This document shows positions 1 through 64,000 of a DNA stretch of 64,000 bases, one piece after another. Position numbers and translations under genes: made by a program. Location of the stretch: positions 1 to 64,000 of the forward strand of contig JAJYPN010000010.1 in NCBI GenBank assembly GCA_021795395.1, in the 5' to 3' direction. The notes beneath the pieces were generated by a model. It had not been told where the DNA came from. It saw only the letters and a list, made by a program, of their open reading frames with translations, and searched no databases. The number at the start of each line of letters is the position of its first letter. The first letter of the stretch is position 1. This DNA comes from Pseudomonadota bacterium (GTDB taxonomy: Bacteria; Pseudomonadota; Gammaproteobacteria; Burkholderiales; Sulfuriferulaceae).

Positions 1-181
1 TGGCTGCTTCGGCCAGGGACTTTTGCAATTCCGCCACGAGACTTGTATCCAGACGAGGATCGTCCAGGCCTCCCAGGATATCCACACGATCGGTGGTGGT
101 GTCGTGCAGCGCAGGCAGAAATACCCCGTGCGGATTAATTGAGGTTCCCTCTATTTTCGTCTTCCAAGGGATGGGTTTCAT
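1..181 (-). pseudogene. Truncated DabA-like (DUF2309) inorganic-carbon transporter fragment
   Basis: Read on the minus strand, bases 139 down to 1 encode an uninterrupted peptide containing FLPALHDTTTDRVDIL. This resembles the conserved LHDTTTD segment that follows the zinc site in DabA (DUF2309), the membrane-associated subunit of the DAB inorganic-carbon pump. In full DabA that segment lies several hundred residues into the protein. Here only about 14 unrelated residues precede it before the ATG at 181-179, and a stop lies in frame at 199-197. The N-terminal half, with the Cys/Asp/His zinc ligands, is therefore missing. The C-terminal part runs off the left edge. I read it as a 5'-truncated remnant. 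Family assignment is from one motif only. Confidence 0.45.
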
Positions 182-198
182 GCTACCCGCTTTACCTC

Positions 199-1089
199 AT
201 GCTGAGCTATCCTCGGCGTTTTTCAGGCTTGCTTGCAGCATGTCTATGGGGTAACGCACAATCGGCCGCCTTGTTCGATTGCATGACAGAACCTACACAA
301 ACCGTAGATATCAGGAGTCCGGTCGTTGGCCTGCTCGAAAAGGTCAATGTACGACGCGGGGACAAAGTTCGCAAAGGACAGATAATCGCCAACCTGGAAT
401 CATCAGCCGAAACGGCCTCCGTAGCGCTGGCGCTTTACAAATCCGAAATGACTGCGCCAACCATAACAGCCGAAAACAAAATCAAGTTTGCCAAACGCAA
501 ATTCGAACGGCGTCGCGAGATGCAAGCACAGAACTTCATGTCAGGGCAAGAACGCGACGAAGCTGAAGCCGAAATGAAACTGGCCGAAGACGAGCTCAAA
601 CTGGCGCAGGAAAACAAGGCCGTTGCCGGACTCGAATGGCGACAGCAACGCAGCCTGCTTAATTTACGCACCATACGCAGCCCATTCGATGGTGTTGTAG
701 TCGACCAATCCCTTTATCCGGGCGAAGTCGTTGAACCCAGTGATCAAAAAAAATCCATATTAAAACTTGCGCAACTTAATCCTTTACGTATCTACGTCAT
801 CTTACCCATGTCCGCATTCGGCAAGGTCACACCAGGTATGAAAGTTGACGTGCATCCAGAGCCGCCCATCGGCGGTCATTTTATCGGCAACGTCAACATC
901 ATCGACCGGGTCGTTAATGCTGCCAGTGGAACTTTCGGTGTTTTCCTCGAAGTCGCCAATCCATCATTAGGCGTACCTGCAGGGGTTAAATGCAAAGCAG
1001 ATTTCCCGATTACTCTTGATGAGAAATTCAGCACCCAATCCGAGAAAATTTCCTCGCGTTTGTCGGAGAAAAACAAATATGTACATTAG
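199..1089 (+). CDS. HlyD-type periplasmic adaptor (membrane fusion protein)
   Basis: A 296-residue membrane-fusion protein that would bridge an inner-membrane exporter to an outer-membrane channel. The ATG at 199 gives a plausible signal peptide ending near GNAQSA; an in-frame TTG at 139 would add 20 residues ahead of it and is less likely. After the signal come a lipoyl-like half (TVDIRSPVVGLLEKV), a charged alpha-hairpin (about residues 75-150), the second lipoyl half (LRTIRSPFDGVVVDQSL) and a beta-barrel domain. No exporter or outer-membrane partner is adjacent, so its substrate is unknown. The start sits almost against the truncated DabA-like fragment on the other strand, which suggests a rearrangement junction near base 140. 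Confidence 0.7.
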   Translation: MLSYPRRFSGLLAACLWGNAQSAALFDCMTEPTQTVDIRSPVVGLLEKVNVRRGDKVRKGQIIANLESSAETASVALALYKSEMTAPTITAENKIKFAKRKFERRREMQAQNFMSGQERDEAEAEMKLAEDELKLAQENKAVAGLEWRQQRSLLNLRTIRSPFDGVVVDQSLYPGEVVEPSDQKKSILKLAQLNPLRIYVILPMSAFGKVTPGMKVDVHPEPPIGGHFIGNVNIIDRVVNAASGTFGVFLEVANPSLGVPAGVKCKADFPITLDEKFSTQSEKISSRLSEKNKYVH

Positions 1090-1402
1090 AGTTTGCGACC
1101 TGACGCCATCAATATTGGAATGAAATATTATTTCCGCCGCTGGTTAGGCGTGCCCCTGTCAATGTAAACCAGACTTTGAAAGCCCAGATTTATATTATCT
1201 TTTGGATTGTTAATGAATTTGTAACAAATTTGCTCTATTATTAATAATAAAAATAATTATAGGTTAATATGCTGTTTTTTTTGATCCAGTAAAAAATTAC
1301 AACGATTCCGGTATCGCTCGTTGCGTTAATGGATAAATCCAACATTGTGGTTTATTGCTGATTTTTGCGCTGGGATGTATTTCGCTATAGGACTGATATG
1401 CC
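1090..1402. other. AT-rich intergenic region
   Basis: A gap of 313 bases between the adaptor gene and the GGDEF-EAL gene. It is markedly AT-rich around 1190-1290 and contains runs of TAATAATAAAAATAATTA type. I see no open frame with a ribosome-binding site and no clear terminator hairpin. It may hold the promoter of the downstream gene, but no convincing paired -35/-10 could be picked. Confidence 0.5.
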
Positions 1403-3385
1403 ATGATGCGATTCAATCTGGATAACAAGAACTCGATTATGACTGAACAAACAGCAGGCTGGCGATGTATGGTGGCATTGCATCTCGAAGATTTGCGACA
1501 TTGCATGGAGTTTCTGGCGATTGCGTACGGAGCTGGTAGCCTGTATCAAATCGGATTGCGGCGAGACGGAGCAGAATTTCCGATTGGATTGAGAATCAGG
1601 ACGATGAAATATAACGATCCGGGCAATTATGAATTTTGTGCCCTGTTACGCGATATTACCGATCAAAAAAATTCGGAGCGGAGATTGTTTTATCTTGAAA
1701 AGGCGCGTGCGGAAATCTCTCTCAATTCGATCCGCGATGCCGTTATCGGCACCGATATCACCGGTCGGATCGACTATTTGAACAGGGCGGCAGAAAACAT
1801 GACCGGATGGTCGCGCAATGAGGCGCTGGGACGGCCCGTCAGCGATGTCGTCCAGATCATCAATCGCGTTACCCGCAAGCGGGATCTCAACTCCATAGAA
1901 ATCGTCCTGCAAAGCAATACGCATTCGGTAGCGAGTACTGATACCGTACTTATACGCCGCGATGGAAGCGAGGTGACGATAGAAGATTCGGCAGCGCCGC
2001 TGCGTGATGAAAACAAACAGCTCACCGGTGCGGTCATGGTGCTTCACGATATTTCGGCAGCCCGGACTATGACCATGAAAATGGCGCATTTGACGCAACA
2101 CGATTTTTTAACCAACTTGCCCAACCGCCTGCTTTTGAACGACAGAATAACTCAGGCTATCATCCATGCCGAACGGCGCGATACACAATTGGTTGTACTG
2201 TTTCTCGATCTGGATAATTTCAAGCATATCAATGACTCTCTCGGTCATGCGATCGGCGACAAACTGCTGCAATCGGTCGCACAGCGTTTATGTGCCTGCA
2301 TGCGCATTTCCGATACGATAAGCCGACAGGGTGGCGATGAATTTGTCATTCTTCTGACGGAAGAAAATCAACCGATAGACGCTACCCGGATTGCAGAAAA
2401 AATATTATCCAATTTGAGCGTGCCGCATGCAATCGACCAGCATATGCTGCATGTGACGACGAGTATCGGCATCAGCACGTATCCCGATGATGCGAAAAAT
2501 GCCGAAACCCTGATTAAAAATGCCGATACGGCAATGTATTATGCGAAAGAAAAAGGGCGTAATAGCTACCAATATTTTAAAAGCGACATGAATGTACGTG
2601 CGGTGGAACGCCAGGCCATCGAATCCAGCCTTCGGCTTGCTTTGGAACGCAATGAGTTGATCCTGTATTATCAACCCAAGGTTAACCTGAAATCCGGTAA
2701 GATTACAGGAGCCGAAGCCCTGATTCGATGGCAGCATCCCGATAGGGGATTATTGCTACCCAATCGCTTTGTGCCGGTGGCGGAGGAATGCGGTCTGATT
2801 ATCCAGATAGGGCGTTGGGTGTTGCGTGAAGCATGCGTACAGAACCGGAAATGGTTCCTGGCAGGCTTGCATCCGGGGTCCATAGCGGTAAATATTTCAG
2901 CATTGGAATTTCGGCGCATGGATTTTGTGGAAGAAGTCGGCACGATATTAAAGGACAGTGATTTGCCGCCTGAATCCTTGCAATTGGAAATTACCGAAAG
3001 CGTGCTTATGCGCGATGCCGAATCCAGTATCATGGTTTTGCAGCAGTTGAAGAATATGGGCGTGCAATTGGCTGTGGACGATTTTGGTACCGGTTATTCC
3101 AGTCTAAGTTATTTGCATCAATTCCCTATTGACGTACTCAAAATAGACCAGTCTTTTGTTCAGGATATCGTTACGGATCAGGATAACGGTGTCATAGTGA
3201 GCGCCGTCATTGCCATGGGCAATAGTCTTAAGCAGCAAGTGGTAGCGGAGGGTGTGGAACAGAAAAATCAGTTGTCATTTTTGCAAGGTCAGCACTGTGA
3301 AGAAGGTCAGGGATATCTTTTCAGTCGGCCTATCTGTGCCGAACAATTCGCGCTGCTGCTCAAAACCGGGATTAACTGTATCTGA
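1403..3385 (+). CDS. PAS-GGDEF-EAL c-di-GMP turnover protein with clipped N-terminus
   Basis: A 660-residue soluble protein that could both make and degrade cyclic di-GMP. Residues 1-100 hold only the C-terminal half of a PAS/PAC fold (ends LLRDITDQKNSERRL). A full PAS domain follows (about 110-230, GRIDYLNRAAENMTGW). The GGDEF domain has an intact RQGGDEF active site near residue 309, with an inhibitory-site RISD five residues before it. The EAL domain starts with AEALIRWQHP near 437 and keeps ITES, DDFGTGYSS, the LKIDQSF lysine and AEGVE. No membrane segment or signal peptide is seen. The first PAS lacks its N-terminal half, so the gene may be truncated at its 5' end or have lost an upstream sensor part. 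Confidence 0.88.
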   Translation: MMRFNLDNKNSIMTEQTAGWRCMVALHLEDLRHCMEFLAIAYGAGSLYQIGLRRDGAEFPIGLRIRTMKYNDPGNYEFCALLRDITDQKNSERRLFYLEKARAEISLNSIRDAVIGTDITGRIDYLNRAAENMTGWSRNEALGRPVSDVVQIINRVTRKRDLNSIEIVLQSNTHSVASTDTVLIRRDGSEVTIEDSAAPLRDENKQLTGAVMVLHDISAARTMTMKMAHLTQHDFLTNLPNRLLLNDRITQAIIHAERRDTQLVVLFLDLDNFKHINDSLGHAIGDKLLQSVAQRLCACMRISDTISRQGGDEFVILLTEENQPIDATRIAEKILSNLSVPHAIDQHMLHVTTSIGISTYPDDAKNAETLIKNADTAMYYAKEKGRNSYQYFKSDMNVRAVERQAIESSLRLALERNELILYYQPKVNLKSGKITGAEALIRWQHPDRGLLLPNRFVPVAEECGLIIQIGRWVLREACVQNRKWFLAGLHPGSIAVNISALEFRRMDFVEEVGTILKDSDLPPESLQLEITESVLMRDAESSIMVLQQLKNMGVQLAVDDFGTGYSSLSYLHQFPIDVLKIDQSFVQDIVTDQDNGVIVSAVIAMGNSLKQQVVAEGVEQKNQLSFLQGQHCEEGQGYLFSRPICAEQFALLLKTGINCI

Positions 3386-3416
3386 TCGCGGCAGATCAGG
3401 GCTTCAGCATGGCCTC

Positions 3417-3623
3417 TTATTCTTTATGCTCAAGCTGACGAGAGGGTTTTTTGGTTTTGGCTAACATGGCGATTTCCAGAGCAGTCTCCAGGCGGATTAT
3501 TCGTTCGGCAAGATTTTCAATTTTATCCTGTTGAGATTTTACAGTGCCGGAAAGCCGTTCGACTTTGTCGTTCATGCGTATGACGGTGGTAATGGCATCC
3601 CACATTTTTTCTGTGATACCCAT
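3417..3623 (-). CDS. Small coiled-coil protein, second gene of a two-gene unit
   Basis: A 68-residue hydrophilic protein of unknown function. The middle (VERLSGTVKSQQDKIENLAE and onward) has the heptad spacing of a short coiled coil, and the C-terminus is basic. Its ATG overlaps the stop of the preceding gene in a TGATG arrangement, so the two are very probably translated together. The partner looks like a small DNA-binding protein, which makes a co-regulator or toxin/antitoxin-like role possible, but nothing in the sequence identifies a toxin. Confidence 0.5.
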   Translation of the reverse strand: MGITEKMWDAITTVIRMNDKVERLSGTVKSQQDKIENLAERIIRLETALEIAMLAKTKKPSRQLEHKE

Positions 3624-3901
3624 CAGACCGTCCGCTTCTGTTCCATCATCGCGATACGTTTATTGGAAGCCTCGACATACTGGATAGCATCGTCTATTGC
3701 TTTACTTGCCTGTTCAGTAGTTTTAAGCATTTGAACAATCATGTTTTCCAGTATTTGATCTTCTTCGTCAGGCCGAAATGCAACAGCGGCGCGACGTAGG
3801 AATTCTCCCATGGACAATCCCGAATCTTTGGCCATCCTTGCAATTCTGCTCTTCTCGCTGGAACTTACTAAAACCGGAATACGTTCCGTTGCAGTCGCCA
3901 T
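3623..3901 (-). CDS. Ribbon-helix-helix-like small DNA-binding protein
   Basis: A 92-residue protein. Its first 45 residues fit a ribbon-helix-helix or mobilisation-protein-like fold: a beta strand (ERIPVLVSSSEKSRI) followed by a helix-turn-helix pattern (MAKDSGLSMGEFLRRAAVAF). The remainder is helical and acidic (EDQILENMIVQMLKTTEQ), probably for oligomerisation. A good ribosome-binding site (AGGAG) lies 7 bases before the ATG at 3901. Two perfect 11-bp tandem repeats lie immediately upstream, as expected for an autoregulated ribbon-helix-helix repressor. Exact family not recognised. Confidence 0.55.
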   Translation of the reverse strand: MATATERIPVLVSSSEKSRIARMAKDSGLSMGEFLRRAAVAFRPDEEDQILENMIVQMLKTTEQASKAIDDAIQYVEASNKRIAMMEQKRTV

Positions 3902-3910
3902 GTTAATCTC

Positions 3911-3932
3911 CTGATCATGTGCTGATCATGTG
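3911..3932. promoter_or_regulatory. Tandem 11-bp repeat, candidate operator
   Basis: CTGATCATGTG occurs twice, head to tail and without a gap, at 3911-3921 and 3922-3932. Each copy contains the palindrome TGATCA, so the palindromes are spaced exactly 11 bp, one helical turn. The array lies directly upstream of the ribosome-binding site of the ribbon-helix-helix-like gene. Ribbon-helix-helix repressors typically bind such closely spaced short repeats. Operator function is an inference. Confidence 0.45.
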
Positions 3933-4122
3933 CATTATATGGTCTGGTATGGGGATTTGCAAGCAACGGAGAGGTCGGTTCGTGATTTTATAAGAAGGAA
4001 TGGCCGACAGGGCTTGATTATTGCCATGCAAGAATGAATCCTCGATGAATAATCGAGTAGCGCAATAATCCTGTCAAAAACAGTACCAGTTATGCGACTA
4101 CCCGATAGCTTGCCGAATTTTG

Positions 4123-5565
4123 CTAACCGTCCGATTTCATGTTGTTTTTGTAGCTGCCCCCCAGCGCACGAACCAGATTGACATTGGCCTGCAAGCGGCG
4201 CGTACGCAGATTGAGTGCCTGTAATTCGACGTGTAACAGGGAGGTTTGCGCGGTCACTACGTCCAGATAGCTGGTCATCCCTTCACGATACCGGTTCATG
4301 GCGATATTGAGCGTCTTGTTTGAATCGACTACCGCTGCTTTGACCTGCAATGACTCCTGCGCCAATTTATTCAGCAAAGACAAGTTGTCTTCCACCTCCT
4401 GGAAAGCTTGCAAAACGGTGGAGCGATAATTGGCGCCGGCAATATTGTAGACGGCTTCCGCCTGATGAACGATCGCTTCGCGGCGTCCCGCATCGAATAT
4501 CGTCAGAAAGGCGGTTGGGCCTATCATCCAGACGTTGGTCGGTGCAATCAGGAACGATCCGGCGGCGATGGTATCCAAAGTATCTCCGCCTTGCAGCATG
4601 ATGGTGGGATAAAAGGCGGTTTTGGCGACACCGATCTGTGCGTTGGCGGCATAGACTCTGCGTTCGGCAGCGGCTATATCGGGTCGGCGTTGCAACAGTT
4701 TGCTCGGTATGCCTACCGGTACGTTAGGCAAGGCGATATTGATGACAGCCGGCGCTATGGTGAAACTCGAAGCCGGTATCCCGACCAGACTTGCGATGGC
4801 GTGCTCGTACAAGGCGCGGCTGGCAGCGATATCGGTCAGTTCCGCTTTGGCGCTATCGAGCTGCGCTTGCGCTCTGGATACATCCAGAGCGGAATCCGCG
4901 CCGCCCTCGAAGCGGTTTTGCGTTAGGGTGAGTGCTTTGGTATAAGCAGCGACCACATCGGTCAGCAATTGCGATTGTGCATCGAAATTACGTAATGCGA
5001 TGTAGTTGTTGATCAGGTTGGCGTGCAAACTGAGTTTTACCGATTCCACATCGGCGGCGGCCGCTTGCGCTTGGGCGGTACCGGCAGCGACTTCGTTGCG
5101 TATGCGACCCCACAGGTCGAGCTCGTAGCTGGCTCCGATGTCGCCGTATTGTTCGGTAAAATGTTGCGGCGAGGTAACGCCGGGACCGCGCCCCGCCTCG
5201 ATATGCGGATGATTGTAAAACTGGTAGTTTTCGGTCGCGGCGCCGCCTACCGACACGGTCGGATACAAGCTGGCGCGCGCTTGCTGCTCGTACGCCGCAG
5301 CCTGGTCGTAATGCGCTACCGCCGCGGCAAGGGTTGGATTGGCTGCATCGAGTTGACCGATCAGCTTGTCGATGGTTTGGTCGCCGTAGTTTTTCCACCA
5401 ATCGCCGCGATTGAGATTGTCGGAAGGTTGCGCTGGCTGCCAGATACCGGCTTCCTTGTAGGAGGCGGGCATTGCTACCGTCGGCACCTTATAAGTCGGA
5501 GCCAGCGAGCATCCGGCAAATAAGGGCAGACTCAATAACGCCAAAGTCAAACGTGGATACTTCAT
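4123..5565 (-). CDS. Outer-membrane factor lipoprotein of RND efflux system (NodT type)
   Basis: A 480-residue outer-membrane channel, TolC/OprM-like, forming the exit duct of a tripartite pump. The N-terminus is a lipoprotein signal with lipobox LFAGC (Cys19). Two outer-membrane-efflux repeats follow, each with long alpha-helical stretches, and the GIPSKLLQRRPDIAAAERR segment is typical of the NodT family between the two halves. It is the last gene of a three-gene operon: its ATG overlaps the adaptor stop by 4 bases. Length is normal for the family. Substrate cannot be told from sequence. Confidence 0.9.
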   Translation of the reverse strand: MKYPRLTLALLSLPLFAGCSLAPTYKVPTVAMPASYKEAGIWQPAQPSDNLNRGDWWKNYGDQTIDKLIGQLDAANPTLAAAVAHYDQAAAYEQQARASLYPTVSVGGAATENYQFYNHPHIEAGRGPGVTSPQHFTEQYGDIGASYELDLWGRIRNEVAAGTAQAQAAAADVESVKLSLHANLINNYIALRNFDAQSQLLTDVVAAYTKALTLTQNRFEGGADSALDVSRAQAQLDSAKAELTDIAASRALYEHAIASLVGIPASSFTIAPAVINIALPNVPVGIPSKLLQRRPDIAAAERRVYAANAQIGVAKTAFYPTIMLQGGDTLDTIAAGSFLIAPTNVWMIGPTAFLTIFDAGRREAIVHQAEAVYNIAGANYRSTVLQAFQEVEDNLSLLNKLAQESLQVKAAVVDSNKTLNIAMNRYREGMTSYLDVVTAQTSLLHVELQALNLRTRRLQANVNLVRALGGSYKNNMKSDG

Positions 5566-6725
5566 GACTGGTTCCCTGCGTTATGAATACTAACCTTGTC
5601 CCCTTGTGCAATGGAATCCGAAGGGGAATCGATGATGCGATCGTCCATGGTCAGTCCGGACTTGACTTCTACGGTGTTGCCCATGTCCTTGCCCAGTCTG
5701 ATGGACTTGAGCACAACCCGGTTATCCGGACCGACGGTCGCTACTTTCAGGCCGTGGGTACGGAATAATAGGGTACTGGCGGGGATGACCAGACGATGAG
5801 GTTGCGCGCCCAGGGTAAAATAGACATCGGCGTATGCGCCTGGCAGCAGATCGCCCTTGGGGTTATCCATCAATAATTCAACGGTCATGGTTCGGGAGTT
5901 TTCCCGGATCGCTTCCGCCGTGCTCAGATAAGAGGCCGGATAAGTATGATGGGGCCGTTCGGGGAAATGCAACTGGGCAACCAGACCAGGCTTGATGAGA
6001 CTGGAAAAGTTCTGCGGTACGTCCGCGTACACGCGCAGTTTGTGGGTATCGGCCACTTTGAACAGCACCTTGTTGGCATCGCTGCTGCCGGTGGTGATCA
6101 GACTCCCGATATCGGTTCTGCGGTCGGTAACGACACCGTCGAAGGGCGCGACGATGTGGTTAAATGCCTGTTGCGCGCGCAAGCTGCTGAGCGTGGCTTC
6201 TTCCGCATTGACCACGGCTTGCTGGGCTTTGGCGTCCTGAACTTTTTCATCGACTTCCTGACGCGAGACGGAATCGGTAACCAGGAGATTCTGCCAGCGT
6301 TTGGCGGTGATGTTGGCCAGATCGAGGCGGGCTTTCGCAGTCGCCAGATCGGCTTCGGCACTGCGAATCTGCTGGTCTAATTCAGGCGTTTCTATGATTG
6401 CCATAAGCTGGCCGGCCTTGACGTGCGCGCCGATATCGGTGTACCACATTTTAAGGTAGCCATTGACCCGGGCGTATATCGTGGCTTCGTAAAACGGCGT
6501 TACATTGCCGGGCAATATCAGCGTCTGTTCGCTCGGTCCGAGTTTGGGCCTGACGATATTGACCGATGCGATGCTGTTCAACTCCGCCACATGCTTCAGA
6601 TCCCTTTCATGATGCATGCGGCTGATGATGCCGGTCGCAGCCAATGCGATTGCCAATAGCAGCAGCACTACACCCACTAAGCGAATACGCCAGGATGCCG
6701 TTACGTGAGGTTGATCAGTTGACAT
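5562..6725 (-). CDS. RND efflux periplasmic adaptor subunit
   Basis: A 387-residue membrane fusion protein. A single N-terminal transmembrane anchor (about residues 13-33) is followed by lipoyl halves (ATIYARVNGYLKMWYTDIG and FNHIVAPFDGVVTDRRTD), a helical hairpin between them, and a beta-barrel plus membrane-proximal domain. It lies between the permease gene (2-base gap) and the outer-membrane factor gene (4-base overlap), so the three products should be made together. It is of the HlyD/AcrA class and, as is common, links the permease to the outer channel. Confidence 0.92.
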   Translation of the reverse strand: MSTDQPHVTASWRIRLVGVVLLLLAIALAATGIISRMHHERDLKHVAELNSIASVNIVRPKLGPSEQTLILPGNVTPFYEATIYARVNGYLKMWYTDIGAHVKAGQLMAIIETPELDQQIRSAEADLATAKARLDLANITAKRWQNLLVTDSVSRQEVDEKVQDAKAQQAVVNAEEATLSSLRAQQAFNHIVAPFDGVVTDRRTDIGSLITTGSSDANKVLFKVADTHKLRVYADVPQNFSSLIKPGLVAQLHFPERPHHTYPASYLSTAEAIRENSRTMTVELLMDNPKGDLLPGAYADVYFTLGAQPHRLVIPASTLLFRTHGLKVATVGPDNRVVLKSIRLGKDMGNTVEVKSGLTMDDRIIDSPSDSIAQGDKVSIHNAGNQS

Positions 6726-6727
6726 TA

Positions 6728-9700
6728 TTACTCTCCAGAATGAGACAAGTTATGGGTATGGGTTTCCTTGTTTTGCTTGTGTACCAGGCTGAAAACGACC
6801 GGTACGAACAGCAGCGTGGCAACGGTGGCGAACGATAGTCCGCCGATGACCGCGCGACCCAGCGGCGCGTTCAATCCCTCGCTCAGCGCCATGGGCGCCA
6901 TACCGATGATCATGGCAAGAGCGGTCATCAGCACCGGCCGGAAGCGGATATAGCCTGCTTCGATGGCCGCCATCATGCCGCTATCGCCTTCGGTCAGCCG
7001 TTCGCGCGCAAAACTGACCACCAGAATACTGTTGGCGGTCGCCACCCCCATGCACATGATCGCGCCGATCAGGGCCGGGACGGAAAGGGTGGTTTGCGTT
7101 ACGAACAGCATCCAGACGATACCCGCCAGCGCGGCCGGCAAGGCCGTGATGATGACGAAAGGATCCAGCCAGGACTGAAAGTTGACCACAATCAGCAAGT
7201 AGATGAATACGATCGCGCCAATCAAACCGAATACCAGTCCTGTGTACGTGGTATTCATTGCCTGTACTTGTCCGCGTAGAACCACAAACGAACCTTTAGG
7301 CACATCTTTCGCCGTATCCTTCAAAATCGTATCGATATCTGCTGCGACGGCGCCCAGATCGCGATTTTGCGTAGATGCGAAAAGGTCTATCGCCGGTTGC
7401 ACGTCATAGTGCGAAACTACCGCATCGGTTTCGCGACGGGTAATCGTGGCCAGGCTTCCGAGAATTTGCGGAACGGTGGAATTACCGGACGGAAGCGGCA
7501 CATTTTGCAGTTCGCTCAGTGTGTCGATGCGATATTGCGGCGTTTGCACCACTAACGGATAGGAAACGCTGTTGGACGGATTAACCCAGAAATTCGGCGC
7601 GGTCTGGAAGCTGCCTGACAAAGTGTTGATCATGCTGACAGCAATATCGTACTGAGTCAAACCGAGCGAAAGGGCGCGAGCGCGGTCTACCGTAGCATGC
7701 AATTCGGGCTCGTTGAACGCTTGCTGCATATGCAGGTCTGCCAAGCCGGAAACGCCCTTGAGACGAGTCATTAGCTCGTTGGCATAAATGCGGTTTTCCT
7801 GCAACTTAAAGCCTACGATCTGCACATCCAGTGGTGCAGGAAGACCGAAGTTAAGAATTTGCGTCACTATGTCGGCAGGAAGGAAAGAAAAAGTCACGCC
7901 GGGAAAATCGTGATTCAATTTGCGGCGCAGTTCCTGGACATAGCCTTCGGTGGGCTTATGGCCTTTTTTGAGCGTGATCAATATATCGGCATCGGCTGGG
8001 CCGACCGGGGAAGAGTTGCTGTATGTCAGGTTGATACCGCTGACCGGCACGCCGATATTGTCTATGACATTTTTTATTTCGTTTGCAGGAACGTTGCGAC
8101 GAATTTCGGCTTCAATCAAGTCGACAATTCGTGCCGAGTCTTCTATCCGGGTTCCCATAGGCGCGCGCACGTGCAATTTGATTATACCTGCGTCCACGGC
8201 AGGGAAAAAGTTTCTTCCCAGCCATGGCACCAAGGCAAACGAAACAATCACAAAACTCAAAAACCCTATGATAAATATGGGGCGATTAGTTAATGCCAGC
8301 AGCAATACGCGTTTGTAAGCTTCGCGGATGGTGCTGAAAACCTGCTCGAACTTGCGTTGAAACAGTACCAGCGGGTTTTTCGTCGGGGTCTGGTGCAGGA
8401 GCGGATGTCCGTTTTCGTCCAGTACCGGCGCTTCGCCTTCATGCGCGGCATGGGTATGCGGCTTGAGCAGGAATTTTGCCATCGTTGGCACCAGCGTCCG
8501 GGAGAGGGTGAATGAAGCGATCATCGCAAAAACCACCGCTTCTGCCAGCGGAACGAACAGGTATTTCGATACGCCTTGAAGTAAAAACATCGGTATGAAG
8601 ACGATACAGATCGACAGCAGGGAAACGAACGCGGGGATAACGATCTGGTTCGCGCCGTCGAGAATGGCGGTTTCAACCTGCTTGCCGTGTTCCAGGTGCC
8701 AGTTGATGTTTTCGATCGTTACCGTGCCGTCGTCGACCAGAATGCCGACCGCCAGCGCCAAACCGCCCAGCGTCATGATGTTGATGGTCTGTCCGATGGC
8801 GGACAGGGCCATGATGGACGTCAGGATGGCCAGCGGGATAGAGGTGATAATGATCAAGGTTGAACGCCAGCTTCCCAGAAACAGCAATATCATCAGGCCG
8901 GTCAGAGAAGCGGCAGTAATACCTTCACGAATGACTTCGTCGACCGACTCCTTGACGAAACCCGACTGATCGCCAACCAGCGCCACATTGAGGCCCTTGG
9001 GGGCGCCCGCTTCGATGCGCGGCAGCAAGGCCTTGACGCTGGCGATGATGTCGAGCGTGGAAGCCTTGCCGTTTTTCTGGATGGTGGTCAGCACCGAATG
9101 CCGGCCGTTGATGCGCACCATATTGGTTTGCGGCGAGAAACCGTCGTAGACGTGCGCGACGTCGCGCAGATAGATGGTGGCGTTGTTGACTACCTTGATG
9201 GGCATATCGTTCAACTCGTCCATCACTTTCGGGCTGGCATTCAGTGTCACCTGGTATTCGAAGGTGCCCACTTTCTCCGTACCTCCGGGCAGCAACAGGT
9301 TCTGGACAGCCAGGGCATGGCTGACGTCGGCGGGAGACAGGCCCTTTTCACGAAGTTTGTTGGGGTCGAGATCGACCTGAACCTGCCGTACCTTGCCGCC
9401 GTAGGGAGAAGGCACTGCCGCGCCTTCCACCTGCGCCAGTTGGGGACGGATGAAGTTGTTGGAGATGTCGAACAACTGGTTGTCGAGCAGGGTTTGACTC
9501 GAGAGCGCCAATTGCAGAATCGGTACGCTGGACGCATTGTAAGTCAATACCAGCGGCGGCGTAATCCCAGGGGGCATCCCTTTGAGCACGGTTTGTGAGA
9601 TGGCGGTGATCTGACTCACGGCGCCATTGATGTCGACGCCGGGGAAGAAGAATACCTTGACCACAGCGACGCCGGCCAATGATTGCGATTCGATGTGCTC

Positions 9701-9937
9701 GATATCGTTCACCGTTGTCGTCATCTGCCTTTCGTAGAAGGTTGTGATGCGGTTTGCCACGTCGTCCGCGGTAAAGCCGTTATAGGTCCAGACCACGCTG
9801 ACCACAGGCATATTAATATCAGGAAAGATATCCGTCCTCATATTGATATAGGTGAGCGGCCCCAGAATAAGTATCAATATTGCCATTACCACAAAGGTAT
9901 AAGGTCTGCTCAGGGCGACCCGGACTAGCCATATCAT
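6728..9937 (-). CDS. RND efflux permease
   Basis: A 1069-residue inner-membrane proton-driven pump subunit of the AcrB superfamily, full length with the usual twelve membrane segments and two large periplasmic loops. The N-terminus (MIWLVRVALSRPYTFVVMA) is characteristic. The TM4 acidic pair is present (GILVDDGTVTIENI). The TM10 segment reads GVATANSILVVSFARER, where AcrB has a lysine (SAKNAILIVEFAK), so the relay lysine appears replaced by alanine. A variable cytoplasmic insert rich in His/Glu follows TM6 (about residues 490-520). It is the first gene of the operon; the substrate is unknown. Confidence 0.93.
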   Translation of the reverse strand: MIWLVRVALSRPYTFVVMAILILILGPLTYINMRTDIFPDINMPVVSVVWTYNGFTADDVANRITTFYERQMTTTVNDIEHIESQSLAGVAVVKVFFFPGVDINGAVSQITAISQTVLKGMPPGITPPLVLTYNASSVPILQLALSSQTLLDNQLFDISNNFIRPQLAQVEGAAVPSPYGGKVRQVQVDLDPNKLREKGLSPADVSHALAVQNLLLPGGTEKVGTFEYQVTLNASPKVMDELNDMPIKVVNNATIYLRDVAHVYDGFSPQTNMVRINGRHSVLTTIQKNGKASTLDIIASVKALLPRIEAGAPKGLNVALVGDQSGFVKESVDEVIREGITAASLTGLMILLFLGSWRSTLIIITSIPLAILTSIMALSAIGQTINIMTLGGLALAVGILVDDGTVTIENINWHLEHGKQVETAILDGANQIVIPAFVSLLSICIVFIPMFLLQGVSKYLFVPLAEAVVFAMIASFTLSRTLVPTMAKFLLKPHTHAAHEGEAPVLDENGHPLLHQTPTKNPLVLFQRKFEQVFSTIREAYKRVLLLALTNRPIFIIGFLSFVIVSFALVPWLGRNFFPAVDAGIIKLHVRAPMGTRIEDSARIVDLIEAEIRRNVPANEIKNVIDNIGVPVSGINLTYSNSSPVGPADADILITLKKGHKPTEGYVQELRRKLNHDFPGVTFSFLPADIVTQILNFGLPAPLDVQIVGFKLQENRIYANELMTRLKGVSGLADLHMQQAFNEPELHATVDRARALSLGLTQYDIAVSMINTLSGSFQTAPNFWVNPSNSVSYPLVVQTPQYRIDTLSELQNVPLPSGNSTVPQILGSLATITRRETDAVVSHYDVQPAIDLFASTQNRDLGAVAADIDTILKDTAKDVPKGSFVVLRGQVQAMNTTYTGLVFGLIGAIVFIYLLIVVNFQSWLDPFVIITALPAALAGIVWMLFVTQTTLSVPALIGAIMCMGVATANSILVVSFARERLTEGDSGMMAAIEAGYIRFRPVLMTALAMIIGMAPMALSEGLNAPLGRAVIGGLSFATVATLLFVPVVFSLVHKQNKETHTHNLSHSGE

Positions 9938-10357
9938 AAAGCGCTTCCTCGATCAAAAATCATGATTTAAACAGTAACATGCCAAAAAATTAACGAGACA
10001 CAATCCAAAAAAACGGACAACCCATAAATTAACATACCTAACCATTCGGATTTCTGACAATTATCCTTGCCGATTGATTGTTTAAGACACATCGAAATCC
10101 GCGATTAAAACCTCGGTTTGAAATCCGGCAATCCCCGCCGACGGAGGCAAACAGCCTGAATACACATTAAATGTGGACGATCGCTAGTCATGGTATCCAG
10201 GAGTCACTTACGGTAGATACAGTAAATTGATTTATTATTTTTGTGCGCAATTATCGCCTGATAAACGAAAGATATACAAGCCAACTACGCATAAAAATAA
10301 AACCGCATCCCATGTATCGGGATGCGGTCAAGTCCGGATGTCAGCTTTTGGCTGGAA
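9938..10357. other. Intergenic region between RND operon and porin gene
   Basis: About 420 bases with no supported gene. The left part must contain the promoter of the leftward RND operon and is AT-rich (9950-10060), but I could not choose a convincing hexamer pair. The right end carries the porin terminator at 10292-10328. No regulator gene is present, so control of the efflux operon is not local. Confidence 0.5.
10292..10328 (-). terminator. Rho-independent terminator of the porin gene
   Basis: A perfect 10-bp inverted repeat, ACCGCATCCC (10302-10311) and GGGATGCGGT (10319-10328), with a 7-base loop. On the minus strand it is followed by a U-rich run (TTTATTTTTAT). It begins 30 bases after the porin stop codon, as expected for an intrinsic terminator. 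Confidence 0.85.
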
Positions 10358-12007
10358 TCAGAACGGGAAGTAACGGATACTGGTGAATACCATGTTGTCG
10401 TTCGTGGTGGGAGTTACGCCCGCCACTTGGAACCCGGTGACCAAGGTGTGCGAGATCTGGCCGCCCAGCTTGAGTGCGCCGTAGTTACCATGGTAAATAT
10501 TCCACCAGAAACCGATGGTTTCCTGGCTGACCTTGTTCAGGTCGGGGGAATAGAGACTGCCCAGACTGTTGCCGTAGCCGTATACATGGCCGCCGGAATT
10601 ATAGATATTGGAATCGACTTGGTCCTGACCGATGTAGCCATAGACATCCAGCGTAGGGTCAGCATGCCAGATGATGCCGCCCAGCATCTGACTACCATTG
10701 AGCGGATTCAGGCTACCGTTCGGATTGATATCTGCGTCCGGCAGGCCGACGGTACCGTAGCGTCCGACACCGCTACCGAATAACCCACTGAGCTGAAAAT
10801 CCAACTGTTTGGGGATCAACGGAATAATCACGCCAACGCCAACCGCGTTACTCCAGGTGCTTTGCTGTGATCCGGTAGACGTTGCGCTGGCGCCGTATAC
10901 GCTCTGGAAGTTACGCGCGAGATCGTAAATCTCGTAATGGCCCAGGTCGGTTTCTGCAGCCAGTTTGGCGATGATATCGGGATAATGGTTGACGGACATC
11001 GGCGCTGGCGCGAACAGGGAACCGCCCGGTGGCGTTAATGTATAGACAGTGCTTCCAGGTCCACCGGCTACTCCAACAGTTTGCGAATTTTCGAACGACA
11101 CGGCCGCCCACCATTTCTTGTCCCAATCCTTGACGACGCGGAACTGCCATTGACGCTGCCAGGTGAAACCCGGTACGTATTGTGCGTCTATGGTCAGCGG
11201 TACGGCTTCCATGCGCGGGGTAATGCCGTGCGTGTTCAGAGTCGCCAGCGACCAGTTCTGTCCGGCCAGCACATGCCAGCCGCTGGCCATCCAGTCGATA
11301 TTGGCGTAGACGTTACGGGTGCGAGGCTGGTACGAGTTGCTTTCGTTGGCGTTGGCGGTCGGCGCGGCGCCCAGGAAATCCAGTTCGTAGTAGCCGCTGA
11401 CGATGGTATCGGGATCTATATTGCCGTCCATCAGTATCGAGAAGCGCGACTGCCGTTCCGTACCGCGGAATTCCGATTGATTGTAATTGTTGCTAAGTCC
11501 ATTGCCACCATTAGCATAATTTGGATAAAAATTTCCTGGATTTCCACCAATGTTAGTGTTGTTACCGTTTCCGACTATGGTGCTGGATGGTGGCGCAAAA
11601 GGAATTTTGCTAAAGGGCGAACCGATATCGGACTGCAGGCTGCGGCTGCGGTACACGGTTTCCGATGCGGCGAAGCCGCCTAACTGTACGTTGACGCCGT
11701 TGAGACGAAACGCCGTCTGGTTGCCCTGCATATTGGCCGGCGAATTGCCCATGTAACCTTGAGGGACCACTTTAGCTGGGGCGGTGGCGGCCTGGTCGAA
11801 TTTCTGCTGTTGTGCCTGCTGCGCCTGCTGGTCTTTCTGCTGTTGTGCCTGCATCTGCTCCAGACGCTGCTCCAGCGTTTGAATCTGCTGTTGCATTTGC
11901 TGCATCTGGTCGCCGTTATCCGCAAAAGCAGCCGGCGTTGCGCCGGCCGTCAAACAAGCGGCTATCAGCACGCTTATTCTGGAGCGAGTAAATGTTTGCT
12001 TGATCAC
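10358..12007 (-). CDS. DcaP-like outer-membrane porin
   Basis: A 549-residue outer-membrane protein. A signal peptide ends near AAFA, followed by a very Gln-rich coiled coil (about residues 33-72, repeated QMQQMQQQ/QQAQQAQQQ), as in trimeric DcaP-type porins. The rest is a beta-barrel rich in alternating aromatic residues, from FRLNGVNVQLGGFAASE to the C-terminal phenylalanine (VFTSIRYFPF), the usual barrel-assembly signal. Members of this family take up small organic acids or peptides, but the substrate here is unknown. It is monocistronic with its own terminator. The long Gln tract is encoded by CAG/CAA repeats. Confidence 0.75.
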   Translation of the reverse strand: MIKQTFTRSRISVLIAACLTAGATPAAFADNGDQMQQMQQQIQTLEQRLEQMQAQQQKDQQAQQAQQQKFDQAATAPAKVVPQGYMGNSPANMQGNQTAFRLNGVNVQLGGFAASETVYRSRSLQSDIGSPFSKIPFAPPSSTIVGNGNNTNIGGNPGNFYPNYANGGNGLSNNYNQSEFRGTERQSRFSILMDGNIDPDTIVSGYYELDFLGAAPTANANESNSYQPRTRNVYANIDWMASGWHVLAGQNWSLATLNTHGITPRMEAVPLTIDAQYVPGFTWQRQWQFRVVKDWDKKWWAAVSFENSQTVGVAGGPGSTVYTLTPPGGSLFAPAPMSVNHYPDIIAKLAAETDLGHYEIYDLARNFQSVYGASATSTGSQQSTWSNAVGVGVIIPLIPKQLDFQLSGLFGSGVGRYGTVGLPDADINPNGSLNPLNGSQMLGGIIWHADPTLDVYGYIGQDQVDSNIYNSGGHVYGYGNSLGSLYSPDLNKVSQETIGFWWNIYHGNYGALKLGGQISHTLVTGFQVAGVTPTTNDNMVFTSIRYFPF

Positions 12008-12456
12008 AAATTATCCCCTTAAGATATTAAAAAAACACCCTGATTAAAGATGCAAAAGCTGCCGCTACGGCAAACTTTCGCACAGTATAAATAAAGCAGG
12101 GTTCAAACTTGATTTGTAATAAAAATTTCATAATCTGTGTCATTAATGCGACAAAAATCTGCTGCTTGGCGATCTATATTGTAAAAAACGTATTTGATTG
12201 ATTCAAAATAAAAATTTTGTGATGATTGTTTTTATGAATGTCAAGGGCGGCCGAATATCGACGAGTTCCGTTTTAAGCCAGGTTCTGGTATGAAGAATAG
12301 GTATCATGACTCACAAATATCAACATCATGACTTGTTTATAATGGCGCTGATAGATAAATAAGGAACGAAGGGGTACGCGGTATTCTTTTACCAATTCCC
12401 GATTCCGGTTAAAATACGATTCAATAATCTTTGGAGTTGGAAACGGTCATTCTGAT
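12008..12456. other. Divergent intergenic region (porin / surE operon)
   Basis: About 450 AT-rich bases between divergent genes, so promoters for both should lie here. The only strong signals I see are a TATAAT at 12338-12343 on the plus strand and the direct repeat just before it (separate entry). No open frame with a ribosome-binding site was found. Confidence 0.5.
12303..12343 (+). promoter_or_regulatory. Candidate activator-dependent promoter of surE operon
   Basis: ATCATGACT occurs twice (12303-12311 and 12325-12333), 22 bp apart start to start, two helical turns. A perfect -10 hexamer TATAAT lies at 12338-12343, and no good -35 hexamer sits 16-18 bp before it. Direct repeats occupying the -35 region are typical of activator-dependent promoters. 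The resulting leader to surE would be about 105 bases. Function is inferred. Confidence 0.35.
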
Positions 12457-13197
12457 ATGCGTATTTTATTAAGTAATGATGACGGTTACTTTGCTCCGGG
12501 ACTCGCGATATTAGCCGCTACCTTATCCAGCATCGCCGACATTACCGTAGTCGCACCCGAGCGTGATCGCAGCGGCGCGAGCAATTCGCTCACGCTGGAT
12601 CGCCCGCTGATGGTGCGGCAGGCCCAGTCAGGGTTTTATTACGTCAACGGCACGCCTACCGATTGCGTACATCTTGCCGTGACCGGTTTGCTCGCCGAAT
12701 TGCCCGACATGGTCATATCCGGCATCAATAACGGAGCCAATATGGGCGATGATACGGTGTATTCGGGAACGGTCGCTGCCGCTACGGAAGGGTTTCTGCT
12801 GGGGGTGCCGTCCATCGCCGTGTCGCTGACCAGTTTTGCCGGCGCGAATTATCCTGCGGCTGCGCGCGTGGTGCTGGATTTGGTGAAGCGGCTGCTGGAC
12901 AAGCCCATGAATGCGCCGGTACTGTTGAATGTCAACGTGCCCGACCTGCCTTACGAGGCTTTGCAGGGCAATGTAATAACACGCCTGGGACGCCGCCATA
13001 AGGCCGAACCCGTCATCGAAACGGTGAATCCTCGTGGTCAGACGGTCTATTGGGTGGGCGCGGCAGGCGCTGCGCAGGACGCCGGCGAGGGGACTGATTT
13101 TCATGCACTTTCCCAGCGGCGCGTATCGATTACCCCATTGCAGATCGACTTGACGCATTACGGTCAATTAGCTGTGTTACAGGATTGGCTGGCTTGA
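12457..13197 (+). CDS. surE: 5'/3'-nucleotidase SurE
   Basis: A 246-residue metal-dependent nucleotidase/exopolyphosphatase active in the cytoplasm on nucleoside monophosphates. The N-terminal [15 protein letters not shown] carries the metal-binding Asp-Asp pair; the [12 protein letters not shown] and [19 protein letters not shown] segments are the other conserved active-site parts. It is the first gene of surE-pcm-nlpD-rpoS, an order widely conserved in beta- and gammaproteobacteria. Its stop overlaps the ATG of pcm by one base. Confidence 0.97.
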
Positions 13198-13856
13198 TGA
13201 GCGTACGGCATAGCGGCATAGGCATGACTTCCGACCGTACGCGGGCGCGGATGATAGAGCGATTGCGCGAGCAGGGTATACGGGATATCGATGTGTTGTC
13301 GGCCATGTCGCAAGTGCCCCGACATCTGTTTGTGGGGGAAGTGCTGGCATTGAGAGCGTATGAGGATACGGCTTTGCCTATCGGCTTCGGCCAGACGATT
13401 TCGCATCCGTACAGCGTCGCTCGCATGGTGGAAGTCCTGCGCGCCGGAAAACCCCTGCTGAAAGTGCTGGAAATCGGTGCGGGTTGCGGTTATCAGGCTG
13501 CTGTGCTGGCGAAACTGTCGCGCGAAGTTTATTCTGTCGAGCGTATCGCTTCCTTGCTCGGGCAGGCGCGCCGGACGATACGCGAATTGCGTATCCCCAA
13601 TATCAAACTGAAACACGGTGACGGTAATGCCGGTTTGCCCGAAATGGCGCCTTTCGATGGCATTATTCTGGCCGCTGCCGCCGAGCGGCCACCGCCGTCA
13701 TTGCTGACGCAATTGACCGACGGCGGACGCATGGTATTGCCGTGCGGTCTGGGCGAGAGCCAGCGCATGCTATTGATAGAACGGCAAGGCGATGCGTATC
13801 ATGAACAGATATTGGAAATGGTGCGTTTTGTGCCATTATTGCCTGGGGTGGCCTGA
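13197..13856 (+). CDS. pcm: Protein-L-isoaspartate O-methyltransferase
   Basis: A 219-residue repair methyltransferase that uses S-adenosylmethionine to start conversion of isoaspartate back to aspartate in aged proteins. Conserved parts seen: VPRHLFVGE, the [11 protein letters not shown] segment, and the SAM-binding [16 protein letters not shown] chose the ATG at 13197, which overlaps the surE stop (TGATG); an in-frame TTG at 13185 would lie inside surE. The stop overlaps the nlpD start in the same way, so the four genes form a tight operon. Confidence 0.95.
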
Positions 13857-14818
13857 TGAAACGTGTTTGGTGGGTAGTATGCATGGGCTTGGCTACGGCA
13901 AGCTGCAGCACGACGCATGTGGCGCCGATAAAGGATATGACCCGTGGCGGCGCTGCGGCTGGGGCGCCGGGCAATCCCGCGACAGGCGCAAACGCGGAGC
14001 ATCGTGGAATTCACATCGTGCAAAAGGGGGATACCTTATATAGCATTGCTTTGCAATATGGGCTCGATTATCGTGAACTCGCTGCATGGAATCATCTGGG
14101 CGACCTCAATCATATCCGGGTCGGTCAATCACTTTTTGTGACTGCGCCGGCGGTTATTGCAAACACATCCTCCCATGATGCCAACGTCGATACTTCCGGT
14201 ACAGCGGTGGCAGAACCGCTCGCCGCGCCGCCGGCGATCGTGACGACAGAGGCGCTGGCCGCCGGCAACGTGATCATGCAGCCGCAGGCTGTCAAATTGC
14301 CCTATTCGAAAGCGGCGTTGGCGCAAATAGCCAAGCTCGATAACGGTCAACAACAGCCTGTGCCCAGCCAGTCTGCTGGCAATTCTTCCGGCGTGGCAGC
14401 GAACGTTTCAGCCGGCAACAACCCGAAGACGGCCAACGACAGCGGCATTGACTGGATGTGGCCGGCGAATGGTCCATTGCTCGCCCGCTTCGGCAATGGC
14501 AACGCCGACAAGGGGATAGATATTGGTGGCAAGCGCGGCGAACCGATATACGCTGCCGCCGCCGGCAAAATCGTTTACAGCGGAGCAGGTTTGCACGGAT
14601 ACGGCAAGCTCGTTATCATCAAACATAATGCCGTTTATTTGACGGCCTATGCGCATAACGATCAATTGCTGGTGAAGGAAGGGCAAACGGTAACCCGGGG
14701 ACAGAAAATTGCTGAAATGGGAGACAGTGACGCCAGCCGCGTCGAATTGCATTTCGAAATCAGGCAAATGGGCAAGCCCGTCGATCCGTTGATATTTCTT
14801 CCCGAGGTAAAAAAATGA
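13856..14818 (+). CDS. nlpD: Lipoprotein NlpD (LysM plus degenerate LytM domain)
   Basis: A 320-residue outer-membrane lipoprotein that in relatives activates the AmiC amidase for daughter-cell separation. It has a lipoprotein signal (lipobox ASC, Cys18), a LysM peptidoglycan-binding domain ([18 protein letters not shown]), a low-complexity linker and a C-terminal peptidase-M23-type domain. The M23 metal ligands are incomplete: the first His position reads GIDIGG, and the final motif has only one His (LHFEIR). This fits the non-catalytic activator role known for NlpD. The rpoS promoter is often inside this gene in relatives. Confidence 0.95.
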
Positions 14819-15747
14819 GACACAGGGAAGACGGCGACGCAGAAGGCCACTTGCCTGACGCGGACGAAGTCCTCCCGATCGATGAAGATCCGCTCTATGC
14901 CGCGCAACCGGAAGAATCGCAGGTTGACGTGACGCAAATGTATCTGGGGGAGATCGGGCACAATATGCTGCTGAGCGCAGCAGAAGAGCGCGAGCTGAGC
15001 GGTCGCGTAATTATGGGCGATTTCGAAGCCCGGCAAAAAATGATCGTATCCAATTTGCGACTGGTCGTCAATATCGCGAAACGCTACATTCATCGTGGCC
15101 TGTCATTTCTCGATCTGATCGAAGAAGGCAATCTCGGACTGATGCATGCGCTGGAAAAATTCGAGCCGGAGCGGGGGTTCCGTTTTTCGACTTACGCAAC
15201 CTGGTGGATACGCCAGTACATCGAGCGCGCCATCATGGAGCAATCGCGCACCATACGTCTGCCGGTGCATATCGTTAAAGCCATCAATGTTATCCTGCGC
15301 GCCAGACGGCATTTGCTGCTGCAGGGAGCGCTAGATCCCGGCGAAGCCGAAATTGCCGGTTTTGTAGGGTTACCGGTCGATGAAGTGCGCCATTTGTTGC
15401 GTTTGAACGATAGAATGGTTTCGCTGGATACTCCGCTGGAAACCGATGCTGATTTTACCATGGGCGACGCCTTGCCGGACGAACATGGAGAAATGCCGGA
15501 TAAGGCTCTGGAAAAAGTCGAGACGCAAGTCGTGATCAATCGCTGGCTCGACAAGCTCGAACCCAAACATCGTTGGGTCATAGAGCGACGCTTCGGGCTG
15601 AATGATCAGGAAATCCAGACTCTGGAACAGTTGGCCGACGAACTGGAAGTCAGCCGCGAACGAGTACGCCAGATCCAGACCGAAGCCTTGCAATCGATGC
15701 GCAAATATTTACGCCGTAGCGGTCTGGATAAAACGGCTTTGTTGTAA
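14815..15747 (+). CDS. rpoS: RNA polymerase sigma factor RpoS
   Basis: A 310-residue stationary-phase and general-stress sigma factor. Region 1.2 ([19 protein letters not shown]), region 2 with the core-binding/-10 part ([31 protein letters not shown]), region 3 and region 4 with its helix-turn-helix ([17 protein letters not shown]) are all present in order. The start overlaps the nlpD stop (ATGA). Length is normal for RpoS and its position after nlpD is diagnostic. Confidence 0.97.
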
Positions 15748-15757
15748 TGGAAAACGG

Positions 15758-16159
15758 CTAATTGTCGGTTAACAGCAGACCCAACACCACCTGTCGTCCT
15801 TCCCCCACCAGAATGTTAAAGGTCCGGCAAGCGGCTTTGGTGTCCATGACCTCCAGTCCTATGCCGGCATTGGTTAATGCGGCGGATAGACGCGGATGAG
15901 GAAAGCGCAGCTGACGGCCAGTGCCTAAAACGGTGATTTCGGGAGTATACTCCAGCATAACGCTAAAATGTTTTGACTGTAATTCATTGAAAGAATTGAT
16001 CTTCCAGTCGGCGTTTATCTGGTCCGGCGTCACCAGCAAACTGGACTGGGTATAACGTTCTCGATTGATAAGTACATAGTCGTCGCCATACCCTGTGAAC
16101 AGATTCAGTCCTTCAGCCTGGGTCAGGTGGAATTTCAAGGCAGTCTCCAATTGCAGCAT
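15758..16159 (-). CDS. Mth938-like domain protein (DUF498 family)
   Basis: A 133-residue protein of the Mth938/NDUFAF3-like fold, of unknown biochemical role in bacteria. Conserved features are the YVLINRERYTQSSLLVTP strand region and the EITVLGTGRQLRFPHPRL segment. I chose the ATG at 16159 (MLQLETALKF); the longer frame up to 16285 adds residues that do not fit the family and overlaps the promoter side of alaA. It lies divergently next to alaA-hom-thrC, an arrangement common in betaproteobacteria. Confidence 0.8.
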   Translation of the reverse strand: MLQLETALKFHLTQAEGLNLFTGYGDDYVLINRERYTQSSLLVTPDQINADWKINSFNELQSKHFSVMLEYTPEITVLGTGRQLRFPHPRLSAALTNAGIGLEVMDTKAACRTFNILVGEGRQVVLGLLLTDN

Positions 16160-16256
16160 GGGTATACAGTCAAGTAAGATTATACCTTTTTGAGCTTCCG
16201 TGCAGCCCAAACCGTTTAACGCCAAAGGATAGTACGTGAAAATAAAAGAGGCGCAA

Positions 16257-17498
16257 ATGTTGCGACCCATAAAAAAATCGACCAAACTGGATATGGTCTG
16301 TTACGACATACGCGGCCCGGTGTTGGCGCGCGCCAAACAAATGGAGGACGAAGGGCAGCGCATCATCAAACTGAACATCGGTAATCCCGCGCCATTTGGT
16401 TTTGCCGCGCCGGAGGAAATCGTGCAGGATGTGATCGCCAATCTGGCCGACGCATCGGGATATACCGATTCCAGAGGGCTGTTCGCCGCGCGCAAGGCGA
16501 TCATGCACTATACGCAAAGCAAACATATCGGCGGCGTACAGATCGACGATATCATTATTGGCAACGGCGTATCGGAATTGATCGTACTGGCGATGCAGGC
16601 GCTGCTCGACAACGGCGATGAAGTGCTGGTGCCGATGCCGGATTATCCGCTGTGGACGGCAGCGGTGACGCTGGCGGGCGGCGTGGCGCGGCATTATCTG
16701 TGCGACGAAAGTAATAGCTGGATGCCCAGTCTTGACGATATCCGCGCCAAAATCACACCCGAAACCCGCGCTATCGTGATCATCAATCCGAATAATCCTA
16801 CCGGTACGCTCTACACCACGGAAATTTTGCAGGGCATACTGGAGATCGCGCGGCAATATCAATTAATCGTCTACGCCGATGAAATCTACGACAAGGTGTT
16901 GTACGACGGATTGACGCACACGTCGATTGCAGCGCTGGCTGACGATGTGTTATGCGTTACGCTGAACGGTCTGTCGAAAAATTATCGGGTATGCGGTTAT
17001 CGCGCTGGCTGGATGGTCATATCGGGCGACAAGCGCCATGCGCTCGATTATATCGAAGGCCTGAATATGCTGGCTTCCATGCGTCTGTGCGCCAATGTTC
17101 CCGGCCAATACGCAATTCAGACCGCATTGGGCGGATATCAGAGCATCGTCGATCTCGTCGGGCCAGGCGGCCGCCTGGCCCGACAGCGCGATCTGGCGTG
17201 GGAGTTATTGACCGCGATTCCCGGAGTGACATGCGTCAAGCCGCAGGCGGCCTTGTACATGTTCCCCCGTCTCGATCCCAGGCTCTATCCGATAGCCGAT
17301 GACCAGAAATTCATTCTGGACCTGCTGGAAGAGGAGCGGGTGCTCATCGTTCAGGGAAGCGGTTTTAATTGGCCAAAGCCCGATCATTTCCGTGTGGTGA
17401 TATTGCCGCATGAAGACGAATTGCGCGAAGCGATCCGTCGTTTGGCACGGTTTTTGGAACGGTATCGTAAATTGCATGGCGATACCGGAAATTGCTGA
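16257..17498 (+). CDS. alaA: Alanine aminotransferase AlaA-type
   Basis: A 413-residue PLP-dependent class I aminotransferase that interconverts pyruvate/glutamate and alanine/2-oxoglutarate. Conserved parts: LNIGNPAPFGF, the NPNNPTG loop, the YADEIYDKVLYDG Asp and the PLP lysine in LNGLSKNYRVCGYRAGW. I chose the ATG at 16257 (MLRPIKKS), preceded by AGAGG; a GTG at 16236 would add seven residues. It stands before hom and thrC, as in many betaproteobacteria, and is probably cotranscribed with them. Confidence 0.93.
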   Translation: MLRPIKKSTKLDMVCYDIRGPVLARAKQMEDEGQRIIKLNIGNPAPFGFAAPEEIVQDVIANLADASGYTDSRGLFAARKAIMHYTQSKHIGGVQIDDIIIGNGVSELIVLAMQALLDNGDEVLVPMPDYPLWTAAVTLAGGVARHYLCDESNSWMPSLDDIRAKITPETRAIVIINPNNPTGTLYTTEILQGILEIARQYQLIVYADEIYDKVLYDGLTHTSIAALADDVLCVTLNGLSKNYRVCGYRAGWMVISGDKRHALDYIEGLNMLASMRLCANVPGQYAIQTALGGYQSIVDLVGPGGRLARQRDLAWELLTAIPGVTCVKPQAALYMFPRLDPRLYPIADDQKFILDLLEEERVLIVQGSGFNWPKPDHFRVVILPHEDELREAIRRLARFLERYRKLHGDTGNC

Positions 17499-17516
17499 GA
17501 GTTAATGGAAGCCATA

Positions 17517-18830
17517 ATGAAACCGATTAAAGTGGGATTGTTGGGACTGGGGATAGTCGGCGGCGGTACGCTGACGGTATTGCGACGCAATGCCGTGGAG
17601 ATAACCCGGCGTGCCGGCCGCGAGATCATCGTTACCATGGCGGCGGTCCGCGATCTGGAAAAGGCGCGGAAATATGCCGCTGCAGACATGCAGTTGACGG
17701 ATAACCCGTTCGCCATTATCGATAATCCGGACATCGATATCGTAGTGGAAATGATAGGGGGCGTAACGCTCGCCAAAGAACTGATACTGATGGCGATAGC
17801 CCGCGGCAAGCACGTAGTGACCGCCAATAAGGCGCTGATCGCCTGTCACGCGACGGAAATCTTTGCCGCTGCCCAGCAGTATGGCGTGATGGTGGCGTTC
17901 GAAGCGGCAGTCGGCGGCGGCATTCCCATCATCAAGGCGATACGTGAAGGATTGACGGCGAACCGGATAGAATGGATAGCCGGCATTATCAACGGCACGA
18001 CCAATTTCATTTTGTCCGAAATGCGCGACAAGGGGACCGAATTTGCCGACGCATTGCTAGCCGCGCAGGAATTGGGTTACGCAGAAGCCGATCCGGCTTT
18101 CGACATAGAAGGCATCGATGCGGCGCACAAGTTGACGATCATGTCTGCGATTGCATTCGGCATACCGGTGCAATTCGATTGCGCCCATATCGAGGGCATT
18201 ACCAAACTTACCGGCGACGACGTCAAATACGCCGAGCAATTGGGCTATCGCATCAAATTGCTGGGAATAACCAAGCGTACGCCCAAAGGCATAGAGCTGC
18301 GCGTGCATCCGGCGCTGATACCGGAGCGGCGCTTGCTGGCCAATGTTGATGGTGCGATGAATGCGATCCTGGTAAAGGGCGATGCGGTCGGTATAACCCT
18401 GTATTATGGCGCAGGAGCGGGTGCCGAGCCTACCGCTTCATCGGTGGTGGCCGATCTGGTCGATGTAACGCGGATGCATACCGCCGATCCGAATAACCGG
18501 GTTCCGCATCTGGCTTTTCAGCCTGACACCTTGTCGGCGGAACCGATACTGCCGATGGGAGAGGTGCGGACGGCGTATTATTTACGTTTGCGCGCGATCG
18601 ACGAAGCGGGCGTATTGGCCGATGTGACGCGAATTTTAGCCGACTCGGACATTTCCATCGATGCTATGATACAAAAAGAACCGGAGATAACCCGAACGCT
18701 GGTGGATATCGTTATCCTGACTCATCGATGCATAGAAAAGGATATCGATGCCGCGATGCTTGAAATAGAGGCTTTGCCGGCGATTTCCGGCAAAATTGCG
18801 CGGATACGTCTCGAACATCTGGACAGATGA
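17517..18830 (+). CDS. hom: Homoserine dehydrogenase
   Basis: A 437-residue enzyme that reduces aspartate semialdehyde to homoserine, the branch point to threonine and methionine. It has an N-terminal nucleotide-binding motif (GLLGLGIVGGGT), a catalytic domain (VTANKALIACH, GIINGTTNFILSEM, EADPAFDIEGIDAAHK) and a C-terminal ACT regulatory domain (from about residue 345, LRAIDEAGVLADVTRIL). The ATG at 17517 (MKPIKVGLLGLG) matches usual starts; another ATG at 17505 would add four residues. Next gene thrC follows after 28 bases. Confidence 0.95.
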   Translation: MKPIKVGLLGLGIVGGGTLTVLRRNAVEITRRAGREIIVTMAAVRDLEKARKYAAADMQLTDNPFAIIDNPDIDIVVEMIGGVTLAKELILMAIARGKHVVTANKALIACHATEIFAAAQQYGVMVAFEAAVGGGIPIIKAIREGLTANRIEWIAGIINGTTNFILSEMRDKGTEFADALLAAQELGYAEADPAFDIEGIDAAHKLTIMSAIAFGIPVQFDCAHIEGITKLTGDDVKYAEQLGYRIKLLGITKRTPKGIELRVHPALIPERRLLANVDGAMNAILVKGDAVGITLYYGAGAGAEPTASSVVADLVDVTRMHTADPNNRVPHLAFQPDTLSAEPILPMGEVRTAYYLRLRAIDEAGVLADVTRILADSDISIDAMIQKEPEITRTLVDIVILTHRCIEKDIDAAMLEIEALPAISGKIARIRLEHLDR

Positions 18831-18858
18831 GCTGAATTCAGAGTAAGGAAGACCTTGG

Positions 18859-20313
18859 ATGGTTATGCGCTATATCAGTACGCGAGGCTTGGCGCCCGCA
18901 CAGACATTCACCCAAATTCTGCTCGGTGGTCTCGCGCCGGACGGCGGATTATATGTGCCGGAAACCTATCCCCAATTCAAAAAATCCGAACTGGCGGCCA
19001 TGCGCGAGATGGATTATCCGCAATTGGCGTTGGCCGTGCTCTCGCGTCTGGCCGATGACATGCCGGGCGAAGATTTGCGGGCAATTATCGATAATACCTA
19101 TACTCCGGCGGTGTATTGCAACGGCCGTAACGATGTGTCGACTGTCGATATTACGCCCTTGCTGACGCTGGAACCCGGTTTGCATTTATTGTGCTTGTCG
19201 AACGGTCCGACGCTGGCATTCAAGGATATGGCCATGCAATTGCTGGGCAATCTGTTCGAATACGTACTCGCAGATAGCAAACAGACGCTGAATATCCTCG
19301 GCGCAACGTCCGGCGATACGGGTTCGGCCGCGGAATATGCAATGCGCGGAAAAAGCGGTATCCAGGTGTTCATGTTGTCGCCGTTGAACAAAATGAGTCG
19401 CTTCCAGACAGCGCAGATGTATTCCCTGCAGGACGCCAATATTCATAATATCGCCGTTAACGGTGTTTTCGACGATTGCCAGGATTTGGTCAAGGCGGTA
19501 TCGAACGATCAGGAATTCAAGCGAAACTACCATATCGGCGCGGTAAATTCCATAAACTGGGCGCGTATCGCCGCGCAAATCGTTTATTATTTCAAGGCGT
19601 ATTTCGCCGCCACCCATCATGACGAGCAATCGGTCAGCTTTGCCGTGCCGTCGGGTAATTTCGGCAATGTGTGCGCCGGCCATATCGCGCGTATGATGGG
19701 ATTGCCGATCAAGCAGCTGATCGTCGCCACCAACGAAAACGATGTCTTGGACGAATTTTTCAAAACCGGCGTCTATCGACCGCGCGACGCAGCTCAAACC
19801 TATCATACCAGCAGTCCGTCCATGGATATTTCCAAGGCGTCGAATTTCGAACGTTTCGTGTTCGATCTGAGCGGAAGGGACAGCGCAAGAATGCGCGCAT
19901 GGTGGGCGAAGGTCGATCGGGGCGAAGGGATCGATCTGAAAAGCGAAGCATTGTTCGACAGCATTTCCGATTACGGCATGCTGTCAGGTTCGAGCAATCA
20001 TGCCTGCCGTATGGAAACCATACGCGATACCTGGGAAAAATACGGCGTAATGATCGATCCCCATACTGCCGACGGATTGAAAGTTGCGCTAGAGTATTTC
20101 GAACCCGGCGTGCCGATGATAGTATTGGAAACCGCGCAACCGGCAAAATTCGACGATGCGATTCAGGAAGCGCTGGACCGGACGCCGGAGCGGCCTGAAG
20201 GCATGCAAAATCTGGAAAACCAGCCGCAACGATATACGGTAATGGATGCCGACATCGAGGCGATAGAGCAATTTATCATGACACAAACCCACCGCCATAA
20301 ACTTACCGAGTAG
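18859..20313 (+). CDS. thrC: Threonine synthase
   Basis: A 484-residue PLP enzyme converting O-phosphohomoserine to threonine. The N-terminus (MRYISTRG), the PLP-lysine motif GPTLAFKDMAMQ, the ATSGDTGSAAEYAM phosphate loop and PSGNFGNVCAG are all present. The ATG at 18859 has an AAGGA nine bases upstream; the ATG two codons later is possible. It is the last gene of alaA-hom-thrC; the glutathione-transferase-like gene follows after only five bases, so it may be co-expressed. Confidence 0.96.
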   Translation: MVMRYISTRGLAPAQTFTQILLGGLAPDGGLYVPETYPQFKKSELAAMREMDYPQLALAVLSRLADDMPGEDLRAIIDNTYTPAVYCNGRNDVSTVDITPLLTLEPGLHLLCLSNGPTLAFKDMAMQLLGNLFEYVLADSKQTLNILGATSGDTGSAAEYAMRGKSGIQVFMLSPLNKMSRFQTAQMYSLQDANIHNIAVNGVFDDCQDLVKAVSNDQEFKRNYHIGAVNSINWARIAAQIVYYFKAYFAATHHDEQSVSFAVPSGNFGNVCAGHIARMMGLPIKQLIVATNENDVLDEFFKTGVYRPRDAAQTYHTSSPSMDISKASNFERFVFDLSGRDSARMRAWWAKVDRGEGIDLKSEALFDSISDYGMLSGSSNHACRMETIRDTWEKYGVMIDPHTADGLKVALEYFEPGVPMIVLETAQPAKFDDAIQEALDRTPERPEGMQNLENQPQRYTVMDADIEAIEQFIMTQTHRHKLTE

Positions 20314-20318
20314 ACAAA

Positions 20319-20930
20319 ATGAAATTGATAGCCTCCCTGACCAGTCCTTATGCACGAAAGGTGCGTGTGGTAATCGCCGAAAAGCATATTGAATGCGAAT
20401 TGCAGATCGATGTGCCGTGGGACGCGGATACCCATGTGCCGGATTACAACCCGTTGGGAAAAATACCGGTTCTGGTGCTGGATGATGGTACGCCTCTATA
20501 CGATTCGCGGGTTATCGTGGAGTATCTCGATCTCGCCAGTCCGGTACATAATCTGCTGCCTAAGGATGCCCGCAGCAGAATCGCCGTTAAACGTTGGGAA
20601 GCATTGGCAGACGGCATAACGGACGCTGCGGCCACCTTGCACCTGGAAAAAAAACGGCCGGAGTCCCAGCAAAGCCCGGCCTGGATCACCCGGCAGGAGC
20701 AGAAAATCACTCGCGGACTTACCGCCATCTCCAGAGATCTGGGCGAAAATGCCTGGTGTATGGCGGATAATTATTCGTTGGCCGACATTGCCGTCGGTTG
20801 TATGCTGGGCTATCTGGATTTACGTTTTTCACACATAAACTGGCGAGAAATGCATCCGAATCTTGCGCGTTTATCGGCAAAACTGAAAGATCGTTCGTCG
20901 TTCAAATCGACGATGCCGCCGGCTTCATGA
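20319..20930 (+). CDS. Glutathione S-transferase family protein
   Basis: A 203-residue cytosolic protein with a thioredoxin-like N-domain (LIASLTSPYARKVRVV; conserved Ser/Tyr at the thiol site; PLGKIPVLVLDDG; DSRVIVEYLD) and an all-helical C-domain (YSLADIAVGCMLGYLDLR). It resembles the YibF-like group of glutathione transferases, whose substrates are mostly unknown. It begins five bases after thrC and probably shares its transcript. Confidence 0.88.
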   Translation: MKLIASLTSPYARKVRVVIAEKHIECELQIDVPWDADTHVPDYNPLGKIPVLVLDDGTPLYDSRVIVEYLDLASPVHNLLPKDARSRIAVKRWEALADGITDAAATLHLEKKRPESQQSPAWITRQEQKITRGLTAISRDLGENAWCMADNYSLADIAVGCMLGYLDLRFSHINWREMHPNLARLSAKLKDRSSFKSTMPPAS

Positions 20931-21118
20931 TCCACAGTATGGAAATCTGGGTGCGCCGAATTGAAAGATTGCGGCATTGTCATTGCCCAATTGTCCGATC
21001 GCACGTATTTTTCCAGCCTGGCTGCCGATATATGGAACCATATCGGTTTGATCTTGTATGTTAATTGCTGACATTGACGATACCGTACGATTAATTACAT
21101 CGATTGGAAGGGTAAAAC

Positions 21119-22033
21119 ATGCAGATAGGTTTCCTTGGCTTGGGAAAAATGGGCGCAAACATGGCGCGGCGGCTGGCGCGCGGCGGTGCCGAGGTGCTGG
21201 TATGGAACCGGAGTTCCAACGTCGCCACCGAACTTGCGCAGCAGGAAACGGGTATACGCGCCTATGCCGATACGGCTGAACTGGTTGCGCAATTGAAGGC
21301 GCCGCGTATCGTCTGGCTGATGTTGCCGGCAGGCGAAGCCAGCGAGGTTGCGCTGGAACAATTGACCGGATTGCTGTCGCCCGGCGATATCGTCGTCGAT
21401 GGCGCCAACGCCTATTACAAGGATAGCCAGCGACATGCCAGGGAATTGAGCGTCTGCGGCCTGCACTTCATGGATGCCGGCGTTTCCGGCGGCATATGGG
21501 GGCTCGCCAACGGCTATGCGCTGATGGTAGGCGGCGATGTCGATACGGTTTCTCACGTTATTCCGTTTATAAAAATACTCGCACCCGGCGCGGAATCCGG
21601 CTGGCTGCATTGCGGTCCGGCAGGCAGCGGACATTTCGTCAAGATGGTGCATAACGGCATCGAATACGGAATGATGCAGGCATTGGCGGAAGGATTGTCC
21701 TTGCTCAAAGGCAAGCAGGAGTTCGCCATAGATATAGCAGCGGTCAGCGAAATGTGGCGGCATGGCAGCGTGGTACGCTCCTGGCTGCTCGATCTGACGG
21801 CGGAATTCCTGAGGGAGGATCAGGCATTGGACGCCATAGCGCCCTTTGTCGCTGACTCCGGAGAGGGGCGCTGGACCGTGCTCGAGTCGGTCGAGCAAGG
21901 CAATCCTGCCCCGGTGATGACGCTGGCTTTGATGATGCGGTTCGCCAGCCAGGGCAAACATGACTATACCGATAAATTATTGGCGATGATGCGCAAAGGT
22001 TTCGGCGGTCACGGTGTCAAGGAGGGGGCATGA
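21119..22033 (+). CDS. gnd: 6-phosphogluconate dehydrogenase, decarboxylating (short form)
   Basis: A 304-residue enzyme that oxidatively decarboxylates 6-phosphogluconate to ribulose 5-phosphate. It is the short, NAD-type form rather than the 470-residue E. coli form. The nucleotide-binding [16 protein letters not shown], the substrate segment [18 protein letters not shown], and the catalytic lysine/asparagine in [16 protein letters not shown] are present. Its stop overlaps the ATG of zwf (ATGA), so the two oxidative pentose-phosphate steps are translationally coupled. Confidence 0.93.
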
Positions 22034-23511
22034 CCGATGATCTGATTTATTCGTGTAATTTTGTGATTTTCGGTGCGACAGGAAACCTTGCCACCAAAAA
22101 GTTGCTGCCTGCTCTCTACCGGCTTGAAGTTGCACAGCGCCTGCCGCCAGGCATGAGCTTTATTGCTTTGGGCCGACGCGACTGGAATGACGAAATCTGG
22201 CGTAATCATGTGACTGCCCTGGTGCAGGAACATTTCAAGGAAAAATGCGACGATGAGGCATGCGCCCGATTCATCGCGAGATTTGCTTACCGACGCGGCG
22301 AGTTGAACGATATCGCCATGTATCAGAGCCTGAAAGCCGAACTGTCTACGAAAACCAACAGTGAAAGCGCTCCGGTCGTATTTTATTTATCCATCAAACC
22401 GACCGATTTCCCGAGCGTCATCAAGAATCTCGACAGCGCAGGCTTGTCGCAACCGAGAGGGTTGCATCGTGTGGTGGTGGAAAAACCGTTCGGCGAAGAC
22501 ATCGAATCGGCTCAGGCGCTCAACCGGCTGTTGCACGACTGTTTCGACGAGCAGCAAATTTTCCGTATCGATCATTATCTGGGAAAAGATACGGTACAGA
22601 ACCTGCTGGTTTTCCGTCTCGCCAATACCCTGATCGAACCGTTATGGAATCGCAATTTTATCGACCACGTACAGATTACCGTAGCTGAAACCATGGGCAT
22701 AGAAAACCGGGCGGATTACTACGACAAAACCGGCGCATTGCGCGATATGCTGCAAAACCATCTTATGCAACTGCTTACCGTCGTCGCGATGGAGCCGCCC
22801 CCCGTGCTGGAAGCCGATGCCTTGCGCGATGAAAAGGTGAAAGTGCTGCGTTCGATCCGGCCTATCAGCAAACGCTCGGTGCATGCACACGCTTTTCGGG
22901 CGCAATATGCACAAGGCGCCATCAATGGCGAAACTGTACGCGGGTATCAGGCTGAAGCGGGCGTAGAGCCCAAGTCGATGACGGAAACCTATGCTGCGGC
23001 AAAATTTTATATCGACAATTGGCGCTGGCGCGGTGTGCCGTTTTATCTGCGTACCGGCAAGCGTCTGGCGGAAGCCAAATCGATGGTCGCGATCCGTTTT
23101 CGCAATCCGCCTCAGCAATTGTTTCGTTCAACCCCGCAGGATGCCATTAGTCCGAACTGGATCGTGCTTTCCATCCAGCCGGAAGAAAGCATGCGGATGG
23201 AAGTCCATGTCAAGCAGCCCGGGCTCGAAATGAATACGCGCGTCATTTCGCTCAATGCCAGTTATCGCAAGGAAGGCGAAGCGCAACTCGATGCCTATGA
23301 GACCTTGCTGCTTGATGTCATACATGGCGACCGTACCCTGTTTATTCGGTTCGACGAGGTTGAATGGGCGTGGCGGGTGGTAGATCCGATATTGAAGAGT
23401 TGGTCGCAGGAACACGATTTTATCCATACCTATCGCGCCGGCATCTGGGGGCCGCTGGAAGCCAACCGCCTATTTGATTCGGAAGATCAGGAATGGCGAA
23501 ATTACCTGTAA
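22030..23511 (+). CDS. zwf: Glucose-6-phosphate 1-dehydrogenase
   Basis: A 493-residue enzyme oxidising glucose 6-phosphate to 6-phosphogluconolactone with NADP or NAD. The nucleotide-binding [19 protein letters not shown], the catalytic [15 protein letters not shown] and the C-terminal tetramer domain (FYLRTGKRL) are present. With the preceding gnd this gives two of the three oxidative pentose-phosphate steps; no lactonase gene lies beside them. In methylotrophs this pair also serves formaldehyde oxidation, but nothing else here shows methylotrophy. Confidence 0.96.
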
Positions 23512-23634
23512 TTACGGATTGCTTTCGATTTATATGTGCTCAACCAAAACTGATGCCTGAATAGAGGTATTTAATCGTTTACGGTAATTTATTTGTGTTA
23601 GTATTATACTAATTGAAATAAAATTATCGCTGAC

Positions 23635-24099
23635 ATGAAAAATAGCGTATCCCATTCCCCAACGAGAACACAAGAAACGGCCAAAGAGGCATTCATTCCG
23701 GTCATGCGTGAACTGGTGCGAGCGTTTCAGGCTTTTTCTCATTATTCCGCCGAGCATATACGTAATGCCGGTTTGACCCCCCCGCAATTCGATGTGATCA
23801 GTACGCTGGGCAATACGGAGGGCATGCCGCTGCACAAACTGGCGGAAAAAACTTTGATTACCAAAGGCACGCTGACAGGTGTCATAGATCGGCTTGAACA
23901 CAAAGGCTTGTTGCAAAGGATTGTGCCCGCCGGTAACCGGCGCAGCTTTATAGCCGTGCTGACACCGGCCGGGGAAAAGCTCTTCGATGAGATATTTCCC
24001 GCCCATATCGAGTATCTGGGGCAACGATTCGGTAGGTTGAGCGAAACAGAACTGGAAACGACTGCTACGGTACTCAAACGATTACGGTCGCTATTCTGA
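23635..24099 (+). CDS. MarR family transcriptional regulator
   Basis: A 154-residue winged-helix DNA-binding protein. The recognition part is visible in GMPLHKLAEKTLITKGTLTG, followed by the wing (IVPAGNRRSFIAVLTPAG) and dimerisation helices at both ends. It stands alone between zwf and the convergent protease gene, with no obvious target gene divergent to it, so its ligand and regulon cannot be guessed. Confidence 0.9.
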   Translation: MKNSVSHSPTRTQETAKEAFIPVMRELVRAFQAFSHYSAEHIRNAGLTPPQFDVISTLGNTEGMPLHKLAEKTLITKGTLTGVIDRLEHKGLLQRIVPAGNRRSFIAVLTPAGEKLFDEIFPAHIEYLGQRFGRLSETELETTATVLKRLRSLF

Positions 24100-24218
24100 A
24101 TGACCGCGAATTGAACGCGAGTGCCGTTAGCATTTCTCGTTCCGGCCGTCCTGACTAATCGTCTACCGATTTTATTATGGCGTTCGCGATGTCAGCTAAC
24201 ATGCATATTCGCAAGCAG

Positions 24219-25349
24219 TTAATGTATGGCCTTGAATTTCGGCCGCCGTTCTATTTTGACTTTGGCATTGGTCATGTTGGCATGATGCAATAAACCGATA
24301 GTAATCGTTTTTCCCGGCGGCAATGCGGCAATCAGATTAAGCAGCGTAGCCGAATCGGCGATCGCCTGTTTATCTACAGTCAGCACAATGTCGCCAGGCC
24401 GGATCCCGGCACGATCGGCGGGACCGCCCCGCAACACCCCGGCAATCAGCACTCCCTTCGCATTATTCAATTTGAACGAGTCGGCCATTTCCGGGGTCAA
24501 GTCCTGTACCTCCACTCCCATCCAGCCGCGGATGACCTCGCCATGCGCAATGATCTGGCGCATGACCCGAGCCGCCAGATTGGACGGGATGGCAAAACCT
24601 ATGCCTTGCGAACCGCCCGTACGAGAATAGATAGCGCTGTTGATGCCGATGAGATTGCCGCTGGTATCGATCAGCGCGCCGCCGGAATTGCCAGGATTGA
24701 TCGCGGCGTCTGTCTGGATGAAATCCTCGAAAATATTGATGCCCAGATGCGACCGTTCCAGAGCGCTGATAATACCCATCGTCACCGTCTGGCCGACTCC
24801 GAAAGGATCGCCGATTGCCAGCACGACGTCGCCGATACTCGCTTGATCGGAACGGCCGAACGTAATGGCGGGCAAATTTTTGGCGTTGATTTTAAGGACG
24901 GCCAGATCGGTTTCCGGATCAGTGCCGACTACCTTGGCGAGCAAGGTTCTGCCGTCGTGCAACGTGACCTGTATTTCGTCGGCAGCATCGACTACATGGT
25001 GATTGGTTAAAATATACCCGTCTGAGCTGACTATGACGCCGGAACCTAAACTATTCATCCTCTGAGAGCGGGTTTCGGCATGACGGCCGAAAAATTTCTG
25101 AAATAGCGAATCGTGATGCAAACGATCCGGATGCGAGCTTTTGCTGGAAAAGACATTCACTACGGAGGGAATCGCCTTGTTCGCCGCGTCGCGATAGGAT
25201 CCGGTGGCTCGGGGCGCCGCGCAGACTGCTTGTTGCGGCGCAAGCGAATAGCCGGGACGCCATTCCGGATGGAAAAGCGTTATAACCAGCAAAACTCCCA
25301 AGGCAACGGTAGTGCTTTGAGCAAATAACAACCAGAGTTTACGCATCAT
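24219..25349 (-). CDS. DegS-like membrane-anchored HtrA serine protease
   Basis: A 376-residue periplasmic protease with one N-terminal membrane anchor (about residues 5-25), a trypsin-like domain and one PDZ domain (about 270-365). The catalytic triad is complete: His in TNHHVVDAAD, Asp in ETDLAVLKI and Ser in NPGNSGGALID. One PDZ plus an anchor is the DegS/AlgW architecture, which senses misfolded outer-membrane proteins and cuts an anti-sigma factor; DegP/DegQ carry two PDZ domains. No rpoE-rseA genes are in the window. It lies divergent to petABC, as in many betaproteobacteria. Confidence 0.9.
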   Translation of the reverse strand: MMRKLWLLFAQSTTVALGVLLVITLFHPEWRPGYSLAPQQAVCAAPRATGSYRDAANKAIPSVVNVFSSKSSHPDRLHHDSLFQKFFGRHAETRSQRMNSLGSGVIVSSDGYILTNHHVVDAADEIQVTLHDGRTLLAKVVGTDPETDLAVLKINAKNLPAITFGRSDQASIGDVVLAIGDPFGVGQTVTMGIISALERSHLGINIFEDFIQTDAAINPGNSGGALIDTSGNLIGINSAIYSRTGGSQGIGFAIPSNLAARVMRQIIAHGEVIRGWMGVEVQDLTPEMADSFKLNNAKGVLIAGVLRGGPADRAGIRPGDIVLTVDKQAIADSATLLNLIAALPPGKTITIGLLHHANMTNAKVKIERRPKFKAIH

Positions 25350-25522
25350 TCAAGGCCGGAAATATTCTCGATAACCAATAATTATATAGGAGAAGCGTTA
25401 TTTGACGAAGTTGTCAGCAGCCAGTCAGTAAATAATATCAAAATTTGCCTTTCTGTTTTATGCAAAACTTGGGTAAAATAGAAAGGTTTTTAAGTTTGCG
25501 TAAACCTTGAATAGGATGAATT

Positions 25523-26116
25523 ATGATTAATCAGCAAGTGGATCGCAGCAAACGCCGCTTCCTTGTCGCCGCCACCTCAGTAGTCGGTGGCGCAGCGGGG
25601 GTAGCTGTGTTAACGCCTTTTGTGATGAGCATGTTGCCGAGCGAGCGAGCGAAGGCGGCAGGAGCTCCGGTGGAAGTGGATATCACCAAGGTCGAACCCG
25701 GTATGTTGCTCGCCGTGGCCTGGCAGGGCAAACCGGTCTGGGTCGTAAATCGCACCCCTGCGATGCTGGGAAAATTGCCTGCCATATCGAGCCGGCTTGC
25801 TGACCCGAACAGCGATCAGCCGCAACAGCCAGAATATTGCAAGAACGTCGATCGTTCGATCAAACCGGAATACCTGGTGGTAGTAGGTATTTGCACTCAT
25901 CTGGGATGCTCCCCGAATTACAAGCCGGAAATGGGCGCGGCCGACATGGGCGCGGATTGGCCGGGCGGCTGGCTGTGTCCGTGTCATGGGTCCCGTTACG
26001 ATTTGTCTGCGCGCGTTTTCAAAAATATGCCAGCTCCGCTAAATATGGTCGTACCGCCTTATAAGTATTTGAGTGCAACACGTATTTTAGTCGGCGACGA
26101 CAAGAAAGGAGCTTAA
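25523..26116 (+). CDS. petA: Ubiquinol-cytochrome c reductase iron-sulfur subunit (Rieske)
   Basis: A 197-residue Rieske protein of the bc1 complex, moving electrons from ubiquinol to cytochrome c1. The N-terminal twin-arginine-like start (RSKRRFLVAATS) and hydrophobic anchor are followed by the soluble domain. The 2Fe-2S ligands are in GICTHLGCSPNY (about residue 123) and CPCHGSRYD (about 153). It heads petABC, with the next gene three bases downstream. Confidence 0.96.
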   Translation: MINQQVDRSKRRFLVAATSVVGGAAGVAVLTPFVMSMLPSERAKAAGAPVEVDITKVEPGMLLAVAWQGKPVWVVNRTPAMLGKLPAISSRLADPNSDQPQQPEYCKNVDRSIKPEYLVVVGICTHLGCSPNYKPEMGAADMGADWPGGWLCPCHGSRYDLSARVFKNMPAPLNMVVPPYKYLSATRILVGDDKKGA

Positions 26117-26119
26117 CGA

Positions 26120-27343
26120 ATGAGCGCAATGCAAAAAATGGTCGGCTGGATAGACGATCGCTTTCCATTAACATCCAACTGGAAGGCGCATCTATCGGAA
26201 TATTACGCGCCTAAGAATTTCAACTTCTGGTACTACTTCGGCTCGCTGGCGTTGCTGGTTCTGGTCAATCAGATTGTTACCGGTATATTTCTGACCATGA
26301 ACTATAAACCGGATGCCAAGCTCGCTTTCGCATCGGTCGAATATATCATGCGCGATGTGGAATGGGGCTGGCTGATACGCTACATGCATTCGGTAGGCGC
26401 TTCCATGTTTTTCGTTGTGGTCTATCTGCACATGTTCCGCGGACTGATTTACGGTTCCTATCGCAAACCCCGCGAATTGGTCTGGATATTCGGCATGATG
26501 ATCTATCTGGCCTTGATGGCCGAGGCATTCATGGGGTATCTGTTGCCGTGGGGTCAAATGTCGTTCTGGGGCGCTCAGGTCATCATCTCGCTGTTCGGCG
26601 CCATTCCCTATATCGGCGACGCCTTGTCGTTATGGATACGCGGCGACTTCGTGGTGTCGGATGCAACGCTGAACCGCTTCTTTGCCTTTCATGTCATCGC
26701 CTTGCCTTTGGTGTTGCTGGGTCTGGTGGTGGCGCATATCATCGCCTTGCATGAAGTCGGCTCGAACAATCCCGAAGGCATCGAGATCAAGAAGCACAAG
26801 GATCCGGTTACCCACTTTCCTTTGGACGGTATCCCCTTTCATCCGTATTATACCGTCAAGGATATAGTCGGCGTAGTCGTGTTCCTGATGGTATTTTCGG
26901 CGATCATATTCTTTGCGCCGGAAATGGGCGGCTGGTTTCTCGAGCCGGATAACTTTATCCCTGCCAATCCGTTCAAAACGCCTGAACATATTACGCCGTT
27001 GTGGTATTTCACGCCGTTTTATGCGATCCTGCGCGCGATTCCGAACAAGCTGCTCGGCGTGATGAGTATGGGCGCAAGTGTCGTGATCATGTTCTTTCTG
27101 CCCTGGCTGGACCGTTCCAAAGTCAAATCGATCCGTTACCGCGGTACTTTGTACAAGCTTATTCTGACGCTGTTTGTGATCAGCTTTATTGGACTGGGTT
27201 ATGTAGGTACCAAAGAACCTACGCCTACGTTCACCTTGATCGCCCGGGTGCTGAGCGTAATATATTTTGCATTTTTTATATTGATGCCCTGGTATACCGC
27301 AATCGATAAGACCAAACCTGTGCCTGAAAGGATTCCAGAATAA
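26120..27343 (+). CDS. petB: Cytochrome b of bc1 complex
   Basis: A 407-residue integral membrane protein with eight membrane helices that carries two b hemes and both quinone sites. Heme-ligand histidines lie in YMHSVGASMFFVVVYLHMFR and FFAFHVIALPLVLLGLVVAH. The Qo-site PEWY-like loop reads TPLWYF here (PLWYF in place of PEWYF), close to the variant normally seen in proteobacteria. Its stop overlaps petC by one base. Confidence 0.96.
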   Translation: MSAMQKMVGWIDDRFPLTSNWKAHLSEYYAPKNFNFWYYFGSLALLVLVNQIVTGIFLTMNYKPDAKLAFASVEYIMRDVEWGWLIRYMHSVGASMFFVVVYLHMFRGLIYGSYRKPRELVWIFGMMIYLALMAEAFMGYLLPWGQMSFWGAQVIISLFGAIPYIGDALSLWIRGDFVVSDATLNRFFAFHVIALPLVLLGLVVAHIIALHEVGSNNPEGIEIKKHKDPVTHFPLDGIPFHPYYTVKDIVGVVVFLMVFSAIIFFAPEMGGWFLEPDNFIPANPFKTPEHITPLWYFTPFYAILRAIPNKLLGVMSMGASVVIMFFLPWLDRSKVKSIRYRGTLYKLILTLFVISFIGLGYVGTKEPTPTFTLIARVLSVIYFAFFILMPWYTAIDKTKPVPERIPE

Positions 27344-28056
27344 TGAAGAAATTTCTAATTGCATTGTTATTTGCACCGTTGACGGTTCTAGCGTCTGAAA
27401 ATGTGCATTTGGACAAGGCCCCGGTAAATTTGCAGGATTATGCTTCGTTGCAACGTGGCGCCCGGACGTTTACCAATTACTGTCTGACTTGCCATAGTGC
27501 CAACTACATGCGTTATTCTCGTTTGCAGGATATCGGCTTGACCAAGGATCAGATCAAGCATAATCTGATGTTCGCCAGCGATGCCATAGGTAGCCGGATG
27601 ACAATTGCCATGCGGCCGGATGATGCCAAGAAATGGTTTGGTATGGCACCGCCCGACCTGACGGTAGAAGCCAGGTCGCGTACTCCCGACTGGATTTATA
27701 CCTATTTGCGCAGCTTCTATCGTGACGACAAGCGTCCGACCGGCTGGAATAATACGGTATTCCCTAACGTCGCCATGCCGGATGTGCTGTATACCCTGCA
27801 AGGACAGCAAGTCCTGAAAGACGCGGCAAACGGCGGTAATGCCGATCAGCCTGAGCTGGTATTGGCCGTTCCCGGTAAAATGAGCGCTGCCGAATACAAC
27901 GCGACAGTGGGCGATCTGGTCAATTATCTGGCATGGATGGGGGAACCAGGCAAGATCAAGCGCATGGAGTTGGGCGTGATGGTATTGCTCTTCCTCGGCG
28001 TCTTCTTTATTCTGGCTTATTATCTCAAGAAGGAATTCTGGAAAGACATACATTGA
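27343..28056 (+). CDS. petC: Cytochrome c1
   Basis: A 237-residue membrane-anchored c-type cytochrome, the last redox centre of the bc1 complex. A signal peptide (MKKFLIALLFAPLTVLAS) is followed by the heme-binding NYCLTCHSANYMRYSRL (Cys47), a distal Met region (GSRMTIAMRPDDA), and a C-terminal membrane anchor (about 211-228). It overlaps petB in a TAATG arrangement. sspA follows about 180 bases downstream, an order typical of betaproteobacteria. Confidence 0.96.
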   Translation: MKKFLIALLFAPLTVLASENVHLDKAPVNLQDYASLQRGARTFTNYCLTCHSANYMRYSRLQDIGLTKDQIKHNLMFASDAIGSRMTIAMRPDDAKKWFGMAPPDLTVEARSRTPDWIYTYLRSFYRDDKRPTGWNNTVFPNVAMPDVLYTLQGQQVLKDAANGGNADQPELVLAVPGKMSAAEYNATVGDLVNYLAWMGEPGKIKRMELGVMVLLFLGVFFILAYYLKKEFWKDIH

Positions 28057-28193
28057 TTCTGTAATCATTCTGTCCCGCCATTCTTCAAGATAGATGAAGC
28101 GGGCAGTAAGCTCGGTGTACAATGCGTAGGTCGAGTTTCTCTGCCTGACAATAAGCTACTTTATTGTTGAAAGGCCATGAGGATATGTTTCAC

Positions 28194-28217
28194 GGCCGAC
28201 GGAAATACCCGCCGGCC
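28194..28217 (+). promoter_or_regulatory. GC-rich hairpin upstream of sspA
   Basis: GGCCG (28194-28198) can pair with CGGCC (28213-28217) around a 14-base loop, and TATTATTTTA follows. It lies between petC and sspA, 20 bases before the sspA start. It may be a weak terminator for petABC or part of the sspA leader; the stem is short. Confidence 0.3.
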
Positions 28218-28238
28218 TATTATTTTAGGGTAATCATT

Positions 28239-28838
28239 ATGATGACGTTGTATTCCGGCAATACTTGCCCATACAGCCAACGCTGCCGTATCGTTTTGTT
28301 CGAAAAGGGCATGGATTTTGAAGTGATCGATGTCGATCTGCAAAATAAGCCCGAAGATTTGGCACTGATGAATCCTTACAACCGTGTTCCGGTATTGATC
28401 GAGCGCGATCTGGTTTTATACGAAGCCAATATTATCAATGAATATATCGACGAGCGTTTCCCGCATCCGCAATTGATGCCGGCGGATCCTGTCATGCGCG
28501 CGCGGGCGCGGTTGTTTCTGTTTACCTTCGAGCAGGACCTGTTCAGCCATGTCAATGCCATCGAACAAGGCAGTAAAAATGTAGCGGATAAGGCGCGTAT
28601 CGTCGTTCGCGATCACCTGACACAAATCGCCCCGATTTTTGCCAAGCAGAAATATATGCTGAACGACGACTTTTCCATGCTGGATGTGACGATAGCCCCA
28701 TTGCTTTGGCGATTGGAACATTACGACATCCAGTTGCCCAAACAAGCCGTCAACCTTCTCAAATATGCCGAGCGTTTATTCAGCCGGACAGCATTTATCG
28801 ATGCCTTGACGCCGAACGAAAAAGCAATGCGGAAATAA
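28239..28838 (+). CDS. sspA: Stringent starvation protein A
   Basis: A 199-residue glutathione-transferase-fold protein that binds RNA polymerase rather than acting as an enzyme. N-domain: LYSGNTCPYSQRCRIVLFEK and NPYNRVPVLIERD; C-domain: DDFSMLDVTIAPLLWRLEHY. I chose the ATG at 28239 because TTAGGG lies eight bases upstream and it matches normal starts; the frame is open for a further 25 codons upstream. sspB follows after 12 bases. Confidence 0.95.
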   Translation: MMTLYSGNTCPYSQRCRIVLFEKGMDFEVIDVDLQNKPEDLALMNPYNRVPVLIERDLVLYEANIINEYIDERFPHPQLMPADPVMRARARLFLFTFEQDLFSHVNAIEQGSKNVADKARIVVRDHLTQIAPIFAKQKYMLNDDFSMLDVTIAPLLWRLEHYDIQLPKQAVNLLKYAERLFSRTAFIDALTPNEKAMRK

Positions 28839-28850
28839 TCGTATTTTGAT

Positions 28851-29276
28851 ATGGCTGATACGTCCACCAAACCTTATTTGATCCGGGCAATATTCGAGTG
28901 GTGTATCGATAATGGATATACCCCTTATCTTTCCGTAGTCGTTGACCCGCTTACGCGGGTACCCATGGAATATGTCAAGGATGGCAAAATCGTCCTCAAT
29001 CTATCACCCAGCGCCACTCACGGCATGGTGATGGATAACGGATGGATCCGGTTTGCTGCGCGTTTCAATGGGGTATCCAGACAGATCGAAGTCCCCGTAG
29101 GCGCGGTAGCGGGGATATTCGCGCGGGAAAATGGTGAAGGCTTGGGTTTTGAAGTTGTGGCAACTCCGCAGGACGCGGCCGCCGCCAAGCCTGCAACGCC
29201 CGATACCGGGGTCCAGCCCGACAAGGACCCGCCTCCTTCCAAACCTGGCCGGGCCAAATTGCAGGTCGTGAAATAA
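28851..29276 (+). CDS. sspB: ClpXP adaptor SspB
   Basis: A 141-residue adaptor that tethers ssrA-tagged proteins to ClpXP. The folded substrate-binding domain covers about residues 5-105 (YLIRAIFEWCIDNGYTPYLS, NLSPSATHGMVMDNGWIRFAARFNG split between these strands). A flexible Pro/Ala/Lys-rich linker and a C-terminal ClpX-binding tail (AKLQVVK) follow. It is paired with sspA as in most beta- and gammaproteobacteria. Confidence 0.95.
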   Translation: MADTSTKPYLIRAIFEWCIDNGYTPYLSVVVDPLTRVPMEYVKDGKIVLNLSPSATHGMVMDNGWIRFAARFNGVSRQIEVPVGAVAGIFARENGEGLGFEVVATPQDAAAAKPATPDTGVQPDKDPPPSKPGRAKLQVVK

Positions 29277-29360
29277 ATACCGGTGAAATTCGACTAAGCT
29301 TATCGCTGCAGTCGACATCCGTTCTTATTCATTGTTATTATTTTAATTCAGTAATTGCGC

Positions 29361-30290
29361 TTAATCGAGTAAGGTTTTAGGAATGGGAAATGTTATGTTT
29401 TCCGTAATTCCGGTTAACTCGCTGACTTCGGTCGCACCCAGCAATTCCAGTTGGGCGATGACGGCCTGCACCAGAACTTCAGGCGCAGAAGCGCCGGCGG
29501 TAACGCCGATACGCGATTTTCCCTGCAACCATTCGGGTTGCAATTGCATGGCATTATCGACCATATAGGAAGCAATACCCAGATTTTCCGCTACTTCGCG
29601 CAAGCGATTGGAGTTCGAGCTGTTGGGCGAACCCACCACGATCACCAGATCGCATTGCTGAGCCAGCGATTTGACCGCGTCCTGACGGTTCTGTGTGGCG
29701 TAGCAGATATCGTCCTTTTTCGGCCCGACGATATCGGGAAAACGTTGCTTCAACGCATCGATGACGCGAGCGGCATCGTCTACCGATAAGGTGGTCTGTG
29801 TCACGAAAGCGAGCTTTGACTGGTTTTTTACTTCCAGATTCCCGACGTCTTCCACCGTTTCAACCAGATACATCCCGTTCGCGCTTTGGCCCATGGTGCC
29901 TTCGACTTCGGGATGGCCCTTATGTCCTATCATGATGATTTCCATGCCCTTGTCACGCATGCGAGCGACTTCCAGATGGACTTTGGTCACCAGCGGACAG
30001 GTCGCGTCGAATACCGTCAAACCGCGTGCTTCGGCTTCCTCGCGTACCGCCAGCGAAACTCCGTGCGCGCTGTATATCAGCGTATTGCCGGCCGGCACAT
30101 CAGACAGGTTTTCGATAAAAATAGCGCCTTTGGCCTTGAGGTTTTCCACGACGAATTTGTTGTGGACGACTTCATGCCGTACATAGATTGGTGCGCCATA
30201 CCGTTCCAATGCGCGTTCCACTATACCTATGGCGCGATCTACTCCGGCACAAAAGCCGCGGGGGTTGGCAAGTAGGATTTGTGTGCTCAT
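29361..30290 (-). CDS. ispH: 4-hydroxy-3-methylbut-2-enyl diphosphate reductase
   Basis: A 309-residue iron-sulfur enzyme for the last step of the non-mevalonate isoprenoid pathway, producing IPP and DMAPP. The three cluster cysteines are in [23 protein letters not shown] and [11 protein letters not shown]; the [11 protein letters not shown] phosphate-binding loop is present. It is the last gene of ribF-ileS-lspA-fkpB-ispH; its start overlaps the fkpB stop by four bases. Confidence 0.97.
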
Positions 30291-30745
30291 AAAATTCTCG
30301 GTGCGATCGGAGGTTCGTTGTTGATATTCAGGATTTCAACTTCGAATTCTATCTTTTTTCCGGCAAGGATGTGATTGAAATCTACGGTGACGGTGTCGGC
30401 TTCGATGCGGATAATGATACCAGTCAATTGCACGCCCCCTTCCAGGGTAAATTCGACCAACTGTCCCAATTCCGGAGCTTGCACGTTCAATCGATGTCGC
30501 GGCAGTTCGACTACCGCCAGCGGATCGTGAGCGCCGAAGGCTTGAGCGGGCTCGAGAATGAAGACCTCGCGGGAATGCGGTACCAGTCCGAGCAGCCAGT
30601 ATTCCAGCGCGGGTTCGAGCGTCCCGTCGCCCAGAGTCAGCGACAGCGGACTATCGTTGAAGCTGGAATCGATATTATTGCCGCTGCCGTATTCACGCAA
30701 GGCGAAATGCAGGGTCAGCTTATCGTTGGCTTGAACGTGTGTCAT
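30287..30745 (-). CDS. fkpB: FKBP-type peptidyl-prolyl isomerase (SlpA/FkpB)
   Basis: A 152-residue prolyl isomerase with an inserted chaperone flap, as in E. coli SlpA. Conserved pieces include [20 protein letters not shown] and [13 protein letters not shown], followed by a C-terminal return to the FKBP fold ([20 protein letters not shown]). It overlaps lspA upstream by 26 bases and ispH downstream by four, so it sits inside a compact operon. Membership in the lspA-ispH cluster is standard. Confidence 0.93.
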
Positions 30746-31208
30746 GTTTTTTTTGTTTCATGTTGTCCCACAACAATAATATCGCGCCTATCGTAATAGC
30801 CGAATCGGCGATGTTGAAAGCCGGCCACGCGTAGGCGCCGATATGAAACGACAGGAAATCGACGACGTAACCGTGATTGAGACGGTCGAGCAGATTGCCC
30901 AGCGCGCCGCCCAGGATCAGGCTGAGCGCGTAGCGGGTCAACGGACTGCCGTAACCCCAAAGCAAAAGCGAGACGATGACCAGACTGGCAATGCCTGATA
31001 CGGCAATAAAAAATTCGCGCTGCCAGCCCGGCTGGTTGTTGAACAGGCTGAATGCCGCACCGGTATTGTGCGCGCAAACCAGGTCGAAGAAGCCGGTAAC
31101 AGTATGCGTATCGCCGTAGCTGAATGTGTGCGTGATAAAATATTTGCTGATCTGATCGAGCATGATCACCAAAGCTGCGACGGCCAGTCCCCGTTTGAGA
31201 TTAAACAT
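30720..31208 (-). CDS. lspA: Lipoprotein signal peptidase
   Basis: A 162-residue inner-membrane aspartic protease (signal peptidase II) that removes lipoprotein signal peptides. Four membrane segments are present; the catalytic aspartates lie in [11 protein letters not shown] and [11 protein letters not shown]. The ATG at 31208 (MFNLKRG) was chosen; the open frame extends upstream to 31370 but that lies wholly within ileS. It overlaps the end of ileS by eight bases and fkpB by 26. Confidence 0.95.
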
Positions 31209-33975
31209 GCGTTCTGCGCTCCCCGGCTCCGTATAAATTGCTGTAGCAGCGCGCACAAAGCGCCGGATGTTCGGCATGGTGACCGACGTCTGCGCGATAA
31301 TGCCAGCAGCGGTCGCACTTGGGATGCGCGCTGCCACGAGCGTCGATACGAGGTTCGGCATCGTCGGCATGCAGCTTCGCAGCCGACGTGATCATGGCGT
31401 AACGCAAATCGTCTTCCAGGGTAGTCAGCGCCGCGTAATGCGCAGCGTCGGCATAAATGGCGACTTCGGCCTGCAGGGACGAGCCGATTTCGCCGTTGCC
31501 GCGCAGCACTTCCAGATGCTTGCGCACATCCGTCAGGGTTTCGCGTATCAGCGGCCAGCGTTCGGCGAGCGCCGCCGAATCGGCGGGGGCCGGGATGGGA
31601 TGCCATAGCTGTAAAAATACGCTGTCGTTTTCATTTCCGCTCAATTGCAGCCAGACTTCTTCCGCGGTAAAGCTCAAAAACGGCGCCATGATGCGCGTCA
31701 GGCTGTGGGTGATGTGATAGAGCGCATTTTGCGCAGAACGCCGCGCCAGCGAATCCGGCGCGGTGGTATACAGACGGTCTTTCAGTATATCGAGATAAAA
31801 ACCGCCCAGGTCTTCCGAGCAGAAATGATGCAGTTTCTGCACGATATGATGAAATTCGTAGCGCTCATAATGCGCGAGCGACTGTTCCTGAAACTCCCTC
31901 AGCATCACCATGGCGTATCGGTCTATCGTCAGCCATTGTTCCGCCGGTAACGCCATTTGCGCCATATCGAAATCGGCGAGATTGGCCAGCAGAAAACGCA
32001 GCGTGTTGCGGATGCGCCGATACGCTTCGACCACGCGCTTGAGTATCTCGTCGGAAATGGTCAGTTCGCCGGAATAATCGGTGGAGGCCGTCCACAGCCG
32101 CAAGATATCGGCGCCGTATGTATCGACGATTTTTTGCGGTGCCGTGACATTGCCGCGCGATTTGCTCATTTTATGACCGTTACCGTCTACCACGAAACCG
32201 TGCGTCAGCAGGTTGCGATAGGGCGCGCGGGCATCGATGGCGCTACCGGTCAGCAGGCTCGACTGGAACCAGCCCCGATGCTGGTCCGAGCCTTCCAGAT
32301 ACAAATCCGCCGGATAGGCCAGTTCAGGACGGGTTTTCAATACGCAGGCATGTGTGACGCCGGAATCGAACCAGACATCCAGCGTATCGGTGACTTTTTT
32401 GTAGTCGCCGATATCCCCGCCCAGCAGTTCGCCGGCTTCCAGAGCAAACCAGGCTTCAATACCGGCTTGCTCTACGCGCTGTGCGACGATTTCGATGAAG
32501 TCAGCGGTGCGCGGATGCAGGGCACCGCTTTCCTTATGGACGAATAAGGGCATGGGAACGCCCCAGTTGCGCTGACGCGATACGCACCAATCGGGACGGT
32601 TCTGTATCATGCCAGTCAGCCGCGCACGGCCCCAGGCAGGGAAAAATCCGGTTTGTTCGACTGCCCGCAGCGCATGATCGCGCAAGCTGACAGCCTGTGC
32701 ATCGGTGTGATCCATGCCGATAAACCATTGATGGGTGGCGCGAAAAATGATCGGTGTCTTGTGGCGCCAGCAATGCGGGTAACTATGCAGCAATTTGTTC
32801 TCGGCCAGCAGTGTTTCGTTGCCGGTGAGCAATTGTATGATCGTTTTGTTGGCGGTCCAGACGCTCTGACCGCCGACAAAAGGAATCGACGGGAAAAATT
32901 TTCCGTCGTCGCCGACCGGATTGTCCACCGGCAAGCGGTATTTCAAGCCGATCTGATAATCGTCTACCCCATGCGCCGGCGCAGTATGAACGAGCCCGGT
33001 GCCGGCGGCGGCGGTGACATGTTCGCCGCAGATAAGCGGAATGCTGCGATCGAGGAAAGGATGACGCAGCTCGATATGTTCCAGGCTAAGTCCCGTGCAT
33101 TGACCGATGACCTCAACGGATTCGTAACCGTAACGCCGGATGGCGGACTCGGCCAGATCGCGCGCCAGAATCAGTACCCCTTTGGGTGTCAGCACCAGAT
33201 CATAGATGAATTCCGGATGAACCGAGACCGCCTGGTTGGCCGGCAAGGTCCACGGCGTGGTCGTCCAGATAACGGCATACACCGGCTCGGTGCAATGCGG
33301 CAATCCCAGTTTCGCCATCAGCGTCGCAGGTTCGGCGACGGCAAATGCGACGTCGATGGCGGCGGAAGTTTTGTCTTCGTATTCGACTTCCGCTTCCGCC
33401 AGCGCCGAACCGCAATCCATGCACCAATGCACGGGTTTGGCACCCTGATATAAATAACCTTGTGCCAGGATTTCCCCCAGGGCACGCATAATGCCTGCTT
33501 CGAAGTCGAAATCCATGGTTCGGTACGGATTGTCCCAGTCGCCCAGCCCGCCCAGACGAATGAAATCCGTTTTTTGCCGTTCGATCTGACTGGCGGCGTA
33601 GTCGCGGCAGAGTTCGCGGAATTGCGCGGCGGGTATGGTCTTGCCATGCAGTTTTTCCACTTGCAGCTCGATCGGCAGCCCGTGACAGTCCCAGCCCGGC
33701 ACGTACGGCGCGTCGAAACCGGCCAGTGTTTTGCTTTTGACGATCATATCCTTGAGGATTTTATTTACCGCGTGACCTAAATGGATATCGCCGTTGGCAT
33801 AAGGAGGCCCGTCGTGCAGTATGAATTTCGGCCGGCCGGCCGTCGCATTGCGGATTTGCCGGTAGCGATTCTGCTTGTGCCATTGCGCCAGTTGAGCGGG
33901 TTCGCGTCTGGCGAGATCACCGCGCATGGGAAACGGCGTATCGGGTAAATTTAGCGTATTTTTATAATCGGGCAT
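31201..33975 (-). CDS. ileS: Isoleucyl-tRNA synthetase
   Basis: A 924-residue class I synthetase charging tRNA-Ile. The HIGH-type motif ([16 protein letters not shown]), a CP1 editing domain, the KMSKSRGN loop, the anticodon-binding domain and the C-terminal zinc site ([22 protein letters not shown]) are all present, so this is the bacterial type-1 form. I chose the ATG at 33975 ([15 protein letters not shown]); 17 further upstream codons overlap ribF. Only four bases separate it from ribF. Confidence 0.97.
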
Positions 33976-33979
33976 GGGT

Positions 33980-34915
33980 TCAAACAAAAGGTGAGTGATT
34001 GAAATAATCCTCTGCGCAAGCGACATCGCGCTGGATTTGCTGTGTTAAGGAGTCCAGGTCCGGATATTTTTTTTCTTCCCGCAGTTTGGCAAGAAAATCG
34101 ACGCGTAAAATACGTCCGTACAGGTCATCGCTAAAATTCAGCAAATGAATTTCGAGCAACGGGCGCGCCGCCGGATTGACGGTCGGGCGTATTCCCAGGC
34201 TGGCGACAGCGGGCAGCGGGTCGGCGGCCAATCCTCGCACCTGAACAATAAATACTCCCGATAAGGGCAAATTCGCATGACGGATGCGAATATTGGCGGT
34301 AGGAAAACCCAATCGTCGACCCAGTTTTTCTCCGTGTATTACCCGGCCGCTCATTTGATAGGGACGACCGAGTAAACGCTGTGCCGTATCGAAACGTCCG
34401 TTCGCCAGCGCATCGCGAACCGCCGTGCTCGAAATGCGTGATCCGTCGGCGCTGATGCTGGGCATGGCCTCCAGCGAATAATTCCGTGCTACGCCATAAT
34501 GTTGCAGCACGGCAAAATCGCCGGCTCGCTGTGCGCCGAAACGAAAATCGTCGCCGATCAGCAGATATTCCATGTGCAAGCCGTCCAGCAGGATCTGTTC
34601 GATGAAACGGGTGGCAGGCATCTGCGCGAGCGTTGGGTTGAAATTGCAGATATGCACGTGCTCGATGCCCAGGCTTTTCATGCTATCGAGTTTGTCACGC
34701 AAGCTGGAAAGGCGAGCAGGCGCATTCTGCGGATTAAGAAATTCGCGCGGATGCGGTTCGAAGGTGACGACGCAGGACGACAAGTTGCGGTCGCGCGCGG
34801 TGTTCACCAGTTGTTTGAGCATGATTTGATGTCCCAAATGCAATCCGTCGAAATTGCCTATGGTTACGGCGCTGGCATGCGCGAGCCGGGGATGTAAGCC
34901 GTGAGTGATACGCAT
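33980..34915 (-). CDS. ribF: Bifunctional riboflavin kinase / FAD synthetase
   Basis: A 311-residue enzyme making FMN and FAD from riboflavin and ATP. The N-terminal nucleotidyltransferase half has [15 protein letters not shown] and [16 protein letters not shown]; the C-terminal kinase half has [12 protein letters not shown] and [14 protein letters not shown]. It is the first gene of the ileS operon in this window; the more distal murJ and rpsT genes often found beyond ribF are absent, since manC lies next. Confidence 0.96.
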
Positions 34916-35042
34916 GAATTGAAAATCGACGCCTGAGTACGTAAAGAACTGATTTTACCTTAATTATAGCGATCGAAGCAGGGTTCGGATGCGATTTGCG
35001 TTATGCGTTGTCGTGGTGGGCGCTGCTTGCAGGCGGCACGGC

Positions 35043-36467
35043 TTAATCGCGTTGATAAATATCTTCATAACGTACGATATCATCTTCGCCGAGATAGGTG
35101 CCGGACTGGACTTCGATCAGGTGCAAAGGAACCTTGCCGGGGTTTTCCAGACGATGCTTGCTGCCCAGCGGAATATAGGTCGACTGGTTTTCGCACAGCA
35201 TGACTTTTTCGTCGCCGCGCACCACCATCGCCGTCCCCGATACGACTACCCAGTGTTCTGCCCGATGATGATGCATTTGCAGGGATAGTTTCGCTCCCGG
35301 GTTCACCATGATGCGCTTGACCTGAAAGCGGTCGCCAGCGTCTATCCCTTCATACCAGCCCCACGGCCGGTAAATACGGTCATGATAGAGGTGTTCGTTA
35401 CGCTTCTGCGCCTTGAGATTATCGACAATACGTTTCACTTCCTGCGCCTTGTCCTTGCGGGCGACCAGAACGGCGTCGGCGGTTTCTATCACGATCAGAT
35501 TGTCGATGCCCAGTGCGACGACCAGACGCGATTCGGCGCGTATCAGATTATGATGGGAATCTTCTATCATCACGTCGCCGCGAGTCGCGTTATGCCCGGC
35601 GTCCTTTTTGCTGACTTCCCACAGGGAATCCCATGCTCCGATATCGTTCCAGCCCATATCGGCAGGGACGACTGCGGCTTTTACGGTGTGTTCCATGATT
35701 GCATAATCGATCGATTCGGAAGGGCAGGCGGTAAACGCAGCGGTATCGAGACGGACGAAATCCAGATCGTTTTGTGCCCGTTGCAGCGCCAGTTCACAGG
35801 CGGAAAGGATGTCCGGGCGCAGAACGCGCATCTCGTCGAAAAGAGCGGATGCCGCGAACAGGAACATGCCGCTGTTCCAGTAATATTCGCCGCTGGCGAC
35901 GTAGCTTGCGGCGGTAGCGGAATCGGGTTTTTCGACAAATTGGCGCACGGCATAAACATCCGTAAATCCCGCCAGCGTATCGCCTTGATGAATGTAGCCG
36001 AAACCGGTGTCCGGAGCTGTTGCGGGAATGCCGAAAGTGGTAAGGTAACCCTGACTCGCGACGGCCACCGCCTTGGCTACTGCCGCATGGAACGCCTGCG
36101 GATCACGGATCAGATGATCGGCAGGCAAAATCAGCATCAAGGCATCGGGATCCAGCCGCCGGATCGTCAATGCGGCCAGAGCGATCGCCGGTGCGGTATT
36201 GCGACCGACCGGTTCGAGCAATATGGCTGTCGGTTCTACCTTCATCGCACGCAACTGTTCGGCGATCATGAAACGGTGTTCCTGATTGCATATGACCAGT
36301 GGCGGAGCGATTCCGGCGATATCGACGATGCGTTTTACCGTTTCCTGAAACAGTGAATGTTCCGTCAGCAAGGCTAACAGCTGTTTGGGTAAGGCCGCCC
36401 GCGATAAAGGCCACAGCCGGGTGCCCGACCCGCCTGACAGAATTACGGGATATAACGTCGGCGTCAT
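35043..36467 (-). CDS. manC: Mannose-1-phosphate guanylyltransferase / mannose-6-phosphate isomerase
   Basis: A 474-residue bifunctional enzyme making GDP-mannose for surface polysaccharides. The nucleotidyltransferase domain (PVILSGGSGTRLWPLSR, FVEKPDSATAASYV) covers about residues 1-340. The C-terminal cupin domain (RPWGWYEGIDAGDRFQVKRI, HHHRAEHWVVVSGTA) is the type II phosphomannose isomerase. No other polysaccharide gene lies beside it here, so the end product is unknown. Confidence 0.94.
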   Translation of the reverse strand: MTPTLYPVILSGGSGTRLWPLSRAALPKQLLALLTEHSLFQETVKRIVDIAGIAPPLVICNQEHRFMIAEQLRAMKVEPTAILLEPVGRNTAPAIALAALTIRRLDPDALMLILPADHLIRDPQAFHAAVAKAVAVASQGYLTTFGIPATAPDTGFGYIHQGDTLAGFTDVYAVRQFVEKPDSATAASYVASGEYYWNSGMFLFAASALFDEMRVLRPDILSACELALQRAQNDLDFVRLDTAAFTACPSESIDYAIMEHTVKAAVVPADMGWNDIGAWDSLWEVSKKDAGHNATRGDVMIEDSHHNLIRAESRLVVALGIDNLIVIETADAVLVARKDKAQEVKRIVDNLKAQKRNEHLYHDRIYRPWGWYEGIDAGDRFQVKRIMVNPGAKLSLQMHHHRAEHWVVVSGTAMVVRGDEKVMLCENQSTYIPLGSKHRLENPGKVPLHLIEVQSGTYLGEDDIVRYEDIYQRD

Positions 36468-36628
36468 CTTTTGTTTTCCTTGCCTGAGATAATAACGTCT
36501 GCAAGCGGCGTGATTTCTTTCGAGCGCCTACGTGCCCGCATTTGTGCGGAATAGTAGCATGAGATGATGCCGGTATTCAAAATCTGCCGTTTTTAAAGTG
36601 CCGACAGACGGGAAACGTCGATCGTGGC

Positions 36629-37201
36629 TCATTCGGGTCCGGCCAGATGGTTTGCAGGGTCTTCGTACTCGTTCTGTGTCATGTCGGCGATGCCGTTATG
36701 CGCTTCGATGACGGTACGTATCAGTTTGAAAAGCGCGCGATGGCTTTTGGGAGCTTGCTGAAGTGCGGTTTCCCGCCGGCAATTGCGGATCAGGCTACGT
36801 AATTGCTGGGGATCGGTATCGGGATAATTGCTGATGAATTCGGTAATGCTGGCATCATTCTCGATCAGACGGTCGCGCCAATGCTCCATGCGATGAAAGG
36901 CGGCGTTTTCATCGCTGTGGCGGCTACGCCATTGCTCCAGTTGCGCCGCGACAGGCTGGGCGTCAATAATGCGCATCAGCCGGCCTATGTATTGCATTTG
37001 CCGCCGCAGTCCGCCGTGGGCAGTGATCCGTTTGGCCTGATCTACGGCCTCGCGCAGATTTTCCGGGAGATGGAGTTTGTCCAGCTGGTCCTTGGATAAG
37101 CCGATCAATTCTTCGCCCAGTTTTTGCAATGCAATCATCTGGCGCTTGATTTCGCTTTTGCTTACGGACGGAATTTCACTTTCATTGTCAATTTGTGCCA
37201 T
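36629..37201 (-). CDS. darP: Ribosome biogenesis factor DarP (YjgA)
   Basis: A 190-residue helical protein that helps assemble the 50S subunit at its peptidyl-transferase centre. The conserved core is visible in SKSEIKRQMIALQKLGEELI, LREAVDQAKRIT and HGGLRRQMQYIGRLMR, with the C-terminal SHRALFKLIRTVIEAH. It is divergent to pmbA, the same pairing as in E. coli yjgA-pmbA and many betaproteobacteria. Confidence 0.92.
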   Translation of the reverse strand: MAQIDNESEIPSVSKSEIKRQMIALQKLGEELIGLSKDQLDKLHLPENLREAVDQAKRITAHGGLRRQMQYIGRLMRIIDAQPVAAQLEQWRSRHSDENAAFHRMEHWRDRLIENDASITEFISNYPDTDPQQLRSLIRNCRRETALQQAPKSHRALFKLIRTVIEAHNGIADMTQNEYEDPANHLAGPE

Positions 37202-37266
37202 GATGCGCGAGGTGTGGTAAATATTGCTATGATAACGTTTTTAGTCTTTCTTAGTCTGGAGTTTTC

Positions 37267-38604
37267 GTGTCTGATCAATTTAGTCATAGCCAAAGCGCAT
37301 TGCAGTCATTGGTAGAACAGATGCTGGAGTATGCCAAAATGCAAGGCGCTACCGCTTGTTCCGCCGAAGCCTCCGAAGGAATGGGGCAGTCGGTCACGGT
37401 GCGCAAGGGCGAAGTCGAGACCATAGAATATAATCGCGACAAGGGGATTTCCGTATCGGTGTATCTCGGTCAGCGACGCGGCAATGCCTCCACTTCCGAT
37501 TTCAGTCGTCAGGCATTGATCGATACCGTCGACAAGGCACTGGCCATTGCACGTTTCACCGCAGAAGACAGTTATGCTGGTTTGCCCGATGCCGACCGGC
37601 TGGCAACGGATTTGCCGGAGCTCGATCTGTTTTATCCATGGACGCAAACCATCGAAGAAGCGATCGCGATGGCGGGGACGTGCGAAGCCGCCGCACTGGC
37701 GGTCGACAGCCGTATCAATAATTCGGAAGGGGCGAGCGTCAACACGCAAAATTCGCTGTTCGTCTACGGCAACAGTCTCGGTTTTCTGGCGGGCTACCCC
37801 ACTTCTCGACAAAGCCTGAGTTGCGCTGTGATCGCCGAATCGGAACAAGGCATGCAGCGCGATTACTGGTACAGCACGGCGCGTCGGGCAACGGATCTGT
37901 TGCCGGCCGGCGAAGTGGGACGGATAGCCGGCGAGCGTACCGCCCGCCGTCTCGACGCACGCAAGATCAAGACCTGCCAGGTGCCGGTATTGTTCGAAGC
38001 GCAGGTGGCGACAGGCTTGCTGTCGCATTTCGTATCGGCGGCCAGCGGCGGCAGCCTTTACCGGAAATCCTCGTTTTTGCTCGATGCGCTGGGTCAAATC
38101 ATTTTTCCGGAATGGCTGACCATCAGCGAACGCCCGCATTTGCTGCGCGGGTTGGCCAGCAGCCCTTTCGATAACGAAGGCGTTGCGACGATCGACCGCG
38201 AAGTGGTCCGCGACGGCCTATTGCAAGGCTATTTTCTCTCGACCTACAGCGCACGCAAGCTCGGCATGCAAACCACCGGCAATGCCGGAGGCAACCATAA
38301 TCTGCTGGTCGGCGACAGCGGCGAAGATTTTGCCGGTTTGCTGCAAAAGATGGGTACCGGGTTATTGGTAACCGAACTTTTGGGGCATGGCATCAATATG
38401 GTGACAGGCGACTATTCGCGGGGCGCCGCTGGTTTCTGGGTAGAAAACGGCGAATTGCAATACCCGGTAGAAGAAATCACCATCGCGGGCAATTTACGGC
38501 AGATGTATAAAAACATCGTCGCCATTGGAACCGATACCGAAACGCGCGGTTCCAAACAGACCGGGTCCATCCTGATAGACGGGATGACGGTAGCCGGAGA
38601 CTGA
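37267..38604 (+). CDS. pmbA: Metalloprotease PmbA (TldE)
   Basis: A 445-residue subunit of the TldD/TldE (PmbA) protease, which cleaves small leader peptides such as microcin precursors and degrades CcdA. The GTG start at 37267 has GGAG upstream. PmbA itself lacks the metal site, which sits on TldD; no tldD lies in the window. Conserved segments include SVTVRKGEVETIEYNRDKG, NTQNSLFVYGNSLGF and TTGNAGGNHNLLV. Confidence 0.94.
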   Translation: MSDQFSHSQSALQSLVEQMLEYAKMQGATACSAEASEGMGQSVTVRKGEVETIEYNRDKGISVSVYLGQRRGNASTSDFSRQALIDTVDKALAIARFTAEDSYAGLPDADRLATDLPELDLFYPWTQTIEEAIAMAGTCEAAALAVDSRINNSEGASVNTQNSLFVYGNSLGFLAGYPTSRQSLSCAVIAESEQGMQRDYWYSTARRATDLLPAGEVGRIAGERTARRLDARKIKTCQVPVLFEAQVATGLLSHFVSAASGGSLYRKSSFLLDALGQIIFPEWLTISERPHLLRGLASSPFDNEGVATIDREVVRDGLLQGYFLSTYSARKLGMQTTGNAGGNHNLLVGDSGEDFAGLLQKMGTGLLVTELLGHGINMVTGDYSRGAAGFWVENGELQYPVEEITIAGNLRQMYKNIVAIGTDTETRGSKQTGSILIDGMTVAGD

Positions 38605-38650
38605 GTTTGCCGCCGAGCCGGTTCTGTGACGCCAAACCGGTGGCGCGAGC

Positions 38651-39766
38651 TTACTTGCTGTTGCCAGTTGCGGCCGTTCCGAACAGATCTTTCAAATCAT
38701 GCGGCTGCGAACGCCAATATTGCGGCGGGGCATCGACCTGCGCCCCAAGTTTCGCTGCTGCATGCCAGGGCCAGCGCGGATCGTATAACATTCCACGCGC
38801 CAGCGATACCAGATCGGCCTGATTACCGGCGATGATCGCTTCCGCCTGTTCCGGCTCGGTGATCAATCCGACGGCGATGACCGGCATCGCGGTCCGGGCA
38901 CGAATTTTTTCGGCAAAAGGCACTTGATATCCGGGCGCCACCGGTATCTTCTGTTCGGGTGACAGGCCGCCGCTGGAAACGTGGATATACGCACAGCCGC
39001 GTTCGTGCAGAGCCTCTGTGAAAACGATGCTCTGATCGCTATCCCAACCGCCGGTCACCCAATCCGTCGCCGAAATACGCACGCCTACCGGAATTACGTC
39101 GGGCAGGGCGGCACGCACCGCATCAAACACGGCGAGCGGGAAACGCATGCGATTTTCCAGCGAACCGCCGTATGAGTCGGTTCGATCGTTGGATAGCGGC
39201 GATAGAAATTGATGCAGCAGGTAGCCGTGTGCGGCGTGGATCTCGATCGCCTGTATGCCGATGCGATGAGCGCGCTGTGCGGCTCGCACGAAAGCCTGTT
39301 CTATCCTGAGCAAATCATCGGCATCCAGTCTTAGGGGCGCAACGTCGTCGGCAAGATAGGGCAGCGCCGAGGGCGCCACGGTTTGCCAGCCGCCCGCCGC
39401 AACCGGTATCTGACGGCCGCCTTTCCAGGGCTTGGCGCAGGATGCCTTGCGGCCGGCGTGAGCAAGCTGGATAGCGATAGGCATCGAAGAATAGGTGCGT
39501 ACGATGTCCAGCACTTTTTTCAATGCCAGTTCATTGGCATCGGACCATAAACCGAGATCGTCGGGCGATATCCGGCCGGCAGCTTCGACGGCGGTGGCCT
39601 CGGTGATAAGCAAGGCGGCCCCGGATAATGCCAGGTGACCTAGATGTATCGTATGCCACTCGGTGGCATTGCCGTTATCGGCGGAATACTGGCACATCGG
39701 GGCGATGACGATGCGGTTTTTCAATGTCAGGCCGTTCAGCGTGCAAGGAGAAAACAGTTCAGGCAT
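38651..39766 (-). CDS. NADH:flavin oxidoreductase, old yellow enzyme family (YqjM-like)
   Basis: A 371-residue FMN-dependent ene-reductase that reduces activated double bonds with NADPH. The redox-sensitive cysteine of the YqjM subclass is in IAPMCQYSADNG. The substrate-binding HAGRKAS, the HAAHGYLLHQFLSPLSN barrel segment and the FMN-binding tail (AVGLITEPEQA) are present. AGGATAAC lies before the start. It converges with pmbA and has no operon partner. Confidence 0.92.
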   Translation of the reverse strand: MPELFSPCTLNGLTLKNRIVIAPMCQYSADNGNATEWHTIHLGHLALSGAALLITEATAVEAAGRISPDDLGLWSDANELALKKVLDIVRTYSSMPIAIQLAHAGRKASCAKPWKGGRQIPVAAGGWQTVAPSALPYLADDVAPLRLDADDLLRIEQAFVRAAQRAHRIGIQAIEIHAAHGYLLHQFLSPLSNDRTDSYGGSLENRMRFPLAVFDAVRAALPDVIPVGVRISATDWVTGGWDSDQSIVFTEALHERGCAYIHVSSGGLSPEQKIPVAPGYQVPFAEKIRARTAMPVIAVGLITEPEQAEAIIAGNQADLVSLARGMLYDPRWPWHAAAKLGAQVDAPPQYWRSQPHDLKDLFGTAATGNSK

Positions 39767-40078
39767 TTTGTTATCCTCAAGGTATGAAATTCGGAATGGG
39801 TCGTATCGGGTGTATTTTGATTCCGGACGGCAGGCATGAGTTGATCGGCAGGCCGCATCGTTATTTCCGAACGGGAAGAGCCAGTGTAGAGGGGCGATAT
39901 CCGAGCGTCAATCAATCATCGCACCAAACGGCGCTTTTATTCATCTCCATGAATTTTGATCGTCTGCAGGAATTTGAATTGACAGAAACAGGATACGGGC
40001 GTAGTATACGCCTGTCATTATTATTTGGAGGTCCATCTTGGACAGTTGCTCTTGTAGAGTAGTCTACGTGCATTAAGT

Positions 40079-40170
40079 CAGCGAGATCGCGGCCTCTATC
40101 CATACCGCCGTCTCGCTGATCGAGCGGGACGGTGCGTCAAAACCGGCATTCGAATGCGCCGGAAAGCACC
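40079..40170 (+). promoter_or_regulatory. Pair of strong stem-loops, candidate structured RNA
   Basis: Hairpin A: CAGCGAGA (40079-40086) pairs perfectly with TCTCGCTG (40111-40118), with an inner GCGG/CCGC stem. Hairpin B: GGTGC at 40131-40135 pairs with GCACC near 40166-40170, enclosing a CCGGC/GCCGG stem around a CATTCGAATG palindrome. Neither is followed by a U-run, so they are not intrinsic terminators. A structured leader or small RNA is possible; the family is not recognised. Confidence 0.35.
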
Positions 40171-40340
40171 CCCATAAAATTGTTGAATCCTGTTATTTCA
40201 TCTCTGAACGTGATGACATGACTGCCTGCGTTTTATCCGGACATTGCACTGTTCCTGATCACGGCGGCGGATTCGGCATTAACACGCAATGCCTTTTTGT
40301 CGTCGACAGAACGGGCTTGCATTTATGCGAGGTTGATATC

Positions 40341-40526
40341 ATGAAAATAAATTTCTCTTTTGGCATGGCAGTCATTGGCACCCTTATGGAAAATTGCCGG
40401 CAAGCAGTGCGCCCACGTCTTACTCAAAACGAATCCGGTCACACTACGGATCCGGTAGGTACCCCTGTTTACGGCAGAGGGATGTACGGATTCCTGGTTA
40501 TGTCCAGGCATGCCACTCGCCGTTAA
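40341..40526 (+). CDS. Possible small protein, unknown
   Basis: A 61-codon frame with an ATG at 40341 and GAGG about eight bases upstream. The product begins MKINFSFGMAVIGTLMENC, weakly hydrophobic at the N-terminus, and ends basic. The frame continues open upstream to 40218. Codon use is not clearly like the neighbours and no family is recognised, so it may be spurious. It lies in the leader region of the porin gene. Confidence 0.22.
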   Translation: MKINFSFGMAVIGTLMENCRQAVRPRLTQNESGHTTDPVGTPVYGRGMYGFLVMSRHATRR

Positions 40527-40563
40527 TTGTCGGTATGCCAACGATCAAATGAAGGAGTAAATC

Positions 40564-40608
40564 ATGGAATGTGACAGTAAATTGAACCTGACCGTTCCGG
40601 TTCGGTAA
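40564..40608 (+). CDS. Possible 14-residue leader peptide
   Basis: ATG at 40564 with a near-perfect Shine-Dalgarno sequence (AAGGAG, six bases upstream) opens a 14-codon frame, MECDSKLNLTVPVR, then TAA. It lies 145 bases before the porin start. A short, well-initiated frame ahead of a membrane-protein gene could be a regulatory leader peptide or a decayed gene; translation is unproven. Confidence 0.25.
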   Translation: MECDSKLNLTVPVR

Positions 40609-40752
40609 CGCTGGGCAATGCCTTGCGGTATTCGGCTGCTTCCGGAATGGTCGCTTTTTCCTGGCTTCGTGCGCTTGCAGCGCCGGAGCTGCTTCGAAAA
40701 GCGTATACATATCCTGTGAAGGCAGGGTTCCGTACCAGGCAAGGAAATAAAA

Positions 40753-42228
40753 ATGAATAATATCAATTATATATTCGGAAATAAATATAAGGAAGAAAAC
40801 TGTTTCGCGTCCATATGCGCACCTGGATTTTTACAAAGCGTAGCGGTGTTGTTGGGGCTGACCATGATTCAAACTGCGTTGGCGCAGCCCGTGGATCCGG
40901 CTGAAAAAATCGCTGAAATCGCCAGCCCAGCCGACTGGAGCGCGACTTCTGCAGTAACGCCGGGTGGCGCATCCGCCGATGCAGCAAGCTCCCCCCCTTG
41001 GGCGATTTACGGCCAGTACACCAACGTGTACCAGTGGCATCCCGCATTCCATTCTCCCTATTCAGGCCCGAACAGTCTGACTGCGACCAATAATGGCGAG
41101 CAGACCAACGATGCCACCCTGTATCTGGGCTATCGGCTGTCGTCTGCTACCGAATTCTGGATCAATCCCGAATACGATCAGGGCTTTGGCTTGAACGATA
41201 CGCAGGGGATGGCGGGTTTCCCCAGCGGCGAATCGTACAAGATAGGGGCGAATGATCCGTATTACCGCACGCCGCGCCTATTTATGCGGCACATCATCGA
41301 TTTGGGAGGAGAAATGCAAGCGATCGAGGCACAGCCCAATCAGATGGCAGGTAGGCGAAGCGCGGATAATCTGGTGTTGACGCTAGGCAAATTTGCGGTG
41401 ACCGATGTGTTCGACACCAACACCTACGCGCACGATCCGCGTATCGATTTTTTCAACTGGTCGGTTATCGATGCCGGAGCCTTCGATTATGCGGCCGATT
41501 CCTGGGGCTACAGCTATGGCGCGAGCGCGGAGTGGACTCATGCCTGGTGGACTTGGCGCAGCGGAATATTTGACTTGTCGACGGTACCGAATAGCGAAAA
41601 ACTCAGCGAGAATTTGAGTGAATTCGAATTGGTGACGGAATTCGAGGCGCGCCATCAGTGGCGCAGTTTGCCGGGAAAAATCAAGGTGCTGGTGTTTGCA
41701 AACCATGCGCCCATGGGCAGCTACGGGCAAGCGGTAGCGCTGGGCCGGCAGACCGGCACGACCCCGAGTACCGCTCTGGTGCGCCAAATGAACTGGCGGC
41801 CGGGGGCGGAATTGAATATGGAACAGGCGGTAAGCGATAGCCTTGGCATCTTCGGCCGTGCCAGCGTGAACGATGGCGCATTGGAAGCGTATGACTTTAC
41901 CGATATCAATCAATCCGTGTCCGCCGGATTCTCGTTGCAAGGCAAATCGTGGGGTCGCGAACAGGATACGGTGGGTCTGGCTTACGTAGTGAACGGGATT
42001 TCCCGTTCGGCGCAATCCTATTTTGCCGCAGGCGGTTTGGGAATATTGATAGGCGATGGGCGCTTGCCGCATTACGGCTATGAAACTATTACCGAGACGT
42101 ATTATTCATGGCAGCTACAGCGTCATCTGGCGCTGAGCTTCGATTATCAATACGTTGTCAACCCGGCCTATAACGCCGATAGAGGACCGGTAAACATATT
42201 TGCCGTACGTACCCATTTGAATTTTTAG
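40753..42228 (+). CDS. OprB-like carbohydrate-selective-type porin
   Basis: A 491-residue outer-membrane barrel. A signal peptide (ending near TALAQ) is preceded by an unusually long, charged N-terminus (about 25 residues). The mature protein has the OprB pattern: WAIYGQYTNVYQWHPAFHSPY, repeated amphipathic strands, and a C-terminal phenylalanine (RTHLNF). AAGGAA lies seven bases before the ATG. The Nramp transporter gene follows after 77 bases, so a joint role in moving a divalent metal across both membranes is likely. OprB homologues beside metal transporters have been interpreted as metal porins elsewhere; substrate here is inferred. Confidence 0.8.
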   Translation: MNNINYIFGNKYKEENCFASICAPGFLQSVAVLLGLTMIQTALAQPVDPAEKIAEIASPADWSATSAVTPGGASADAASSPPWAIYGQYTNVYQWHPAFHSPYSGPNSLTATNNGEQTNDATLYLGYRLSSATEFWINPEYDQGFGLNDTQGMAGFPSGESYKIGANDPYYRTPRLFMRHIIDLGGEMQAIEAQPNQMAGRRSADNLVLTLGKFAVTDVFDTNTYAHDPRIDFFNWSVIDAGAFDYAADSWGYSYGASAEWTHAWWTWRSGIFDLSTVPNSEKLSENLSEFELVTEFEARHQWRSLPGKIKVLVFANHAPMGSYGQAVALGRQTGTTPSTALVRQMNWRPGAELNMEQAVSDSLGIFGRASVNDGALEAYDFTDINQSVSAGFSLQGKSWGREQDTVGLAYVVNGISRSAQSYFAAGGLGILIGDGRLPHYGYETITETYYSWQLQRHLALSFDYQYVVNPAYNADRGPVNIFAVRTHLNF

Positions 42229-42305
42229 CATAGGGAATATCCAGCGCTCAATTTTGAGACCTTTTGCGCCTGAGCGCGGATGATAATTTCGATAAGGATG
42301 ATTTG

Positions 42306-43949
42306 ATGTCAAGAATACCTGAACGCATACCAGCCCCGACGCCCAGTGCGGTACTGGATGAAGCCCATGTCGGCGATATCCGCGGGGCGCTCGGTACGAT
42401 ACGTCGCGGCGATACGTCCGGCCGTAATTCGTTGGGCGCCCGGCTGCGGACTCTGCTCGCCATAATCGGCCCGGGATTGATTGTGATGGTCGGTGACAAC
42501 GATGCCGGCGCATTCAGCACGTATTCGCAGGCCGGCCAAAATTACGGTTACACGTTGTTATGGACTCTGATCATGTTGATTCCGGTGCTTTATGTGAATC
42601 AGGAAATGGTATTGCGGCTGGGAGTGGTAACCGGAATAGGTCATGCCCGCCTGATACTGGAGCGTTTCGGAAAATTCTGGGGCGCGTTCAGCGTAATCGA
42701 TTTGCTGCTGCTCAATGCCCTGACCATCGTGACGGAATTCATCGGTATCGATCTCGGTCTGCGTTATCTCGGTTTGCCCAGCGTACCCGGTGTATTGCTG
42801 TCGGCGGCCGTGGTGATGTTTGCGGTAAGCACGGGAGATTTTCGCCGGTTCGAGCGATTTGCACTCTTTCTGGTAGCGGGTTCGCTGGTTATGTTGCCCA
42901 TGTATCTGATCGTGCATCCGCCTTTCGCCGAAGTGCTGCACCATACTCTGGTACCGTCTTTGCCGGAAAACGGCAAGCTCAGTGATGTGATGCTGTTGAT
43001 TATCGGTATCGTCGGTACGACGGTCGCTCCCTGGCAACTCTTTTTTCAGCAAAGTTACGTGATCGACAAACGGATTACGCCGCGCTTCATGAAGTACGAA
43101 CGTATCGATCTGATAGCGGGGATAGCGGTCGTGATGCTGGGCGCCATTGCCATAATTTCTACCGCAGCGTATGCATTCAAGGGACATACGGAATTCGGCC
43201 ATTTTACCGATGTTGCCGCAGTGGCGTCAGGCATGCAAAAATATTTCGGTAAGCTGCCCGCGATCCTGTTTGTGGTTGCGCTGATCGATTCCTGTATCAT
43301 CGGTGCCGCGGCAGTATCGCTTTCCACCGCTTATGCCATCGGCGATGTGCTGTCGCTCAAACATTCGCTGCACCGCAAGCCGTCGGAAGCCAAAGGATTT
43401 TATGCGATCTATTTTGTGCTGATCGTGATTGCCGCCGCGCTTGTGCTTGCGCCGAACGTTCCTCTGGGTCTGCTGACGTCCGCCGTGCAGACGCTGGCGG
43501 GAGTGCTGCTGCCGAGCGCAACGGTGTTTCTGTTGCTGCTATGCAACGATAAGGCGGTGCTGGGGCCTTGGGTAAACAGTCAGGCAGTCAATATATTTAC
43601 CGGAACGGTAGTGGCGATCCTGGTCATACTGTCGGTGATCCTGACCGCATCGGTGCTGTTTCCGCAGATCACCTCGTTACAGATCGAGTCGATTATCGCC
43701 GGGGGCAGTATTTTCGGACTGATCGTAACTGTTATCATGCTGCTGGTTCGAAGAATGAAACGCGATGGCATAAGCGAAACGCCGGTCGATCCTTCCGTCC
43801 GCGATAGTTGGCGCATGCCGCCGCTGGAACAATTGGCTCCCGCCAATATGAGTTTGTCGACCCGTTTCTGGATGGGCGTATTGCGGGGCTATCTGCTGAT
43901 CGCGGCGGGTTTGGTGCTGGTACGCATCATCTTGCTGGCGATCGGATGA
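42306..43949 (+). CDS. Nramp-family divalent metal transporter with altered metal site
   Basis: A 547-residue inner-membrane transporter with about eleven helices. The ATG at 42306 has AAGGATG upstream. The first-helix motif of canonical Nramp proteins, DPGN, reads NDAG here (GDNDAGAFSTYSQAGQNYG). The sixth-helix MPH motif reads APW (TTVAPWQLFFQQSY), so the metal-coordinating methionine is alanine. Loss of that methionine is known in Nramp-related magnesium transporters and changes selectivity. A cytoplasmic N-terminus of about 50 residues and an extra C-terminal helix are also present. I give no mntH symbol because the substrate is uncertain. Confidence 0.85.
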   Translation: MSRIPERIPAPTPSAVLDEAHVGDIRGALGTIRRGDTSGRNSLGARLRTLLAIIGPGLIVMVGDNDAGAFSTYSQAGQNYGYTLLWTLIMLIPVLYVNQEMVLRLGVVTGIGHARLILERFGKFWGAFSVIDLLLLNALTIVTEFIGIDLGLRYLGLPSVPGVLLSAAVVMFAVSTGDFRRFERFALFLVAGSLVMLPMYLIVHPPFAEVLHHTLVPSLPENGKLSDVMLLIIGIVGTTVAPWQLFFQQSYVIDKRITPRFMKYERIDLIAGIAVVMLGAIAIISTAAYAFKGHTEFGHFTDVAAVASGMQKYFGKLPAILFVVALIDSCIIGAAAVSLSTAYAIGDVLSLKHSLHRKPSEAKGFYAIYFVLIVIAAALVLAPNVPLGLLTSAVQTLAGVLLPSATVFLLLLCNDKAVLGPWVNSQAVNIFTGTVVAILVILSVILTASVLFPQITSLQIESIIAGGSIFGLIVTVIMLLVRRMKRDGISETPVDPSVRDSWRMPPLEQLAPANMSLSTRFWMGVLRGYLLIAAGLVLVRIILLAIG

Positions 43950-44364
43950 AAACAGGGCTGTAACAATCTATCGATTCAATGCTGTTGCGGGAGGAGTACC
44001 GTAGGAATGAAAGGAATATTCTTCCTCAATACGCCAGGCGGCGAATAAAATTCGTTGAGAAAAAGCCCGCTGTTCCGAAAGCCCCGCTCTAAAATGACTT
44101 GACCGGCGGTGGCTTTGCCCATCATACTTTATTTAATACGATGCCATGTATCGACGGCATGAATTCTATTAAAACTTGCTATAGCCATAATTTAATTCCA
44201 CATACAGAATTTTAAAAAACGTACGTTATATACCCAAGGCAATACAATTCGACAGTAGGTTTACGTACTGATCCATCATGGCAAGGATATCGGTTGCGGG
44301 TGGAAATTTACGATTCTGAAATAAAATGATTTGATCATCAAGTTTGCGTTCCAAAATTATACTA
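43950..44364. other. Intergenic region
   Basis: About 415 bases between the Nramp gene and the membrane GGDEF-EAL gene. AT content rises from 44130 onward. No gene with a ribosome-binding site, no clear intrinsic terminator and no convincing promoter pair was found. Confidence 0.5.
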
Positions 44365-47300
44365 ATGATAAATAAGTTTGGTCACCTACTGACGATTGCG
44401 AATATCCGCCGAGGAACAAGATTATTCGTTCTTGGAATGGCGATGTTCGTGGCATTATTTTCATGGGTTTCCTGGCAAACCGAAAAGGAGGAAGCTGCCC
44501 GGCAAATGTCGCTGCTGGCAGAACTCAGCGTCAAATCGATCAATTTTTATTTTGCTCATATCCAGAATGATCTGTCTGGATTAAGCCAGCAAATCGTTGA
44601 TAAAAACGGCGAGTTTCTGGTGATTCGTACGCAGGAATCGCTGTATCGGTTTCTCGACGCGAATCGCGATCTTGCCAATATGACGGTTGCCGACCTGAAT
44701 GGGCAATTGGTTGCAGCTGCCTTTAAAACACCCGGGCAGCCTCTTGCTGATATCAGCGGCGATCCGACGTTCGTCAAGGCGCGGGAAGCTTTGATGGCCG
44801 GTCAGCCATTTTATATCGGCCGCCCCATTTTCGGTCATGTCGTCAAGGAATGGGTAGCGACGATCCGCTACGGCGTACGCGATGGTTCAGGCAGATTATG
44901 TTATATCCTGAATGCGTCCATTCCGTTGTCGAAGTTGCTGAGCTTGTGGAAAAGCATTTATTTGCCCAGGCATTTTCAAATGGGCTTGCTGCTCGACACC
45001 GGTTATTTGTTAAGCCTGTATCCCGATCCCGATGCCGCACATATGCAACAGGTATATGGGGCACCCAGAACCGATGCCCTGGCGGATTTATTGCGCCGCC
45101 AGGGTTATCGCGATCGAGGTATCATCACGGGTTATAATTCCGCCAGCCATGCCGATTACGAATTCGCCTATTTCAAACTTTCCAATTATCCCATAACGTT
45201 TTTTGTGGCCGCATCGGTGTCGCATTTCGAACTAGAATGGTGGAAACATAATCAGGCTTTTTATCTGCTGAGTTTGATTTTTACCGTTAGCGGAATCAGT
45301 GCGTTTTACTGGATAGTAAAACGCAAGGAAAGCTGGATTATCGAAAAAAGACAACAGGAAGGAAAATTCCGCGCCATTTACGAAGGCTCCAACGATGCCA
45401 TTATCCTGTTGAGCAGAGAAGGTTTTTTTGATTGCAATCAACGGGCATTGCGCCTGTTCGGAATCAAGGATAAAGCCCAGTTTCTAACAAGCAATGTAGC
45501 GAGTTTTTCTTCTGACCGGCAACCGGATGGGCAGGATTCGGTTTCGGCAGCCAATTCCCATATCCTCGCCGCATTCAAACAAGGCTCTCATCGTTTCGAA
45601 TGGATTTGCCGGCATCATGACGGCGAAGAGTTTTATGCGGAAATTCTCCTGTCCGTATTTTATCTTGCCGAAAAACGTGTTTTACAGGCGACGGTCAGGG
45701 ATATTTCCCATCGCAAGAAAATCGAAGCGGAATTGCATGCGACGCTGGAACGTTTGCAGGCTGCCAATGAAAAGCTGGACCTGGAAAAGGAACTGAATCA
45801 GAAAATCATAGAAACTTCGCCCGTAGGTATCGCCATTTACAATGAACAAGGTAATTGTATCGCGGCCAATCCCGCTTTATGCCAGCATATCGGCGGAAGC
45901 CGATCGCAAATTCTCGGAATGAATTTTCATCGTATCGATACGTGGAAAGCCTCGGGTATTTACGATCTGGCGATGCAAGCCCTGCAAACGAGCGAACCCG
46001 TATCGGATAATATCGAGATCGTGTCCAGTTTCGGCAAGGCGGTGAAACTGGGTATCATATTGTGCCCGTTATACAGCAGCGGTCATCAGCATTTGATGTT
46101 CCTGACCACCGATCTGACTGAATCGCTGCACGCCAAACAAGCGCTCGAAGAGAGCGATGAACGATTTCATCGCGTCGTTTTCGAAGCGCCGATACCTATC
46201 ATGATCCACGCAGAAGATGGCGAAGTCCTCGAAGTCAACAAGGTTTGGAGCGAAATTACCGGATACACGCGCGCCGACATTCCTACCACTCAAATCTGGA
46301 CGGAAAAAGCTTACGGTCTGCGTGCAAGAGAAGTTCAGAAAAAAATCCAGCAGCTTTATGCCTTGAAGCAAAAAGTCTATCAGGGCGAATTCATCATCCG
46401 CTGCAAGGACGGTTCAACCCGGATATGGGAGATCAATGCAGCGCCCGCCGGCGTGATGCCGGATGGGCGCAGCTACCTTATCAGCGCAGCGCAGGATATA
46501 ACGGAGCGCAAGGCGGCACAGGAGCAGGTTGAATTTTTGGCTTATCACGATGCGTTGACGGGCTTGCCCAATCGTTTGCTTGCCAGGGAACGCTTTGAAA
46601 TGGCGCAAGCTTTTTCCGAGAGACTGGGTTCCAAAGCGGCTTTAATATTTTTGGATCTCGATAATTTCAAGCTGATCAACGATTCATTGGGTCACGGAAT
46701 CGGAGATCTCCTGCTTAAAACCGTAGCGGCGAGGCTCAGGGAAGCCTTGCGTGATTCCGATACCCTGAGCCGGCAGGGCGGCGACGAATTTCTGATCGTG
46801 TTGGGCGAAATGCCGAATCTTGACGCCATAAGAGGGATTGCGGAAAAAATCCTGGCGCTGATGCTGGAAACCTTTTCCATAGAAGAAAACGAGTTATCGA
46901 TTTCCTTGTCTATCGGTATTGCAGTTTATCCGGAAGATGGGAACGACTACGATACCCTGCTCAAAAAGGCCGATACCGCGATGTATCAGTCCAAAATTGC
47001 GGGACGCAATACCTATCGGTTTTATGTCGAGCAGATGAACATTGATGCCATTGAGCATCTGCAAATACGTAATAATTTACGTAAGGGGATGGAACGGCAG
47101 GAATTCGTTCTGCATTATCAACCGCAGATCGATCTGTCCAGCGATACCGTAATCGGGGCAGAAGCTCTGGTGCGCTGGAATCACCCCGAGCTGGGGATGA
47201 TTTCGCCCGCCCGTTTCATTCCGTTGGCGGAAGAAAGCGGAATGATCATCCGATTGGGCGAATGGGTACTCGAAGAAGCCTGTCGGCAGGGTATGGCATG

Positions 47301-47853
47301 GCGCGCAGCCGGATTGCCCGCGCTGGTAATGGCGGTCAATCTGTCGGCGGTGCAGTTCAAGCACGGCGATCTGGAAAAAACCGTGATACGCGCGCTTTCT
47401 CAGTCCGGACTGGATCCCGCCTTGCTGGAACTGGAATTGACGGAATCGATATTGATTTCCGACACGGAAAAGGTGTTGGTGATGGTGCAGCGTCTGAAAG
47501 CCTTGGGCATAAAATTATCGATCGACGATTTCGGCACCGGTTATTCCAGTCTTTCCTATCTCAAGCGGTTTGCCGTGGACAAGCTGAAAATCGATCAATC
47601 GTTTGTTCGTGACATGTCCAACGACCCCAACGACGCGATCATAGTGCGCACCATCATACAGATGGCCAAGAGCCTCAATCTCAAAACCATAGCGGAAGGG
47701 GTGGAAACCCAGCGTCAACTGGCCATGCTGGGATTGCAGCGGTGCGATGAAGCGCAGGGGTATTATTTTGCAAAGCCTATGCCCGCTGATGAATTTGCCA
47801 TGTACCTGGTTGGCATGCAGCAAAACGTAAGCCTCCGCAGCTGCCCAGAATAA
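44365..47853 (+). CDS. Membrane sensor PAS-PAS-PAS-GGDEF-EAL protein
   Basis: A 1162-residue c-di-GMP enzyme with a periplasmic sensor. Two membrane helices (about residues 20-38 and 294-313) bracket a Cache-like extracellular domain. Three PAS domains follow (about 335-455, 480-600, 610-725). The GGDEF site RQGGDEF is near residue 804 with inhibitory-site RDSD before it; the EAL domain starts at AEALVRWNHP near 932 and keeps LTES, DDFGTGYSS, LKIDQSF and AEGVE. Both catalytic activities may be intact. I chose the ATG at 44365 over a TTG at 44344; neither has a strong ribosome-binding site. Confidence 0.9.
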   Translation: MINKFGHLLTIANIRRGTRLFVLGMAMFVALFSWVSWQTEKEEAARQMSLLAELSVKSINFYFAHIQNDLSGLSQQIVDKNGEFLVIRTQESLYRFLDANRDLANMTVADLNGQLVAAAFKTPGQPLADISGDPTFVKAREALMAGQPFYIGRPIFGHVVKEWVATIRYGVRDGSGRLCYILNASIPLSKLLSLWKSIYLPRHFQMGLLLDTGYLLSLYPDPDAAHMQQVYGAPRTDALADLLRRQGYRDRGIITGYNSASHADYEFAYFKLSNYPITFFVAASVSHFELEWWKHNQAFYLLSLIFTVSGISAFYWIVKRKESWIIEKRQQEGKFRAIYEGSNDAIILLSREGFFDCNQRALRLFGIKDKAQFLTSNVASFSSDRQPDGQDSVSAANSHILAAFKQGSHRFEWICRHHDGEEFYAEILLSVFYLAEKRVLQATVRDISHRKKIEAELHATLERLQAANEKLDLEKELNQKIIETSPVGIAIYNEQGNCIAANPALCQHIGGSRSQILGMNFHRIDTWKASGIYDLAMQALQTSEPVSDNIEIVSSFGKAVKLGIILCPLYSSGHQHLMFLTTDLTESLHAKQALEESDERFHRVVFEAPIPIMIHAEDGEVLEVNKVWSEITGYTRADIPTTQIWTEKAYGLRAREVQKKIQQLYALKQKVYQGEFIIRCKDGSTRIWEINAAPAGVMPDGRSYLISAAQDITERKAAQEQVEFLAYHDALTGLPNRLLARERFEMAQAFSERLGSKAALIFLDLDNFKLINDSLGHGIGDLLLKTVAARLREALRDSDTLSRQGGDEFLIVLGEMPNLDAIRGIAEKILALMLETFSIEENELSISLSIGIAVYPEDGNDYDTLLKKADTAMYQSKIAGRNTYRFYVEQMNIDAIEHLQIRNNLRKGMERQEFVLHYQPQIDLSSDTVIGAEALVRWNHPELGMISPARFIPLAEESGMIIRLGEWVLEEACRQGMAWRAAGLPALVMAVNLSAVQFKHGDLEKTVIRALSQSGLDPALLELELTESILISDTEKVLVMVQRLKALGIKLSIDDFGTGYSSLSYLKRFAVDKLKIDQSFVRDMSNDPNDAIIVRTIIQMAKSLNLKTIAEGVETQRQLAMLGLQRCDEAQGYYFAKPMPADEFAMYLVGMQQNVSLRSCPE

Positions 47854-47863
47854 ACCCATACGC

Positions 47864-48559
47864 CTAGACATGTACTTCAAAGATTCGCCCTATGCCGGTG
47901 GTAATCAGCATGGCCAGAGCGCTCCAGAATGTGACGCGCCAGATCCCTGTCCTGACGTTCGAGCCGCCTGTATAAGCGCCCAAACCTCCCAATAAGGCCA
48001 AAAATGCCAACGACGCGATGCCGACGATCGGTATCAGAACATTGACGGGCGACAGGGCTACGATCGATAGCGGCAATGCTGCGCCGACTGAAAAACTGCA
48101 TGCCGAAGCAAAGGCGGCCTGTAACGGGTGTGACTGCATGGTCGCTGTGATTCCCAAGCCGTCGCGCGCATGCGCTCCCAGAGCATCCCGTTTCATCAAC
48201 TGTTCGGCAACCTGCGCCGCAAGTTCGGGTTCCAGCCCTCTTTTAGCGTAAATGTTGGCAAGTTCGCGCTGCTGATCGTCATAATTGGATTCGATTGCCT
48301 TGCGTTTTTCTTCCAGCGCGGTCTGTTCCGAATCCGATTGGGAATGTACGGAAACATATTCGCCGGTTGCCATCGACATGGCGCCCGCTACCAGTCCCGA
48401 AACGCCAGCTACCATAATGCTGTGATGCTGGGCATGCGAGGCTGAAACACCCAATACCAGACTGGACGTCGAAACTATGCCATCGTTGGCCCCGAGCACT
48501 GCTGCGCGCAGCCAGCCTATGTTTTTAAGTCGGTTTTGCGTAGATGGGTGATCGGTCAT
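47864..48559 (-). CDS. VIT1/CCC1 family Fe2+/Mn2+ transporter
   Basis: A 231-residue membrane protein with about five helices, related to yeast Ccc1 and plant VIT1, which move ferrous iron or manganese out of the cytosol. The start region LGANDGIVSTSSLVLGV and the MATGEYVSVHSQSDSE segment are family hallmarks. A Glu-rich soluble helical part between helices 2 and 3 (about residues 75-125) is the metal-binding domain in this family. It converges with the preceding gene and has no operon partner. It adds to the metal-transport theme of this stretch. Confidence 0.92.
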   Translation of the reverse strand: MTDHPSTQNRLKNIGWLRAAVLGANDGIVSTSSLVLGVSASHAQHHSIMVAGVSGLVAGAMSMATGEYVSVHSQSDSEQTALEEKRKAIESNYDDQQRELANIYAKRGLEPELAAQVAEQLMKRDALGAHARDGLGITATMQSHPLQAAFASACSFSVGAALPLSIVALSPVNVLIPIVGIASLAFLALLGGLGAYTGGSNVRTGIWRVTFWSALAMLITTGIGRIFEVHV

Positions 48560-48710
48560 CGGTTCGCCTAAATGAAATGGAATTTTGCTGTCTCAGTGTT
48601 CCATTCTAGTGGGGGAGATTCCGCCCTTTGAGTCAAGGGAGAATCAGCTATGAAATGGAAGTTTGTTGCAGTATCCATCCAGGCCGGGATAAAAGCCAAC
48701 AGGGTACTGT

Positions 48711-49307
48711 TTATATGTTAAGCATCTCGATACGAGCACGCAATAGTGGTATGAGTTCCTGTTCAAACCAGGGGTTGCGCTGAAACCAGGCAATATTGCG
48801 AGGGGATGGGTGCGGTAGCGGAATATATTTCGGGGCATAATCCCGCCAGGCTTTAACTGTACCGGTCAGCGTCGATTTACGCCGTTTGCCGAGATAATGA
48901 CGTTGGGCATATTGGCCGATGAGCAAGGTCAATTCTATATTCGGCAACTTCGCCAATAAGGGATCCAGCCATAGCGAGGCGCATTCCCGTCTGGGCGGCA
49001 GATCGCCGGCAGGTCCTCGTCCGGGATAACAATAACCCATGGGAATGATGGCGATGTGCTGATCGTTATAAAAAATTTCCGGTTCTATGCCCATCCATTG
49101 ACGCAAACGGATTCCGCTGGCATCGTTCCACGGAATTCCGGTCGTATGAACTTTCATGCCCGGCGCCTGACCGACGATCAGTATTCGGGCCGTTTCGCTC
49201 GCTCGCAATACCGGTCGAGGGCCGAGGGGCAAATGTTGCTCGCAGGCGCGGCATTCGCGTATTTGCGAGAGCAGATTTCCCAGGCTAAGTAAAGAAGTTT
49301 CAATCAT
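48711..49307 (-). CDS. Uracil-DNA glycosylase superfamily protein
   Basis: A 198-residue protein of the UDG fold. Four cysteines placed like the 4Fe-4S ligands of family 4/5 enzymes are visible: CRACEQH near the N-terminus and a pair in CYPGRGPAGDLPPRREC. The catalytic loop reads GQAPGMKVHTTGIPWNDASG instead of the family-4 GEAPGxxED form, and the leucine-loop region reads HPSPRN. I chose the ATG at 49307 (MIETSLLSLG). It probably acts on damaged bases, but the altered loop leaves the substrate open. Confidence 0.75.
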   Translation of the reverse strand: MIETSLLSLGNLLSQIRECRACEQHLPLGPRPVLRASETARILIVGQAPGMKVHTTGIPWNDASGIRLRQWMGIEPEIFYNDQHIAIIPMGYCYPGRGPAGDLPPRRECASLWLDPLLAKLPNIELTLLIGQYAQRHYLGKRRKSTLTGTVKAWRDYAPKYIPLPHPSPRNIAWFQRNPWFEQELIPLLRARIEMLNI

Positions 49308-49438
49308 GAAACACGACTCATAGTGATAGATACAGATCAAATCCCATCGTTGACATCCGGTTCGCAAGTGGCAGTACGACAAGCTCTCTTGAAATCGGAT
49401 GTCCCTTTCAGGTTGAGCGGTTTGTTAGCCGCAACCGT

Positions 49439-50893
49439 TCAGCGCGCAATATCGGATAGCGGGATAGCGATCACCCAACCGTAGATATTCGATACGTACA
49501 AGGTGCCCCCGACGATAACCGGTGATGAAGGACCGAAAGCGCCGCCCAGATGTTTTTTCCCCAGCATTTTGCCGTCGCTCACTCTGATGGCCGCGATATC
49601 TCCGGATTTATAGGGTACGTAAGCTACGCCGTCAGCGACCGCGGCTCCTGAACGAATCTGTGATCCCAGGCGTACTTTCCAGAGTTCGCGGCCGGTCTTC
49701 AGATCGAAGGCATAATAATTGCCGGTCACGGGGCTGCCCTCAAGAACTTTATCGCCTGAAATCATGGGAGTTGCGGTTTTCATCGCCGGGGGGATGGGGC
49801 CATTTTCAAACTGCTTTTGCCAGACAATCTTGCCCGTTTCTGCGTTCATGGCCAGCAGTACATTGGCTACCGGATTTTTTTTGTCGCCGGACTCAACGGT
49901 TGCTTCCTGTACGACCAATCCGTCTGCATAAGCGGGGGTGCAATCGCCGATACCCGTGGCGACAAGCTTGGGCAGAGTTATTTTCCAGACGATCTGGCCG
50001 GTTTTTTTGCTTATCGCATAAAAATAATTGGGGTTCGTGCCGCCGACGAATATATTGTCGCCCGACATGACGGGAGATGACATGCTTACAAACGATACCA
50101 GATCGGTGCTGGAAGCCAGTGTGCCGGTAGCGGCATCGAGTTTGTAAAAATGACCGTCGCCGGTGCCGATATAGAGATATCCCTCGTCATAAACTGCGGT
50201 TGGCATCGCTTCGCCGGGAAAATGATAGACCCAGAGTTTCTTGCCGGTTTTCGCATCGAGCGCATACATCGAGTTCAAACCGGGCCCGCGAGTCGGACGT
50301 TCGCCTTTCACATACATCATGGTATTGGCATAATTGAAATAGGCGTTACCCGTGGATACGTACACGCGGCCATCAACGACCAGCGGGTTGCTCATGGTCA
50401 TATTCCAGCCGTAATGCGCCCAGATCAATTTACCGTTCAAGGCATTGAGCGCGTAGGTGTAGCCATTGTCGCTGCCGACATAAACGATGCCGTTGACGGC
50501 AGATACTCCGACCGGCATACCGATATTGTAGGCTGTGGTGGAGAAGTTGTTATCCAGCGGAGGGCCGTCCAGAGGAATGGCTCCTGCACCGGCGAATTTC
50601 CAGTTGACGCCGCGCTGTAGCGCCATATTTGCATTGCGAGGCAAGGCGAATACGGCATTACGGCCGGGATTGGCGGCGTAGGTCGTCCATGCATGAGGGA
50701 AAGCCGCGGCTACGGATGGAGCAGGCAAGTTGTGCGGAAAAAACTGGTAGGGGAATTCGGCCGTTACCGGATCGCTGGTTTGCGCGGACGCCGCATGCAC
50801 CCCTCCGCTACTTGCAGACAAAACGAGTAGGGCAAGCAGTTTTAGGGCTTTACGAGGAAATATCTGTAGGCTTTTTTTATAACTCCGTTGCAT
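49439..50893 (-). CDS. Secreted PQQ-type beta-propeller protein
   Basis: A 484-residue exported protein: a basic N-terminus and hydrophobic signal peptide (LLALLVLSASSGGVHAASA), then repeated propeller blades of the PQQ-dehydrogenase/BamB type. Examples are VYVGSDNGYTYALNALNGKL, MYALDAKTGKKLWVYHFPG, YAISKKTGQIVWKITL, YAFDLKTGRELWKVRLG. Tryptophan-docking motifs recur in about seven blades. It lacks the disulfide and metal ligands of known quinoprotein alcohol dehydrogenases that I could recognise, so cofactor binding is uncertain. It stands alone, with no cytochrome gene beside it. Confidence 0.78.
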   Translation of the reverse strand: MQRSYKKSLQIFPRKALKLLALLVLSASSGGVHAASAQTSDPVTAEFPYQFFPHNLPAPSVAAAFPHAWTTYAANPGRNAVFALPRNANMALQRGVNWKFAGAGAIPLDGPPLDNNFSTTAYNIGMPVGVSAVNGIVYVGSDNGYTYALNALNGKLIWAHYGWNMTMSNPLVVDGRVYVSTGNAYFNYANTMMYVKGERPTRGPGLNSMYALDAKTGKKLWVYHFPGEAMPTAVYDEGYLYIGTGDGHFYKLDAATGTLASSTDLVSFVSMSSPVMSGDNIFVGGTNPNYFYAISKKTGQIVWKITLPKLVATGIGDCTPAYADGLVVQEATVESGDKKNPVANVLLAMNAETGKIVWQKQFENGPIPPAMKTATPMISGDKVLEGSPVTGNYYAFDLKTGRELWKVRLGSQIRSGAAVADGVAYVPYKSGDIAAIRVSDGKMLGKKHLGGAFGPSSPVIVGGTLYVSNIYGWVIAIPLSDIAR

Positions 50894-51134
50894 GGCTGGC
50901 TCCTGTAATCGATAAAAGGCTAAACAAAATTTGCATTTCCCAAGGATGCGTAAGCGGATTGATTGCGATACTAGCGGAGTACATATGTTATGTATCGCAC
51001 ACTAATTTCAATGTGGCCGCCTATTTAACAAGACTACACGGGGTTAATAGTCGTTTCAAGTTTCCCGGTCATTATTGCTTGCATACCGTTGGCTTTATGA
51101 CAAAATACAGCAATCATCCTGCATGAGACGCCCG

Positions 51135-52832
51135 ATGAACAAAAACCCCGGCCGTAACGATCCCTGTCTTTGCGGCAGCCAAAAAAAATTTAAACGATGC
51201 TGCGAAAATAAGGCATCCGGTTCGACAGCTCGTGCGCAAACGCAGGAAATATCGATCTCGCAGCAACTTGAGCTGGCGATGGAACATCATCGGCAGGGAC
51301 GCTGGACGCAGGCATGGGACCAATATCGGCAAATACTCGCCGTCATGCCCGACCATGGCGACGCCCTGCATTTGTCGGGATTGATCGCCTATCAACAGGG
51401 AAACAACGGCAGCGCAGTCGCGCTGATGGCCGCGGCTATCCGCGTCAAACCTGCCGAGGCGAGCTATCATTACAATCTTGGAGTACTGCTACAGGCCGAA
51501 GCGCAGTACGATGGGGCGGCTGCCTGCTATCGGCAGGCGCTGGCGCTCAAACCGGATTATCTGGAAGTATTCCCTAATCTTGGCGCTATCCTGCACAAGC
51601 AGGGCCGTCTGGCCGAAGCGATCGCCTGCTACCGGCAGGCGCTGGCGCTCAAGCCGGATTATGCAGCGGTGTATTGCAACATGGGATTGAGCTTGCAGGC
51701 GCAAGGCGACGCAGGTGCAGCGATGGACTGCTATCGCCGAGCACTGACGATCCTGCCGGATTACGCCGAAGCTTGTTGCAATCTCGGTGTGGCATTATCG
51801 GAAACCCGTCCGTATGAATCGATCGCCCATTACCGGCAGGCGTTAGCGATCAAGCCCGAATATGCCGACGCCCGATTCAATCTCGCGCTCACATTATTGA
51901 GGCTCGGTCATTTCGATGAAGGCTGGATGCACTATGAAGCGCGTTACGATCGGGGAAAATCCGAACCGACTACCATCCGGCCCGGATTATCGTGTCCGCA
52001 GTGGTCCGGTGAGAAATTACTCGGTAAATCCATCGCCGTCTGGCCGGAACAGGGTATGGGTGACGAGATACAGTGCGTACGTTATATTCCGTTGCTGCAG
52101 GCATTGGGTGCGGCTCGGATTACCTTGATTTGTAAAGCGCCCTTGCAAGCGCTTTTCGGTTCGGTGCAAGGGGTCGACGAGGTAATTGCCGAATCCGCTG
52201 TGCCGCAATTGGAACCGCATGATTACTGGGTATTTCAGATGAGTCTGCCATTGCATTTTAAAACGCAGCTGGACAGCATACCGGCCAGGTTGCCTTATCT
52301 GGCAGCCGAGCCGGCCAAAATCGAACGCTGGTCGGAATGCCTGCCTGGAAACGGTTTGAAAGTCGGGCTGATATGGAAAGGATCGATAACGCATAAAAAC
52401 GACCTGCGCCGTTCGTTGCCGGGGCTGTCTCTGCTGGCGCCGCTGTGGTCGGTTACCGGCGTAAGCTTCGTGAGCCTGCAAAAAGGTCAGGGCGAAGAGG
52501 AGGCGGCGAATCCGCCCGCTGCTCAGCCGTTGATCGATCTGGGTTCGAAAATCGAGGATTTTTCCGATACCGCAGCGATTATATCCCAACTCGATCTGGT
52601 CATATGCGTCGATACCGCGGCGGCGCATCTTGCCGGAGCGCTGGGCAAGCCCTGCTGGCTATTGCTGCCGCATATCGGCAGCGATTGGCGCTGGCTGCAA
52701 GGACGCGCCGATTCGCCCTGGTATCCTCATGTCATGCGTCTGTTTCGCCAGACCGATAATGACGGATGGAATTCGACCGTGATCCGGCTTGCCGAAGCGT
52801 TGTATGAATTCAATCGCGAGCATATCGGATAG
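51135..52832 (+). CDS. SEC-C / TPR / glycosyltransferase-like protein
   Basis: A 565-residue soluble protein in three parts. Residues 1-20 form a SEC-C zinc motif (NPGRNDPCLCGSQKKFKRCC). Residues about 45-270 are six or so tetratricopeptide repeats (AAACYRQALALKPDYLEVFP, AIACYRQALALKPDYAAVYC). The C-terminal half (about 290-565) resembles glycosyltransferase family 9/41-like domains found after TPRs (GLIWKGSITHKNDLRRSLPG, SQLDLVICVDTAAAHLAGAL). I chose the ATG at 51135; an ATG at 51123 is possible. Substrate unknown; TPR-glycosyltransferases often act on proteins. Confidence 0.8.
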   Translation: MNKNPGRNDPCLCGSQKKFKRCCENKASGSTARAQTQEISISQQLELAMEHHRQGRWTQAWDQYRQILAVMPDHGDALHLSGLIAYQQGNNGSAVALMAAAIRVKPAEASYHYNLGVLLQAEAQYDGAAACYRQALALKPDYLEVFPNLGAILHKQGRLAEAIACYRQALALKPDYAAVYCNMGLSLQAQGDAGAAMDCYRRALTILPDYAEACCNLGVALSETRPYESIAHYRQALAIKPEYADARFNLALTLLRLGHFDEGWMHYEARYDRGKSEPTTIRPGLSCPQWSGEKLLGKSIAVWPEQGMGDEIQCVRYIPLLQALGAARITLICKAPLQALFGSVQGVDEVIAESAVPQLEPHDYWVFQMSLPLHFKTQLDSIPARLPYLAAEPAKIERWSECLPGNGLKVGLIWKGSITHKNDLRRSLPGLSLLAPLWSVTGVSFVSLQKGQGEEEAANPPAAQPLIDLGSKIEDFSDTAAIISQLDLVICVDTAAAHLAGALGKPCWLLLPHIGSDWRWLQGRADSPWYPHVMRLFRQTDNDGWNSTVIRLAEALYEFNREHIG

Positions 52833-52930
52833 CCAGTAAATATATACGAACAGAAAACTACGATACGATCGAAATGCATTACAATCGCTGCATGATTTTA
52901 CATTGATAATACCAACCGGTTTTATAAAAA

Positions 52931-52968
52931 AAGAAGCGTTGGCTGGCAAAAAACAGCGGCGGCTTCTT
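52931..52968 (+). promoter_or_regulatory. Two-tier stem-loop in the leader of the kinase operon
   Basis: AAGAAGC (52931-52937) pairs with GCTTCTT (52962-52968); inside, GCTG (52942-52945) pairs with CAGC (52954-52957) around an A-rich loop. ATTATATTTT follows two bases after the stem, and the kinase start is 30 bases downstream. It could attenuate transcription or end the upstream gene's transcript. Confidence 0.4.
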
Positions 52969-52998
52969 CGATTATATTTTCCATGCTAGAGGATAAAT

Positions 52999-55900
52999 AT
53001 GGATGCTACGGAACAAGAAAGCTCAAATTCCAACTCACTCGACCTGAAAGTATTGCTCAAGGTATTGCTTGCAATCAAGAAGGGAGAATTCTCGGCGCGC
53101 ATGCCTGTCGATTTGACCGGCATTGAAGGCAAAATCGCCGATACGCTCAATGAGATCATCGAGATCAACGACAAGGTCTCTCGCGGTATCAGTCGGGCCA
53201 GCGAATTGGTCGGACGCGAAGGAAAATTGACCGAACGGGTATCGGTAGGGTATGTGGAAGGTGCCTGGGCGCGCGAAATAGAATCGGTTAATGGCCTGAT
53301 TTCCGATCTGGCCAGGCCGACAACGGAAATGGCCCGGGTGATCGGGGCGGTCGCCAAGGGCGATCTGACGCAGAAAATGATACTCGAAACGGATGGCAGG
53401 CCGTTGCGCGGCGAATTCATGCGTACTTCGAAAATTGTCAACACGATGGTCGACCAGCTGGGTTCGTTCGCGTCGGAGGTTACGCGGGTGGCGCGCGAGG
53501 TCGGCACCGAAGGCAAGCTCGGCGGGCAGGCGCAGGTCAAGGGGGTGGGCGGAACCTGGAAAGACCTCACCGACAACGTCAATTCGATGGCCGGTAATTT
53601 GACTGGCCAGGTGCGCAATATCGCCGACGTGACGACGGCGGTGGCCAACGGCGACCTGTCGAAAAAGATCACGGCGGACGCCAAGGGCGAGATTCTGGAG
53701 CTGAAAAACACCATCAACACGATGGTCGACCAGCTGGGTTCGTTCGCGTCGGAAGTCACGCGGGTGGCGCGCGAGGTCGGCACCGAAGGCAAGCTCGGCG
53801 GCCAGGCGCAGGTCAAGGGCGTGGGCGGCACCTGGAAAGACCTCACCGACAACGTCAATTCGATGGCTGGCAATCTGACCGGACAGGTACGCAATATCGC
53901 TTATGTCACCAAGGCGGTGGCCAGCGGCGATCTCACTCGTAAAATCACCGTCGACGTCAAGGGCGAAATCCTGGAACTGAAAAACACCATCAACACGATG
54001 GTCGACCAGCTTAATGCGTTCGCCGGCGAAGTGACCAGGGTGGCGCGCGAGGTCGGCACCGAAGGCAAGCTTGGCGGCCAGGCGGAAGTGGAAGGTGCGG
54101 CCGGCACCTGGAAGGATTTGACCGACAACGTCAATTCGATGGCCGGTAATTTGACCGGACAGGTACGCAATATTGCCGACGTGACGACGGCGGTGGCCAA
54201 CGGCGATCTGTCGAAAAAGATCACGGCGGACGCCAAGGGTGAGATTCTGGAACTGAAAAACACCATCAACACGATGGTTGACCAACTGGGCTCGTTCGCC
54301 TCGGAGGTCACGCGGGTGGCGCGCGAGGTCGGTACCGAAGGCAAGCTCGGCGGTCAGGCGCAGGTACAGGGCGCTGCCGGCACCTGGAAGGATCTGACCG
54401 ACAACGTCAATTCGATGGCCAGCAACCTGACCGGACAGGTGCGTAATATCGCTTATGTCACCAAGGCCGTGGCTACAGGCGATCTCACCCGTAAAATCAC
54501 CGTCGATGTCAAGGGCGAGATACTGGAACTGAAAAATACCATCAATACCATGGTCGACCAGCTCAACGCGTTCGCCGGCGAAGTGACCAGGGTGGCGCGC
54601 GAGGTCGGTACCGAGGGCAAGCTCGGCGGCCAGGCGCAGGTGCAGGGCGCTGCCGGGACGTGGAAGGATCTGACTGACAACGTCAATTCGATGGCCAGCA
54701 ACCTGACTGGCCAGGTGCGCAATATCGCCGAAGTGACGACGGCGGTCGCCAACGGCGATCTGTCGAAGAAAATCACCGTCGATGTCAAGGGCGAGATACT
54801 GGAATTGAAGAACACCATCAACACGATGGTCGACCAGCTCAACGCCTTCGCCGGCGAAGTGACGCGGGTGGCGCGCGAGGTCGGCACCGAAGGCAAACTC
54901 GGCGGCCAGGCGCAGGTCAAGGGCGTAGGCGGAACCTGGAAAGACCTCACCGACAACGTCAATTCGATGGCCAGCAATTTGACCGGTCAAGTGCGTAATA
55001 TCGCCGATGTGACGACGGCGGTGGCCAACGGCGATCTGTCGAAAAAGATCACGGCTGACGCCAAGGGAGAGATACTGGAACTGAAGAACACGATCAACAC
55101 GATGGTCGACCAGCTCAACGCATTTGCCGGCGAAGTGACGCGGGTAGCGCGCGAAGTCGGTACCGAAGGCAAGCTCGGCGGTCAGGCCGAGGTGAAGGGC
55201 GTATCGGGCACCTGGAAGGGGTTGACCGACAACGTCAATCTGATGGCGTCCAACCTGACCGGTCAGGTGCGCGGCATCGCTCGCGTCGTGACGGCGATCG
55301 CGAATGGCGATCTGAAGAAAAAATTGACGGTCGAAGCCAAGGGCGAGATCGCGGCCTTGACCGATACCATCAATAATCTGATCGATACGCTGGCGATCTT
55401 TACCGATCAGGTAACCGGGGTTGCCCGCGAAGTCGGAGTTGAAGGCAAGCTCGGCGGTCAGGCGCGTGTGCCGGGCGCGTCGGGAACCTGGCGTGACCTG
55501 ACCGACAACGTCAACCAGCTCGCCGCCAATCTCACCACGCAGGTGCGCGCCATTGCCGATGTGGCGACAGCGGTGACCAAAGGTGACCTGACTCGCGCGA
55601 TCGGGGTGGCGGCCGAAGGCGAAGTCGCCATCCTGAAAGACACGATCAACGAAATGATTCGCAATCTGAAGGATACGACCGACAAGAATACCGAACAGGA
55701 CTGGCTCAAAACCAATCTGGCCCGATTTACGCGGATGCTGCAGGGCCAGCGCGAAATCCTGACCGTCTACAAACTCATCCTGTCGGAACTGGCACCGCTG
55801 GTCAATGCGAATCACGGTGTATTTTACGGGATGCAGGGCGAAAAAGACGATGCGCGGCTGGTTTTGCAGGCCAGTTATGCGTACAAGGAGCGTAAAAACC

Positions 55901-58518
55901 TGTCGAAACAATTCCGTCTGGGCGAAGGTCTGATCGGCGAATGCGCGCTGGAAAAAGAGCGGATTCTGATCACCAATGTCCCTGGTGATTACGTGCAGAT
56001 CAATTCCGGCCTGGGACACGCCACGCCGCTTAATATCGTGGTGTTGCCGGTCATGTTCGAAGAGGAAACCAAAGCGGTGATCGAGCTGGCGTCGTTCCAG
56101 CGTTTCAGTCCGACGCATCTGACGTTTCTGGAACAGCTTACCGAGAGTATCGGGATCGTTCTCAATTCCATCGAGGCCAATTCGCGCACGGAAGCCTTGT
56201 TGCAGCAATCGCAAAAAATGGCGATGGAATTGCAAAACCAGCAGGAAGAGCTGCAGCAGACCAACGAGGAGCTTGAAGAAAAAGCCCGTTTGCTCGCCGA
56301 CCAGAACGCTGCGGTGGAACGCAAGAATCAGGAAGTCGAAATCGCCAAGCAATCGCTGGAAGAAAAAGCCGCGCAACTTTCGCAGACATCGAAATACAAG
56401 TCCGAATTCCTTGCCAATATGTCGCATGAACTACGGACGCCGCTCAACAGCCTGTTGCTGTTGTCGCAACAACTGCGCGACAACCCCGAGCAGAACCTGA
56501 CTGAAAAACAGGTGGAATATGCTCGGACCATTTTCGCTTCAGGTAATGATCTGCTGAATCTCATCAACGACATACTCGATCTTTCCAAGATCGAATCGGG
56601 TACGGTCACTGCCGATATCGGAGAAGTATCCCTGACCGAACTGGCCGCTTTTGTCGAACAGACGTTCCGCCATATCGCCGAGGATAAAAATCTGGAGTTT
56701 CTGATCGAACTCGACAATGCGTTGATGCCGGTTATCTACACCGATGAGCGGCGAGTCAAACAGATACTCAAAAATCTGCTGTCCAATGCCTTCAAATTTA
56801 CTGCGGAGGGGCACGTCATCCTGAAAATTGGTTCCGTCACGTACGGCTGGAATCGCGACAATACTTCGCTGAATAATGCCGAATCCGTACTGGCGTTTGC
56901 CGTCAGCGATTCCGGCATCGGCATAGAAATCGAAAAACAGCGGGTGATTTTCGAGGCCTTCCAGCAGGCCGACGGTACGACCAGCCGCAAATACGGAGGC
57001 ACCGGACTGGGATTGGCGATCAGTCGGGAGCTGGCGCGTCTGCTGGGCGGAGAAATCGTATTGCAAAGTACGCCGGGCAAAGGCAGCGTATTTATCCTGT
57101 ATCTGCCGCAGCGTTATCAGGGCGAAACGGTGATGAACGTCTTTTCGAGCCCGTCGGTAAGTAGTAGCCTGGTCGACAATGACGGGCCCGCGGAAGCGCA
57201 TATTTCCAGGGCTTCACGCGTTCGTCCTTCGATTTTGGAGATGGAAGGCAGCAAGATCGTTCATGCCGACAACAACCAGGAATTTATGCCGCTGGTGCTG
57301 GTGACTGAAACGATGGAAGACGACAGGGCAACCATACAGCCGGGCGACAGATTGATACTTATCATCGAAGACGATCCTGCATTTGCCGGCATGTTGCGTG
57401 ATTTTGCTCATGAACGCGGCTTCAAGGCGCTGATCGCGATGCAAGGACATACCGCCTTGATGCTCGCCAAACAGTATAGGCCCGACGCGATTACGCTGGA
57501 TATTCAATTGCCGGATATGAGCGGTTGGGCCATACTCGACCATCTGAAACATGATGCGGCAACGCGGCATATTCCCGTCCATATCATTTCGGCAGAAGGC
57601 GAGGACGAGCGTAGCCGCAAACTCGGGGCGCTAGCCTGGATACCGAAGCCGGTAGACAGTACTGACTTGCATAAATCGTTTGCACGGATGGAAGATTTTC
57701 TGGCGCGCAAAATGAAAAATCTGCTGGTCGTGGAAGATCATCCCGATGAACGGAAACGGATAGTGGAGTTGATCGGTAACGCGGATGTCCATATCACAAC
57801 GGCGGGCACCGGGGCAGAAGCCTTGGCAGCACTGAAACAGACACGATTCGATTGTATGGTGCTCGATCTCGAATTACCCGACACCAACGGTTTCGAAGTG
57901 ATCGAAGAGATCAAGAAAGATCTCAGCCTGCGTACCTTGCCGATCATCGTTTATACGGCAAGAGATCTGACGCAGGCAGAAGAAACGCGCCTCAAGAAAG
58001 TGATCAAGTCTGTCATCGTCAAGGATGTACGCTCGCCCGAACGGCTGCTTGACGAGGTGATTCTGTTCCTGCACCAGGTCGAGGCCGATCTACCGGAATT
58101 CAAGCGCAAGATTCTCGAACAAGTGCGTAAGACCGATCCCATGCTCGCGGGGAAAAAGATCCTGATCGTGGATGACGATGTGCGTAATATTTTTTCGCTT
58201 ACTGCGGTGCTCGAACGGCACCGGATGGAGGTTCATTCCGCTGAAAACGGCAAGGATGCCATCAGGTTGCTGAAAAAGACGCCGAATGTCGAAATGGTCT
58301 TGATGGATGTCATGATGCCTGAAATGGACGGCTATGAGACGATGCGGGAAATACGTAAAATTCCTCGATTCCGGAATCTGCCCATCATTTCCCTTACGGC
58401 GAAAGCCATGAAGGGAGATCGCAAAAAATGCATAGAAGCAGGCGCTTCCGATTATATTACCAAACCAGTCAACACCGAGCAACTGCTGTCGTTGCTTCGC
58501 GTTTGGCTATATCGCTGA
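52999..58518 (+). CDS. Poly-HAMP hybrid histidine kinase with three receiver domains
   Basis: A 1839-residue cytoplasmic kinase with no membrane segment. Residues 1-147 hold divergent HAMP-like units. Residues 148-883 are eight tandem 92-residue HAMP-type units, each with [15 protein letters not shown] (the eighth diverged). Then come a GAF domain (about 915-1060), a coiled coil, HisKA with the phospho-accepting His in [15 protein letters not shown] (about 1144), HATPase ([16 protein letters not shown]), and three REC domains starting [19 protein letters not shown] and [10 protein letters not shown], each with its Asp. The layout resembles fungal group III kinases (Nik1/Os-1), which sense osmotic stress. 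AGAGGA precedes the ATG. First gene of a four-gene operon. Confidence 0.93.
53440..55647 (+). repeat. Eight tandem 276-bp repeats inside the kinase gene
   Basis: The block from the NTMVDQL codons at 53440 recurs every 276 bases (next at 53716) through 55647, eight in-frame copies. Copies 1-6 and the first half of 7 are nearly identical in DNA; copy 8 is diverged. Variants are mixed: GSFASEV in 1, 2 and 4, NAFAGEV in 3, 5, 6 and 7; YVTKAVA after units 2 and 4, DVTTAVA after 1, 3 and 6. Such mosaicism suggests unequal crossing-over or gene conversion. Confidence 0.92.
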
Positions 58519-58546
58519 TACCTACGGCAAATACGTACGGTACACC

Positions 58547-59452
58547 ATGGTCGATTCTTCCAATAGCCAGGACCCGTTGATAGGTACCAATATCCAACGC
58601 TCCAATCAGCAGGTTCTGCGACTCGAACAGAGAAACGACGATATAGAAAATATCGAAATCAAGCTGCTGCTGGAAGGCGTTTACCTGCATTACGGATTCG
58701 ATTTCAGGCATTATGCTCCGGCTTCGATTAAGCGCCGGATATGGCATTGCGTGCGCGAGGAAAAACTCAATTCGATATCGGCCCTACAGGAAAGGCTGCT
58801 TTATAATTCCGCCTGCATGGAGCGGTTTTTATTGATTTTATCGATTAATGTAACGGCTCTGTTTCGAGATGTCGGGTTTTATCGTGTTTTTCGCGAAAAA
58901 ATCGTACCGCGCCTACGTACCTATCCCTTTATCCGCATCTGGCATGCCGGATGTTCGAGCGGAGAAGAGGTGTATTCGCTGGCGATATTGCTGCAAGAAG
59001 AAGGTTTATACGATCGGGTGCGGCTTTATGCTACCGATATGAATGAAGTGATTCTGGCGCGGGCCAGGGATGGAATTTATCCTCTGGAAAAAATGATGGC
59101 GTACGAGAAGAATTATCGGAGCGCTGGCGGCAAAAAAGCTTTGACGGATTATTATACTGCGCAGTACGGACGTGCTATTTTTCATGGCAACCTGAAGAAA
59201 AATATAGTCTGGTCGCAGCATAATCTGGTTACGGATGGTTCATTTAACGAATTTCACGTAATTTTATGCCGTAATGTATTGATTTATTTTGATCAATCCT
59301 TGCAGGAACGAGTGCATAAATTACTTTACAATAGCCTGATTACTTTTGGCATGCTGGGGTTGGGACAAATGGAATCGATCCGGTTCAGTCCTTGCGAAGC
59401 CAATTACGGAGCTATCGACAGTCTGGAGAAATGGTATAGTAAAATACGCTGA
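58547..59452 (+). CDS. cheR: CheR-type protein-glutamate methyltransferase
   Basis: A 301-residue SAM-dependent methyltransferase. The N-terminal helical part (YGFDFRHYAPASIKRRIW) is followed by the SAM-binding domain (RIWHAGCSSGEEVYSLAILL, LYATDMNE, FHVILCRNVLIYFD). In chemotaxis it methylates receptor glutamates; no receptor gene is present here. It lies 28 bases after the poly-HAMP kinase and six before cheB, so the three are one transcript. A possible target is the kinase itself or a distant receptor (inference). The first 30 residues are a family-external extension. Confidence 0.93.
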   Translation: MVDSSNSQDPLIGTNIQRSNQQVLRLEQRNDDIENIEIKLLLEGVYLHYGFDFRHYAPASIKRRIWHCVREEKLNSISALQERLLYNSACMERFLLILSINVTALFRDVGFYRVFREKIVPRLRTYPFIRIWHAGCSSGEEVYSLAILLQEEGLYDRVRLYATDMNEVILARARDGIYPLEKMMAYEKNYRSAGGKKALTDYYTAQYGRAIFHGNLKKNIVWSQHNLVTDGSFNEFHVILCRNVLIYFDQSLQERVHKLLYNSLITFGMLGLGQMESIRFSPCEANYGAIDSLEKWYSKIR

Positions 59453-59458
59453 GGACTT

Positions 59459-60031
59459 ATGAAATTTATCGGCATCGGAACGTCTCTGGGCGGAACTCAG
59501 GCATTGAAGACCTTGCTGCCATTGTTGCCACCCGGTTTGCCGGCTGCGATTGCGCTGGTCTTTCATCGCGCGCCGGAGACGAATGATACACTGCCGAATT
59601 TCCTTGAACAGCATAGTCGTATGCCGGTTGAAGAAGCTCGGGACAAAACGCCGATACGGGCCGGACGTTTGTATTTTGCTCCCGCCGATTATCATTTATT
59701 GGTGGAAGGTGACCATTTCGCCTTGTCCACCGAGGCCGAGGTTTCGTACGCACGCCCTTCCATAGATGTTTTGTTCGAATCTGCGGCGGAAGTATACGGC
59801 AAGGAAATGCTGGGAATCATATTGACCGGAGCAGGGCGCGATGGCGCAGAAGGTTGTGTTGCCATAAAACGCGCCGGAGGCGTGACGGTGGCGCAGACGC
59901 CGGTCACTGCGGTATGCCGCAGCATGCCTGAAGCGGCTTTGGCAAACGATGCGATTGATATTGCACTTGATGTGGAACATATCGTTCCTTTTCTGGTTAG
60001 GTGGCAATATTCAAAGGGGAGTGCGGGATAA
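59459..60031 (+). CDS. cheB: Stand-alone CheB methylesterase domain
   Basis: A 190-residue methylesterase without the receiver domain normal in CheB. The Ser-His-Asp triad is in place: Ser in IGTSLGGTQALK, His in ALVFHRAPETND, Asp in TGAGRDGAEGCV. Without a receiver domain, activity would not be controlled by phosphorylation in the usual way. It pairs with cheR and overlaps the next gene by one base (TAATG). Confidence 0.92.
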   Translation: MKFIGIGTSLGGTQALKTLLPLLPPGLPAAIALVFHRAPETNDTLPNFLEQHSRMPVEEARDKTPIRAGRLYFAPADYHLLVEGDHFALSTEAEVSYARPSIDVLFESAAEVYGKEMLGIILTGAGRDGAEGCVAIKRAGGVTVAQTPVTAVCRSMPEAALANDAIDIALDVEHIVPFLVRWQYSKGSAG

Positions 60032-62241
60032 TGCAATTAAACGATAAAAAAGCCAATATTCTTGTCATAGACGATAACCCGGCAAAGCGCCTGGCGCTGG
60101 TTTCCGTGCTGGAAGAACTGAATCAAAATATCGTGATCGCCGAATCGGGACGCGATGCGCTGCGCCATCTCTTGAATCATGATTTCGCCGTCATCCTGCT
60201 GGACGTGCAAATGCCGGTTATGGACGGCTTTGAAACTGCGCGCATGATACGCAGCCGGCAGCAGTCGGAATCAACCCCCATCATCTTCGTTACCGCTTAT
60301 GCCCGCGGCGAAACCGATATGGTCGAAGGGTATTCGCTGGGGGCGGTCGATTTCATCTTTACTCCCATCATTCCTGAAATTCTGCGTGCAAAAGTCTCGG
60401 TATTCGTCGATCTGTATAACAATATACAAGTGATTAAGCAGCATGAAGAGCATCTGGAACTATTGGTGGCGCAACGCACTGCCGATCTGACAGCCGAAAT
60501 CGCCGAACGCAAGCAGGCTGAAATCGCAATCCGCAAGCTGTCAAGTGCAATGGAAAAAGTGGCCGATTCCATATTTATAACCGATGCCAACGGAGTGATC
60601 GAATATATTAATGCTGCGTTTGAGAATATTACCGGTTTCAGCAGAACTGAAGTGATAGGAAATACGCCCAGAGTCATCAAATCCGGCAAGCACGATGTCC
60701 AATTTTATCAGCAGGTATGGAATACCCTGCTTAAGGGTGAAGTGTATCGCAACGTATTCATCAATCGCAGAAAAGACGGACGCCTGTATCATGAAGCGGT
60801 AACCATTACGCCCTTGAGCGACGAAAACGGCAAGATCACCCATTATATTTCGTCCGGCAAGGATATTACCGAGAGCATCCATTCGCAGGAGCGCCTGCAT
60901 CATCTGGCGCATCACGATGTCCTGACCGGCTTGCCCAATCGCATTCTATTCGTGGACCGTCTCAAACATGCCCTCAAAAGGGCGGAAAAGCGCAAGCGTA
61001 CGGTGGCGATCTTGTTTCTTGACATGGATCGTTTCAAACTGGTCAACGACACGCTGGGTCATGAAGCAGGCGATAAGCTGCTGAGGGCCATGGCTAGCCG
61101 TTTGCTGGCGTGCGTGCGTGAAGGCGATACGGTAGCGCGTTTTGGCGGCGACGAATTTGTCGGATTTTTGAACGATGTGGCGACGCAACAGGATGTCGTG
61201 CTTATCGTCGACAAATTGCTGGATGCGTTGACCCCTCCTTTCATGATAGATGGTCACGAGTTGTTTATCAGCGGTAGCATCGGCATCAGCCTTTATCCGG
61301 ATAACGGAACCGATACTCAGACATTGATGAAAAATGCGGATATCGCGATGTATCGCGCCAAACAGCGTAGCGGCAACACCAGCGAATTTTACCGGGCAGA
61401 CATGAATGCCCATGCAATGACTCGACTGCATCTGGAAACCGCGCTGCGTCACGCGCTCGACCGCGAAGAATTCATCCTGCATTATCAGCCGCAGGTTGAT
61501 CTGGAGAACGGCAACATCATCGGGATGGAAGCGTTAATTCGATGGCAGCGCAATGATACGGATCTGGTTTCACCCGCAGATTTCATTCCATTGCTTGAGG
61601 AAACCGGCTTGATAATGGAAGTCGGAGAATGGATGTTGAACGTAGCCTGTCAACAACACAGTATATGGCAAAAAAATGGCCACACGGCTTTACGTATGGC
61701 AGTTAATATTTCCAGCAGGCAATTCGACAGCAAAAATCTGATCCATAGCCTGCATCGCGTACTGCAGTGTGTGGACATGCCGGCCGATCTGCTGGAACTG
61801 GAAATCACCGAAAGTATACTGATGAAGAACGCCGATACGGACATCGAGGCATTGGAGGCATTGAGGGCGATGGGGTTACGTTTTGCGATCGACGATTTCG
61901 GCACAGGTTACTCTTCGCTTACCTATCTTAAGCGGTTCCCGATCGACATCATCAAAATCGACAAGATATTTATACGCGACATCACTACCGATGCTGACGA
62001 TGCAGCCATAGTCAGTGCTATTATTTCAATGGCCCATAGCCTGGGAATAAAAACGATAGCGGAAGGCGTCGAGAACAAGGATCAACTCGAATTGCTGCGA
62101 GAGCGCGGCTGCGATTTCGCCCAGGGGTATTATTTCAGCGCCCCCTTATCCAGTGAAGATATGGGAATATTATTGGCAAATTCTTCTCACGTTACCGATA
62201 ATTATTTTAAAAAAAGCAGTGACAATATGGTTTCCTTGTAA
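60031..62241 (+). CDS. REC-PAS-GGDEF-EAL response regulator
   Basis: A 736-residue c-di-GMP output protein, last gene of the kinase operon. The receiver domain (ILVIDDNPAKRLAL, phospho-accepting Asp in ILLDVQMPVMDG) ends VDFIFTPIIPE, with Thr where the conserved Lys of receivers is expected. A PAS domain (about 180-300), GGDEF with ARFGGDEF and inhibitory-site REGD, and EAL with MEALIRWQRN, DDFGTGYSS, IKIDKIF and AEGVE follow. I chose the ATG at 60031 after AAGGGGA. It is the likely target of the poly-HAMP kinase. Confidence 0.93.
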   Translation: MQLNDKKANILVIDDNPAKRLALVSVLEELNQNIVIAESGRDALRHLLNHDFAVILLDVQMPVMDGFETARMIRSRQQSESTPIIFVTAYARGETDMVEGYSLGAVDFIFTPIIPEILRAKVSVFVDLYNNIQVIKQHEEHLELLVAQRTADLTAEIAERKQAEIAIRKLSSAMEKVADSIFITDANGVIEYINAAFENITGFSRTEVIGNTPRVIKSGKHDVQFYQQVWNTLLKGEVYRNVFINRRKDGRLYHEAVTITPLSDENGKITHYISSGKDITESIHSQERLHHLAHHDVLTGLPNRILFVDRLKHALKRAEKRKRTVAILFLDMDRFKLVNDTLGHEAGDKLLRAMASRLLACVREGDTVARFGGDEFVGFLNDVATQQDVVLIVDKLLDALTPPFMIDGHELFISGSIGISLYPDNGTDTQTLMKNADIAMYRAKQRSGNTSEFYRADMNAHAMTRLHLETALRHALDREEFILHYQPQVDLENGNIIGMEALIRWQRNDTDLVSPADFIPLLEETGLIMEVGEWMLNVACQQHSIWQKNGHTALRMAVNISSRQFDSKNLIHSLHRVLQCVDMPADLLELEITESILMKNADTDIEALEALRAMGLRFAIDDFGTGYSSLTYLKRFPIDIIKIDKIFIRDITTDADDAAIVSAIISMAHSLGIKTIAEGVENKDQLELLRERGCDFAQGYYFSAPLSSEDMGILLANSSHVTDNYFKKSSDNMVSL

Positions 62242-62285
62242 CGCTTATCCAGTTGCTGTCCTCCCGGGGTGGAATTGTGTGCAAT

Positions 62286-63125
62286 TCATTCCTTTGCAAT
62301 TACCGCATTCAGCCAGCCTTGCCGTACCGCGAGTTCAAGCCAGGCGGCGAAATCGAAAGCGTTCCCTGCCAGCTCAAGCGCTGTTTCAATATTCGTGGCA
62401 TTGATCAAGGCCGTGACCCAGCGATCCGTTACTTCATCCAGCGCCATGACAGTCGGGGCGGATGCGGAATTTTCAGGTGGCCGCCATGCCAGAGCAGTCT
62501 CTGCCTGGCGATATTCGAGTGAGCGGGTTACGGCATTCCAGTCCGGATTCGGGTCGCTATGCGCTTGGTAAAGGGTGACGATGGGCCAGTATGAAGCTAT
62601 CCGGCGCACCCCCTCGGCAAGTTGCAGGTACAGAGATTGCGGGTCGCCGGTCGCGAGCCGGCGCAAATCCTCCTCGTTCAGGCGCGACCGCGCAGCGCCT
62701 GCAGCTTGCCAGACTGCCCAGTCGAGACGAGCGCAATCGCTGAGCCAAGGCCAGTCCTGCAATTCGGGCACGGTGTCGATGAAATCCGGCAATTCTACTC
62801 CGGCCCACGCCAAATCGCCTTTTCTCGGCGGACAGGAACGCCAGTAGTAAGCACATAGCGTATCGAACGCGTCATCGCCGAGCATCGCCAGCAGCGTGGG
62901 AAACTGCTCTCTGAGCGCACTGCGCGCATGACCGATCCCGTTGCCGCGATACGCTGCCAGGCCGGCGCGCCAGCGGCAGCCGGTTTGCGCCATGCCGTAG
63001 CTGGGTACCTCTACGGGATTGGGGGAAAATATGGCTGCAATCAATTCGCGCTGCCGCAGTGATTCGGCAGCCCCGCTTTCCGTACCGGTTGCAATAGTGG
63101 AAGAGGTAGGCAAAGAGTCGTTCAT
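62286..63125 (-). CDS. DUF2063 (HvfC/BufC-like) MNIO partner protein
   Basis: A 279-residue protein whose N-terminal part (MAQTGCRWRAGLAAYRGNGI) and helical DNA-binding-like domain match the DUF2063 partner of MNIO enzymes. In the bufferin systems this protein is the precursor-binding partner of the oxidase. Its start overlaps the stop of the MNIO gene by four bases, so the two are one operon. The C-terminal half (WPIVTLYQAHSDPNPDW) is less conserved. Confidence 0.82.
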   Translation of the reverse strand: MNDSLPTSSTIATGTESGAAESLRQRELIAAIFSPNPVEVPSYGMAQTGCRWRAGLAAYRGNGIGHARSALREQFPTLLAMLGDDAFDTLCAYYWRSCPPRKGDLAWAGVELPDFIDTVPELQDWPWLSDCARLDWAVWQAAGAARSRLNEEDLRRLATGDPQSLYLQLAEGVRRIASYWPIVTLYQAHSDPNPDWNAVTRSLEYRQAETALAWRPPENSASAPTVMALDEVTDRWVTALINATNIETALELAGNAFDFAAWLELAVRQGWLNAVIAKE

Positions 63126-64000
63126 GGCCCCGATCCATACAGTCGTGCAGAATGCTTAACCGATGCGGACATGCGTAACGATATCCGCTCCGCCAGCGTC
63201 ATCGCCTTGCCTCGTTCATCGAGCAGTACCGATAATGCGGGCAATCGATCATCCCATTCGATCAGCGTGGGCAATGCGCCGAATTGCTCCAGCGCGTAGG
63301 CATAGGCATGCCAGACCGGTTCGGATACCGGGCTGGAATGATCGTCGATAATCAATTCCTGTTGCACGCTGAACCCGGCGAGATGGATTTCACCGATCAA
63401 TCCTGGCGGAGCGAGCCGGTCGAGCTCGTCGATCCAGTTGCATACCGACAGCAAGGGATCGGGATCGGAAGCATTGAGGGCATTTACCATCAGATTGTTG
63501 ATGTCGAGCAGCAGGCCGCACCCGCTGCGCCGGCCGAGCTCGGCAAAAAACTGCGGTTCGGAATAATCGCGATCCGCAAAATCCAGATAACTGCTGAGAT
63601 TTTCTATCAGGATGGGTCGTTTCAGCCGATCCTGAACTCGCTGTATATTGGCGCAAGCAATCTGCATGGCCGACTCGGTGAAGGCGATGGGCAACAAATC
63701 GTTGGCGTGGACGATGCCTCCTTGCGCCCAGGGAGCGCGGGCAAAACACGCATGATCCGATACCCGAACCGGATCGATCCGTTCAACCAGCCCGGCCAAC
63801 CGATACAGATGTTCATCGTCCAGACCGCAGGCCGATCCCAGCGCCAGGCCTACCCCATGCAGACTGACGGGATATACGGCGCGAACCTGCACCAGCACTT
63901 GCGCCGCGGCATCATGAGGGTTGAAAAAATTTTCCGAATGAACTTCCACGAAGCCCAACGCCGGTTGAATAGTCATGATTTCCCGATAATGCGGCTGGCG
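63122..64000 (-). CDS. MNIO family (DUF692, HvfB/BufB-like) iron enzyme, 5' end outside window
   Basis: A multinuclear non-heme iron oxidase that modifies cysteines of a small peptide precursor. The frame is open to the right edge (292 codons): bases above 63976 read RQPHYREI, the family's N-terminal PHY motif, so the ATG at 63976 is internal and the true start lies beyond 64000. Metal-ligand regions are visible: EVHSENFF, SDHACFAR, IENLSSYLD, LLLDINNLMVNA, EIHLAGFS and LIEWDDRLP. The precursor (DUF2282-type) gene is expected just upstream, outside the window. Confidence 0.88.
   Translation of the reverse strand, partial: RQPHYREIMTIQPALGFVEVHSENFFNPHDAAAQVLVQVRAVYPVSLHGVGLALGSACGLDDEHLYRLAGLVERIDPVRVSDHACFARAPWAQGGIVHANDLLPIAFTESAMQIACANIQRVQDRLKRPILIENLSSYLDFADRDYSEPQFFAELGRRSGCGLLLDINNLMVNALNASDPDPLLSVCNWIDELDRLAPPGLIGEIHLAGFSVQQELIIDDHSSPVSEPVWHAYAYALEQFGALPTLIEWDDRLPALSVLLDERGKAMTLAERISLRMSASVKHSARLYGSGP

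Follow-up and report, generated by a model that had tools for sequence, protein, structure and literature searches.

Nramp-related proteins form a paraphyletic set, uncharacterised except for the EleNRMT and MntG groups, according to a 2026 preprint (PMC12873925). In earlier papers, the NRMT signature of the metal site is DxxG-TxxA/T (PMC8806188), a MgtE_N-CBS neighbour is described for NrmT genes (PMC4072509), and FeoP, a porin of the OprB family, is encoded ahead of feoABC in Acidithiobacillus (PMC2631029). No description of an OprB porin paired with an Nramp/NrmT protein or with MgtA was found in titles and abstracts, most subscription journals lying outside the literature covered. Here we analyse a locus at which an OprB-family porin gene and the gene of an Nramp-related transporter are neighbours. 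The pair is suggestive of a two-membrane pathway devoted to magnesium, or possibly to manganese, in Gram-negative bacteria.

The window, i.e. the whole stretch of 64,000 nucleotides under analysis, belongs to a 2.54 Mb genome, 92.8% complete, of a Pseudomonadota bacterium. On its + strand, gene P0001 (positions 40753 to 42228) codes for an OprB-family porin of 491 aa, recognised by PF04966 with an E-value of 1.6e-45 and a score of 156.5 bits (Pfam gathering score 22.9). In the predicted model the barrel spans approximately residues 83-490, and residues 1-78 are poorly predicted. After an intergenic gap of 77 bases (42229-42305), a spacing given by the initial annotation and confirmed here, the same strand carries P0002 (42306 to 43949), coding for an Nramp-related (NRMT-type) transporter. 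No terminator-like site is listed on the + strand within the gap. Read from ATG 42306 to the stop codon ending at 43949, P0002 has 547 aa; its longest open reading frame opens at TTG 42264 and encodes 561 aa (PF01566, E 9.6e-83). Translation may begin at either codon, the sequence being compatible with both. A VIT1 gene (47864-48559) was also considered as a partner and rejected, as it sits past a long opposite-strand gene (44344-47853); VIT1 was found in 0 of the 10 neighbour clusters of relatives tested with Pfam, out of 30 clusters listed.

The window genome has three Nramp-domain genes: one for a canonical DPGN/MPH protein on contig 48 (L001), P0002, and one with DAGS/AVIMPW motifs on contig 30. 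Close homologues of P0002 are scarce in its vicinity: counting the window genome itself, 2 of 18 genomes of the same family encode a homologue at least 60% identical, and 2 of 369 sampled genomes of the same class a relative at E 1e-90. Public genomes contain at least 585 stretches with a relative at E 1e-3. The best 80 of these, with relatives 61-69% identical to P0002, are mostly from alpha-, beta- and gamma-proteobacteria, the others being one Verrucomicrobiota bin and three Actinomycetota. These 80 loci are not independent of one another, being related and containing repeats (L011 with L012, and the nearly identical L030 and L070); several end early at contig ends. The annotation of P0002-type proteins goes no further than "Nramp family divalent metal transporter".

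The initial annotation had read the first metal-binding motif as NDAG, a register off by one residue. Upon alignment to solved proteins, D66-A67-G68-A69 in TM1 (42501 to 42512, + strand) faces the canonical D-P-G-N, the site Asp being retained and the canonical Asn replaced by Ala; EleNRMT has DAGG at this place. The second reading, APW for MPH with loss of the Met ligand, is borne out by the same alignment: TM6 carries T238-T-V-A241-P-W243 (43017 to 43034, + strand) where canonical proteins have AxxMPH, with Ala241 for the Met and Trp243 for the first His. Also on the + strand, TM3 Glu144 (42735 to 42737) is shared with canonical Nramps and EleNRMT, and TM10 Gln395 (43488 to 43490) is kept as well. 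In the proton-pathway columns compared (TM6 His and TM3 Glu), both TM6 His residues are replaced, by W243 and by Q at the second His column. With respect to the published NRMT signature, P0002 matches TxxA, and its TM1 motif is DxxA. The likeness to Nramp-related magnesium transporters that had been drawn for this site finds support: the change is nearly that of NRMTs, with DAGA for DAGG and TxxA-P-W in common.

The 80 loci encode 82 relatives, whose TM1 site is DAGA in 78 cases and DAGG in 4, whereas TT[VI]APW, the TM3 Glu and the TM10 Gln are present in all 82. Because they are fixed across these relatives, the motif substitutions are real and not noise. The DxxG form of TM1, seen in the 4 relatives just mentioned, is also found in the Gram-positive loci L120, L158 and L162. 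A C-terminal extension (residues 456-547; 43671 to 43946, + strand), with a conserved WRMPPL stretch, lies past the part aligned to EleNRMT.

By sequence, the best PDB match of P0002 is EleNRMT (7qia; 180.7 bits, E 4e-52), versus 72 bits for the clade B BfraNramp and 66 bits for DraNramp among canonical Nramps. The predicted structure (pLDDT 85, pTM 0.86) also has EleNRMT as its top Foldseek match (E 8.8e-18, 30% identity). In VIA-align, however, the outward-open DraNramp structure (6d91) scored slightly above EleNRMT (Z 39.4 versus 38.1), so that a comparison of folds does not by itself speak for EleNRMT. In trees, all from quick searches and computed without the CabNRMT, A. capsulatum NrmT and MntG sequences, P0002 fell outside the canonical Nramp clade (SH-aLRT 98 and 100) and was nested in a clade of long forms (SH-aLRT 99 and 100). 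Within this sampling, the phylogeny proposed in the initial annotation placed it in no clade with proven Mn2+ transport. Grouping all APW proteins as one clade with EleNRMT was not rejected (AU p 0.38), which is no proof of it. Among profile models, NF037982 scores P0002 at 57.5 for a cut-off of 50, and the MntH models stay far under their cut-offs (116.4 of 430; 63.1 of 272.5). Judged by its sequence, P0002 is not a canonical Nramp.

We then considered the porin. An OprB gene is found within 300 bases of the transporter gene at 15 of the 80 loci, within 5 kb at 34 and within 10 kb at 36; among the 34, 24 lie on the same strand and 10 on the opposite one. The chance expectation, derived from 73 OprB matches in 37 genomes, is 0.146 for 37 random points and about 0.3 for 80; with 34 observed, porin adjacency is above chance. 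Expected counts come from Pfam matches and observed counts from our own profile, and the 37 genomes, picked from the 80 loci plus G000, G010 and G024, served only for the expectation and not for the observed rate. In the window genome and in G024, one OprB gene each was found, the linked one. The porin gene precedes the transporter gene in the window as well as in Ralstonia and Janthinobacterium, and follows it in G010, G024, Bradyrhizobium, Dyella, Polaromonas and others. Gene order is thus not frozen: it varies by lineage, yet adjacency is kept. No OprB gene lies within 5 kb at 46 of the 80 loci, including those of the three Actinomycetota, which need no such pore in an outer membrane. The initial annotation had named a porin unlinked in relatives as the finding that would speak against the pair; the relatives point both ways, with linkage in several bacterial groups at the 34 loci and none at the 46. 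Two tested linked porins have an extra N-terminal barrel domain (PF13505).

Of the 28 same-strand linked porins, a set that includes those of the window, G010, G024 and one plasmid and in which some are identical, 27 fall in one OprB subclade (SH-aLRT 100). The other side of the tree is the one that we take to be the classical OprB (carbohydrate porin) side. Of the 31 rows that this subclade had in the first porin tree, 27 were same-strand linked porins and 2 lay 5-10 kb away; the other 2 were unlinked. The 10 opposite-strand Burkholderiaceae porins and the L073 porin fall on the classical side, and their linkage may reflect inherited gene order only. Mean net charge is -7.9 for subclade porins versus -5.7 for classical OprB; the ranges overlap, which makes charge a weak sign of cation selectivity, and it was set aside as such. 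Subclade porins are annotated as carbohydrate porins.

Because most unlinked rows of the first tree were the best-scoring OprB of their genome, a control was drawn on lower-scoring OprB genes, around which 20 further stretches were taken. One of them (L181) had no porin by profile, 7 had an Nramp-type gene, several of these repeating linked loci, and 12 had none, one of the 12 repeating L153 and two being contigs under 6 kb. The porins of these 12 loci belong to the same subclade, and a porin family exclusive to NRMTs was therefore rejected. Their neighbourhoods held CorC/CNNM in 1 case, Kup in 2 and none of the queried importers in 9, with an RND match at 2 of the 9.

A porin of the subclade type was also found on 15 plasmid records, of which 12 loci were read (H85, H87 and H94 being left out); the ten plasmid porins newly placed in the tree fall on the subclade side. 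Next to it were NRMT (2 loci), another Nramp-related type (3), MgtA with MgtC (1), an ABC system with MgtC (1), Kup (1), NupC (1) or none of the queried importers (3). The MgtA case is a Cupriavidus metallidurans plasmid, where the porin precedes mgtA and mgtC; the ABC system is found in C. taiwanensis and Kup in Methylobacterium. The other Nramp-related type occurs in Spirosoma, Bradyrhizobium and Massilia, the last gene being an unannotated fragment (L193, a locus that carries DmeF too). Among the importer-less plasmid loci, L200 has an RND gene, and in L196 a CDF gene lies about 3.5 kb away. Overall, the subclade tends to adjoin inorganic-cation transporters, with real exceptions.

A magnesium context was found around relatives of P0002. 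The M-box riboswitch (Rfam RF00380) is present in 5 of 9 scanned loci. Four of these are among the 7 Gram-positive loci of the long subfamily that were scanned, and there it precedes proteins 62.7% (L088), 62.3% (L157), 51.3% (L158) and 50.7% (L162) identical to P0002; the fifth, L155, encodes a more distant relative (32.8%). Between the end of the M-box and the first gene there are 122 to 868 bases. No M-box was found in L079, L080, L120 and L156, and none within the window, which is no bar to membership among NRMTs since a published NrmT also lacks it. In a search of 37 genomes, in many of which only 55 first-look candidates were scored, the M-box was not found in 35; in the other 2 it was not ahead of an NRMT. 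MgtE_N-CBS proteins adjoin all five loci tested (L120, L155, L156, L157 and L162). A neighbour cluster of the MgtC family, as judged from its tested representative, lies within 5 kb at 13 of the 80 loci, the expectation being 0.129 when a single point is drawn at random from each of 37 genomes. It is on the riboswitch, MgtC and MgtE_N context that the link of the proteobacterial subfamily with Mg2+ is based. CorA, MgtE, MgtC and MgtE_N were not found in the window genome, absences that are provisional at 92.8% completeness, and MgtA is present. Across 18 genomes of the genus, CorA occurs in 11, MgtE in 8 and MgtA, past its cut-off, in 17; there is no clean transporter swap, as G010 carries both a P0002-type transporter and CorA.

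Our preferred reading, to which we give a probability of roughly 55%, is that the two genes encode a magnesium-uptake module of Gram-negative bacteria, composed of an NRMT and its own cation porin. In the inner membrane, the long-form NRMT-type protein, with its Asp kept and its Met and Asn lost as judged by sequence, would have a wider site holding a partly hydrated Mg2+ and, if EleNRMT is a guide, would probably import this ion along its gradient, uncoupled from protons. The neighbouring OprB-subfamily porin, whose linkage is observed, would let the ion through the outer membrane; a second substrate may be Mn2+. The two-membrane uptake route proposed in the initial annotation gains from the recurrent porin linkage and loses from the 46 porin-less loci, ion passage through the porin being the presumptive part of it. 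Against the module we also counted the want of an M-box in the window and ahead of any NRMT in the 37 genomes searched, the slightly higher VIA-align score of DraNramp, the AU test that leaves one clade with EleNRMT unproven, the fourth TM1 residue, Ala where published NRMTs have Gly, the presence of MgtA in the window genome, the coexistence with CorA in G010, and the subclade porins that have no recognised importer beside them. More generally, and tentatively, this OprB subfamily might be an outer-membrane route for inorganic cations that swaps partners between NRMT, MgtA with MgtC, CorC, other Nramp-related transporters and Kup.

Rather than Mg2+, the physiological cargo could be Mn2+, P0002 being an importer of Mn2+ or of divalent transition metals in general and the porin a general cation pore. 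As reported in PMC8806188, EleNRMT also transports Mn2+, and an EcoDMT given NRMT residues at its site still moved Mn2+ without becoming able to transport Mg2+; the NrmT of Acidobacterium capsulatum, which has no riboswitch, behaved as a Mn2+ transporter, according to PMC4072509. B. subtilis YcsG/MntG, placed by others in a group of Nramp-related proteins, imports Mn2+, and a MntP-like gene lies near the relative in L158. This reading has to face the M-box ahead of relatives 51-63% identical, the MgtE_N-CBS and MgtC neighbours, and the separate canonical DPGN/MPH protein encoded in the window genome (L001) and, likewise, at 4 of the 80 loci; we regard it as somewhat unlikely. The suggestion of a metal other than Fe or Mn made in the initial annotation accordingly keeps the magnesium context and the riboswitches of Gram-positive relatives on its side, and has the Mn2+ transport of EleNRMT against it.

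Quite unlikely, in our view, is that the transporter imports Mg2+ and the porin is a mere neighbour serving another solute, such as a sugar, phosphate or K+. The 46 loci without a porin within 5 kb, the slight difference in charge from classical OprB, and the presence of subclade porins beside Kup, CorC, an ABC transporter, NupC or no recognised importer would fit this, but adjacency is kept though gene order differs between lineages, 27 of the 28 same-strand porins group away from classical OprB, and the recognised partners are mostly inorganic-cation transporters. That P0002 is an ordinary Fe2+/Mn2+ MntH whose substitutions arose by chance, or else a defective copy, is hardly credible: Pfam and NCBIfam do place it under Nramp, NF037982 included, but the substitutions are fixed in 82 of 82 relatives, the frame is open, the predicted fold is confident, MntH model scores are far under cut-off and the protein falls outside the canonical clade.

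Few NRMTs have been tested so far, and a widespread proteobacterial subfamily is now tied to magnesium by context and to a subclade of OprB porins. This raises the testable question of whether there are outer-membrane pores dedicated to Mg2+ (or Mn2+). If the subfamily is indeed a partner-swapping cation porin, Mg2+ entry into Gram-negative bacteria can use dedicated porins besides general ones, and many "carbohydrate porin" annotations are misnamed.

Compared with known systems, P0002 shares with NRMT/NrmT, as exemplified by EleNRMT, the Nramp fold, the site Asp, TM3 Glu, TM10 Gln and the TM6 TxxA-P-W motif, and some of its relatives share the M-box and MgtE_N-CBS neighbours. It differs from EleNRMT by DAGA instead of DAGG, about 90 extra C-terminal residues, a conserved N-terminal stretch and an identity of only 30%, and from known NRMT/NrmT in being Gram-negative, with no M-box found and a porin neighbour. 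Ca_c0685 and Ca_c3329 of Clostridium acetobutylicum are further proteins of the NRMT/NrmT kind. Canonical Nramp/MntH proteins (clades A, B and C) have a similar fold, as the DraNramp alignment indicates, and P0002 is without their Asn, Met and both TM6 His, the latter being W and Q. The Nramp-family Mn2+ importer MntG (YcsG) was compared by structure, model 9a52 being 16-17% identical to P0002. Classical OprB has PF04966 in common with P0001; the side of the porin tree taken to be classical lies across the SH-aLRT 100 branch. By gene arrangement, a precedent is offered by FeoP, where an OprB-family porin gene also adjoins the gene of an inner-membrane metal importer, the partner there being FeoB, with a Fur box.

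The porin-transporter pair of the window (40753-43949), in which an OprB-family porin precedes the NRMT-type Nramp-related transporter P0002, was compared with the pair of G010 (L169:6742-10346), a genome carrying a close homologue of P0002. In the first porin tree, the G010 porin was sister to the window porin (SH-aLRT 100), whereas in the transporter tree the G010 transporter fell within a supported group that excludes the window transporter. The order of the two genes is also reversed in G010 relative to the window. Sister porins, split transporters and reversed gene order together hint at separate assembly or transfer.

The long form of the transporter is marked by an N-terminal stretch, LDxAHxGDIxGALGTI, and a C-terminal one, WRMPPL. 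The former is conserved, spans residues 17-36 in P0002, and is predicted to contain two short strands. Some OprB porins linked to such transporters in relatives are two-barrel fusions in which OMP_b-brl (PF13505) forms the N-terminal domain and OprB comes after it, as seen in the two tested (L022:11840-14191 and L011:11833-13887).

On Methylobacterium plasmids (L118 and L203), the transporter has on one side a gene that carries the annotation hisE and encodes a PRA-PH domain, and on the other Na/Pi cotransporter, SLOG and porin genes. A Massilia putida plasmid has an unannotated Nramp-related match (L193:4028-4795) immediately before its porin. M-box magnesium riboswitches were found in the Chromobacterium genome that holds locus L036 (G400:C18:44910-45074) and in the Pseudomonas genome that holds locus L028 (G396:C1:5515191-5515365); the 10 kb examined near them contained neither an Nramp-type nor an OprB gene.

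The window genome encodes a third Nramp-domain protein, on contig 30, whose gene abuts or overlaps an ORF for an HMA-domain P-type ATPase (L164:6944-10677). Its site is mixed, with DAGS in TM1 and AVIMPW, Met retained, in TM6; this type is also present in 4 other genomes of the genus.
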